Below, in pieces: positions 1 to 36,756 of a stretch of DNA of 36,756 nucleotides (position 1 is its first letter; the number at the start of each line of letters is the position of its first letter). Under the pieces are notes generated by a model that was not told the DNA's origin, did not search any database, and saw nothing but the letters and a program-made list of their open reading frames with translations. Source of the DNA: an uncultured Bacilli bacterium (GTDB lineage Bacteria > Bacillota_I > Bacilli_A > RFN20 > CAG-826); the NCBI GenBank assembly GCA_944350325.1, contig CALVOS010000098.1, forward strand, positions 1-36,756. The letters run 5' to 3'. A program made the translations under genes and the position numbers.

Positions 1-516
1 GTGAAGAAGACCGACCCGCGGGCGAAGATCGTCTTCTGCGGCCCCTGCATCGCCAAGAAGATGGAGATGTTCGACGAGAAGTCCAGGGCCTACGTCGACT
101 GCGTCATCACCTTCGAGGAGCTCCAGGCCCTCATCGACGCGATAGGGATCGACCTGAAGTCCCTGGAGGAGCGCCCCCTCGACAACGCCTCCTTCTTCGG
201 GCGCATCTTTGCCAGGAGCGGAGGCCTCACCGAGGCCGTCAAGGAAGCCCTCACGGAGCAGGGGAGCGCCTTCGAGGCGAAGCCTATCGCCTGCTCCGGC
301 CTCGAGGAGTGCAAGAAGGCCCTCATGGCCCTCAAGCGCGGGAATGCGCCCTTCAACTTCATCGAGGGGATGGCCTGCGTCGGCGGCTGCATCGGGGGCC
401 CCTCCTGCCTCACCCACGAGATCCGGGACGCGGCGAGCGTCGACAAGTACGGCCACGAGTCACGCGAGAAGACGATCGAGGGGGCGATCCGCTCGGTCAT
501 GGCGATCGGGGAGTAG
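1..516 (+). CDS. [FeFe]-hydrogenase, C-terminal part (5' end outside window)
   Basis: This is the C-terminal portion of an iron-only hydrogenase, which reversibly reduces protons to H2 with electrons from ferredoxin. Two of the three H-cluster signatures are visible: GPCIAKKME (residues 14-22 of the visible part) and EGMACVGGCIGGP, with cysteines 126 and 130 in the C-x3-C arrangement that holds the [4Fe-4S] subcluster and bridges to the diiron site. The EGMAC form of the last motif is typical of group B-type enzymes rather than the classical EVMACPGGC form. The first signature (TSCCP type) and any N-terminal ferredoxin domains lie upstream of the window, so the GTG at base 1 is unlikely to be the true start. 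A hairpin terminator follows the stop. It indicates fermentative, anaerobic metabolism. Confidence 0.88.
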   Translation: MKKTDPRAKIVFCGPCIAKKMEMFDEKSRAYVDCVITFEELQALIDAIGIDLKSLEERPLDNASFFGRIFARSGGLTEAVKEALTEQGSAFEAKPIACSGLEECKKALMALKRGNAPFNFIEGMACVGGCIGGPSCLTHEIRDAASVDKYGHESREKTIEGAIRSVMAIGE

Positions 517-542
517 CCTCGCGGAAGGCTTCCGGGAATCCT

Positions 543-577
543 CAGGAAGGGGCCGGGGAACCGGTCCCTTTCCTTTC
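543..577 (+). terminator. Terminator after hydrogenase
   Basis: A ten-base-pair stem (547-556 with 561-570) closes a GGAA loop and is followed by a pyrimidine-rich stretch. It separates the hydrogenase from the YbjN-like genes. Confidence 0.6.
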
Positions 578-647
578 GGAGGGGCAGGCGAGGGGGGTCT
601 TTCCGGGGACGGGGCGATTTTGTGAAAATCTTTCTCAGCAATTTCCT

Positions 648-663
648 GGAAGCGCTTTATAAT
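648..663 (+). promoter_or_regulatory. -10 box TATAAT with overlapping cre-like sequence
   Basis: A perfect TATAAT lies at 658-663, ahead of the gene at 686. It overlaps TGGAAGCGCTTTAT (648-661), which resembles a CcpA operator (cre) except at its last two positions. No convincing -35 box is visible. The gene has a good Shine-Dalgarno site (AGGAGGAAG), so this transcript carries a leader. Confidence 0.5.
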
Positions 664-685
664 TCACCCAAATCAGGAGGAAGAC

Positions 686-1189
686 ATGTTCGGAACTAAG
701 AAGACCGCCCCCGTGGAGAGCGGGGGCGCCCTCGAGCGGGCGAAGGCGAGGATGGCGGCCGCCCTCGACGCGAAGGGAATCGAGTACCGCGACGAGCGGG
801 ACGAAAATCAGTTCGTCGCCATCTTCGACAATGGCGACCGCAAGGTCGTGATCAAGCTGGACGAGGTGAACAACGGGAACGCCGTGAACGTGCGCTTCGT
901 GCTCTACGTCTCGCTTCCCGACCCCGTCGACTACCCCCTCTTCCTCGAGTGCCTCAACATCGCCGAGAACGCGCTCGTGGTCGGGGACATCCACATCCTC
1001 GAGGGGGACGGGCAGGACTTCCTGGCCGCAGACGCCGGCTTCCGCTTCGTCGGAAGCGAGATCACCCCCTCCACCGTCCACTCCTACTGCAATCGCGTCA
1101 TAGGGACGCAGAAGGGCTTCTTCGGGCAGCTCCTCGCCGTCGCCCGCGGCGAGATCGGCTCCGTGGAGGAGTTCCGGAACAAGCTTTGA
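686..1189 (+). CDS. YbjN-like domain protein, copy 1
   Basis: This 167-residue soluble protein resembles the YbjN / type III secretion chaperone-like fold: an N-terminal helix, a central beta-sheet region (FVAIFDNGD, NVRFVLYVSLP), then a conserved block PLFLECLNIAENALVVGDIHI and a long C-terminal helix. No catalytic residues are evident, and the family function is poorly defined. The start is set by AGGAGGAAG eight or so bases upstream. The neighbour at 1210 begins with the same MFGxKK sequence and shares the FLExLxxAN block, so the two are tandem duplicates in one operon. The gene at 1804 carries two more copies. The family call rests on motif resemblance and is moderate; the paralogy is clear. 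Confidence 0.7.
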   Translation: MFGTKKTAPVESGGALERAKARMAAALDAKGIEYRDERDENQFVAIFDNGDRKVVIKLDEVNNGNAVNVRFVLYVSLPDPVDYPLFLECLNIAENALVVGDIHILEGDGQDFLAADAGFRFVGSEITPSTVHSYCNRVIGTQKGFFGQLLAVARGEIGSVEEFRNKL

Positions 1190-1209
1190 TCGAAGGAGGA
1201 AGATAGAAG

Positions 1210-1734
1210 ATGTTCGGCAAGAAGACTGCGCCTCAGCAGCCCGCGACGGGCGGGGCGACCCCTCTCGACAGGAGGATGCGCCAGGCCGTCATCGAGGCGA
1301 TGGACGACCTCGGCTACAAGTACGACACGAAGGACGGGAACATCGTCGCGACCTTCAAGGGCGACTCCCGCGACTCGCTCCTCCTCATCATCCTCTTCCA
1401 TGAGGAGACGGATACCTCCTACCCGTGGATCCAGACGGTGTGCCCCATCGACATCGACGGGATCGCGAACCGCCCCCTCTTCCTGGAGGGCCTCGCCTAC
1501 GCGAACACGAACAACGGGAAGATGGGCCGCTTCGTCCTTTCCTCGGACAGCAAGCGCATCGACTACCAGGAGGGGACCGCCTTCGGAAGCGACGACATGG
1601 GGATGCAGTTCGCCCGCGGCGCCATCCAGCGCACGATCGCCTGGGGCGACGAGGAGCTGACCTGCCTCAAGGAGCTCGCCGAGGGGAAGTATTCCTCCTT
1701 CGAGGAGTTCAAGAAGGCCTACATCGAGTGCTGA
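1210..1734 (+). CDS. YbjN-like domain protein, copy 2
   Basis: This is a 174-residue paralogue of the preceding gene, starting 20 bases after its stop with the Shine-Dalgarno site AAGGAGGAAG. Shared landmarks are the MFGKK N-terminus, the RMRQAVIEAMDDLGYKY helix, the PLFLEGLAYANTNNGKMGRF block and a C-terminal helix ending in SFEEFKKAY. There is no signal peptide or membrane segment, so it is expected to be cytoplasmic. A strong terminator follows directly, making 686-1734 a two-gene operon. The function is not known; such domains often act as small binding or chaperone modules. Confidence 0.7.
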   Translation: MFGKKTAPQQPATGGATPLDRRMRQAVIEAMDDLGYKYDTKDGNIVATFKGDSRDSLLLIILFHEETDTSYPWIQTVCPIDIDGIANRPLFLEGLAYANTNNGKMGRFVLSSDSKRIDYQEGTAFGSDDMGMQFARGAIQRTIAWGDEELTCLKELAEGKYSSFEEFKKAYIEC

Positions 1735-1746
1735 GACGCTCCTAGG

Positions 1747-1776
1747 AAGGCCGGGGGAGACCCCGGTCTTTTCCTT
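1747..1776 (+). terminator. Terminator of the two-gene YbjN-like operon
   Basis: The GC-rich stem GGCCGGGG/CCCCGGTC with a four-base loop is followed by TTTTCCTTT. Confidence 0.75.
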
Positions 1777-1791
1777 TGCCCTCCCCGGACG

Positions 1792-1797
1792 TATCCT
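1792..1797 (+). promoter_or_regulatory. -10 box TATCCT, leaderless arrangement
   Basis: TATCCT ends six bases before the ATG at 1804. No Shine-Dalgarno site fits, so transcription would begin at or next to the start codon. Confidence 0.5.
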
Positions 1798-1803
1798 CCC
1801 CTC

Positions 1804-2772
1804 ATGGAAGAGCTCCAGGCGCGCCTCCTCCGTTCCCTCATGGAGGAACGTCCTTCCTTTCGTCCCGTCGGGCCGGGAAGGTTCCTGGACGAGGGGGAAG
1901 GGACTAGGCTCTCCTTCTCCTTCGAGGAGAAGGGCTTCTCCCTCCTTTCGAAGGCGCGGGCGGAGATCCCTTGGGAGCAGGAGGCGGGAGCCGAGCTATA
2001 CGAGGCGCTCGAGCGGATGAACGAGGGCGCCCTCTGGGGTCGCTTCCTCATGCGGAAGGGGGAGGAGTGCCCCTACCTTTCCTATGAGATCCCCTTCCTT
2101 TCCTTCCCCGAGGACGTGGGGGAGAAGACGGTCAAGGCCGCCCTCGGGAACGTGCTCCTCGTGGGGAAGGAGATCCTTCCTTTCCTCGTAAAGGAAGGCT
2201 TCCCCGACCTCGAGGGAGAGTGGCTCCCCCTCCTCAGGGAACGGAGGAAACGGGAGTCCCTCCTCGTCCACGAGAGGATCGACGGGCCGGGCAAAAGCTT
2301 CCCCGCGGAGCAAAGGAAGATCCTGCGCGCCCTGATGGAGGAGGAAGGCTTCCCTTACCTCGAGGACGAGGAAGGGATGATCGTCACCTTCCAGAAGGCG
2401 GGGAGGGAGTGCCCCGTCTCGCTCCGCTACCTGGAGGAGCCCCCGCTCCGGGGGGTGCTCCTCTACGCCTATTCCCCGAGCTTCCCGCTCCTTCCTTCCC
2501 AGAGAGGGGAGTGCGCCAAGGCGCTCGGCTACGCCAACGGTGGCTTCGCCCTCGGGAAGGGGACGCTCTTCGGGAACCCGGTGGAGCCGCTCCTCCTCGT
2601 CCGCATCATCCACCCCATCTTCGAAGGCGAGCTGGTGGGGGGGAGGAGGATCCGCCACGCGATGGCGCTCGTGGAGTTCGGGATGCGGCGCTTCCTCCCG
2701 CCCTTCCAGCGGCTCGCGGAGGGGACGCTCCGGGACTTCCGCGATTTTCTCCGCGCCTTCCGGGGAGACTAG
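1804..2772 (+). CDS. Double YbjN-like domain protein
   Basis: This 322-residue soluble protein appears to be an internal duplication of the domain found in the two upstream genes. The first repeat covers about residues 1-155 (block LYEALERMNEGALWGRFLM) and the second about 165-322 (block CAKALGYANGGFALGKGTLF). Both repeats end in a long helix. It has no signal peptide, membrane helix or recognisable catalytic motif. Its start has a -10-like TATCCT six bases upstream and no Shine-Dalgarno site, suggesting a leaderless mRNA independent of the operon before it. Its stop codon overlaps the stop of the convergent methyltransferase gene (2770-2772 against 2769-2771). Function unknown. Confidence 0.7.
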   Translation: MEELQARLLRSLMEERPSFRPVGPGRFLDEGEGTRLSFSFEEKGFSLLSKARAEIPWEQEAGAELYEALERMNEGALWGRFLMRKGEECPYLSYEIPFLSFPEDVGEKTVKAALGNVLLVGKEILPFLVKEGFPDLEGEWLPLLRERRKRESLLVHERIDGPGKSFPAEQRKILRALMEEEGFPYLEDEEGMIVTFQKAGRECPVSLRYLEEPPLRGVLLYAYSPSFPLLPSQRGECAKALGYANGGFALGKGTLFGNPVEPLLLVRIIHPIFEGELVGGRRIRHAMALVEFGMRRFLPPFQRLAEGTLRDFRDFLRAFRGD

Positions 2773-3485
2773 CCCCTCCTTTTCTCGTGAAGCGCGTAGA
2801 GGGCGATCGACGCGGCGTTATCGAGGTTGAGGGAGTCCACCCCCTCCTCCATCGGGATGAGGACGGGCCTTCCCCTTTCTTTCCATTCCTTCCCTAGGCC
2901 CTTCCCCTCGTTCCCGAAGGCAAGGGTGAGGGGACCGGAGAGGTCCGCCTCCCGGAGGGGGGTAGCCCCGTCCAGCATGAAGGGGAGGATCTTCCTCCCG
3001 GGGAAGTCCCTTTCGTACTCCTCGAAGGAGGGGTAGGTCCGGATCCTCGTCTGGAAGTAGGCGCCCATCGAGGAGCGGACCGCCTTGGGGGAATGGGGGT
3101 CGCCCGCGGGAAGCAGGATCGCCAGGGAATGGACCCCGAAGGATGCCATCGAGCGCATGATGGTCCCGATGTTCCCGAGGGTGCTCGGGCTCTCGAGGAG
3201 GACGTGGTCCTCCTCTGGGGGAAGAGGCTCCTCCTGGACGAGGAACTCCCCGATCGCGTAGCAGCTTTCCTTCTCGCTTTCCCGGAAGATCCTCTGGTTG
3301 TTCTCGATGACGGGGATTCCGATCTCTCTTGCCAGGGCGATGAGCTCCTTCCTCGTCCTCTCCTCCCGGAGGAGGGGGGAGAGGTAGAGCCTCCTTGCGA
3401 CCTTCTTCCCCTTCCTCAGCATCTCGTAGCAAAGGGTCGTCCCGAGGGCGAGCCCGACCCCCTTCTCGCGTCCAAATCGTTCCAT
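2769..3485 (-). CDS. TrmH/SpoU-family RNA 2'-O-methyltransferase
   Basis: This 238-residue SPOUT enzyme transfers a methyl group from S-adenosylmethionine to a ribose 2'-OH in tRNA or rRNA. All three SpoU motifs are present: NIGTIMR (105-111, with the conserved Asn and Arg), FGNEGKGL (about 192-199) and SLNLDNAASIALYAL (about 217-231), which together form the trefoil-knot cofactor site. The N-terminal 95 residues probably form the small substrate-binding domain seen in RlmB and TrmH relatives. The exact RNA target cannot be told. The start at 3485 has TATAGT eight bases upstream and no Shine-Dalgarno site. It diverges from the NUDIX gene at 3522 with only 36 bases between the start codons. 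Confidence 0.88.
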   Translation of the reverse strand: MERFGREKGVGLALGTTLCYEMLRKGKKVARRLYLSPLLREERTRKELIALAREIGIPVIENNQRIFRESEKESCYAIGEFLVQEEPLPPEEDHVLLESPSTLGNIGTIMRSMASFGVHSLAILLPAGDPHSPKAVRSSMGAYFQTRIRTYPSFEEYERDFPGRKILPFMLDGATPLREADLSGPLTLAFGNEGKGLGKEWKERGRPVLIPMEEGVDSLNLDNAASIALYALHEKRRG

Positions 3486-3493
3486 ATGGCCCC

Positions 3494-3515
3494 ACTATAG
3501 GGCAGGGGATAGAAT
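3494..3515. promoter_or_regulatory. Divergent leaderless promoters
   Basis: On the minus strand TATAGT (complement of 3494-3499) serves the methyltransferase; on the plus strand TAGAAT (3510-3515) serves the NUDIX gene. Each -10 box ends 8 or 6 bases before its start codon. Both promoters lie in a 36-base gap, so polymerase bound at one would probably exclude the other. Confidence 0.5.
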
Positions 3516-3521
3516 CGCTCC

Positions 3522-4445
3522 ATGGAGTATTCATGGAGCAGCCTCCTCGTCGAGGAGAGGGAAAGGCCAGGGAAGGGGGAGAGGACCTACTCCTTCTTCC
3601 GCAAGAAGGAGGGGAAGGCGCCTCTTGGGGAGATTTCCTTCCGCGACATCGGGGCGAGGGGAGGCTTCCTCTCGCCTTCCCTCTCGGGGGAGAAGGAAAT
3701 CCAAGAGGAGGCCTTTTCCTTCCTCCTCTTCCTCCTCTTCCTCCGGGAAGGGAAGGAGTTCCTCCTCGCGAAGGAGGGATCCCCTCTCCTTCCGGGGGCG
3801 GGCTTCCTCCCGCGGAGGGACATCCTCCTTCCCGTGGGGAACGGGGTCCTCGGGGAAGGGAGGATCCTTCCCCTTTTCCGGAAGGACTGGCTTTTCTCCC
3901 TCAAGGGGAAGTACCGCCTCCGGATGGAGGACGACCTATATCCCCTCCGGAAGGAAGGCTGGGAGGAACGCCCCAGGATCATCGCCCGGGGGCTCGTCCT
4001 CGACGAGGAAGGAAGGATCCTCCTCCATGAGAACAGGAGGGACGACGCCTTCGGGAAGGAAAGTTACCTTGAGACCCCCGGAGGAGGGGTCGATCGGGGC
4101 GAGACCCTCGAGGAGGCCCTCCGGAGGGAATGCCTCGAGGAGCTAGGGAGAGAGGTCCGCCCCCTCCTGTACCTTGGGTCCGTCGAGGACGAGTACCGGG
4201 TCATCGGGAGAAGGAACCTCACCCACTTCTTCCTTGCGAAGGCCGCCGGGGAGAAGGGCCCCCTCCACATGGTGTCCCGCGGGGACAGCCTGATCCAGAG
4301 GACGCTGGCCCTTCCCCCAAGGGAGGCGCTCGCCCTCATGAGGGAGATAAACCGGGAAGGGAAGGTCGGGACCCTCGTGCGGAGGAGGGAGGAGCCCTTC
4401 CTTTCCCTCGTCCCTTATTTCAGGAAAACGTCCTTCCCCTCTTGA
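3522..4445 (+). CDS. NUDIX hydrolase with extra N-terminal domain
   Basis: This 307-residue protein carries a full NUDIX box at residues 188-209 (G-x5-E-x7-R-E-x2-E-E-x-G; metal-binding glutamates 203, 206 and 207). The box hydrolyses nucleoside diphosphates linked to another group, such as ADP-ribose or sugar nucleotides. The NUDIX domain spans about 150-300. The first 150 residues are unusually rich in Glu, Lys, Gly and Phe (run FLLFLLFL at 67-74) and match no domain I recognise. The start follows TAGAAT by six bases without a Shine-Dalgarno site. The substrate cannot be assigned. Confidence 0.83.
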   Translation: MEYSWSSLLVEERERPGKGERTYSFFRKKEGKAPLGEISFRDIGARGGFLSPSLSGEKEIQEEAFSFLLFLLFLREGKEFLLAKEGSPLLPGAGFLPRRDILLPVGNGVLGEGRILPLFRKDWLFSLKGKYRLRMEDDLYPLRKEGWEERPRIIARGLVLDEEGRILLHENRRDDAFGKESYLETPGGGVDRGETLEEALRRECLEELGREVRPLLYLGSVEDEYRVIGRRNLTHFFLAKAAGEKGPLHMVSRGDSLIQRTLALPPREALALMREINREGKVGTLVRRREEPFLSLVPYFRKTSFPS

Positions 4446-4477
4446 ATGCCCCTTCGGGGCCGGTCTAAAGTAAGTCC

Positions 4478-4567
4478 GTGAAGAAGCGCGCTTCGGAAAG
4501 AAGAGTCGATCGCATGGATGGCCTCTTTTCCCTGCACGCGGAGCTTCTCCGGGAGGAAGCCCGATAG
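4478..4567 (+). CDS. Possible 29-residue leader peptide upstream of surface protein
   Basis: A short frame begins with GTG at 4478, six bases after TAAAGT (4466-4471), the same spacing seen at other leaderless genes here. It encodes 29 basic residues (MKKRASERR at its start) and stops 31 bases before the ATG at 4599. It could be a leader peptide or a chance frame in the 5' region of the surface-protein gene. No homology is recognised. Confidence 0.22.
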   Translation: MKKRASERRVDRMDGLFSLHAELLREEAR

Positions 4568-4598
4568 CAGGGCCCCGGGGAAGCGGAAGGAGACTAGG

Positions 4599-6530
4599 AT
4601 GAAAGGTATCTGGAACAGGCTCCGTCTCGCCCTCCTCGGGGGCATCCTCGCCTTCGCAGGCGCCGGGGCGATCTCTCCCCTGGCGGGTGGGGTGGTCGCT
4701 GAAGCGGCCTCCTCGGATTGGGTCGGGAAGACCTTCGAGAAGATTTCCTCCGTAGACGAGCTCCAGGACGGGGACGCGATCCTTCTGGCGTCAAAGGGAA
4801 ATTTCGCGAGTAGTTTTCATTCGAGCTATTACTTCAATAGCGAGACTGGGTCTTCCGGTGACTCTGCCGTCTGCACCAACGCATTTGAGGTCTTTCTTAT
4901 CTCGGGGGAGAGTGGGAAATTTACCCTTGAGTGCGATGCATTGTCCGATGGTTCTTTCGTTGAATACCATGGGTCAAGCAACAAAGTTTATCTGACCACG
5001 TCCTCTAGCGAAGCGGATACATGGACCTTTGCGTATTCGTCGAACAAATTCCGCATTCAAAGCGGGAATGTCACTGGCAGGTACCTACAATACAATTCCG
5101 GTAGCCCAAGGTTTGCCTGCTACACGGGATCCCAGCAATATCTTGATGTCTATCGTCACCGCGAAGTTTCTTACGATGAAATTAGGGCAACCGGGACTCT
5201 TGAGAAAACCGAATACCTTGCAGGCGACACTTTTGATCCGACAGGCATCGAAGTCCATGGTTACATCGGTGGCGTTGACCAGGGCGCGATTGATCTATCC
5301 AAGATCACTTGGGAACCTTCCGTTCTGGATGCTGGAACCACCTCCGTTGATGCTGTGTTTGTGAACACGGATGGATCTGAGCTTCGCTGCACGGTCGGAG
5401 GCATTACCGTCCAGGAACGAGAGGTCACGGATATCCAAGTTGCTGTTGGAGAGGAAATTCGGTATGAGGTCGGGGACACTCGCACCTACGAAGGCGTGAC
5501 TGTGACGGCTGTCTATGCCGACGGGTCCACTTCCGATGTAACCGCGGCCGCCACCTTCGATCCTGCAAAGGGCACTGTCGTTGGAATTGAAGAGGAGGGA
5601 CATGATGTTGAGGTCCATGTAACTTACCTCACCTTCACGAAGACCTTCTCCTATTCGGTTTCTTTCAGCCCGTCTCTTGAATACAGCGCTTCTATGTCGG
5701 ATTTCGGTTCAGACGGAAATATCAAGAGCGTGGCTTCTATCGGCAGTCTTAGTTGGGCTGTCTCCTTCAGTGATAATGGTACTGAATACTTGACGTCTGA
5801 CCCGAACAAGGGTGTTCAGTTTGGATCCAAGGGTAATCCTTTCGAAATGCTTAGTCTCAGGAGCCCCCTGTTCGTTGGAGAGGGCAAATCCCTGATCACC
5901 GAGATCTCCGTCAATGCGTCGATGGGGAGTTCTGGCAAATGGAAACTCTCGGTCTATGTCGGCGGCCAGCTGATTGGTTCGAGCAACCTCACTACATCTT
6001 CCGCGGAATACACTTACTACCTCGAGGAACCTGCCGTTGGACATGTTGAAATTTCATTCACCCCGACAGGGACCAGTCCGAAAGCCGTGTACCTAAAATC
6101 CATTTCCATCGGCGGCAGCTCCGTGACCGGCACCGGCGATGGCGACGCAATCGCTGCCCTTACCAAGCTCGAGGCCGTGGACGGATGCGTTTACAGCACT
6201 CCCGAGGAGATCGCCAACCTCGAGTCCATCGTTGACGAGTACGATGCGACCTGCGCGAATTACCCCGCCTTCGCCGCTGCGATGCTCGACGACTACGAGT
6301 CGGGCGACGTGAGCCACGAGAACGGAATCCAAAAGGACTACGTCGCCGCGGGCGAGAAGGCCGAGTCCATCCGTGGCCGCATTACCACTCCTGAGGCCCA
6401 GCCGTTCTTCGCCTTCCAGGGAGACGGGAATGACGGAATGAACTGGGCGATCGCCGGTGCGTCGCTCGGGATCGCGGTCCTAGGGGCCGCGGGCTACCTC
6501 TTCTACCGCAAGAAGAAGGTCGCGCGGTAA
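4599..6530 (+). CDS. Secreted, membrane-anchored surface protein with Ig-like domains
   Basis: The predicted protein has 643 residues. It begins with a signal peptide (basic NRLR, hydrophobic LALLGGILAFAGAGA, likely cleavage after AEA near residue 36). It ends with one membrane helix (AIAGASLGIAVLGAAGYLFY) and the basic tail RKKKVAR. No LPXTG motif is present, so it probably stays anchored by the helix. The middle contains two bacterial Ig-like (Big_3-type) repeats, near residues 200-300 and 300-375 (LEKTEYLAGDTFDPTGIEV and later TYEGVTVTAVYADGSTSDV), followed by a beta-rich domain and a helical stalk. The ATG at 4599 is chosen because AAGGAGA lies just upstream and a signal peptide follows. 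About 4795-6110 is clearly poorer in GC than both gene ends, suggesting transfer or recombination of the exposed part. Role inferred: adhesion or host/polymer contact. Confidence 0.78.
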   Translation: MKGIWNRLRLALLGGILAFAGAGAISPLAGGVVAEAASSDWVGKTFEKISSVDELQDGDAILLASKGNFASSFHSSYYFNSETGSSGDSAVCTNAFEVFLISGESGKFTLECDALSDGSFVEYHGSSNKVYLTTSSSEADTWTFAYSSNKFRIQSGNVTGRYLQYNSGSPRFACYTGSQQYLDVYRHREVSYDEIRATGTLEKTEYLAGDTFDPTGIEVHGYIGGVDQGAIDLSKITWEPSVLDAGTTSVDAVFVNTDGSELRCTVGGITVQEREVTDIQVAVGEEIRYEVGDTRTYEGVTVTAVYADGSTSDVTAAATFDPAKGTVVGIEEEGHDVEVHVTYLTFTKTFSYSVSFSPSLEYSASMSDFGSDGNIKSVASIGSLSWAVSFSDNGTEYLTSDPNKGVQFGSKGNPFEMLSLRSPLFVGEGKSLITEISVNASMGSSGKWKLSVYVGGQLIGSSNLTTSSAEYTYYLEEPAVGHVEISFTPTGTSPKAVYLKSISIGGSSVTGTGDGDAIAALTKLEAVDGCVYSTPEEIANLESIVDEYDATCANYPAFAAAMLDDYESGDVSHENGIQKDYVAAGEKAESIRGRITTPEAQPFFAFQGDGNDGMNWAIAGASLGIAVLGAAGYLFYRKKKVAR

Positions 6531-6542
6531 TCCAAGCTTCCT

Positions 6543-6570
6543 GGGGAGGGCGGGTTCGCCCTCCCTTTTC
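6543..6570 (+). terminator. Terminator after surface protein
   Basis: A perfect nine-base-pair stem (6544-6552 with 6557-6565) with a GGTT loop is followed by TTTTCCC. Confidence 0.85.
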
Positions 6571-6609
6571 CCTTGGTTCTCCGCTATCCTTCGTGTTGGA
6601 GATATCTCT

Positions 6610-7068
6610 ATGGAAGAGGTTCGGTTCACGGAGAAGGAGTTCCAGGAGGCGTCAGGTCTTTTTCGGGAACGGAGGGCGTTCCGCATCGCCTCCTATGTCT
6701 TCCTGGGGCTTTCTGCCATCGCCCTGATCCTTGGCTTCTATGTCCTCTATGGGGTGAAGATCGAGCCTCCTGAGGAATCGGGCCTCGGTACAGGGATCGC
6801 GATGGCCTTCGCCCTGATGGCGATCTACGCGACCGCGGTCGTTCCCATCTTCATTGGCTTCGCCTTCCTGATCCTCGCGATATCGCTTCTTCTCGCGGGG
6901 CTTCTCATCAAGAGGAAGAAGGCCAAGGGATATAAGGACCGCATCCTTTCCCTGGCAGGTCCTGGAGGGAAGGAAAGGGAGAAGCTCCTCATGAAGTCCC
7001 TCAGGAAAAGGGACTACGAGGGCTTCCTCGCCCTCCAGGGGCCCCTGGACGAGGCGCCGGGGAACTAG
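6610..7068 (+). CDS. Hypothetical membrane protein, two or three helices
   Basis: This 152-residue protein is not recognised. It has a charged N-terminus (1-24), a hydrophobic segment near 25-47 (IASYVFLGLSAIALILGFYV) and a long hydrophobic region at about 62-100 that could form two helices. A basic cytoplasmic tail (KRKKAKGYKDR) rich in Lys and Arg follows. The start is supported by GGAGA seven bases upstream. A TATCCT at 6585-6590 is a plausible -10 box, giving a short leader. Its downstream neighbour is the tRNA-His gene with its own promoter. Confidence 0.65.
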   Translation: MEEVRFTEKEFQEASGLFRERRAFRIASYVFLGLSAIALILGFYVLYGVKIEPPEESGLGTGIAMAFALMAIYATAVVPIFIGFAFLILAISLLLAGLLIKRKKAKGYKDRILSLAGPGGKEREKLLMKSLRKRDYEGFLALQGPLDEAPGN

Positions 7069-7101
7069 CCTTCCTCCCTTGCGCGCCCCTCCTCTTCTCC
7101 C

Positions 7102-7107
7102 TATACT
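7102..7107 (+). promoter_or_regulatory. -10 box of tRNA-His
   Basis: TATACT lies eleven bases upstream of the tRNA 5' end. The -35 box is not obvious. Confidence 0.5.
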
Positions 7108-7117
7108 TACGCCCGCT

Positions 7118-7194
7118 GGCGGATGTGGTGAAGGGGTTAACACAACCGGCTGTGAACCGGTCATTCGCGGGTTCAACTCCCGTCATCCGCCCCA
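7118..7194 (+). tRNA. tRNA-His (GTG)
   Basis: All arms fold. The acceptor stem GCGGATG/CATCCGC is extended by the histidine-specific G-1 (7118) paired with discriminator C (7191), and CCA is encoded at 7192-7194. The anticodon stem ACCGG/CCGGT holds the loop CTGTGAA with anticodon GTG at 7152-7154. The T-arm is GCGGG-TTCAACT-CCCGT. The extra G-1:C73 pair is the main HisRS identity element. Confidence 0.96.
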
Positions 7195-7206
7195 GCAGGG
7201 AATCGC

Positions 7207-7230
7207 GCGGCCTCCGGGCCGCTTTTCGTT
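7207..7230 (+). terminator. Terminator after tRNA-His
   Basis: The stem GCGGCC/GGCCGC with a TCCG tetraloop is followed by TTTTCGTTT. Confidence 0.85.
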
Positions 7231-7260
7231 TCCCCTGCCCGGAGGACCCCTTTCGGGGCA

Positions 7261-7266
7261 TACTAT
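7261..7266 (+). promoter_or_regulatory. -10 box TACTAT, leaderless arrangement
   Basis: TACTAT ends six bases before the ATG at 7273, and no Shine-Dalgarno sequence is present. Confidence 0.45.
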
Positions 7267-7272
7267 GGGCGC

Positions 7273-7755
7273 ATGGACGCAGGAGAGAAGATCGCCCAGA
7301 GGAGGAACGCCCTCCGGCTCAGTGTGGACGACCTTGCGAAGAGGACCGCGATCCCCTTCGACAGGATCGAGAGCCTGGAGTCGAACGAGTCCTCGCCGAG
7401 CGCGGAGGAATACCTCAGGATCGCGGAGGCGCTCGGGACCACTCCCGAGGAGCTGATGCCAGACGGGCTGGACGCCGGAATCACGAGCGTGGATCCCAAG
7501 ACCGGAGTCGTCCAGGAGGCGAGGCAAAGAAAGCTACGGATGAGCCCCACGAGCGCGATCGTGCGCCTCATCCTCTGCCCGATCCTCGCCCTCATCGCCC
7601 TGGCGATCTTCCTCTTCTCGCTCCTCGTCCTCATCGCCGAGTTCGTGGACTGGCTCCTCTTCGTGGTCCTGGTCTCGGGGGGAGCCCTCTTCACCCTCGT
7701 CGAGGAGACGGTCCGCGCGGCCCGCTATCTCATCCACTATCGCAAGGGAAAATGA
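7273..7755 (+). CDS. XRE-family HTH protein with membrane helices
   Basis: The 160-residue protein has an N-terminal Cro/C1-type helix-turn-helix (about residues 4-62: GEKIAQRRNALRLSVDDLAK, then IPFDRIESLE and EEYLRIAEALGTTPEEL). A linker leads to two hydrophobic segments, about 94-118 and 121-142. A DNA-binding domain tethered to the membrane suggests a regulator that senses a membrane state or partner. Its own targets are unknown. It appears to be transcribed without a leader from TACTAT. The next gene (7810) has its own -10 box. Confidence 0.82.
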   Translation: MDAGEKIAQRRNALRLSVDDLAKRTAIPFDRIESLESNESSPSAEEYLRIAEALGTTPEELMPDGLDAGITSVDPKTGVVQEARQRKLRMSPTSAIVRLILCPILALIALAIFLFSLLVLIAEFVDWLLFVVLVSGGALFTLVEETVRAARYLIHYRKGK

Positions 7756-7796
7756 GGAAATCCCCTGTAGAACGCGCACGGAATCAGAATCTAGGC

Positions 7797-7802
7797 TAGA
7801 CT
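7797..7802 (+). promoter_or_regulatory. -10 box TAGACT, leaderless arrangement
   Basis: TAGACT ends seven bases before the ATG at 7810; no Shine-Dalgarno site is present. Confidence 0.42.
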
Positions 7803-7809
7803 ATCCCCG

Positions 7810-8226
7810 ATGAACGACAAGGGAACGAACATCCTCCTTCTCCTCACCCCGAAGGCGCAGGTGGAGTATCTCTTCGATGACTTCACCGTCCGCCAGGCGA
7901 TCGAGAAGATGAAGGAGAAGCGCTACAGCATGATCCCCGTCATCTCCCGCGAGACGGGGAAGTACCTCTACTCCCTCCGGGAAGGGGACTTCCTCTACTA
8001 CCTCGCCGAGCGCCACCTTTCCTTCCCCGAGCTCGAGAGGAGGCCTCTTGCGAGCATCCCTCCCTCGCGCGACATCCGCGCGGTCCCGGTCTCGGAGTCC
8101 GTTCCTGCCCTCTTCCGGACGATCCTCGGGCAGAACTTCGCGCCCGTCGTGGACGACCAGGGGGTCTTCATCGGGATCGTGACCCGGATGAAGGTCATGG
8201 ACGCGCTGATGCCGGAAGGGAAATGA
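7810..8226 (+). CDS. CBS-domain pair protein
   Basis: This 138-residue protein consists of two tandem CBS motifs forming one Bateman module: the first at about 12-75 (VRQAIEKMKEKRYSMIPV, then GKYLYSLREGDFLYYL) and the second at about 80-135 (VPALFRTILGQNFAPVVDD, then GVFIGIVTRMKVMDAL). Such modules bind adenine nucleotides or similar ligands and regulate partners. No enzyme domain is attached, so it may act as a stand-alone sensor. It is a single-gene unit closed by a strong terminator. Confidence 0.85.
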   Translation: MNDKGTNILLLLTPKAQVEYLFDDFTVRQAIEKMKEKRYSMIPVISRETGKYLYSLREGDFLYYLAERHLSFPELERRPLASIPPSRDIRAVPVSESVPALFRTILGQNFAPVVDDQGVFIGIVTRMKVMDALMPEGK

Positions 8227-8255
8227 AAGAAGGCCTCGAGGGCCTTCTTTTTTTA
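8226..8255. terminator. Bidirectional terminator
   Basis: The stem AAAGAAGGCC/GGCCTTCTTT with a five-base loop is followed by a T run on the plus strand. It lies between two convergent genes and may serve both. Confidence 0.85.
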
Positions 8256-8272
8256 TCGTCCGAGGCTCCGCC

Positions 8273-9148
8273 TTATAGCTGGTCGTAGAGGTTATGGAAG
8301 ATCGCGTCCATCAGGACCGCGTGGTCCTCGCCGCGGCAGTCGGACTGGACGGTGATGACCGCCTCCTTCCCCGGGAATATCGCGGAGACCTGGCCGTACT
8401 TCCCGTCCATCCGGAAGGAGCCGTTCGGGCCAAGCCAGTAGAGATAGGAGTAGGGCCCTCCCTCGATCTGCTTCTTCCGGCACTCATGGATCCACGAGGA
8501 GGGGACGACCTGCTTCCCCTTCCATTTCCCCTCCTGGAGGGCAAGGAGGCCGAGGCGGTGGAACTCGTCGATTGAAAGGAAGAGGCCGCCCGCGCCGAAG
8601 AAGCGTCCCTTGGGGTCCGTCTCCCAGGTGGGCCTAGGGATCCCGAGGGGCGAGAAGAGGCGGGGCATGAGGTAGTCGAGGAGGCTCATCCCGGACCTTC
8701 GTTCGATCAGGATCCCCATGAGGAAGGGGCCGACGTTGCTATATAGGAAGTTCTCGCCTGGGCGATGGATGGCGGGGAAGCGGAAGGCTTCCTTCACCCA
8801 GTCCGCCTCCGCGGGAAGCTTCGCGCGGTCCGCGCCCATGAGCCAGGGGCGCTCCTGCCCGAGCCCCATCGTGAGGAGGTCGCGCACCCGGCATTCCGGG
8901 AGGTGGCCGAGGTCATGCGTAGGAATCTCCTCCGGGAAAAGGTCGACGATCCTCTCCTCCAGGGAGAGGAGCCCTTCCTCCACGGCGATCCCCGTGGCGA
9001 GGCTCGTCACGGACTTCGTCGCGGAGTAGATGTTCCTCCTGAGCGGGTCCTCGTAGTCCTTGGAGGCGACGAGCTCGCCGCCTTTCGTGACGCGGATGTT
9101 GTTCACGTGGACGAGGCGGGCGACTTTGTCGAAGTAATCAAGGTTCAT
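8273..9148 (-). CDS. Serine hydrolase, class C beta-lactamase/DD-peptidase family
   Basis: This 291-residue enzyme has the serine-type penicillin-recognition fold. The motif SATK at residues 42-45 supplies the nucleophilic Ser42 and Lys45; YSN at 136-138 is the second motif; DGKYGQ near the C-terminus takes the place of the third. There is no signal peptide, so it is probably cytoplasmic and more likely an esterase or peptidase than a resistance beta-lactamase. The start at 9148 is set by GGAAGGAGA five bases upstream. It diverges from the MFS gene at 9217. The physiological substrate cannot be assigned. Confidence 0.85.
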   Translation of the reverse strand: MNLDYFDKVARLVHVNNIRVTKGGELVASKDYEDPLRRNIYSATKSVTSLATGIAVEEGLLSLEERIVDLFPEEIPTHDLGHLPECRVRDLLTMGLGQERPWLMGADRAKLPAEADWVKEAFRFPAIHRPGENFLYSNVGPFLMGILIERRSGMSLLDYLMPRLFSPLGIPRPTWETDPKGRFFGAGGLFLSIDEFHRLGLLALQEGKWKGKQVVPSSWIHECRKKQIEGGPYSYLYWLGPNGSFRMDGKYGQVSAIFPGKEAVITVQSDCRGEDHAVLMDAIFHNLYDQL

Positions 9149-9203
9149 GGCGGTCTCCTTCCCAAGAATTATCGCATGAACTCCCTCTTTTTGCCGAAGT
9201 TGG

Positions 9204-9209
9204 CATAAT
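9204..9209 (+). promoter_or_regulatory. -10 box CATAAT with TGG extension
   Basis: CATAAT is preceded by TGG, an extended -10 arrangement, and ends seven bases before the ATG at 9217. Confidence 0.45.
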
Positions 9210-9216
9210 TCCCCCC

Positions 9217-10479
9217 ATGGCAATCGCGCTTCTCTTCCTCATCTATTTGACTTTCGTGGGGCTCGGACTCCCGGACACGGTCCTCGGAAGCAGCTTCCCT
9301 GCGATCTCCGGGGCGCTCGACCTTCCCGGGGACTACGCCGGCTACATCGGGATGATCGTCTCCCTCTTCACGATCCTCTCCTCCTTCCTCTCGAGCTTCT
9401 TCCTCCAGAGGATGAAGACCTCGGTCTACGTGTTCCTCTCCGTCCTTCTTACCGCGATTGGGCTCATCCTCTTCTCCCTCGTCACCCCTCTCTACTGGTG
9501 GGCCTTCTTCCCGATCGCCATCCTGATGGGCTTCGGGGCCGGGGGAGTGGACGCCGCGCTCAACAACTACGTCGCCCTCCACTACAAAGCCGTGCACATG
9601 AACTGGCTCCACTGCAGCTGGGGGGTGGGGGCAAGCCTCGGCCCCCTCCTGGTCGGGAGCTTCATCGACCCGATGACGAACCAAGGCTGGGAGTGGGGGG
9701 TGAGGACCATCGGCTTCATCCAGTGCCTCATCGCCCTCCTTCTCTTCCTGGGGATTCCTCTCTGGGACAAGGTCGCGAGGAAGAGGATGAGGGAGGGGGA
9801 GAAGGCCCCCGAGGAGGAGATGCCCGTCCGGAAGGGGGACCACCGGAGGCTTCTGAAGAGCCCGCTCTTCTATTTATGCGCCATTGGCTTCTTCTCCTAC
9901 TGCGCGATGGAGACGACGACCGGCTTCTGGACCCCTAGCTTCCTCTATAACGGGATGGGGGTGGACTCTTCCCTCTCCGCGACCCTCGGGTCCTGCTTCT
10001 ACCTTGGGATCACGGCCGGACGCTTCCTTTCCGGCCTCCTTTCCTTCCGCATCTCACCGAAGAACCTGATCCGTGGCGGGGAGGCGCTCATCATCCTCGG
10101 CTCCCTCCTCGCTCTTCTTGGGACCCCGGGCCACGACTTCGTCCTTTCTTCCGTCGGGATCGGCCTGATTGGCCTTGGGTGCGCGCCGATCTATCCCGCC
10201 ATCATCCTCCTGACGCCCTATCGCTTCTCAAGGAGGATCAGCCAAGTCGCGATGTCCCTCCAGATGGCGGTCGCCTACATGGGGAACCTCGTCCTGTCGC
10301 CTCTCTTCGGGCTCGTCGCGGAAGCGATCGGGGAGGAGGGGTATCTCCTGCTTCCCGTCGTCCCTCTCTTCTTCGGGATCCTCATGCTCCTCGTCCACGA
10401 GATCGGGAACGGGATTCTCCGGAAGCGCGACCTCACGCTCGGGGAAGAGGAACGGAAGGAATACGCGATCGGACGGTGA
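9217..10479 (+). CDS. MFS transporter
   Basis: This 420-residue protein has about twelve hydrophobic segments in two halves joined by a charged cytoplasmic loop near 188-208 (KRMREGEKAPEEEMPVRKGD), the layout of the major facilitator superfamily. The first helix (LLFLIYLTFVGLGLPDTVLG) resembles sugar or fucose-permease-like members, and HCSWGVGASLGPLL in helix 5 fits that branch. The substrate is not determinable. It starts with ATG seven bases after CATAAT and has no Shine-Dalgarno site. The divergent neighbour is a serine hydrolase, which might act on the transported compound. Confidence 0.85.
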   Translation: MAIALLFLIYLTFVGLGLPDTVLGSSFPAISGALDLPGDYAGYIGMIVSLFTILSSFLSSFFLQRMKTSVYVFLSVLLTAIGLILFSLVTPLYWWAFFPIAILMGFGAGGVDAALNNYVALHYKAVHMNWLHCSWGVGASLGPLLVGSFIDPMTNQGWEWGVRTIGFIQCLIALLLFLGIPLWDKVARKRMREGEKAPEEEMPVRKGDHRRLLKSPLFYLCAIGFFSYCAMETTTGFWTPSFLYNGMGVDSSLSATLGSCFYLGITAGRFLSGLLSFRISPKNLIRGGEALIILGSLLALLGTPGHDFVLSSVGIGLIGLGCAPIYPAIILLTPYRFSRRISQVAMSLQMAVAYMGNLVLSPLFGLVAEAIGEEGYLLLPVVPLFFGILMLLVHEIGNGILRKRDLTLGEEERKEYAIGR

Positions 10480-10480
10480 A

Positions 10481-10509
10481 GAAAAGGCCGGCCCTTTCGG
10501 AGCCGGCCT
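10481..10509. terminator. Terminator between MFS gene and small ORF
   Basis: The stem AGGCCGGC/GCCGGCCT with a nine-base loop has a T-rich tail in the minus direction (TTTTCTTC). It ends the small minus-strand gene and possibly also the MFS transcript. Confidence 0.7.
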
Positions 10510-10529
10510 CGATTGCCTTTCCTTAGCCC

Positions 10530-10670
10530 TTACTGGAGCTCGGGTTCCGGGATGTAGTCCTCTTCGTCAGAGAACAGCGGTCCCTGGGCGGCGATCTCCT
10601 CGAGCCTGAGGCTGTAGAGGGCGCCCTGCTCCACGTCAGTAAGAATCGGCTTGACAACGTTCTTGTCCAT
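10530..10670 (-). CDS. Small acidic protein, 46 residues
   Basis: This short gene is not recognised. It begins MDKNVVKPILTDVEQGALY and ends DEEDYIPEPELQ, is strongly acidic at its C-terminus, and has no signal peptide or membrane helix. The support for it being real is good for its size: an AAAGGAGG Shine-Dalgarno site 11 bases before the ATG, a promoter candidate (TTGAAG, 16 bases, TATATT), and a terminator directly behind. Two cre-like sequences lie upstream, suggesting carbon-catabolite control. An in-frame extension upstream to 10730 lacks a Shine-Dalgarno site and is not preferred. Confidence 0.55.
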   Translation of the reverse strand: MDKNVVKPILTDVEQGALYSLRLEEIAAQGPLFSDEEDYIPEPELQ

Positions 10671-10728
10671 AGAGTTCTTGTCCTCCTTTCCCGTTGTCCC
10701 GGGTGATTCCTCCCCTCGGGACGCCTTC

Positions 10729-10756
10729 AATATAGTGCCTCTCGAGGGCTCTTCAA
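10729..10756 (-). promoter_or_regulatory. Promoter of the small acidic protein gene
   Basis: On the minus strand TTGAAG (complement of 10751-10756 region) and TATATT (complement of 10729-10734 region) are separated by about 16 bases. Confidence 0.45.
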
Positions 10757-10781
10757 GCCTAGCGGACGTGAAAGCCGTTTC

Positions 10782-10862
10782 TGTAAGCGTTTCCCCTTTA
10801 ATCCATTTATGAATATTCAGTCACCATCGAATGTTTTTCGTAATCTTATGTATGCGGTTTCA
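10782..10862. promoter_or_regulatory. Two cre-like operators in an AT-rich gap
   Basis: TGTAAGCGTTTCCC (10782-10795) and TGTATGCGGTTTCA (10849-10862) each match the CcpA operator pattern TGNAANCGNWWNCA at all but one position. They lie upstream of the small minus-strand gene, in the otherwise featureless, AT-richer stretch 10735-10920. Function is inferred from the consensus only. Confidence 0.35.
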
Positions 10863-10921
10863 TCGTTGGGTTTCCTTGGGATCCGCATCCGTGGCTCTTG
10901 TTTTCAATGGATTTTCTCATG

Positions 10922-10949
10922 AAAAAGGGCGGCCCGATCGAGCCGCCCT
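10922..10949 (-). terminator. Terminator of the acetyltransferase-like gene
   Basis: The stem GGGCGGC/GCCGCCC (10927-10933 with 10942-10948) is followed by TTTTTC on the minus strand. Confidence 0.85.
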
Positions 10950-10952
10950 GTC

Positions 10953-12074
10953 CTAGCGGATCTTCTTGAGGAACGCCCGCCTTCTTTTATGGAGGACCGT
11001 CTCGAATCGCGCCCAGTTGTTCTGGATGTTCTCGTTCTCCTCGAGGTTCAGGTTCGTCTCGCAGTGCTCGATGTTCCCGTCCTTGAGCATGAGCTGGAGC
11101 TCATGGAAGATCGCCCAGGCCACGCCGGTGTTCTGGTATCTCCTGTCGATCGCGATGAGGCCGAGGTCGAGCACCTTGGGCTTCCTGACGACCCTCAGGA
11201 GACGGATGAGCGTAAGGGGGGTGAGCCTTCCTCCCGACTTCTGGAGGGCCTCCCCGATCGCGGGGAAGCAGAGGCCGACGCAGACGACCTTGTCGTTCTC
11301 GTCGACGATGATCCGGAGCCAGCGGGAGGAGATGACGAGCTTGAAGGTCTTGATGAGCTCCTCCCTCTCGCCCTTCGAGAAGGGGACCGTCTGGTAGAGG
11401 TCCTTGTAGGCCTCGTCGATCAGGTCGAAGAATGCGTCGCCATACCGCTTCACGATCTGCCTCGTGGACATCCCGCGCACGACATGGAGCCTCGCTCGTT
11501 CCATCGTCCGCTCGACGATGCGCCCGATCTTCGGGTCGATCTCCTTGGGGGCGAAGATCTTGCGCTCGACCCAGTCGACCTCCTTCCGATAGCCCTCCGT
11601 CTCGATGAGGCGCTGGTAGTAGTCGAAGTTATATTGCTCCTCGAAGGTGGAGAGCTGGTCGAAGCCCTCGATGAGGAGGCCCTCCCGGTCGAGGTCGCTA
11701 TAGCCAAGCGGCCCGCAAACCTCGTCCATCCCTCGCTCCCGGGCGAATTCCTCGACCTTGGAGAGGAGGAGATGGGCGACCTCCTGGTCGTCGATCGCGT
11801 CGAACCTCGTGAAGCGGACCCTCTTCTGTCCTCTTCTCTCGTTCGAGGTTCGGGAAAGGATGGCCTGGACGCGCCCTACGATCCTTTTTCCGTCATACAC
11901 GGAGTAGAAGGCGACCTCGTTGTCCTTTAGATGGTAGTCGTCCTTCCGGAATAGCTTCTTCTCGTCGCCATATAGAGGAGGGACGAAATATGGGTTTCCT
12001 TTATAAAGGCGGAGCGGGAAGTTTATGAAATCGCGGATTTCCTTCCTGCTCCTTACTTCGATGAGCTTGTACAT
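10953..12074 (-). CDS. GNAT-fold acetyltransferase-like protein
   Basis: This 373-residue soluble protein resembles a family of large GNAT-like proteins common in anaerobes. It starts MYKLIEVRSRKEIRDFINFP, continues with NPYFVPPLYGDEKKLF and has a central block EVCGPLGYSDLDREGLLIEG. The C-terminal half carries a GNAT-like segment (LDLGLIAIDRRYQNTGVAWAI). The acetyl-CoA pyrophosphate loop is degenerate, so catalysis is uncertain. The start at 12074 is preferred over an upstream TTG because AAGGGAG lies a few bases before it. Function is unknown beyond fold-level similarity. Confidence 0.65.
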   Translation of the reverse strand: MYKLIEVRSRKEIRDFINFPLRLYKGNPYFVPPLYGDEKKLFRKDDYHLKDNEVAFYSVYDGKRIVGRVQAILSRTSNERRGQKRVRFTRFDAIDDQEVAHLLLSKVEEFARERGMDEVCGPLGYSDLDREGLLIEGFDQLSTFEEQYNFDYYQRLIETEGYRKEVDWVERKIFAPKEIDPKIGRIVERTMERARLHVVRGMSTRQIVKRYGDAFFDLIDEAYKDLYQTVPFSKGEREELIKTFKLVISSRWLRIIVDENDKVVCVGLCFPAIGEALQKSGGRLTPLTLIRLLRVVRKPKVLDLGLIAIDRRYQNTGVAWAIFHELQLMLKDGNIEHCETNLNLEENENIQNNWARFETVLHKRRRAFLKKIR

Positions 12075-12141
12075 GGGCTCTCCCTTCTTCAATCCCCCAT
12101 ATTGTGGACAAAAAGGAAGGGAAATGCCCCGCTATTCGCGT

Positions 12142-13056
12142 CTACTCCTTGGAAATCGTCCCGGAGAATGCGGTTTCCCTCGCAGTTTCCGCGTATCTTT
12201 CCCACTTTGGGAACAGCGAGAGGAACCAGCAGTGCTCCTGGAGGAAGCGCTCGTCCTCCTCCGGGGAAGAGCCCTCAATCTTCGCGAGAGGGTAGGGGCC
12301 GTTCACCTTCCAGCGATCGAAGAGCCCCATGCGGATGGCGTCGGTCGGGCAATGGAAGGCGCAGCGCATGCATAGGAGGCAGTCTCTCCCAAAGCGGATC
12401 CTCCCTTCCTCCTGGCGGATATTCCCTCGCGGGCAGGAACGGACGCACCGGAGGCAGGAGATGCACTTCTTCTCGTCCGCTTCAAAGCCAGGGGCGGCGA
12501 GAGGTCCCGCCAGGCGCTCGATTCGGAAGAGCCATCCTATGGGAGAGAGGAGGACGTTCTCCTTCGCGGGGACAAGAACCCCACGTTCCAGACGCTTCAG
12601 GAACGCGTCCAGGAGCATCCTGTCCCCAGAAAGGAGGCGCTTGACCAGGGCGTCGGGGTAGCGGAAGTGGATGTTGTAGGGCATGAGGAGATGCCATTCC
12701 CCGTAGAAGGGCTTCCCGGATTTCCGGATCCTGCGGAGCAAGGTCCTGGAGGAGGCGTCGTTCAGGAAGTGGGGCTCGCCGCTCTGCTTGAGGATCGCGT
12801 AGGCCTTTCCTTTTTTGAGATTGAGCTTCCTGAGGTATCTTTCGTAATTGAGCGGCATGTTGAACGCGTGGATGGGGTAGCTGAACACCACGAGATCGAA
12901 CTGCCCTAGGTCTGGGTCGGGGCCCTTGTCCTCGATCGAATGAAGGAGAACCGAAAAATCCAGCTCATTCTCAAGCCTTCTCTTCAAAACCTCTACGAGA
13001 GCTTTTGTATGGCCCGTCCCTGAGAAGTAGAGGAGAAGCGCCTTCCCGCCCTTCAT
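12142..13056 (-). CDS. EFR1-type flavodoxin/ferredoxin fusion protein
   Basis: The 304-residue protein joins an N-terminal flavodoxin-like domain (FMN phosphate loop SGTGHT at 12-17, within LLLYFSGTGHTKAL) to a C-terminal bacterial ferredoxin domain. The latter has two [4Fe-4S] binding sets: cysteines 198, 201, 204, 208 and 226, 229, 232, 236, both followed by Pro. It is expected to pass electrons between low-potential carriers in the cytoplasm. Its ATG overlaps the stop of the SDR gene (ATGA), so translation is coupled and the two proteins probably work in one redox step. Confidence 0.86.
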   Translation of the reverse strand: MKGGKALLLYFSGTGHTKALVEVLKRRLENELDFSVLLHSIEDKGPDPDLGQFDLVVFSYPIHAFNMPLNYERYLRKLNLKKGKAYAILKQSGEPHFLNDASSRTLLRRIRKSGKPFYGEWHLLMPYNIHFRYPDALVKRLLSGDRMLLDAFLKRLERGVLVPAKENVLLSPIGWLFRIERLAGPLAAPGFEADEKKCISCLRCVRSCPRGNIRQEEGRIRFGRDCLLCMRCAFHCPTDAIRMGLFDRWKVNGPYPLAKIEGSSPEEDERFLQEHCWFLSLFPKWERYAETARETAFSGTISKE

Positions 13057-13952
13057 CTTGGCTCCCAGCAAAGAGCGAAGGAAAGGGTGTCCCTGGAGTG
13101 CTCTTCCAGCCATCGGGGGAGCCTCGCTTCCCCTGGCTTCCCCCAGGCGTGGAAGAGTCCGCGCGGACCGATCCATCTCTCCTTTGCATCAAAGTCCCGG
13201 ATCCCCGCCTCCAGGACCGAGAGGCAAGCCTTGCTGGGCGACATGAAGATCTTCCTCATGATCGGAGGGGCGACCTTGTAGAACCAGGAAGGGTAGGCCT
13301 TGTTCTTGGGGTCGAAGAGATTGGTGCAGCTAACCCCGGGGTGGGCGAAGCGGATGTCCGCGCCTTCCTCCTGCATCGCCATGAGGGCGGACATCATGAG
13401 GCTCTTGGAAAGGGCGTAGCTCATCGTTCTTCCTCCTGCATGGTTCAAGGTCTTTGAAGGATTCTCCCAGTCGATGGATTCCCGTGCCTTTCTGACCTTC
13501 CCAAGGACTGCAGTCAGCGATGACACCGCGACGATCCGGATTCCCGGAACCTTCTCGAGTAGTGCCTCAATGAAGCAGACGGGCTGGACATAGTTGACAA
13601 GGTATGTCCTCTCCAGGCCCGAGGACAGGTCTGGTTCCTGATGGTAGATTCCGGCGACATGGAAGAAGAGTCCGCACCCGGAGGTTTGGATTTCCTCCAA
13701 GGAGGAAGGGAGCGTCTCCGGACGATCGAGATCAAAGGGGATCGCCTTCGCGCGGACCCCGTGCTCTTCCTCGAGTTTCCTTGCCAGGGCCTCGCCCTTG
13801 GCTAGGTCCCTTACCAGGAGAAGCAGCTCGGCGCCCTCCTTCGCAAGGCGCTCGGCAAGGGCGCCCCCGATCCCTCCTGTCGCTCCGTTCAGGGCGATCG
13901 GCCTCTCGAGGATGGCGTTAGGAATATGGGTAGATGACGCCCTTTCTTGCAT
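13053..13952 (-). CDS. Short-chain dehydrogenase/reductase (SDR)
   Basis: This 299-residue NAD(P)-dependent oxidoreductase has the cofactor motif GATGGIG at residues 23-29, a central catalytic serine region VAVSSLTAVLGK and the active-site motif YALSK (Tyr-x3-Lys). The HVAG segment matches the NNAG position of the family. Length fits extended light-dependent protochlorophyllide reductase/retinol-dehydrogenase-like SDRs. The start at 13952 is preferred because TACAAT ends six bases upstream; an in-frame start at 14000 has no such signal. It shares an ATGA overlap with the following flavodoxin/ferredoxin gene. The substrate is unknown. Confidence 0.85.
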   Translation of the reverse strand: MQERASSTHIPNAILERPIALNGATGGIGGALAERLAKEGAELLLLVRDLAKGEALARKLEEEHGVRAKAIPFDLDRPETLPSSLEEIQTSGCGLFFHVAGIYHQEPDLSSGLERTYLVNYVQPVCFIEALLEKVPGIRIVAVSSLTAVLGKVRKARESIDWENPSKTLNHAGGRTMSYALSKSLMMSALMAMQEEGADIRFAHPGVSCTNLFDPKNKAYPSWFYKVAPPIMRKIFMSPSKACLSVLEAGIRDFDAKERWIGPRGLFHAWGKPGEARLPRWLEEHSRDTLSFALCWEPR

Positions 13953-13958
13953 GGAAGC

Positions 13959-13964
13959 ATTGTA
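13959..13964 (-). promoter_or_regulatory. -10 box TACAAT, leaderless arrangement (minus strand)
   Basis: The complement of 13959-13964 reads TACAAT and ends six bases before the ATG of the SDR gene. Confidence 0.48.
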
Positions 13965-14133
13965 CAAAGGAGGGCGAATCGATATCTCTAAGTCTTCCAT
14001 TTCTTTCGTAGAGGGCCAGGAAGCGCAGACATTTTCGCAAATCGGGAAATTCTCTGAGGCCTAAGGACACTCTTCTTGCGGGACCTTCGCGCGATTGCAC
14101 TCCTCGATTCACCAGACCGAACCTGGAAAAGGG

Positions 14134-14139
14134 TAGAAT
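14134..14139 (+). promoter_or_regulatory. -10 box TAGAAT, leaderless arrangement
   Basis: TAGAAT ends six bases before the ATG at 14146, with no Shine-Dalgarno site. The rest of the 13965-14133 gap shows nothing recognisable. Confidence 0.5.
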
Positions 14140-14145
14140 CCGCCC

Positions 14146-14640
14146 ATGAGTTTCCTTTATCGCAAGGCTGTTCTTGGGGACCTCCCCGGCGTTCTTGCTC
14201 TCCGGAAGGAGGTCATCGACGGCCTCAAGGCAGAAGGGCTATTCATTTGGGATGATGAATATCCCTCGGAATCCCTCTTCCATGAGGATATCGAAGGAGG
14301 GTGCGCACGCCTGCTGGTGTCCGGGGATCGTATCGCTGGCTATGTATCGATTGGGAAGGCCGACGAAGAGTTCGGCGAAGGGGTCTTCGATGACCCGGGG
14401 CTCATGACCTTCTCCCGCCTTATGGTAGCAAGAGACTTCCGAAGGATGGGAGGGGGCCGCTATCTGGTCGAAGAGGTCCTGAAGGAACTCGCCGGCCAAG
14501 CCGCCCCGGGAGTGGGAATCCTGGTCCACCCCGTGAACGAAGGGGCTCTTCATTTCTACGGAAGGCTTTCCTTCGAGGACCTTGGCCCAGTCAGGAACGA
14601 GTGGGGCGAATTCGTCCGCTTCCGCTTTCTCTTTGCCTAA
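14146..14640 (+). CDS. GNAT-family N-acetyltransferase
   Basis: This 164-residue enzyme has the standard GNAT layout: N-terminal RKAVLGDLPGVLALRKEVID, the acetyl-CoA loop segment RLMVARDFRRMGGGRYLVEE (R-x-x-G-x-G type, near residues 100-110), and the late segment VNEGALHFYGRLSFEDLG characteristic of motif B. It transfers acetyl from acetyl-CoA to an amine of unknown identity. It is a single gene that begins six bases after TAGAAT. No terminator is evident before 14761. Confidence 0.85.
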   Translation: MSFLYRKAVLGDLPGVLALRKEVIDGLKAEGLFIWDDEYPSESLFHEDIEGGCARLLVSGDRIAGYVSIGKADEEFGEGVFDDPGLMTFSRLMVARDFRRMGGGRYLVEEVLKELAGQAAPGVGILVHPVNEGALHFYGRLSFEDLGPVRNEWGEFVRFRFLFA

Positions 14641-14748
14641 AAAGGAAGATAGAAGCAGGATGTCATCGCCTCTTTCCTGAGGTATACGCAGTTCAGCCAC
14701 TCTTCTTTATTTGGATGTGCCATCTAACCATTCCTCCTCCTGATACGT

Positions 14749-14754
14749 TATCCT
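14749..14754 (+). promoter_or_regulatory. -10 box TATCCT, leaderless arrangement
   Basis: TATCCT ends six bases before the ATG at 14761, the same box and spacing as at 1804 and 17901. Confidence 0.45.
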
Positions 14755-14760
14755 TGGCTC

Positions 14761-15411
14761 ATGAAGAAGGTCGATGAGCGCTACTTCATCCGCAAGCCGG
14801 ATGAGCCGGCGACTGAGGATATCGACGCCGTTCTTGCCGAGGGCGAGAACATCCTCTGGCGGGGGAAGCCTCTTAAGAAGGCCTTTGTCTGGAACAGCGC
14901 CCTGAAGTTCATGGGGATCGCCATCCTCTGGCTTCTCTTTGATGGGTTCGCCATCGGCATGTTCGCATCCTTCCCCGGGATGCCATGGTTCCTCTACATC
15001 GTCATCGGGGTCTTCTTCCTCTTCCACCTAATCCCCGTCTGGCTTTGGATCTATTCCATGGTCACCGCCGGAAGGCGCCACAAGATGGAGGAATACGCCT
15101 TTACCGACCGCCGGATCATCATCCGGAAGGGAATGGTCGGGGCGAGGGTCCAGAGCATCCTCTATAGCGACCTTACCTCCGTGAACCTCCGCGTCGGCAT
15201 CATCGAGAAGCTTTGCAAGGTGGGGGACATCTATATCGTCGCGGGGAAGGAGACCGCCGTGCTGGAGGATCTTGAGGACCCGCAGTTCCTTTACTCGCGG
15301 CTCCAGGGAATCGCCAACGACATCAAGTCCGACATCCTTTACCCCAACGCCCTTCGTCCTGGGGAAAACCCTGGGTACAAGACGAGCTATCGGGAGGAAG
15401 GGAAGAAGTAG
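14761..15411 (+). CDS. Membrane protein with bacterial PH domain (bPH2/DUF304)
   Basis: This 216-residue protein has two membrane helices (about 54-76 and 78-103) followed by a bacterial pleckstrin-homology domain. The latter is recognised by EEYAFTDRRIIIRKGMVG (about 112-129) and the YSDLTSVNLRVG strand. The N-terminal ILWRGKP is also typical of the family. Such proteins sit in the cytoplasmic membrane; their role is not established. Stops of this gene and the convergent UvrA-like gene are only 12 bases apart, with no terminator between them. Confidence 0.82.
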   Translation: MKKVDERYFIRKPDEPATEDIDAVLAEGENILWRGKPLKKAFVWNSALKFMGIAILWLLFDGFAIGMFASFPGMPWFLYIVIGVFFLFHLIPVWLWIYSMVTAGRRHKMEEYAFTDRRIIIRKGMVGARVQSILYSDLTSVNLRVGIIEKLCKVGDIYIVAGKETAVLEDLEDPQFLYSRLQGIANDIKSDILYPNALRPGENPGYKTSYREEGKK

Positions 15412-15423
15412 CCCCTATTCTCC

Positions 15424-17901
15424 CTATAGGTAGCGTCCCGTCAGGCTTTCCGGGGAGGCCTTGATATCCTCAGGGGTTCCTTCTGCGACGATCCGCCCGC
15501 CTTCATCGCCTCCGCCCGGACCCATGTCGATGACCCAGTCCGCATTCCGGATGAAATCGACGTCATGCTCGATGACAAGGAGCGTCGCCCCTTTCCTCAC
15601 CAGCCCGTCAAGCACATGAAGGAGGGTTTCGACGTCCTTCGGATGAAGGCCGATCGTCGGTTCGTCAAAGACGAAGAGGCTGTCCTGCTGCTCTTTTCCC
15701 AGCTCCTCGGCTAGCTTGAGCCTCTGGGCCTCGCCTCCGGACAAGGCGGGCGTGCTTTCCCCAAGCGTCAGGTAGCCAAGCCCGAGTTCCTCGAGGACCG
15801 AGAGCTTCCGCGCGATGCTTGGATAGTCCTTGAGAAGGATGCGTGCCCGGGAAACGGTCTCCTGCATGATTTCGGGAAGGGAAAGTTCCCTTCCCTCTGC
15901 GCACGGAATCTTGTATCGGAGCGCCTTATCCGAATACCTTCCCCCATGGCAGCGAGGGCATGGGATCTCGACGTCGGGCAGAAACTGCACGTCAAGGCTG
16001 ATGGTCCCGGTCCCGTCGCACTCCGGGCAGCGGAGGGAGCCTGTGTTGTAGGAGAAATCGCCAGCATGGAGGCCGTCTTCCTTTGCTGACGGCGATTTTG
16101 CGAATTTCATGCGGAGTTCGTCATGGATATTCGCATATGTCGCTACCGTGGAACGGACGTTCGCGCCGATGGGCGTGGCGTCCACGAGGCGGACCCTCCG
16201 GATTCCTTCGTGCTGGATTCCCAGGACATGAGGGGGAAGAGGCTCGTTTCGGAGGGAGCTCTCCATCCCGGCGACAAGGCTCTCGAGTACCATCGTGGTC
16301 TTGCCGGATCCCGAGACGCCGGTCACCGCGACGAGCCGTCCCTTGGGAATCCTCACCTCCAGGGCCCGGACCGTATGGAGAGGCCCTGTCCTAAGGAGGA
16401 TTTCCCCGTTCTGGAACATCTCTTCGACGCTGGCCCTCTTCCGCACGAGGCCCATTGGTCCTCTGAGATAGGGTGTTACCTGGCTATGGGGGTTCCCCAT
16501 CACTTCCTCCAGGGCTCCTTCCGCGATGACCTCCCCTCCCTCCTCGCCGGAGCCAGGGCCCATCTCGATCAAGTAGTCCGCCGAAAGAAGGATCCGCAGG
16601 TCATGGTCGACCAGAAGGACCGTGTTCCCGTCCTCCTTCAGGTCCCTCATGACCTGGAGGAGGCCTTCCTCGTTCGAGGGATGGAGCCCGATCGAGGGCT
16701 CGTCCAGGACGTAGAGGACGCCGGTCGTGCGGTTCCTGACCGCCCTGGCCAGGATCACCCTCTGCCGTTCTCCGGTCGAAAGGGTGGCTCCCGCACGATC
16801 AAGAGAAAGGTAGCTGAGCCCGAGGGACATCAGGCGCCTCGCAGGCACGAGCAGGCTTTCCAGGATCGCCTCTCCCATGGGGCGCATCTCCTCGGGGAGA
16901 GTGCCTGGCACCTCCTCCGCCCAGGGAAGGAGCCTTTCAAGCGGAAGGGAGCATGCCTCGTCGAGGTGGAGCCCATGGAGGATAGGCTCCCGCGCCTTCT
17001 CGGAAAGCCTCGTCCCGCGGCAGCGGGGGCATGTCCCTTCCTTCAGGAAGCGCTCCACCCTTTTCATGGAGGTCTCGTCCTTCACCTTGCTAAGCGCGTT
17101 CAGGACGGTCCTTTTCGCGGAGTAGTAGGTGAAGTCCAGCTCCGCAAGCTGCTCCGTCCCTCCCTTCGGGCGATAGAGGATGTGCCTCTTCTCCATCGGC
17201 CCGTCGATGACGATCCTTTTCTCTTGCTCAGTCAGCTCCCGATAGGGGACGTCCGTCCTCACCCCCATCGCCCGGCATACGTCCGTCATAAGCGACCACA
17301 TGAGGGACTTCCAGGGGGCGACGGCGCCCTCCTCGATCGAAAGGCCCTCGTCCGGGACGAGCGTCCTCTCGTCCACCTCCCGGACGATTCCGGTGCCCTG
17401 GCATTCCGGGCAGGCACCCTCGGGATTGAAGGAAAGGGCCTCGGCGGAAGGGGCCTCGAAGGAAACCCCGCAGGCGGGGCAGCGGATCTCCTTTCCCAGG
17501 GCGACGGAAAGCGTCGGCGGGACCATGTGTCCGTTCGGGCACCTGTGGGAGGCGAGGCGCGAGTACATGAGGCGGAGGGAGTTCAGGAGCTCGCTCATCG
17601 TGCCGAACGTCGAGCGGATCCCCGGGACGGGCGGCCGCTGGTGGAGCGCGAGGGCGGCGGGAACATGGCGGACCTCGTCGACCTCGGCCCTCCCTTCCCC
17701 GGTCATCCTCCGCCTCGTGTAGGTCGAAAGGGACTCCAGGTAGCGGCGCGATCCCTCGCGGAAGAGCACCCCGAGGGCGAGCGAGCTCTTCCCGGAGCCT
17801 GAGACGCCGGCAATCCCGACGATCTTCCGGAGGGGGATGTCGACGTCGATCCCCTTCAGGTTATGGACGCGGGCGCCCCGTACCTCGATCTTCTCGTTCA
17901 T
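15424..17901 (-). CDS. UvrA paralogue lacking the UvrB-binding domain
   Basis: This 825-residue double ABC ATPase resembles UvrA. Walker A motifs are GVSGSGKS (32-39) and a second GVSGSGKT; signatures are LSTGERQR and LSGGEAQR. Zinc-finger pairs CPAC/CPEC, CPRC and CPEC/CPRC are kept. Between RCPNGH and the first zinc pair there are only about 17 residues, where canonical UvrA has the roughly 100-residue UvrB-binding domain. This is the UvrA2/DrrC-like class, linked to tolerance of DNA-binding drugs rather than standard excision repair. The start at 17901 is chosen because TATCCT ends six bases upstream and the MNEKIEVRGARVHNLKGID beginning matches UvrA. Confidence 0.87.
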   Translation of the reverse strand: MNEKIEVRGARVHNLKGIDVDIPLRKIVGIAGVSGSGKSSLALGVLFREGSRRYLESLSTYTRRRMTGEGRAEVDEVRHVPAALALHQRPPVPGIRSTFGTMSELLNSLRLMYSRLASHRCPNGHMVPPTLSVALGKEIRCPACGVSFEAPSAEALSFNPEGACPECQGTGIVREVDERTLVPDEGLSIEEGAVAPWKSLMWSLMTDVCRAMGVRTDVPYRELTEQEKRIVIDGPMEKRHILYRPKGGTEQLAELDFTYYSAKRTVLNALSKVKDETSMKRVERFLKEGTCPRCRGTRLSEKAREPILHGLHLDEACSLPLERLLPWAEEVPGTLPEEMRPMGEAILESLLVPARRLMSLGLSYLSLDRAGATLSTGERQRVILARAVRNRTTGVLYVLDEPSIGLHPSNEEGLLQVMRDLKEDGNTVLLVDHDLRILLSADYLIEMGPGSGEEGGEVIAEGALEEVMGNPHSQVTPYLRGPMGLVRKRASVEEMFQNGEILLRTGPLHTVRALEVRIPKGRLVAVTGVSGSGKTTMVLESLVAGMESSLRNEPLPPHVLGIQHEGIRRVRLVDATPIGANVRSTVATYANIHDELRMKFAKSPSAKEDGLHAGDFSYNTGSLRCPECDGTGTISLDVQFLPDVEIPCPRCHGGRYSDKALRYKIPCAEGRELSLPEIMQETVSRARILLKDYPSIARKLSVLEELGLGYLTLGESTPALSGGEAQRLKLAEELGKEQQDSLFVFDEPTIGLHPKDVETLLHVLDGLVRKGATLLVIEHDVDFIRNADWVIDMGPGGGDEGGRIVAEGTPEDIKASPESLTGRYL

Positions 17902-17907
17902 GCGGTG

Positions 17908-17913
17908 AGGATA
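17908..17913 (-). promoter_or_regulatory. -10 box TATCCT, leaderless arrangement (minus strand)
   Basis: The complement of 17908-17913 reads TATCCT and ends six bases before the UvrA-like start. Confidence 0.48.
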
Positions 17914-17930
17914 CCACCGAGGGGAGGAAG

Positions 17931-17958
17931 TTGCCCTTTCCTCAGGAAAGGCTATCAT
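17931..17958 (+). promoter_or_regulatory. Promoter of the lipoprotein gene, leaderless arrangement
   Basis: TTGCCC (17931-17936) and TATCAT (17953-17958) are separated by 16 bases. The -10 box ends seven bases before the ATG at 17966. Confidence 0.55.
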
Positions 17959-17965
17959 TCGCGCT

Positions 17966-18454
17966 ATGGAAATGAAGAAAGCTAGCCTTGTCCTCCTTGC
18001 CGCCGGCGCGCTCATCCTCGCGGGGTGCGGCCAGGGAGACGTCACCTCCCTCCCTTCCTCCTCGGAGGAATCCGCGAGCGCCTCTATCGGAAGCGAGTCC
18101 TCCTCCCTTCCCGAGGAGGGGACGAAGACCCTCTGTGGCACCTTTCCTAGCGACTGGGATGCCTTCACCGACGACCCCGTCTTCATGGTGTGGGCCTGGG
18201 GCGAGGGAATGGATGCCGTCTATTACGAGGGGGAGCCGCTGAAGGAGGAGAACGCGATCGCCATCGCCGTGGACGAGGCGGTCGACGGGCTTCTCGTCCA
18301 GCGCTGGAATCCTGAGGCGACGATGCTCCCGGAGGAGGGAGCGACCTCCTTCGTCGAGGACGGGGTCCCCGAGGGCGAGATCTGGAACAAATCCGAGGAC
18401 GTGACGGAGTTCGGGGAGGACGGCTCCTTCTCGATCGTCTGGAAGCAGGCCTGA
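17966..18454 (+). CDS. Lipoprotein of unknown function
   Basis: The 162-residue product has a type II signal peptide: MEMKK, a hydrophobic run and the lipobox LAGC with Cys21 as the lipidated residue. A Ser/Glu-rich linker follows (about 25-50), then a small acidic globular domain (WDAFTDDPVFMVWAWGEGMD, EENAIAIAVDEAVDGLLV). It would be attached to the outer face of the cytoplasmic membrane. No family is recognised. It diverges from the UvrA-like gene with a 64-base gap and is closed by a bidirectional terminator. Confidence 0.78.
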   Translation: MEMKKASLVLLAAGALILAGCGQGDVTSLPSSSEESASASIGSESSSLPEEGTKTLCGTFPSDWDAFTDDPVFMVWAWGEGMDAVYYEGEPLKEENAIAIAVDEAVDGLLVQRWNPEATMLPEEGATSFVEDGVPEGEIWNKSEDVTEFGEDGSFSIVWKQA

Positions 18455-18465
18455 GGGCCCACATG

Positions 18466-18497
18466 GAAAAAGGGGAGGCTCCACGCCTCCCCTTTCC
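18466..18497. terminator. Bidirectional terminator
   Basis: The eleven-base-pair stem AAAGGGGAGGC/GCCTCCCCTTT with a five-base loop has T-rich tails in both directions. It separates the convergent lipoprotein and ABC-transporter genes. Confidence 0.88.
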
Positions 18498-18507
18498 TTA
18501 TCGCTGG

Positions 18508-21165
18508 CTACTCGCTCCTGAGGGCGACGACCGGGTCCTTCTTCGCCGCGAGGCTCGCCGGCACGAGCCCCGAGAGGAGGGTGAGCCCGACGGAGAGGAG
18601 CACCATGACCAGCGCCTCCCACCAGGGGAGGGCGGCGATCGTATAGATGCCCGTGAGCCCGCCGACGATGAGGTTGAGGATGATCTGGAGGAGGTAGGTC
18701 ACGAGGATGCCGATCATTCCGGCGAGAAGCCCCGTGATGAAGGTCTCGGCGTTGAAGAGGCGCTTGACGTCCTTCCTCCGCCCGCCTAGCGAGCGGATGA
18801 CGCCGATTTCCTTCACGCGCTCGATGACGGAGACGTAGGTGATGACGGCGATCATCACCGTGCTGACGACGAGGGAGAGGGCGGTGAAGATGATGAGGGC
18901 GGTCGTGATGAGGTCGATGAGGTTGTTCACCATGGCGAGGACGATGGAGAGGGAGTCCGTGTAGCGGATCTCCGGCCTTTCCTCGGCGGTAAGCTCCTTT
19001 CCTCCGACGAGGATGGTGCCCTCCCCGTTCCAGACGTCGAGGTACTCCTTGACCTTGTCCATCCCCTCGATCTGGTCGGGATAGATTTCGATCGCGAGGG
19101 GAGTGTCCCCTCCCCCCAGGGCGTTCAGGGAGACGAGCACCATGTTCTCGAAGGCGCCTGTGGCTCCCTCGAGCATCGTCTGCTCGGTGAAGGACTGGAG
19201 GTAGCCGATCGAGGAGAGGAGCTCTCCCTCGAAGGTGTACTGGTAGGGATAGATCGCCGGGTCCTTCGAGGTGAGCCCGCCCTGGCCCTGCTCCTCGACG
19301 TATTGGACCACCTCCGACTCCGCGGCGTCCTCCCTGAGCCGGTCCTGGAAGGCCGAGGTGTAGTAGAGGCCGCTATTGAGGCAGCCATAGCTCACCCCTT
19401 CCTTCTTCCGAAGGATCGCGGTCACCTTGAGCGAGAGGGCTTCCTCCTCCCTCTTGCTGTCCTTATTGGGGGAGTAGATGAAGCTCGGGACCGTCTCGTA
19501 GGAGGAGCCGGAGGCGTCATAGCGCGTGAAGACGGAGTCGTTGGGGTAGTAGAGGAACTCCTTCCCCATGAGCTCCTCGTAGGAGAAGCGGTTCTTCTCG
19601 AGCTCGGGATCGTAGAGCTCGCTTCCGATCGCCTGGTAGACGTTGTTGAGGAACTGCTCCTGGCTGAGGTAGCCCGTCTCGGCGAGCGTGAGGTCGCTCA
19701 GCGCGTCGTTTCCGATGACGATCGCGATCTCGTCCTCCGCTTGGGGCAGGCGGTCCTCCCCGCCCGTATCGAGGATGTCGTACTGGGAGAGGATGAGCCT
19801 GTCGCTATCGGGAAGGAGGGAGAAGGGCTTGGGGAGCATGTTGACGTAGTCGGCATAGTCGGTGAACTCGGTTTGGGCGAGGATCGAGCGGTAGACGGTG
19901 CGGATCGCGGCGAGGGAGGTGACGTAGCCGGGCATCTCGTAGGGAAGGCCTTCGAGATTGCTCTCGACGTAGATGTTCGTGGAGACGTCGATCCCGTAGT
20001 CGAAGACGATCCCGGTGTAGAACTCCTCGTCCATCGCCTTCACGTACTCCAGGTACTCGGGGGTGATCTCGTTGGAGAACATGAACTCGTTCACCTCGCC
20101 CGAGGAGTTCACGAGGGCGGTGATGGTCTCGTTCACGTTGACGTAGCCTTCCTCCGTCCCGTCGACGACCGCGCCGATCTGACCAAGGTTCCCGGCAAGG
20201 TTCATGAGGGAGGAAAGGTCGATGCCCTGCGCCTCGACGGTGAGCGGGTTTCCGGAGAGCATGTCCGCCTCCATCGTATCGATGTAGCCGGTGACGCCGC
20301 TGGAGATGGCGAGGACGGAGCTGACCCCGATGATGCCGATGGAGGCTGCGATCGCGACAAGGGACGTCCTCTTCCTCTTGCTATAGAGGTTCTGGCCCGA
20401 AAGGCGGAAGGCGGAAAGGAAGGAAAGCTTGCTTCTTCCTTGCTTTTCCTCCGCAGACGTCACCTCTATTGAAGAATTTCCATCAAAAGGATCGCTATCT
20501 TCCTGCACCTTCCCGTCCAGAAGGCGGACGATGCGCGTGCTATAGCGCTCCGCGAGCTCTGGATTGTGGGTGACCATGATGACGAGGCGGTCCTTGGAGA
20601 TGCGCTTGATGATTTCCATGATCTGGACCGAGGTCTCGGTGTCCAGGGCGCCGGTGGGCTCGTCGGCGAGAAGGATCTCCGGATCCCCTACGATCGCGCG
20701 GGCGATCGCCACCCTCTGGCACTGGCCTCCCGAAAGCTGGTTCGGACGCTTCCCTTCCTCGCCCTCGAGGCCGACCATGCGGAGGGCCTCCATGACGCGG
20801 TCCCTTCTCTTCTCGCGCTCGACCCCGCGGATGGTAAGGGCGAGCTCCACGTTCTGGTACACCGTCTGGTGGGGGATGAGGTTGTAGCTTTGGAAAACGA
20901 AGCCGATCCGGTGGTTCCTATAGCTGTCCCAGTCGGAGTCCTTGAAGTCCTTCGTATCGATTCCGTCGACGACGAGGTCCCCGTCGGTCGCGTGGTCGAG
21001 TCCGCCGATGATGTTGAGGAGGGTCGTCTTTCCGCAGCCGGAAGGGCCGAGGATCGAGACGAACTCGGTGTCGCGGAACTTCAGATCGATGCCCTTGAGG
21101 GCGTGGACGTCGCCGACGTCCCCTCCGACGCGGTAGTCCTTCTTCAAATTCCTGAGCTCAAGCAT
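18508..21165 (-). CDS. MacB-like ABC transporter, ATPase fused to FtsX-type permease
   Basis: The 885-residue protein combines an ABC ATPase (about 1-230: Walker A GPSGCGKT at 40-47, signature LSGGQCQR, Walker B LLADEP) with an FtsX/MacB permease. The permease has a first membrane helix near 280-300, a large extracytoplasmic domain (about 310-710) and three C-terminal helices with the typical [19 protein letters not shown] loop. MacB-type transporters work by mechanotransmission and export peptides, lipoproteins or antibiotics. The start at 21165 has GGGAGGAAG in front and overlaps the stop of the MarR gene by eight bases. Control by that MarR regulator is likely. Confidence 0.88.
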
Positions 21166-21574
21166 TTTTCTTCCTCCCGACCTTGTTCGCGATGCGGAGC
21201 GCCCATTCCCGCTCCTCCTTGTCCAGGGGATTGAAGAGCGAGCGGATCGACTTGTGGAGCCAGTCCCTCGCGCCCTCGATCTCCTCCTCCCCCTTCTTTG
21301 TGAGGGAGACGAGAACCTTCCGCTGGTCGTTCTTGTCGCGTCTCGTCCTGGCAAGGCCGAGGATGAGGAGCCTGCGGATGATCACCGCGATCCTCGCGCC
21401 GGTGACGCCGGCCCGCGCGGCAAGATCCCCCGCCGTAAGGGGGGCATCCTCGTAAAGGATGTCCATGACGCGGTAGTTCCCGTGGTTCAGCCGCTCAAGA
21501 GAGCGCGCGAGCCCCTTCACCTCGTCCAAGGCCGCGATTCGGAAGACGGCCTCGTCAACTTCTTTCCAACCCAT
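21158..21574 (-). CDS. MarR-family transcriptional regulator
   Basis: This 138-residue winged-helix protein has the MarR recognition region LTAGDLAARAGVTGARIAVI (about 46-65) and the wing DKNDQRKVLVSLTKKGEEE (about 80-98), with long N- and C-terminal dimerisation helices. It overlaps the start of the MacB-like transporter by eight bases, so the two are co-translated. MarR proteins usually repress their own operon and release DNA on binding a small molecule. A 21-base palindrome 19 bases upstream of the start is a likely operator. Confidence 0.87.
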   Translation of the reverse strand: MGWKEVDEAVFRIAALDEVKGLARSLERLNHGNYRVMDILYEDAPLTAGDLAARAGVTGARIAVIIRRLLILGLARTRRDKNDQRKVLVSLTKKGEEEIEGARDWLHKSIRSLFNPLDKEEREWALRIANKVGRKKNA

Positions 21575-21592
21575 AGATTTACCTAACCCTCG

Positions 21593-21613
21593 TTAACTAA
21601 TAACAGGAGTTAA
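21593..21613 (-). promoter_or_regulatory. Likely MarR operator
   Basis: TTAACT and AGTTAA form inverted half-sites separated by nine bases, just upstream of the marR-type gene. The size and position fit MarR autoregulation. Confidence 0.5.
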
Positions 21614-21645
21614 GGAAAAGGCAAGCCTTGGTTTCGGCTTGCCTT
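21614..21645 (-). terminator. Terminator of the Mrp/ApbC gene
   Basis: The perfect ten-base-pair stem AAGGCAAGCC/GGCTTGCCTT is followed on the minus strand by TTTTCC. Confidence 0.85.
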
Positions 21646-21646
21646 C

Positions 21647-21660
21647 TGTAAGCGGTTTCA
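21647..21660. promoter_or_regulatory. Perfect cre-consensus match
   Basis: TGTAAGCGGTTTCA fits the CcpA operator consensus TGNAANCGNWWNCA at every position. It lies between the Mrp stop codon and its terminator and upstream of the MarR operator, so which gene it would control is unclear. Confidence 0.35.
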
Positions 21661-21665
21661 GCCCG

Positions 21666-22490
21666 TTATCCGAGCTTCGCGATCGCCTCGAGGACGCCTT
21701 TCAGGTCGTCTCCCTGGTATTCCTCGATCCTGCCCTCGTCGACGAGGATGCGGGTCTTCTCCTCGATCGGGAGCTCGGCGAGGAGAGGAAGGCCGTATTT
21801 CCTAGCGGCATCCTCGCTCTTGCCCTTGCCGAAGGGGTAGACCTTCTCCCCGCATCCGGGGCACTTCACATAGGACATGTTCTCCACGAGGCCGAGGAGG
21901 GGGATCTCCATCATCCTGGCCATGTTGACGGCCTTCTCCACGATGAGGGAGACGAGGTCCTGGGGCGTGGAGACGACGATGACCCCGTCCATCGGGATCT
22001 GCTGGAAGATGGTGAGGGGGATGTCGCCGGTTCCCGGCGGCATGTCGATCAGAAGGACGTCGACGTTCCCGTACATGACGTCCGTGTAGAGCTGCCCCAC
22101 GAAGGAGGAGAGGAGCGATCCTCTCCAGATGATCGGCGTCGCGGGGTCGTCGACGAGGAGGTTGGCGCTCATGATGGCGGCGCCCCTCTTGCTCATCGCG
22201 GGGAAGATCCCTTCCTCCGTCCCCGAGGCGACGTAGCCCTTGAAGCCGAAGGCCTGGGGGATCGAGGGGCCGGTGACGTCGGCGTCGAGGATGGCGACCT
22301 TCTTCCCCTCGTTCATGAGGCTGACGGCGAGGAGGGAGGTCACCAGGGACTTCCCGACCCCTCCCTTGCCGGAGCAGACGGCGATCGTCTTCCCGATCCT
22401 CGTCCCCTCGTGAGGCTTGAGCCTCTCGATGCGGGAGCCGCAGTTCTCTACGCTGCAGCCCTCGCAGTGGTGGTTGCATTCCTCTGGCAT
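21666..22490 (-). CDS. Mrp/ApbC (NBP35-type) iron-sulfur carrier ATPase
   Basis: This 274-residue P-loop ATPase carries the deviant Walker A motif KGGVGKS at 42-48 and the family sequences DADVTGPSIPQAFG and DMPPGTGDIPLTIFQQIP. The CPGCG motif near the C-terminus matches the cysteine pair that holds a bridging [4Fe-4S] cluster at the dimer interface. An N-terminal cysteine-rich segment (CNHHCEGCSVENC) is also present, as in NBP35-like proteins. It assembles and transfers Fe-S clusters in the cytoplasm, useful to the hydrogenase and ferredoxin proteins nearby. The start at 22490 has AAGGAA six bases upstream; an upstream TATATT is the likely -10 box. Confidence 0.9.
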   Translation of the reverse strand: MPEECNHHCEGCSVENCGSRIERLKPHEGTRIGKTIAVCSGKGGVGKSLVTSLLAVSLMNEGKKVAILDADVTGPSIPQAFGFKGYVASGTEEGIFPAMSKRGAAIMSANLLVDDPATPIIWRGSLLSSFVGQLYTDVMYGNVDVLLIDMPPGTGDIPLTIFQQIPMDGVIVVSTPQDLVSLIVEKAVNMARMMEIPLLGLVENMSYVKCPGCGEKVYPFGKGKSEDAARKYGLPLLAELPIEEKTRILVDEGRIEEYQGDDLKGVLEAIAKLG

Positions 22491-22550
22491 GGCGCGTTCC
22501 TTTCTTTCCGAAAATATACCCGCGCGGATTATAGACCTTGACCGCGAGGC

Positions 22551-22556
22551 TATCAT
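22551..22556 (+). promoter_or_regulatory. -10 box TATCAT, leaderless arrangement
   Basis: TATCAT ends six bases before the GTG at 22563. No Shine-Dalgarno site is present. Confidence 0.5.
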
Positions 22557-22562
22557 TGCCCC

Positions 22563-23429
22563 GTGCTTGAGGTGTTCCTGGATTCGCTCATCGACTCGGC
22601 CAAGGTGCTCGGCCTTTCCTTTCTCGTCTACTTCCTCCTTTCCTTCTTCGAAGGGAAGCTCGCGCGGCTTTTGGAAAGCAAGAGGCGCTACGCCCCGGCG
22701 ATGGGGGCCCTCGCGGGGGCGATCCCCCAGTGCGGGATCCCGGTCGTCGGAAGCGACCTCTTCCTCAAGGGGCATCTCACCGCCGGGACGCTCCTAGCCA
22801 TCTTCCTCTCCTGCAGCGACGAGGCCTTCCCCATTCTCCTCGGGAACTTCGAGGGGGACTGGTGGATGGCCTTCCTCCTCCTTCTCATCAAGATCGTCGG
22901 AGGGGCGGCCCTCGGCTACCTCCTCGACCTTGTCCTCCGGGAGAAAGGGAGGGAGGTCGACATGCACCTTCGCTCCTGCGAGGGGGCCCCTTCCTCCCAT
23001 ATCGGCTGCTGCGGCCATGAGATCGAGGGAGGGAGGAGCTTCCTCAAGGAGCATCTCCTCCATCCCTTCCTCCACAGCCTCAAGATCTTCCTCTACAGCC
23101 TCCTCGTCTCCTTCCTCTTCGGGACGCTCGTCTTCTATATCGGCGAAGAGAGCATCCTTTCCTTCCTGGAGGGGCAGAGGGCCCTGACGCCCCTGCTCGC
23201 CCTTCTCGTCGGGCTCATCCCCAACTGCGCCTCCTCCGTCCTCCTCAGCACCCTCTACGTGGCGGGAGGCCTTCCTTTCGGAGCCCTCCTTGCGGGCCTT
23301 GCCATGAACGCGGGGCTCGGGCCGCTCTACCTTCTCAAGGACAGGACGCGCTGGAAGGAAAAGGGTCTCGTCTTCCTCTTCCAGGCGATCGGGGCCCTCG
23401 CGCTAGGCTATTCCTTCCTCTGGCTCTAG
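22563..23429 (+). CDS. Putative heavy-metal/manganese permease (ArsP_2-like)
   Basis: The 288-residue protein has eight or more hydrophobic segments in two related halves. The first holds GAIPQCGIPVVGSDLFLKG and the second GLIPNCASSVLLSTLYVAGG; each has a Pro-x-Cys in a membrane re-entrant position, a mark of ArsP/DUF318-like permeases. The middle loop (about 130-160) is cytoplasmic with Cys/His (CEGAPSSHIGCCGHE) that could bind metal. It is expected to export a metal or metalloid; the annotation 'manganese transporter' used for relatives is unproven. It is shorter than typical ten-helix members. It ends 25 bases before the SPFH gene, which has its own -10 box. Confidence 0.72.
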   Translation: MLEVFLDSLIDSAKVLGLSFLVYFLLSFFEGKLARLLESKRRYAPAMGALAGAIPQCGIPVVGSDLFLKGHLTAGTLLAIFLSCSDEAFPILLGNFEGDWWMAFLLLLIKIVGGAALGYLLDLVLREKGREVDMHLRSCEGAPSSHIGCCGHEIEGGRSFLKEHLLHPFLHSLKIFLYSLLVSFLFGTLVFYIGEESILSFLEGQRALTPLLALLVGLIPNCASSVLLSTLYVAGGLPFGALLAGLAMNAGLGPLYLLKDRTRWKEKGLVFLFQAIGALALGYSFLWL

Positions 23430-23441
23430 GGCCCGGGGTGG

Positions 23442-23447
23442 TATCAT
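23442..23447 (+). promoter_or_regulatory. Promoter -10 box of the SPFH/ESCRT-like operon
   Basis: TATCAT, preceded by TGG (extended -10 type), ends seven bases before the GTG at 23455. It suggests that the five-gene operon starts with a leaderless gene. Confidence 0.5.
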
Positions 23448-23454
23448 TCCCCTC

Positions 23455-24354
23455 GTGAAGAAGAGGATCTATCGCTTCCAGCCTCGGGAGGGGGTCCTCC
23501 TGGAGAAAGTGGACTTCACCGGGATGGACCGGAGGACCACCCTCGTCGTCCCTCCCGGCGTCCTCGCCTTCTTCGTGAGGGACGGAATCGAGCAGGATCC
23601 CCTTTCGGGCGGAGGAAGCGCCCCCGTCTTTCTTAATTCCGGCTATTTCGCCCATCGGAGGAACCCCGAGGTCGTCGAGGCAATCTTCCTGAACGAAAAG
23701 GGACGCATGAGGGTTCCCTGGGGGACGAGGAACGGTCTCCACGCGGCCTTTCCCGGAAGGGTCGTCCCCTGCGGGGCGCATGGGGTCCTCGAGATCGGAA
23801 TCAGGAACGCGCGGCGCTTCTACCAAAGGGCATGCTCCTCCCTCCGGAGCTACCGGGCCGAGGACGTCCAGGACCTCGTCCTTTCCCTCTTTCTCCCCGT
23901 GATCGGCGAGAAGGTCCTTCTCTTTGTAGGGGATGGACGCCTGGACCTCCTTGCCCCGGAGGGAGCCCTTCCTCTCCTCTCTGAGGAATGCAAGCGCGCC
24001 CTGGAACGCCGCTTTGAGGACGACTACGGGCTAGCGATCCTTTCCTTCGCCGTGGAGAAGGTCTCCCTTCCTCCTGAGGAGAGGGCCGCCTTGGAGGGGG
24101 CCAGGAGCAGGAACGGCTGCTGTCCCGAATGCGGGACGATTCTCCCTTCGCGGGAAGGGAGATGCCCCTCCTGCGGGAAAGAGATCGCCCGCTGCTCCCA
24201 TTGCGGCGCCATCCTCCTCGGGGAAAGCGCCCACTGTCCCTCCTGCGGAATCCTCCTGAAGGAGAGGGCGATTCCCACCGAAAACCATCAGCAAGAAGAG
24301 CAAAAACCTAGCGAATCCCGAGTGGAAAGGAAGAAAAATGCCATCGCGGAATGA
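23455..24354 (+). CDS. SPFH-domain protein with C-terminal double zinc ribbon (YdjI-like)
   Basis: The 299-residue protein aligns by eye with Bacillus subtilis YdjI. It has the SPFH core with LVVPPGVLAFFVRDG, then VEAIFLNEKGRMRVPWGT (YdjI has a comparable WGT segment) and the late FAVEKVSLPPEERAALE. Residues 222-265 form two zinc ribbons (CPEC/CPSC and CSHC/CPSC). SPFH proteins assemble membrane-bound scaffolds. In B. subtilis YdjI recruits PspA, itself an ESCRT-III-fold protein, to membranes. Here the following genes encode ESCRT-III-like and Vps4-like proteins, so the same recruiting role is inferred. It has no membrane helix. The next gene starts 17 bases before its stop. Confidence 0.85.
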   Translation: MKKRIYRFQPREGVLLEKVDFTGMDRRTTLVVPPGVLAFFVRDGIEQDPLSGGGSAPVFLNSGYFAHRRNPEVVEAIFLNEKGRMRVPWGTRNGLHAAFPGRVVPCGAHGVLEIGIRNARRFYQRACSSLRSYRAEDVQDLVLSLFLPVIGEKVLLFVGDGRLDLLAPEGALPLLSEECKRALERRFEDDYGLAILSFAVEKVSLPPEERAALEGARSRNGCCPECGTILPSREGRCPSCGKEIARCSHCGAILLGESAHCPSCGILLKERAIPTENHQQEEQKPSESRVERKKNAIAE

Positions 24355-25291
24355 GGATCTGACCCTTTTGAGGGACAAGGAGGTCCTCGAGGGGATCGTC
24401 AGCGAGCTCCGCCTGCTCCTGGAAAAGGAGGGGGTGCCGGAGAAGGATTCTGTGAGGAGGCTCCTCGATTCGGTGGAGGGCTTATTTCCTTCGCGCTATA
24501 CGCGCGCCCTCGAACTCGATGGTAAGATAGCGTCGCATGTGAGGGAGCTTGCTCCTCTCCTAGGGAGAGAGGCCTTCGGGAAGGTGTTCCTCCTCGAAGT
24601 CCAGGAAGCCCTCCGGCTCGTCGAGACGCGCTCCTCCCTCAAGGATGGGCAGAAAGGAGATGCCATGGCAAAGAAAGGCGGCATCAAGGCGTTCTTCCGG
24701 AGGCTTTTCCGAAGGACCGACATCACGGACTTCGATCCGAAGGACTTCCAGGAGGAGATGGGGCGGGGGAACGCCAGGCTTGAGGAGCTGAAGGCGGAGC
24801 TCCGTTCCTCGAACGAGCGCTACAACGTCCTCTTCCAGGAGGCGAGGAAGAACCCCGATCCTTCGGAGAAGGACATGGCGGCCGGGGAGCTCGAGATCCT
24901 CGCGGACCACATCGAGAGCGTGAAGGAAGCGATCACCATCATGCAGAACACGCTCCACATCACCTCGCTCGCCTACGACCAGTACAGCAACCGGGCGCTC
25001 GTGGAGCCTTCCGGGGACCCGAACTCCCTCAAGAACGTGATCCTGAACGTGAAGAAGCTTCGCTCCTTCCTCGCGAGCACGGACGCCCTCATCTCCTCCC
25101 ATGCCGAGAGCACCGAGGCCGCGATCAGCACCGTCCAGGAGAGCGTCGACAGGAGGAGCGAGGACAGGAGAAGGAACCCCCGGCCCAGGCGCGACTCGAT
25201 CCGCGCCAGCCTCGAGGGCGGGGAGATCATCGAGAATCCCGCGATGCCCGTCTCGAACGGACCTACGGGCGGGAACAAGGAGGGGGAGTAG
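24338..25291 (+). CDS. Helical protein, possible ESCRT-III-like subunit A, with an internal start
   Basis: The 317-residue protein is almost entirely charged alpha-helix and coiled coil. Residues 1-109 form one helical domain. From residue 110 the sequence restarts as MAKKGGIKAFFRRLFRR, a basic amphipathic N-terminus like membrane-inserting ESCRT-III subunits, followed by long helices (about 130-225). The tail, about 265-317, is disordered, Arg- and Gly-rich. The ATG at 24665 is preceded by a strong AAAGGAG, so a 208-residue second form is likely, almost the same length as the 207-residue neighbour. The first start is supported by AAAGGAAG. Relationship to ESCRT-III is by architecture and context, not by clear motif; an adaptor role is the alternative. 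Confidence 0.6.
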   Translation: MPSRNEDLTLLRDKEVLEGIVSELRLLLEKEGVPEKDSVRRLLDSVEGLFPSRYTRALELDGKIASHVRELAPLLGREAFGKVFLLEVQEALRLVETRSSLKDGQKGDAMAKKGGIKAFFRRLFRRTDITDFDPKDFQEEMGRGNARLEELKAELRSSNERYNVLFQEARKNPDPSEKDMAAGELEILADHIESVKEAITIMQNTLHITSLAYDQYSNRALVEPSGDPNSLKNVILNVKKLRSFLASTDALISSHAESTEAAISTVQESVDRRSEDRRRNPRPRRDSIRASLEGGEIIENPAMPVSNGPTGGNKEGE

Positions 25292-25294
25292 CAT

Positions 25295-25918
25295 ATGGGG
25301 CTCTTCAAGTCACAGGCCGACAAGGAGCGCGAGCTCCGCGATTCCGTCCGGCGGTCCGTCCGCGAGATGGACAAGGCCATCGCCGAGCTCGATGACTCAA
25401 GGAAGCGCTACATGGATCTTGCCAAGGAGGCGCTCCGCCACCGGATCAAGGAGCAGCTTTCCCTCGCCCTTGCCGGCATGAAGACAGCGATCGCCCAGCA
25501 GACGAGGATTCGCTCCTACAAGCTGAACGTCGAGATCATGTACCAGAACTGGCAGACCCTGCGGACGACGAGGAGCTTCCTCCAGACGATGCGCGGAATC
25601 AGCCGCGACATGGTGAAGCTTGCCGACGACAAGGAGTACGCCGTCGCCGTGAGGGAGTTCGACGCCGCGATCGCCGCGAACGAGAAGCAGGAGGACCGCA
25701 TCAACGACTTCCTTTCCCGTTCCGAGGACGCCTTCCGCTCGGAAAGCGCCCGCCTGAGCGAGGTAAAGGACGAGGAGATCGTCCGTCTCCTCGACGCCGG
25801 GTCCGCGATCGAGGAGGGCGGGGAGAGCGAGGAGTCGCTCGACAGCCTCATGAGGCGCATCGAGGGCGAGATGGCCAAGGACGCCCTCGCCGACAACGGC
25901 GGGCAGGAAGGGAAATGA
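25295..25918 (+). CDS. CHMP/Snf7-like (ESCRT-III-like) protein B
   Basis: This 207-residue helical protein resembles eukaryotic CHMP proteins. It starts MGLFKSQADKERELRDSVR, a short hydrophobic N-terminus leading into a basic first helix (to about 60). Helices rich in Ala, Leu and Met follow (LSLALAGMKTAIAQQTRIRS, SFLQTMRGISRDMVKL), then an acidic C-terminal half (about 150-185). The tail LDSLMRRIEGEM (about 182-194) resembles the MIM1 motif that binds MIT domains. ESCRT-III proteins polymerise into membrane-bending filaments which Vps4 disassembles. Its stop overlaps the start of an MIT-AAA ATPase by four bases, so the pair is co-translated. Evidence for the family is structural pattern plus context; PspA-type membership is the alternative. 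Confidence 0.68.
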   Translation: MGLFKSQADKERELRDSVRRSVREMDKAIAELDDSRKRYMDLAKEALRHRIKEQLSLALAGMKTAIAQQTRIRSYKLNVEIMYQNWQTLRTTRSFLQTMRGISRDMVKLADDKEYAVAVREFDAAIAANEKQEDRINDFLSRSEDAFRSESARLSEVKDEEIVRLLDAGSAIEEGGESEESLDSLMRRIEGEMAKDALADNGGQEGK

Positions 25919-27138
25919 ACGACGTCCAGATGCTGGAGCTCTCCTTCCGGAGCTTCTACGAGCAGGCGCAGGACCTTGAGGCGAAGGGCGATTTCATTAG
26001 CGCCCGCAAGGCCTATCTCCTCGCCGCCCAGCAGATGGCGAAGCTCGCGGAGAGAAACAAGGGGACGGAGCTATCCAAGGCCCAGCAGGGAAGGGCGGCC
26101 GCCATCCTCGAGCACGCCCGCCTTGTCGAGGAGTGGGCGAAGAAGCAGCGCGACTACCTCAAGGACCACCCGCCCGCCCCCCGTCGCCCCAGGAACGGGG
26201 GAAATGAGAACGGAAACGGGGGATCTGCCGGGAATTCCGGTTCCAATGAGCAGAACGAGGGCGGAAAGGAATGGGTTTCCGCGAAGAAGCCCGACGTCAC
26301 CTTCGACGATGTGATCGGCCTCGAGCACGCCAAGCGCGAGATCTTCCAGAACTTCATCGACCCCATCCGCCACCCCGAGGTGTTCCGCTCCTACGGGCTC
26401 AAGGGCGGGAAGGGGCTTCTCCTCTACGGGCCTCCGGGGACGGGGAAGACGACGCTCGCCAAGGCGGTCGCCCACGAGATCGACGCGCGCTTCTACTACG
26501 TGCGTCCGAGCGACCTCCTCTCGAAGTGGGTCGGGGACTCCGAGAAGAACCTCGCCTCCCTCTTCGAGGCCGCGAACGAACCCGGCCCTGCGCTCATCTA
26601 CATGGACGACTGCGAGGGTCTCCTCCGCGCCCGGGACGGCTCCTCGCCCCACGACGAGAAGCTGATGGGCGAGTTCCTCCAGCAGCTGGACGGCTTCTCG
26701 GGAAGGAAGGAGGACCTCTTCTTCCTCGCCGCGACGAACGTCCCCTGGGCGCTTGACCCCGCGGTCCTCCGCGGAGGGAGGATCGACGTCAAGGTCTATG
26801 TCGGCCTTCCGAACTACTCCGCCCGGAAGGAGATGATCGAGCGCTTCCTCAACGCGAACCGGAACGGGCTTTCCGACGGCTTCAGCATCGACGCCCTCAT
26901 CGACGAGAGCAAGGGGCTCGGAGGCGGGGACATCCGCTCCGCGCTCGACCAGGCGGCCAGGGACGCCGCCCACCGCAAGATCCACGGGCAGGGGGATGGA
27001 AGGATCCGCATGGACGAGGTCCTCCAGTCCCTCCGCGCCGCCCACGGGGGAAGAAGCAAGGAGGAGACGAGCCCCGCCCGCTACGCCCAGTGGGGCGGCT
27101 TCTCGCTCTCCGACATCGACGAGGGGCTCCAGGGATGA
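25915..27138 (+). CDS. Vps4-like AAA ATPase with N-terminal MIT-like domain
   Basis: The 407-residue ATPase has an MIT-like three-helix domain at about 5-80 (the LEAKGDFISARKAYLLAAQQ helix matches the MIT pattern), a Gly/Asn-rich linker (about 84-118) and a classical AAA domain (DDVIGLEHAKREIF, Walker A GPPGTGKT at 172-179, LLSKWVGDSEKNL, sensor region AATNVPWALDPAVLRGGRID with arginine fingers). This is the architecture of Vps4 and katanin. Walker B reads LIYMDD: Asp232 replaces the usual catalytic Glu. It most likely remodels the polymer made by the preceding gene, whose MIM1-like tail would bind the MIT domain. It overlaps both neighbours by four bases. Confidence 0.88.
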   Translation: MNDVQMLELSFRSFYEQAQDLEAKGDFISARKAYLLAAQQMAKLAERNKGTELSKAQQGRAAAILEHARLVEEWAKKQRDYLKDHPPAPRRPRNGGNENGNGGSAGNSGSNEQNEGGKEWVSAKKPDVTFDDVIGLEHAKREIFQNFIDPIRHPEVFRSYGLKGGKGLLLYGPPGTGKTTLAKAVAHEIDARFYYVRPSDLLSKWVGDSEKNLASLFEAANEPGPALIYMDDCEGLLRARDGSSPHDEKLMGEFLQQLDGFSGRKEDLFFLAATNVPWALDPAVLRGGRIDVKVYVGLPNYSARKEMIERFLNANRNGLSDGFSIDALIDESKGLGGGDIRSALDQAARDAAHRKIHGQGDGRIRMDEVLQSLRAAHGGRSKEETSPARYAQWGGFSLSDIDEGLQG

Positions 27139-30100
27139 GGAAGGGGATGGACTTCTATCCTTTTTTCGGCGAGGAGGCCTTCCACGAGGCGAAGTGCCCC
27201 CACTGCGGGGGCGCGGTAGAGCTTGACCCGGACGGGAAGCACGCGCGCTGCCTTTACTGCAAGGAGAGCTTCTCCATCGCGGGCTCCGATCCCGGAGGGC
27301 GCTGGGGCCAGAAGCTCCAGGAAGCGATCTTCGAGAGGAACAACTACGACTTCTGGCTCGCCGAGGCGACGATCGAGAACGAGCTGCCCGACCTCCGCGA
27401 GGCCGTGAGGGAGAGCGAGGGGGAGAAGAGGAAGAGGCTTCGCCTCCTCCTCTCGCGCTTCCTCTACCAGCTTGCGCTTTGCCAGTACTGCGTCTCGCAC
27501 GTGGATGCCGGGAGCATCGTCGAGGGAAAGGAGGAGGTCGAGCGCCTCGAGGTCCCGACCCTCGCGACGAAGGCGACCAGGCCCTTCAGCAAGAACGCCT
27601 CCTACCAGGAGGCCCTCCGGATCGTCGAGGAGGAGGAAGAGCCGCAGCTCCGGGAGTTCTATCTCCACGAGGCCTCCCTCATCGACGGGCTCGTCCGCGA
27701 GTGCGAGGAGGTCTCCTCCCGCCCCGGGACGAGGTTCGACGTCTTCATCTCCTACAAGGCGGACCCGGAGAATGCCGAGGGGCACTCGATCGCCAAGGCC
27801 ATCTTCGAGCGCCTACGCGCCAAAGGCTACTCCGTCTTCTGGAGCGATCCCTCCGCGAAGATCCAGCGGGGCGGGGAGAGCTTCAACGCCTTCATCTTCC
27901 AGGCGCTCTTCAGCGCCCGGGTCTTCATCCTCGTCTGCGCGGGGAAGCCCGGATGGTATAACGGAAGCGAGGGCCGCTGGATCTATAACGAGTGGAGGCG
28001 CTTCCTCCACCGGCGCGAGGTGGAGAAGGATCCCTCCCTCCTCCTCATCCCCGTCCTGGGGAAGGGCTTCGGCGTGGAGGAGCTCCATGGGAGGCTCCGC
28101 CAGGCGATCCAGGCCATTAGGACGGAAGGGAACGCCGGCTGGCTCGAGTCCGTCGTCCGTTCGGTCGAGTCCCTCGACTGGGGAAGGATGCCCAGGAGGG
28201 AGGTCCGGCGCGTGGCGCTTGGCGAGGAGAAGGCGCTCGACGTCATCTCCATCGCCGCGGGGAAGAAGTTCGAGCTGGACCGCCACGAGGAAGGGGACGA
28301 GCGCGAGAGGAACGCGGTCGACCGCGCGCGGACGAACCTCGACCTTGCCGCGAAGCAGGAGAAGGGGTCTTCCTCCTGGAGGCGCTACGTCGAAAGCGCC
28401 CGCTCGGCGCTCCTCCACATCCCTTCGGAGAAACTCTCGCTCGAGGGGAGCGAGCTCCGCTTCCGGGCCGAGTACCTCCTGAACGGCTGGTCGAAGGAGA
28501 CGATTTCCTGCTTCGACAGGATGGCGAGGATCGCCTACGCGGAGTCGGGAGGAAGCGCGGACCGGAGGACCCCCTACGGCCTTCTCCTCCAGGAGACCCT
28601 TGGCTACTTCGCCCCGGGGAAGACGAACCGCGACGCTGGGACCCACCTGGGGATCCCCGTCCCGAAGGATCTTTCCTGGGAAGGGGAGATCCTCTTCCTC
28701 GACTATATCGGCACGATGCCCGGGATGGTGCCCGAGGAGGAGGGGAAGTACAAGGAAGGGCCCTACTTCAAGTGCGCCGAGGCGACCTGGGCCCGCCTCA
28801 TGGCCTACCCCCTCCCCAAGGATACGGGGAAGGTGCGGGAGCTCCTCCGCATCATCTACCCGCATATCACCCATCTGGGAAGGGACGAGGCGATCTCCCG
28901 GATCGACGGGATCGCCGGGCGCCTCCTCGAGGAAAGCCGCGCTCACCCCGAGAGGAAGCGCCTCGCCGGGGAGCTTGCCTCCCTTGTTCTTGAGGGCGGG
29001 GGCTTCCTTGGGGACAAGGTGCCCCTGAGGAAGAACGACCCCGACGCGCTTTGGACGCGCCATTTCGCGAGCGCCTTCTTCTCGCGCCCCGACTTCCTCT
29101 GGGACAAGAAGATCATTCCTCTCCTCTCGAAGATGATCGAGGGCGGCTACCTCCTTTGCGAAGGCGGGACGAGGAACCATCTCCAGCAGGCCTTCGACGC
29201 GCTCAATCTCGCGGCGATCGGATGCTCCTTCCGCCGGAAGAAGGCCGTGAGCCGCTTCCTTGAGCTCGGGGAGATCGTCCCCTACGCCGCCGACTGGGAT
29301 GGGCTGGGGAGCTACGCCTTCCTCGAGCGCTCCTTCGAGTTCGCGAGCCATCTCATCGCGAAGCGCTCCTTCGAGGAGGCGGGGAAGGTGCTTCGCTTCC
29401 TTCCGCGGAAGGTCGCGATGACGACAAGGGACAAGAACCGGCTCTCCTGCCTCCTGCTCCTCGCCAACAGCAGGTGCAACTGCTACGAGGCCCTTGCCCG
29501 GACGAAGAAGGACCTGAGCTCGGACGAGGCCTGCTCGATCGGGGGAGAGGGGAACGCCCTCCTTCTCTACAAGAGGGTCGAAATTGCCCGTTCTGATAAG
29601 GGAAGGTCCCATTACCTTCGCAAAATCGCCTCCTTTTATTCAAAACGCGCCTATCAGACCGGCTCCTTCCGGCCATTGAGGGACGCGCTCGAGGTCCTCG
29701 ACCTCCCGGAGAAGGGTCTCAAGGCTAGGCTTCAGTTCCTCAGCGAGGGAGGCGGGAAGGAGGTCTCCGGATCCAGGGTCTCCGAGAGGAAGAAGGCGCG
29801 CCTGGCAAGGAAGAAGAGCCGGAAGGCGGAGCGGCTCCTCCGGGTGCTGGACGAGGAGGCGGAGCGGGAGGTCCCCCTCACCAAGGGAGACCGCCTTGCG
29901 ACGTTCGCCCAGTCCGGGTCCGCGGTGGCCTCGGGGATGCTTGCCATCCTTGGCTCCCTCCTCCTCTATCTCTTCCTTGAGCGCGCGCCTGAGGATGAGA
30001 TCCAGCAGCGCGTGGGAGTCTTCTTCTATCTCGCCTTCGCCCTTTCCTTCCTCGTCCTTTTCTTCGGCCTCAATTCCCGGAGCAAGGGAAAGAAAAGGTC

Positions 30101-30374
30101 CAGGAACTTCCTTCTCGCGGGGATCCTGGTTCTCGTTCCCTTCCTCTTCGCGCAGCTTCTCCTCTACCCGGCCGCGCTTTCGAGCGCCGAGGAGTGGGCC
30201 CGTTCCTTCCTCGCCCTTTCCCTCGGGACGGCGCTTGGCATAAGTGGGACCCTCGCGCTTGCCTTGCCCGGCCGCTCGCGCGGGATCAAGCTTGCCTTCT
30301 TCCTGCCCTTCCTCATACTCGCCATCCTCGCCCTTCTCGTGCCGGCGTTCCTTCCGCCCGGGTTTCTCGCGTAG
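27135..30374 (+). CDS. Giant zinc-ribbon/TIR protein with helical repeats and five membrane helices
   Basis: The 1079-residue protein starts with a zinc ribbon (Cys 21, 24, 39, 42). A helical segment is followed by a TIR domain at about 199-320 (RFDVFISYKADPE, KGYSVFWSD, then WIYNEWRRFL with Glu286 as the likely NADase glutamate). A long helical, TPR/STAND-like region covers about 380-900, and five hydrophobic helices fill about 930-1075. The layout of zinc ribbon plus TIR with NEWxRFL matches large TIR proteins common in anaerobic Bacillota; the membrane anchor is less usual. TIR domains cleave NAD+ or make signalling nucleotides. ATG at 27135 overlaps the ATPase stop (ATGA). Inferred role: effector or signalling arm of the membrane module. 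Confidence 0.83.
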   Translation: MRKGMDFYPFFGEEAFHEAKCPHCGGAVELDPDGKHARCLYCKESFSIAGSDPGGRWGQKLQEAIFERNNYDFWLAEATIENELPDLREAVRESEGEKRKRLRLLLSRFLYQLALCQYCVSHVDAGSIVEGKEEVERLEVPTLATKATRPFSKNASYQEALRIVEEEEEPQLREFYLHEASLIDGLVRECEEVSSRPGTRFDVFISYKADPENAEGHSIAKAIFERLRAKGYSVFWSDPSAKIQRGGESFNAFIFQALFSARVFILVCAGKPGWYNGSEGRWIYNEWRRFLHRREVEKDPSLLLIPVLGKGFGVEELHGRLRQAIQAIRTEGNAGWLESVVRSVESLDWGRMPRREVRRVALGEEKALDVISIAAGKKFELDRHEEGDERERNAVDRARTNLDLAAKQEKGSSSWRRYVESARSALLHIPSEKLSLEGSELRFRAEYLLNGWSKETISCFDRMARIAYAESGGSADRRTPYGLLLQETLGYFAPGKTNRDAGTHLGIPVPKDLSWEGEILFLDYIGTMPGMVPEEEGKYKEGPYFKCAEATWARLMAYPLPKDTGKVRELLRIIYPHITHLGRDEAISRIDGIAGRLLEESRAHPERKRLAGELASLVLEGGGFLGDKVPLRKNDPDALWTRHFASAFFSRPDFLWDKKIIPLLSKMIEGGYLLCEGGTRNHLQQAFDALNLAAIGCSFRRKKAVSRFLELGEIVPYAADWDGLGSYAFLERSFEFASHLIAKRSFEEAGKVLRFLPRKVAMTTRDKNRLSCLLLLANSRCNCYEALARTKKDLSSDEACSIGGEGNALLLYKRVEIARSDKGRSHYLRKIASFYSKRAYQTGSFRPLRDALEVLDLPEKGLKARLQFLSEGGGKEVSGSRVSERKKARLARKKSRKAERLLRVLDEEAEREVPLTKGDRLATFAQSGSAVASGMLAILGSLLLYLFLERAPEDEIQQRVGVFFYLAFALSFLVLFFGLNSRSKGKKRSRNFLLAGILVLVPFLFAQLLLYPAALSSAEEWARSFLALSLGTALGISGTLALALPGRSRGIKLAFFLPFLILAILALLVPAFLPPGFLA

Positions 30375-30380
30375 TTTTCC

Positions 30381-30407
30381 TTGAAAGTGCCGGAGCACCG
30401 GTATAAT
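30381..30407 (+). promoter_or_regulatory. Promoter with perfect TATAAT, leaderless arrangement
   Basis: TTGAAA (30381-30386) and TATAAT (30402-30407) are 15 bases apart, and the -10 box ends six bases before the ATG at 30414. Confidence 0.6.
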
Positions 30408-30413
30408 CGCGCC

Positions 30414-31067
30414 ATGCCTATGGAAGATTTCGTGCGTGGAGCCGAGACTAGGTTCCGCGTCTACACGAGAGGAACGCTCCTCGTCTGGTCCATCGTCTGC
30501 GGGGTCGCCTCCTCCATCCTCTTCAGCCAGGCCTACCTCGTGGGCGCGGAGTGGGGGCTTCCCCTCTCCTCTCTCGTCCTCGTCTCCCTTGGCGCGTTCA
30601 TCGCGCTGTTCCTTCTTGCGGTGTCCCTTTTCGGCGGAGAGAGGATTCCCTTCCTCCAGAAGGCCTCCGACATCGCCTCGCTCGTTGTGCACGGGACCCT
30701 TTTCCTCGGGACGGCGCTTGGGCTTGGCTCGATCGGCGGGATCCTCAGCTCCTACTCGGAGGGCTACCTCTGGGGCGGGCCCTACGTCTACGGGATCCTG
30801 TGGCTCGCGGTGTTCCTTGAGCTCGGGATGCTCCTGACCCGCCTCGTCCGGATGTACTTCCTCAAGGCGGCGTCCTCTCCCTTTCCCCAGGACTTCGAGG
30901 GGAAGGGGGACGACTACGAGATCCAGGAAGGCGGGGGAGAGGTCCAGCCGTTCCAGGATGTCGCGACCAATCCTACGGAGGGGGAGGACCTCTCCGCGCG
31001 GGCCGAGGGCCCCGGGGTCGAGGTCATCGACGCGACCTCCCACAGGATCGAAGGGGGAGAGAAGTAG
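30414..31067 (+). CDS. Four-helix membrane protein with disordered tail
   Basis: The 217-residue protein is not recognised. It has four hydrophobic segments (about 19-43, 50-73, 85-110 and 124-147) and a long acidic, low-complexity cytoplasmic tail (about 155-217). The ATG at 30414 is preferred over an upstream in-frame TTG because TATAAT ends six bases before it. It follows the TIR gene by 39 bases with its own promoter and is closed by a strong terminator. Its position suggests a membrane partner for the module, in the manner of the membrane partners of YdjI, but no sequence motif proves this. Confidence 0.68.
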   Translation: MPMEDFVRGAETRFRVYTRGTLLVWSIVCGVASSILFSQAYLVGAEWGLPLSSLVLVSLGAFIALFLLAVSLFGGERIPFLQKASDIASLVVHGTLFLGTALGLGSIGGILSSYSEGYLWGGPYVYGILWLAVFLELGMLLTRLVRMYFLKAASSPFPQDFEGKGDDYEIQEGGGEVQPFQDVATNPTEGEDLSARAEGPGVEVIDATSHRIEGGEK

Positions 31068-31076
31068 CCCTTCCCC

Positions 31077-31098
31077 AAGGCCTCCGGGCCTTTTTTCT
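31077..31098 (+). terminator. Terminator of the membrane-module region
   Basis: AAGGCC-TCCG-GGCC is followed by TTTTTTCTT. Confidence 0.85.
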
Positions 31099-31103
31099 TA
31101 TGG

Positions 31104-31135
31104 AAAAAGGCCAGGGAGGAGGTGACCCTGGCCTT
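31104..31135 (-). terminator. Terminator of the amidohydrolase operon
   Basis: The stem AAGGCCAGGG/CCCTGGCCTT with a nine-base loop is followed on the minus strand by TTTCC. Confidence 0.85.
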
Positions 31136-31153
31136 GGGATGAGGACAACGTCC

Positions 31154-31954
31154 TTACTTCACGTGGAGGCGGAAGAGCGACTTCGCGTTCTTCCCCATCA
31201 GCATCTCGTAGCTTTCCTCGTCGAGCCCGGCGGCGTTTGCGAAGTATTCCCGGTAGATCGGGTGCTCGAGGGAGTCCTCCCCGTCGATCGGCATGTCGGT
31301 GCCGAAGAGGACGCGCTCGGGCCCGACCTCTTCCATCGCCTTCTTGGCGACTTCCATCTTGACCCAGGCGGTGTCGGCGTAGACGTTCGGGTAGTTCTTC
31401 ATGATCTGGATGACGTCCTCATAGCGCCCGTTCAGCTGCATGTGCGCGGCGATGAAGCGGACGTCGGGGTAGTCCTTCGCCATGTAGCCGAGGTAGCGAG
31501 CGTCGCTGTATTTGTCCTTCGCCGTGTGGACGAGGACCGGAAGCCTCATGTCGCGCGCGAGCTCGATATAGGGCTCGACCTTCTCGTGCGTCAGCTTGAT
31601 GCGGCTCTCCCAGGGGTGGATCTTGAGCCCGTAGATGATGTCGCGGTTCTCCGCGATGAGGGAGATGAGTTTCTTGCTCAGCGTCTCCTTGTTCGGGTTG
31701 ACCCAGGCGAGGACGCCGATTTTGTCCTCGTTTCTCCTCGCGAAGCGAAGCGCCGCCTCAAGCCCTTCCTCCTGGCTCACGTGGACGGGCTCCCAGTCCT
31801 CGCGGATCTTCTTGGGGTACTCCGTGCAGTCCGCGTTCGAGATGAGCCCGTAGGAAATCCCCTTCGCCTCCATCAGGCGCAGGATCATGTTCCCGCATTT
31901 CCTGAGGGTCGGCCAGGAGCCGATGTGCATGTGGCAGTCGATGATCTTGCTCAT
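31154..31954 (-). CDS. Amidohydrolase-2 family metal-dependent hydrolase
   Basis: This 266-residue TIM-barrel enzyme has the expected metal ligands: DCHMH (His8 and His10), a strand GLKIHPW, HTA in VLVHTAKD, HMQ in FIAAHMQ, and the catalytic Asp in LFGTDMPI. It lacks a signal peptide and is cytoplasmic. The family hydrolyses or decarboxylates small carboxylic or amide compounds, and the substrate cannot be told. Its ATG overlaps the stop of the kinase gene upstream (ATGA), so the two are co-translated; GGAGGAAG also precedes it. Confidence 0.85.
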   Translation of the reverse strand: MSKIIDCHMHIGSWPTLRKCGNMILRLMEAKGISYGLISNADCTEYPKKIREDWEPVHVSQEEGLEAALRFARRNEDKIGVLAWVNPNKETLSKKLISLIAENRDIIYGLKIHPWESRIKLTHEKVEPYIELARDMRLPVLVHTAKDKYSDARYLGYMAKDYPDVRFIAAHMQLNGRYEDVIQIMKNYPNVYADTAWVKMEVAKKAMEEVGPERVLFGTDMPIDGEDSLEHPIYREYFANAAGLDEESYEMLMGKNAKSLFRLHVK

Positions 31955-32571
31955 GAGATCTTCCTCCTTATCTCTTCCAAGAGATTCTCCACCTCGCCTT
32001 CTTCAAGGCCCTCCATCCCGTCGTTCCGGAACAGGAAGTCCGCCTCCCTCTCCGAGGGGGATATCCATTTCCGGTGCATGGGTCGGACGGTGGCGAGGTA
32101 CTGGTCCAGGACGGAGGAGACGGAGCGACCGCGCTCGGCGACGTCCCTCCTGATGCGGCGGAGAAGGCGGATGTCGCCGCTCGTCTTCACGAAGATCGCG
32201 AAGTCCATCTCCTTCCGGTGGGGGCCCGGGGTGAGGACGAGGGTCCCCTCGGTGATGATGACGGGCGCGCCCCTCAGCCTCCGGGGCGCCCTTCTCACGT
32301 GGTCGGCGAAGTCATAGGAGGGGATCTCGATCTCCTCGGCTCCCTCCCGGAGCGCGTGGAGGGCGGAGCGATATTCCTCGAAGTCGATGGAGGAGGGGTC
32401 GTCGTAGTTGACCTTCGCCCGTTCCTCGCGGGTGAGCCCGCTCTGGTCGCGATAGAAGGCGTCCAAAGGGAGCAAGGCCACGTTGCCGAGCTCTTGCCGG
32501 AGCCGCTCGGACAGAAGCGTCTTGCCTGATCCGGAGCCTCCGGCGATCGCGATGACCACCCTCTTGCCCAT
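31951..32571 (-). CDS. Uridine kinase-like P-loop kinase
   Basis: The 206-residue protein has Walker A GGSGSGKT at 11-18, followed by LLPLDAFYRDQSGL (compare the D-x-FY segment of uridine kinases), then YDDPSSIDFEEY, the lid-region RIRRDVAERGRS and TEGTLVL. It is related to uridine/cytidine kinases and phosphoribulokinase and would phosphorylate a nucleoside or similar alcohol with ATP. The start at 32571 is chosen because the kinase sequence begins MGKRVVIAIAGG; TATACT lies 11 bases upstream and no Shine-Dalgarno site is seen. It is co-translated with the amidohydrolase. Confidence 0.82.
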   Translation of the reverse strand: MGKRVVIAIAGGSGSGKTLLSERLRQELGNVALLPLDAFYRDQSGLTREERAKVNYDDPSSIDFEEYRSALHALREGAEEIEIPSYDFADHVRRAPRRLRGAPVIITEGTLVLTPGPHRKEMDFAIFVKTSGDIRLLRRIRRDVAERGRSVSSVLDQYLATVRPMHRKWISPSEREADFLFRNDGMEGLEEGEVENLLEEIRRKIS

Positions 32572-32614
32572 CTTTATAGAAAAGTATAACGAAAATGGTT
32601 TTGATGCCACCCAT

Positions 32615-32639
32615 TTTTCCTAAGAATTTCTAAGGAAAA
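32615..32639. repeat. 25-base near-perfect palindrome upstream of the kinase gene
   Basis: Twelve-base arms TTTTCCTAAGAA and TTCTAAGGAAAA, with one mismatch, meet at a central T. It lies about 27 bases upstream of the kinase -10 box (32583-32588, minus strand), so an operator is plausible; a weak hairpin is the alternative. Confidence 0.5.
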
Positions 32640-32684
32640 GTTCCGATTTCTCGCATGAGGACCGGAAATGCCCGCATTTGCCCC

Positions 32685-32712
32685 TTGATGGGAAGGCTTC
32701 CGTTGGTATAAT
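32685..32712 (+). promoter_or_regulatory. Promoter of the unusual tRNA
   Basis: TTGATG (32685-32690) and the perfect TATAAT (32707-32712) are separated by 16 bases. A 14-base palindrome (AAATGC-CC-GCATTT, 32666-32679) lies just upstream. Confidence 0.65.
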
Positions 32713-32722
32713 CCGCTCCGCT

Positions 32723-32797
32723 TGGGGTGTAGTCCAGTGGTAAGGCCTTGGACTATGAATCCAAGATGCGCTGGTCCGATCCCAGCCCCGCCAGCCA
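32723..32797 (+). tRNA. Unusual tRNA: glutamine-type body with anticodon ATG
   Basis: The D-arm, anticodon arm (TTGGA-CTATGAA-TCCAA) and T-arm (GCTGG-TCCGATC-CCAGC) fold normally, and GCCA is encoded at 32794-32797. The 5' half (TGGGGTGTAG, CAGTGGTAAGGC) and the U1-A72, G2-C71, G3-C70 pairs with G73 are typical of tRNA-Gln. The anticodon at 32755-32757 is ATG, which would read histidine CAU; one change at position 34 from CTG or TTG explains it. Two acceptor-stem pairs mismatch (4-69 and 6-67). A real promoter and strong terminator flank it, so it is probably expressed. A decayed copy or sequence error is possible. Confidence 0.65.
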
Positions 32798-32807
32798 CTC
32801 AGGACAG

Positions 32808-32838
32808 AAGCCTATAGCCGGGCGCTATAGGCTTTTTT
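32808..32838 (+). terminator. Terminator after the unusual tRNA
   Basis: A perfect ten-base-pair stem AGCCTATAGC/GCTATAGGCT with a five-base loop is followed by a T run. Confidence 0.93.
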
Positions 32839-32883
32839 CATGCTCGGATGAGGGGGAGAAGCCTGTCCCTCCCGCCGATTGGA

Positions 32884-34089
32884 TCAAGCCCGGACGATCT
32901 GGAGAAGCACGTCCATCATCGTCCCGAAGTCCCGGAGCGAGAGGAACTCGTAGCGCCCGTGGTGGTTGTAGCTGCCTGTTCCTAGGTTCGGGCAGGGGCA
33001 CCCTAGGAAGGAGAAGGTCGCCCCGTCCGTCCCCCCGCGGATGGGGTTGCTCCTCGGCTCGAGCCCAAGGGAGCGGAACGCCTTTCTGGCATGCTCGAGG
33101 GAACGGGGGTCCCTCTTGATCACCTCGGCCATGTTGCGGTACTGGTCCTTGATCTCCAGGGAGAGCTTAGCGGCGGGATTGGCCTCCTGAACAGCCCTGA
33201 CGGCCTCTTCCAGCATCCTTTTCTGCTCCTGGAACTCCTTCCCGTCATGGTTGCGGATGATGTAGGAAAGCGTGCAGGAGGCGGCGCTTCCCTCCAGCGC
33301 GAGGGGATGGAAGAAGCCTTCCCTTCCCTCCGTCCTCTCGGGACGCATCCCTTCCGGGAGCAAGGCGTCCACCTCATGGGCGAGCCGGAGGGCGTTCACG
33401 AGCCTTCCCTTCGCCTCGCCGGGATGGATCGCGACCCCTTCGATCCGGATCTTCGCGGAGGCGGCGTTGAAGTTCTCCCAGTCGATCGCGAGAGGGTCGT
33501 CCCCGTCGACCGTATAGGCCCAGTCGGCGCCGAACTTCTTTGCGTCGAAGTGCTCCGCGCCCCGGCCGATCTCCTCGTCCGGCGTAAAGAGGATGGAGAG
33601 GGGGTGATGGGGGATCTTCTCCTCGAGGATCCTCTCGATCGTCCCCATGATGAGGGCGACGCCGGCCTTGTCGTCCCCTCCCAGGAGCGTCGCCCCGTCG
33701 GTCACGACAAGGGTGTCTCCCTCCCGGTTCCTAAGGGAGGGGAACTCCTCAGGGGACATGCTCGCCTCCCCAAGGGCGATCCTCCCCCCGTCGTAGTTCT
33801 CGATGATCCGCGGGGAGACGTTCGCCCCGCTTAGCTCGGAGGCGGTGTCCACATGGCTGTTAAGCCCGATCCGGGGGAGCCCCTTCTCTCCGGGGATATG
33901 AGCGTATAGCCTTCCAAATTCGTCGATTTCCCCGTCAATCCCCATCTCCTTTAGTTCTTTTTGAAGAAGAAGGAGGAGGTCCAGCTCCTTTTTTGCGGAA
34001 GGCGTTCCTTCGCTTCCCTCATCGCTCTGGGTGTCGATCCTCACGTAGCGGAGGAACCGTTCCAGGGCCTTTTCCACGTATTTTTCCAT
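32884..34089 (-). CDS. pepT: Peptidase T (tripeptide aminopeptidase)
   Basis: This 401-residue M20B metallopeptidase removes the N-terminal residue from tripeptides in the cytoplasm using two zinc ions. Family motifs are NSHVDT (His79, Asp81), GGDDKAG near 136-142, TPDEEIGRG with Glu171-172, TVDGDDP, HPGEAKG, GGTDGA and GTGSYNHHGRYEF, which are characteristic of PepT rather than other M20 enzymes. Length fits the usual 408 or so. The start at 34089 has AAAGGA about ten bases upstream. It diverges from pepC, so two steps of peptide degradation are neighbours. Confidence 0.93.
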   Translation of the reverse strand: MEKYVEKALERFLRYVRIDTQSDEGSEGTPSAKKELDLLLLLQKELKEMGIDGEIDEFGRLYAHIPGEKGLPRIGLNSHVDTASELSGANVSPRIIENYDGGRIALGEASMSPEEFPSLRNREGDTLVVTDGATLLGGDDKAGVALIMGTIERILEEKIPHHPLSILFTPDEEIGRGAEHFDAKKFGADWAYTVDGDDPLAIDWENFNAASAKIRIEGVAIHPGEAKGRLVNALRLAHEVDALLPEGMRPERTEGREGFFHPLALEGSAASCTLSYIIRNHDGKEFQEQKRMLEEAVRAVQEANPAAKLSLEIKDQYRNMAEVIKRDPRSLEHARKAFRSLGLEPRSNPIRGGTDGATFSFLGCPCPNLGTGSYNHHGRYEFLSLRDFGTMMDVLLQIVRA

Positions 34090-34142
34090 TGTCGATATCC
34101 TTTCCTGGCCTCCGCATCCTAGCACTTCCGCCCTCGTCCCGC

Positions 34143-34170
34143 TTGCACTCGACCCATAAGGGGATATAGT
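34143..34170 (+). promoter_or_regulatory. Promoter of pepC
   Basis: TTGCAC (34143-34148) and TATAGT (34165-34170) are 16 bases apart. A Shine-Dalgarno site AGGAGG follows at 34180, so this transcript has a short leader. Confidence 0.65.
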
Positions 34171-34192
34171 CCCGCCAGCAGGAGGGTCTCTT

Positions 34193-35554
34193 ATGGACAA
34201 GAACAGCAAGATCGGCGCGCTTACCGCGGAACGGACGGAGGAAATCCTCCATGACTACGGGACGGAGCCCCTCGCCACGAGGAACCGCCTCGTCCATCAC
34301 GCGCTTTCCCGCCATTCGGTCGCCGGGGTCAGCTATGTCCCGGAATCGATCCACGACCTCCAGCCTCATTTCTCGATCGAAGTCAGGACGATGGGCGCGT
34401 GCAACCAGAAGGCGTCCGGACGCTGCTGGATCTTCGCGGGGCTGAACCTCCTCCGCGAGAAGATCGCCAAGGAGCTGGACCTCGATAAGTTCGAGCTCTC
34501 GCAGAACTATCTCGCCCTCTACGACAAGATCGAGAAGGCCAACTACGCGCTGGAGTCCATCCTCGCCCTGGCGGACAGGGACCCGATGGAGGACAGGCTC
34601 CTTCGCTTCCTCCTGGCGAGCCCCGTCAGCGACGGAGGCCAGTGGGACATGTTCGTGAACCTCGTCCTCAAGTATGGGCTCATGCCCTCGGAAAGTTTCC
34701 CCGAGACCTACCAGAGCTCGAACACCCGGGAGACGGACGTGCTCGTGAACGCCGCGATCCGTCGCTTCGGCTATCTTGCCCATGGGCTCCTTGCGGAAGG
34801 AAAGAAGGAAGAGGCCCGCGCCCTCAAGGAGGAGACGATGGGGAAGATCTACCATCTCTTCCTCAACGCCTTCGGAATCCCGCCGAAGAGGTTCTCCTTC
34901 CAGTACACCGATCGCAAGAAGGACGTCCATCGGGAGGAAGGGACCCCTCTCGAGTTCTTCGAAAGGCACATCGGGAGGGAGTACCTCCTTTCCCTCCAGT
35001 CCCTCATCAACAGCCCGACCAAGGACAAGCCCTATCTCAGGAACTACACGGTCGACTGGCTTGGGAACGTCCTCGAGGGACGTCCCATCAACCACCTGAA
35101 CCTTCCGATGGAGAGGATCGAGTCCCTTATCGTCGAGTCTCTCCGGAAGGGCGAGCCTGTCTGGTTCGGGTCCGACGTCTCCTTCTACCGCGACCGCGCC
35201 TCCTACTGCTGGAACGACAAGGCGTTCGACTACGAGACTCCCTTCGGCTTCCCCATCGAGTTCGAGAAGGGCGGGATGCTCGACTTCGCCCAGAGCGCGA
35301 TGAACCACGCGATGCTCATCGTCGGGGTCGACCTCGACGAGGAGGGGAAGCCCCTCAAGTGGAAGATCGAGAACTCCTGGGGCACCGACAACGGGATCGC
35401 CGGCTACTACGTGATGTCCGCGAGCTGGTTCTCCAAGTTCGTCTACCAGGCGGTCGTCTCGCGGAACCTCCTTACCGAAGAGGAGAGGAAGGCTGCGGAA
35501 GGCGAGATGACCCACCTCAATCCCTGGGATCCGATGGGCACTCTCGCGGACTAG
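34193..35554 (+). CDS. pepC: Aminopeptidase C (bleomycin hydrolase family, C1B)
   Basis: The 453-residue cysteine aminopeptidase cuts N-terminal residues from peptides and is active as a cytoplasmic hexamer in relatives. The papain-type triad is visible: Cys78 in NQKASGRCWIFAGLN with the oxyanion Gln72, His372 in MNHAMLIVGVD, and Asn394 in IENSWG. Length and the DLFxxHFS-like start (IHDLQPHFSIEVRTMGACNQ) fit the family. AGGAGG lies eight bases before the ATG. A terminator follows. The gene diverges from pepT. Confidence 0.94.
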   Translation: MDKNSKIGALTAERTEEILHDYGTEPLATRNRLVHHALSRHSVAGVSYVPESIHDLQPHFSIEVRTMGACNQKASGRCWIFAGLNLLREKIAKELDLDKFELSQNYLALYDKIEKANYALESILALADRDPMEDRLLRFLLASPVSDGGQWDMFVNLVLKYGLMPSESFPETYQSSNTRETDVLVNAAIRRFGYLAHGLLAEGKKEEARALKEETMGKIYHLFLNAFGIPPKRFSFQYTDRKKDVHREEGTPLEFFERHIGREYLLSLQSLINSPTKDKPYLRNYTVDWLGNVLEGRPINHLNLPMERIESLIVESLRKGEPVWFGSDVSFYRDRASYCWNDKAFDYETPFGFPIEFEKGGMLDFAQSAMNHAMLIVGVDLDEEGKPLKWKIENSWGTDNGIAGYYVMSASWFSKFVYQAVVSRNLLTEEERKAAEGEMTHLNPWDPMGTLAD

Positions 35555-35571
35555 GGGACAGGAACACCATG

Positions 35572-35600
35572 AAGGAGCGGGATTCCGCTCCTTTTTCTTG
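35572..35600 (+). terminator. Terminator of pepC
   Basis: The stem AAGGAGCGG/CCGCTCCTT with a GATT loop is followed by TTTCTTG. Confidence 0.88.
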
Positions 35601-35606
35601 TAGAAT
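35601..35606 (+). promoter_or_regulatory. -10 box TAGAAT, leaderless arrangement
   Basis: TAGAAT directly follows the pepC terminator and ends six bases before the ATG at 35613. Confidence 0.5.
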
Positions 35607-35612
35607 CGCCCT

Positions 35613-36317
35613 ATGGAACATCTGATCGCCGATCGTCTCTCCCGCATCTATAACGAAGGCAGGGAAAACGAGGTCCGCGCCCTCGACGAGGTGAGCTTCT
35701 CGCTCGACGAGGGGTCCTTCAACGTCGTCCTCGGAGCCTCGGGGGCAGGGAAGAGCACCCTCCTCAACATCCTGGGCGGGATGGACAAGGCCACCTCGGG
35801 AGGCCTTCTCCTCGGGGAGGAGGACATCGCCTCCTATGACGAGAGGCGCCTGTCCCTCTACCGGAGGGAGGACATCGGCTTCGTCTTCCAGTTCTATAAC
35901 CTCATGGAGAAGCTGACTGCCCTGGAGAACGTCGAGCTTTCCGCCTCCGTCGCGAAGAACCCTCTCCAGGCGAAGGACGTCCTCGCTAACGTCGGGCTTT
36001 CCAAGCGCGCGAGGAACTTCCCGAGCGAGCTTTCGGGAGGGGAGCAGCAAAGGGTCGCGATCGCCCGCGCGATCGTCAAGAACCCGAAGTTCCTCCTCGC
36101 CGACGAGCCCACGGGGGCCCTTGACTCCCGGACGGGCGGACAGATCCTCTCCCTCCTCGTCAAGGTCGCGCATGAGTTCGGGAAGACCGTGGTCGTCGTG
36201 ACCCATAACTCCGTGATCGCCGAATGCGCGGAGCATCTTATCCGCCTCAGGGACGGGAAGGTGGAGGAGGACGTCCGGAACGAGCGCCCGCGCCTTCCTG
36301 AGGAGATCGAGTGGTGA
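35613..36317 (+). CDS. ABC transporter ATP-binding protein (MacB/LolD type)
   Basis: This 234-residue ATPase has Walker A GASGAGKST at 41-49, Q-loop FVFQFYNL, signature LSGGEQQR, Walker B LLADEP followed by TGALD, and the switch histidine in VVVVTHN. The sequence is of the MacB/LolD class that powers FtsX-type permeases. The permease gene begins inside its last codons (GTGA overlap), confirming a two-component exporter. It is a separate system from the fused MacB-like protein at 18508. The substrate is unknown. It starts six bases after TAGAAT with no Shine-Dalgarno site. Confidence 0.9.
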   Translation: MEHLIADRLSRIYNEGRENEVRALDEVSFSLDEGSFNVVLGASGAGKSTLLNILGGMDKATSGGLLLGEEDIASYDERRLSLYRREDIGFVFQFYNLMEKLTALENVELSASVAKNPLQAKDVLANVGLSKRARNFPSELSGGEQQRVAIARAIVKNPKFLLADEPTGALDSRTGGQILSLLVKVAHEFGKTVVVVTHNSVIAECAEHLIRLRDGKVEEDVRNERPRLPEEIEW

Positions 36318-36756
36318 AGAGGACATCTTCCTTCCTGCTCCTTGCCCGGATGGGGATGCGGGAGGTGCGCCGCTCCTGGGCGCAGTTCCTCGCGATCTTC
36401 CTCATCGGGGCGATCGCCGTCACCCTCTTCGTGGGGCTTTTGTCGAACGCCGCGACCTTCGAATACCAGACGGAGCGCGCCTATGAGTCCGGCAACTGCG
36501 CCGATCTCTTCCTCACGAGCGCCCGGCACGAGGAGGAGGAAGAGGAGGCCATCCGGACGATCCTCGGGGAGAGGGGAGAGCTGGACGGGCGCTATGAGTT
36601 CTTCGGGACTGCGAACGGGAAGAACGCCTACCTTGCCGTCCATGACGGAATGCCTTCCATCGGGAAGCCCTACTCCCTTGTCACGGGGGACGCCCATTCG
36701 GAGGACTACTACTGCCTCGTGGACGAGAGCCTGATCAACGGGCGGGTGGACACCGT
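36314..36756 (+). CDS. FtsX-type ABC permease, N-terminal part (3' end outside window)
   Basis: The first 147 residues of a permease run off the window. The GTG start overlaps the stop of the ATPase gene by four bases. It begins VKRTSSFLLLARMGMREVR and has a membrane helix at about 22-42 (QFLAIFLIGAIAVTLFVGLL). An extracytoplasmic region follows, as expected for the first helix and ectodomain of FtsX/MacB-like permeases. It is the membrane partner of the preceding ATPase. Confidence 0.82.
   Translation, partial: MKRTSSFLLLARMGMREVRRSWAQFLAIFLIGAIAVTLFVGLLSNAATFEYQTERAYESGNCADLFLTSARHEEEEEEAIRTILGERGELDGRYEFFGTANGKNAYLAVHDGMPSIGKPYSLVTGDAHSEDYYCLVDESLINGRVDT

Follow-up and report, generated by a model that had tools for sequence, protein, structure and literature searches.

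The window, by which we mean the whole analysed stretch of 36,756 nucleotides, contains a tRNA gene at 32723-32797, for which both ARAGORN and Rfam RF00005 report the anticodon ATG. The gene lies between a uridine kinase family gene and a peptidase T gene, and a normal tRNA-His gene is also found in the window. The features considered here are as follows.

7119-7194, + strand: normal tRNA-His(GUG), 62.4 bits
31951-32610, - strand: uridine kinase family gene, the upstream neighbour, syntenic in the sister species; not part of a system
32685-32712, + strand: promoter-like site, sigma-70-like, TTGATG-16-TATAAT, with 10 of 12 matches and both hexamers identical in two sister species
32723-32797, + strand: tRNA-Gln gene, very probably decayed; anticodon AUG at 32755-32757, 3' CCA encoded, mismatches at 4-69 (G.G) and 6-67 (U.C)
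32755, + strand: canonical position 34 of this tRNA; A in the window, whereas all tRNA-Gln(CUG) of the genus have C
32807-32839, + strand: intrinsic terminator, stem-loop and U run; stem retained in the sisters, loop bases changed
32884-34110, - strand: peptidase T gene, the downstream neighbour, syntenic in the sisters, in which an insert of about 410 bp intervenes

The terminator, a perfect stem-loop with a U run behind it (-17.9 kcal/mol, z -3.9), was not reported by a consensus scan, probably since A-U pairs lengthen the stem into the U run. In the sister species, about 410 bp of AT-rich DNA lies between the tRNA terminator and the peptidase T gene, and this DNA is missing from the window at about 32846-32888.

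The covariance score of the window tRNA is 38.6 bits, which is above the RF00005 gathering threshold of 29 but below the 64.7 bits of its orthologue in both sister species (G018 and G032). It is the lowest-scoring of the 44 tRNAs in its own genome, the next lowest reaching 48.8 bits. With two acceptor pairs unpaired, the acceptor stem is incomplete, and the cloverleaf is no longer the predicted fold; the cloverleaf of the sister tRNA is about 8.6 kcal/mol stronger. A34 departs from the CUG anticodon of tRNA-Gln(CUG), and the hallmark of tRNA-His, G-1 with C73, is absent as well, there being a U before position 1 and a G at position 73. U1-A72, G73 and the absence of 20a, features relevant to GatCAB, are kept. 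An earlier note on this DNA had described a glutamine-type body with an A34 (AUG) anticodon, two acceptor mismatches, a promoter and a perfect terminator, together with a normal tRNA-His (GTG) in the window; these observations are all borne out, the glutamine-type body by the orthologues described below.

Orthology and derived changes of the tRNA

Over its full length, the window aligns collinearly with the two nearest relatives, G018 and G032, at about 84-85% nucleotide identity; both have a tRNA-Gln(CTG) at the same locus, and the two tRNA sequences are identical. The tRNA-Gln(CUG) gene is intact in both sister species and in most congeners, and nearly all other loci of the genus retrieved with the window tRNA as query are tRNA-Gln(CTG). 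Synteny makes the window tRNA an orthologue of tRNA-Gln(CUG) and so proves its glutamine ancestry, which does not depend on identity elements alone. The locus, the neighbours, the length, 69 of 75 bases, the promoter hexamers and the terminator stem are shared with the orthologue; in contrast, the window tRNA has AUG instead of CUG, two acceptor mismatches, changes in the D-stem and at position 26, and a score 26 bits lower. Loss of the gene in all relatives, which the earlier note had named as refuting its reading, is not what is seen; the relatives keep the gene intact, but with the anticodon CUG.

Six differences separate the window tRNA from that of the sisters (C11U, A13C, A26C, C34A, A67C and C69G). 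Other members of the genus share the sister state at these sites, except at A26, which is variable and is U in some; therefore, the six changes arose in the lineage of the window. Five of them affect sites without variation among the genus's 16 distinct Gln(CUG) sequences; four of these five sites are likewise constant across all 22 Gln tRNAs, and the changes in stems have no compensating partner. The other 43 tRNAs of the window genome, each paired with the most similar tRNA of G018, show 12 differences in 3365 positions (0.36%), against 6 in 75 (8%) for the window tRNA. This excess of about 22-fold (Poisson P 4e-7; 1.8e-5 when corrected for 44 genes), falling mostly on conserved sites and measured against the functional tRNAs of the same genome pair, is as expected of a tRNA pseudogene.

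Many apparently functional tRNA-Gln of the genus carry C55 in the T-loop (loop TCCGATC, e.g. L004:1617-1691), at a position that is nearly universally U in tRNAs. This base is common to the sisters and many congeners, and it was rejected as a sign of decay.

Glutamine charging and codon use

GlnRS was not found in the window genome, which has one GluRS, encoded on another contig than the window tRNA, and GatB; glutamine charging is therefore probably indirect, via GluRS and GatCAB. The earlier note had assigned the tRNA to glutamine from its body, G73 and first acceptor pairs. The assignment of ancestry stands on synteny, but U1-A72, G2-C71, G3-C70 and G73 are identity elements of GlnRS, the enzyme that was not found in this genome. 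For the GluRS of B. subtilis acting on tRNA-Gln, the main reported element is the modified U34 (PMC9976931). Because that enzyme relies on position 34, A34 should weaken charging of the window tRNA by GluRS. A dedicated synthetase was also considered and rejected, with a single GluRS and no GlnRS in the genome and none adjacent to the tRNA, whose neighbours encode uridine kinase and peptidase T.

A normal, intact tRNA-Gln(UUG), identical to that of the sister, is retained in the genome along with the normal tRNA-His(GUG), and no further, intact copy of tRNA-Gln(CUG) was found in the assembly, which is 94.6% complete in 108 contigs. In the congener G004, tRNA-Gln(UUG) is the only Gln isoacceptor in a 93% complete assembly. 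tRNA-Leu(CAG) and a second tRNA-Asp are also missing from the window genome; a wider loss of tRNAs was rejected as the explanation, the corresponding genes of the sister lying just past the contig ends here, and the absences are probably assembly gaps.

Codon use was compared between the window genome and G018 in 69 orthologous frames, which comprise about 23,500 aligned codons. CAU accounts for 182 of 404 His codons (45%) in the window genome and for 188 of 401 (47%) in G018, and of those 182 codons, 152 stand opposite His in the alignment with G018. CAG makes up 88% of the Gln codons in the window genome. Recoding of CAU was rejected on these data, since the codon is neither depleted nor shifted toward Gln and His is conserved at it. 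The proposal in the earlier note that the tRNA, if charged with glutamine, would put Gln at CAU codons accordingly finds no support.

Origin and fate of the AUG anticodon

From the comparisons above, the window tRNA very probably represents the tRNA-Gln(CUG) ancestral to the genus, on which selection has recently been lifted in this lineage and which is now becoming a pseudogene. Its AUG anticodon counts among six damaging mutations, without any indication of a changed reading of the genetic code. tRNA-Gln(UUG) presumably decodes both Gln codons; with a modified U34, it would read CAA and CAG by wobble, and the CUG isoacceptor would thereby be redundant. The locus may still be transcribed, but the product would fold badly, its charging by GluRS should be poor and it would probably be degraded; the AUG anticodon would therefore have little or no decoding consequence.

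Several observations count against decay. The promoter hexamers and the terminator stem are intact, which the earlier note had taken to suggest that the gene is not simply dead; the elements are indeed kept, but their retention is expected under recent loss, and they would still be intact because the release from selection was recent. Between the window genome and G018, the divergence of the tRNA (8%) is far below that at 4-fold degenerate sites (38%) and somewhat below that of the intergenic DNA just upstream (16%); therefore, either the loss is recent or some constraint remains, and on these figures alone residual constraint may be present. In addition, losing the cognate tRNA is not obviously free while CAG is still the preferred Gln codon at the frequency given above.

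Were the gene active instead, as a lineage-specific AUG tRNA-Gln that is still expressed and partly charged, the tRNA would be glutamylated and amidated, would read CAU, and would lead to low-level insertion of Gln or Glu in place of His; CAC or CAA would possibly also be read if A34 were deaminated. The retained GatCAB-relevant features (U1-A72, G73 and the absence of 20a), promoter and terminator are in line with such missense activity, and mistranslating tRNAs with A34 are known in Streptomyces (PMC11415595). However, the two acceptor mismatches and the damaged D-stem, the single GluRS with no dedicated synthetase near the gene, the loss of C34 in the face of the reliance of B. subtilis GluRS on position 34 (PMC9976931), and the unchanged CAU use and His conservation at CAU make missense decoding very unlikely, and low-level incorporation of Gln or Glu at CAU equally so. 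The same promoter and terminator could serve an RNA derived from the tRNA and retained for a role outside translation, as a regulatory hairpin, a tRNA-fragment precursor or an amino-acid donor. In an alternative hairpin at 32728-32757, which replaces the cloverleaf, new Watson-Crick pairs are formed by U11, C13, C26 and A34, which are four of the six derived bases, and among simulated random six-change mutants a 10-pair ungapped stem with three new Watson-Crick pairs arises in 0.17%, a statistic chosen after the fold was seen. However, at least four new pairs occur in 12% of the random mutants and at least three in one register in 8.5%, which is unremarkable, and the hairpin was noticed post hoc and is shared by no relative. 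The suggestion in the earlier note that the acceptor mismatches fit such a role is likewise not upheld for what appears as a lone, fast-decaying copy, the orthologue being intact in the sisters and most congeners, and we regard a non-translational role as very unlikely.

Template switching at imperfect palindromes is described as a source of RNA hairpins (PMC8794818), and it is a possible, not an established, source of the mutations in the window tRNA. As an explanation of four of the six changes, a quasipalindrome template switch is suggested by only one statistic of the simulation, a post-hoc one; however, the changes lie on both arms of the hairpin and therefore are not expected from one template switch. 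An artefact of assembly or sequencing might be suspected in a single, fragmented metagenome-assembled genome of 108 contigs. Yet the six substitutions are scattered and without indels, synteny is clean over 36 kb, and the other 43 tRNAs are nearly identical to those of the sister, so that an artefact appears very improbable. One misread base at 32755 would also not account for the gene, which differs at six independent places along its 75 nt although the surrounding region gives a clean alignment to the sisters.

As a pseudogene, the window tRNA would illustrate cleanly, and with a date, how a small high-GC genome loses a redundant C34 isoacceptor while still preferring its codon. It would also caution against invoking recoding for an unusual anticodon in a tRNA from metagenomic data until the syntenic relatives have been compared. 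An active gene would represent a mistranslating tRNA in the indirect Gln pathway.

Comparable tRNAs and observations in the genus

Bacterial tRNA pseudogenes and low-scoring atypical tRNAs (PMC8450103) resemble the window tRNA in scoring below 50 bits, in the conflict between anticodon and body, in stem mismatches and in the presence of an intact isoacceptor elsewhere; here, in contrast, the promoter and terminator are kept and the intact orthologue is known by synteny. The tRNA-ProX/ProRSx pair of Streptomyces and Kitasatospora (PMC11415595) likewise joins the body of one amino acid to an A34 anticodon of another. However, a co-encoded specialised synthetase of this type was not found in the window genome, whose one GluRS is on another contig, and the window tRNA is conserved in no relative, has damaged stems and gives no sign of an effect on codon use. 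Syntenic anticodon shifts in eukaryotic tRNAs (PMC3923123) are similar in that an anticodon substitution is detected by synteny between close species, whereas the window tRNA shows structural damage rather than covarying repair and is confined to a single lineage.

A conserved Gln-type AUG tRNA was not found among 37 genomes of the genus, nor was one whose body is nearly identical found in GTDB r220. With a first pattern, a Gln-type body with an AUG anticodon was found in none of 84,980 species genomes, a scan that may omit the window genome and those near it. A second pattern scan gave one match, a tRNA of a betaproteobacterial metagenome-assembled genome (L135:17-93, JABMMT010000015.1), with a Gln-like body, an AUG anticodon and an intact cloverleaf (61.7 bits), located upstream of prs. 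It lies 16 bases from the contig start in a fragmentary assembly, and among the 20 tRNAs found in that genome there is no other Gln tRNA. This tRNA is unrelated by locus to the window tRNA, and it is possibly an assembly error or a second case.

A true GlnRS is present in G010, G016, G026 and G034, and the other members of the genus, the window genome among them, are without one; GatB was not found in three of these carriers (G016, G026 and G034). This pattern points to a change in how Gln is charged within a single genus. The tRNA sets of G000 and G018 include tRNA-Ile(UAU), with only two CAU-anticodon tRNAs found in each, which suggests that AUA is read in these genomes without a lysidine-modified tRNA-Ile(CAU).
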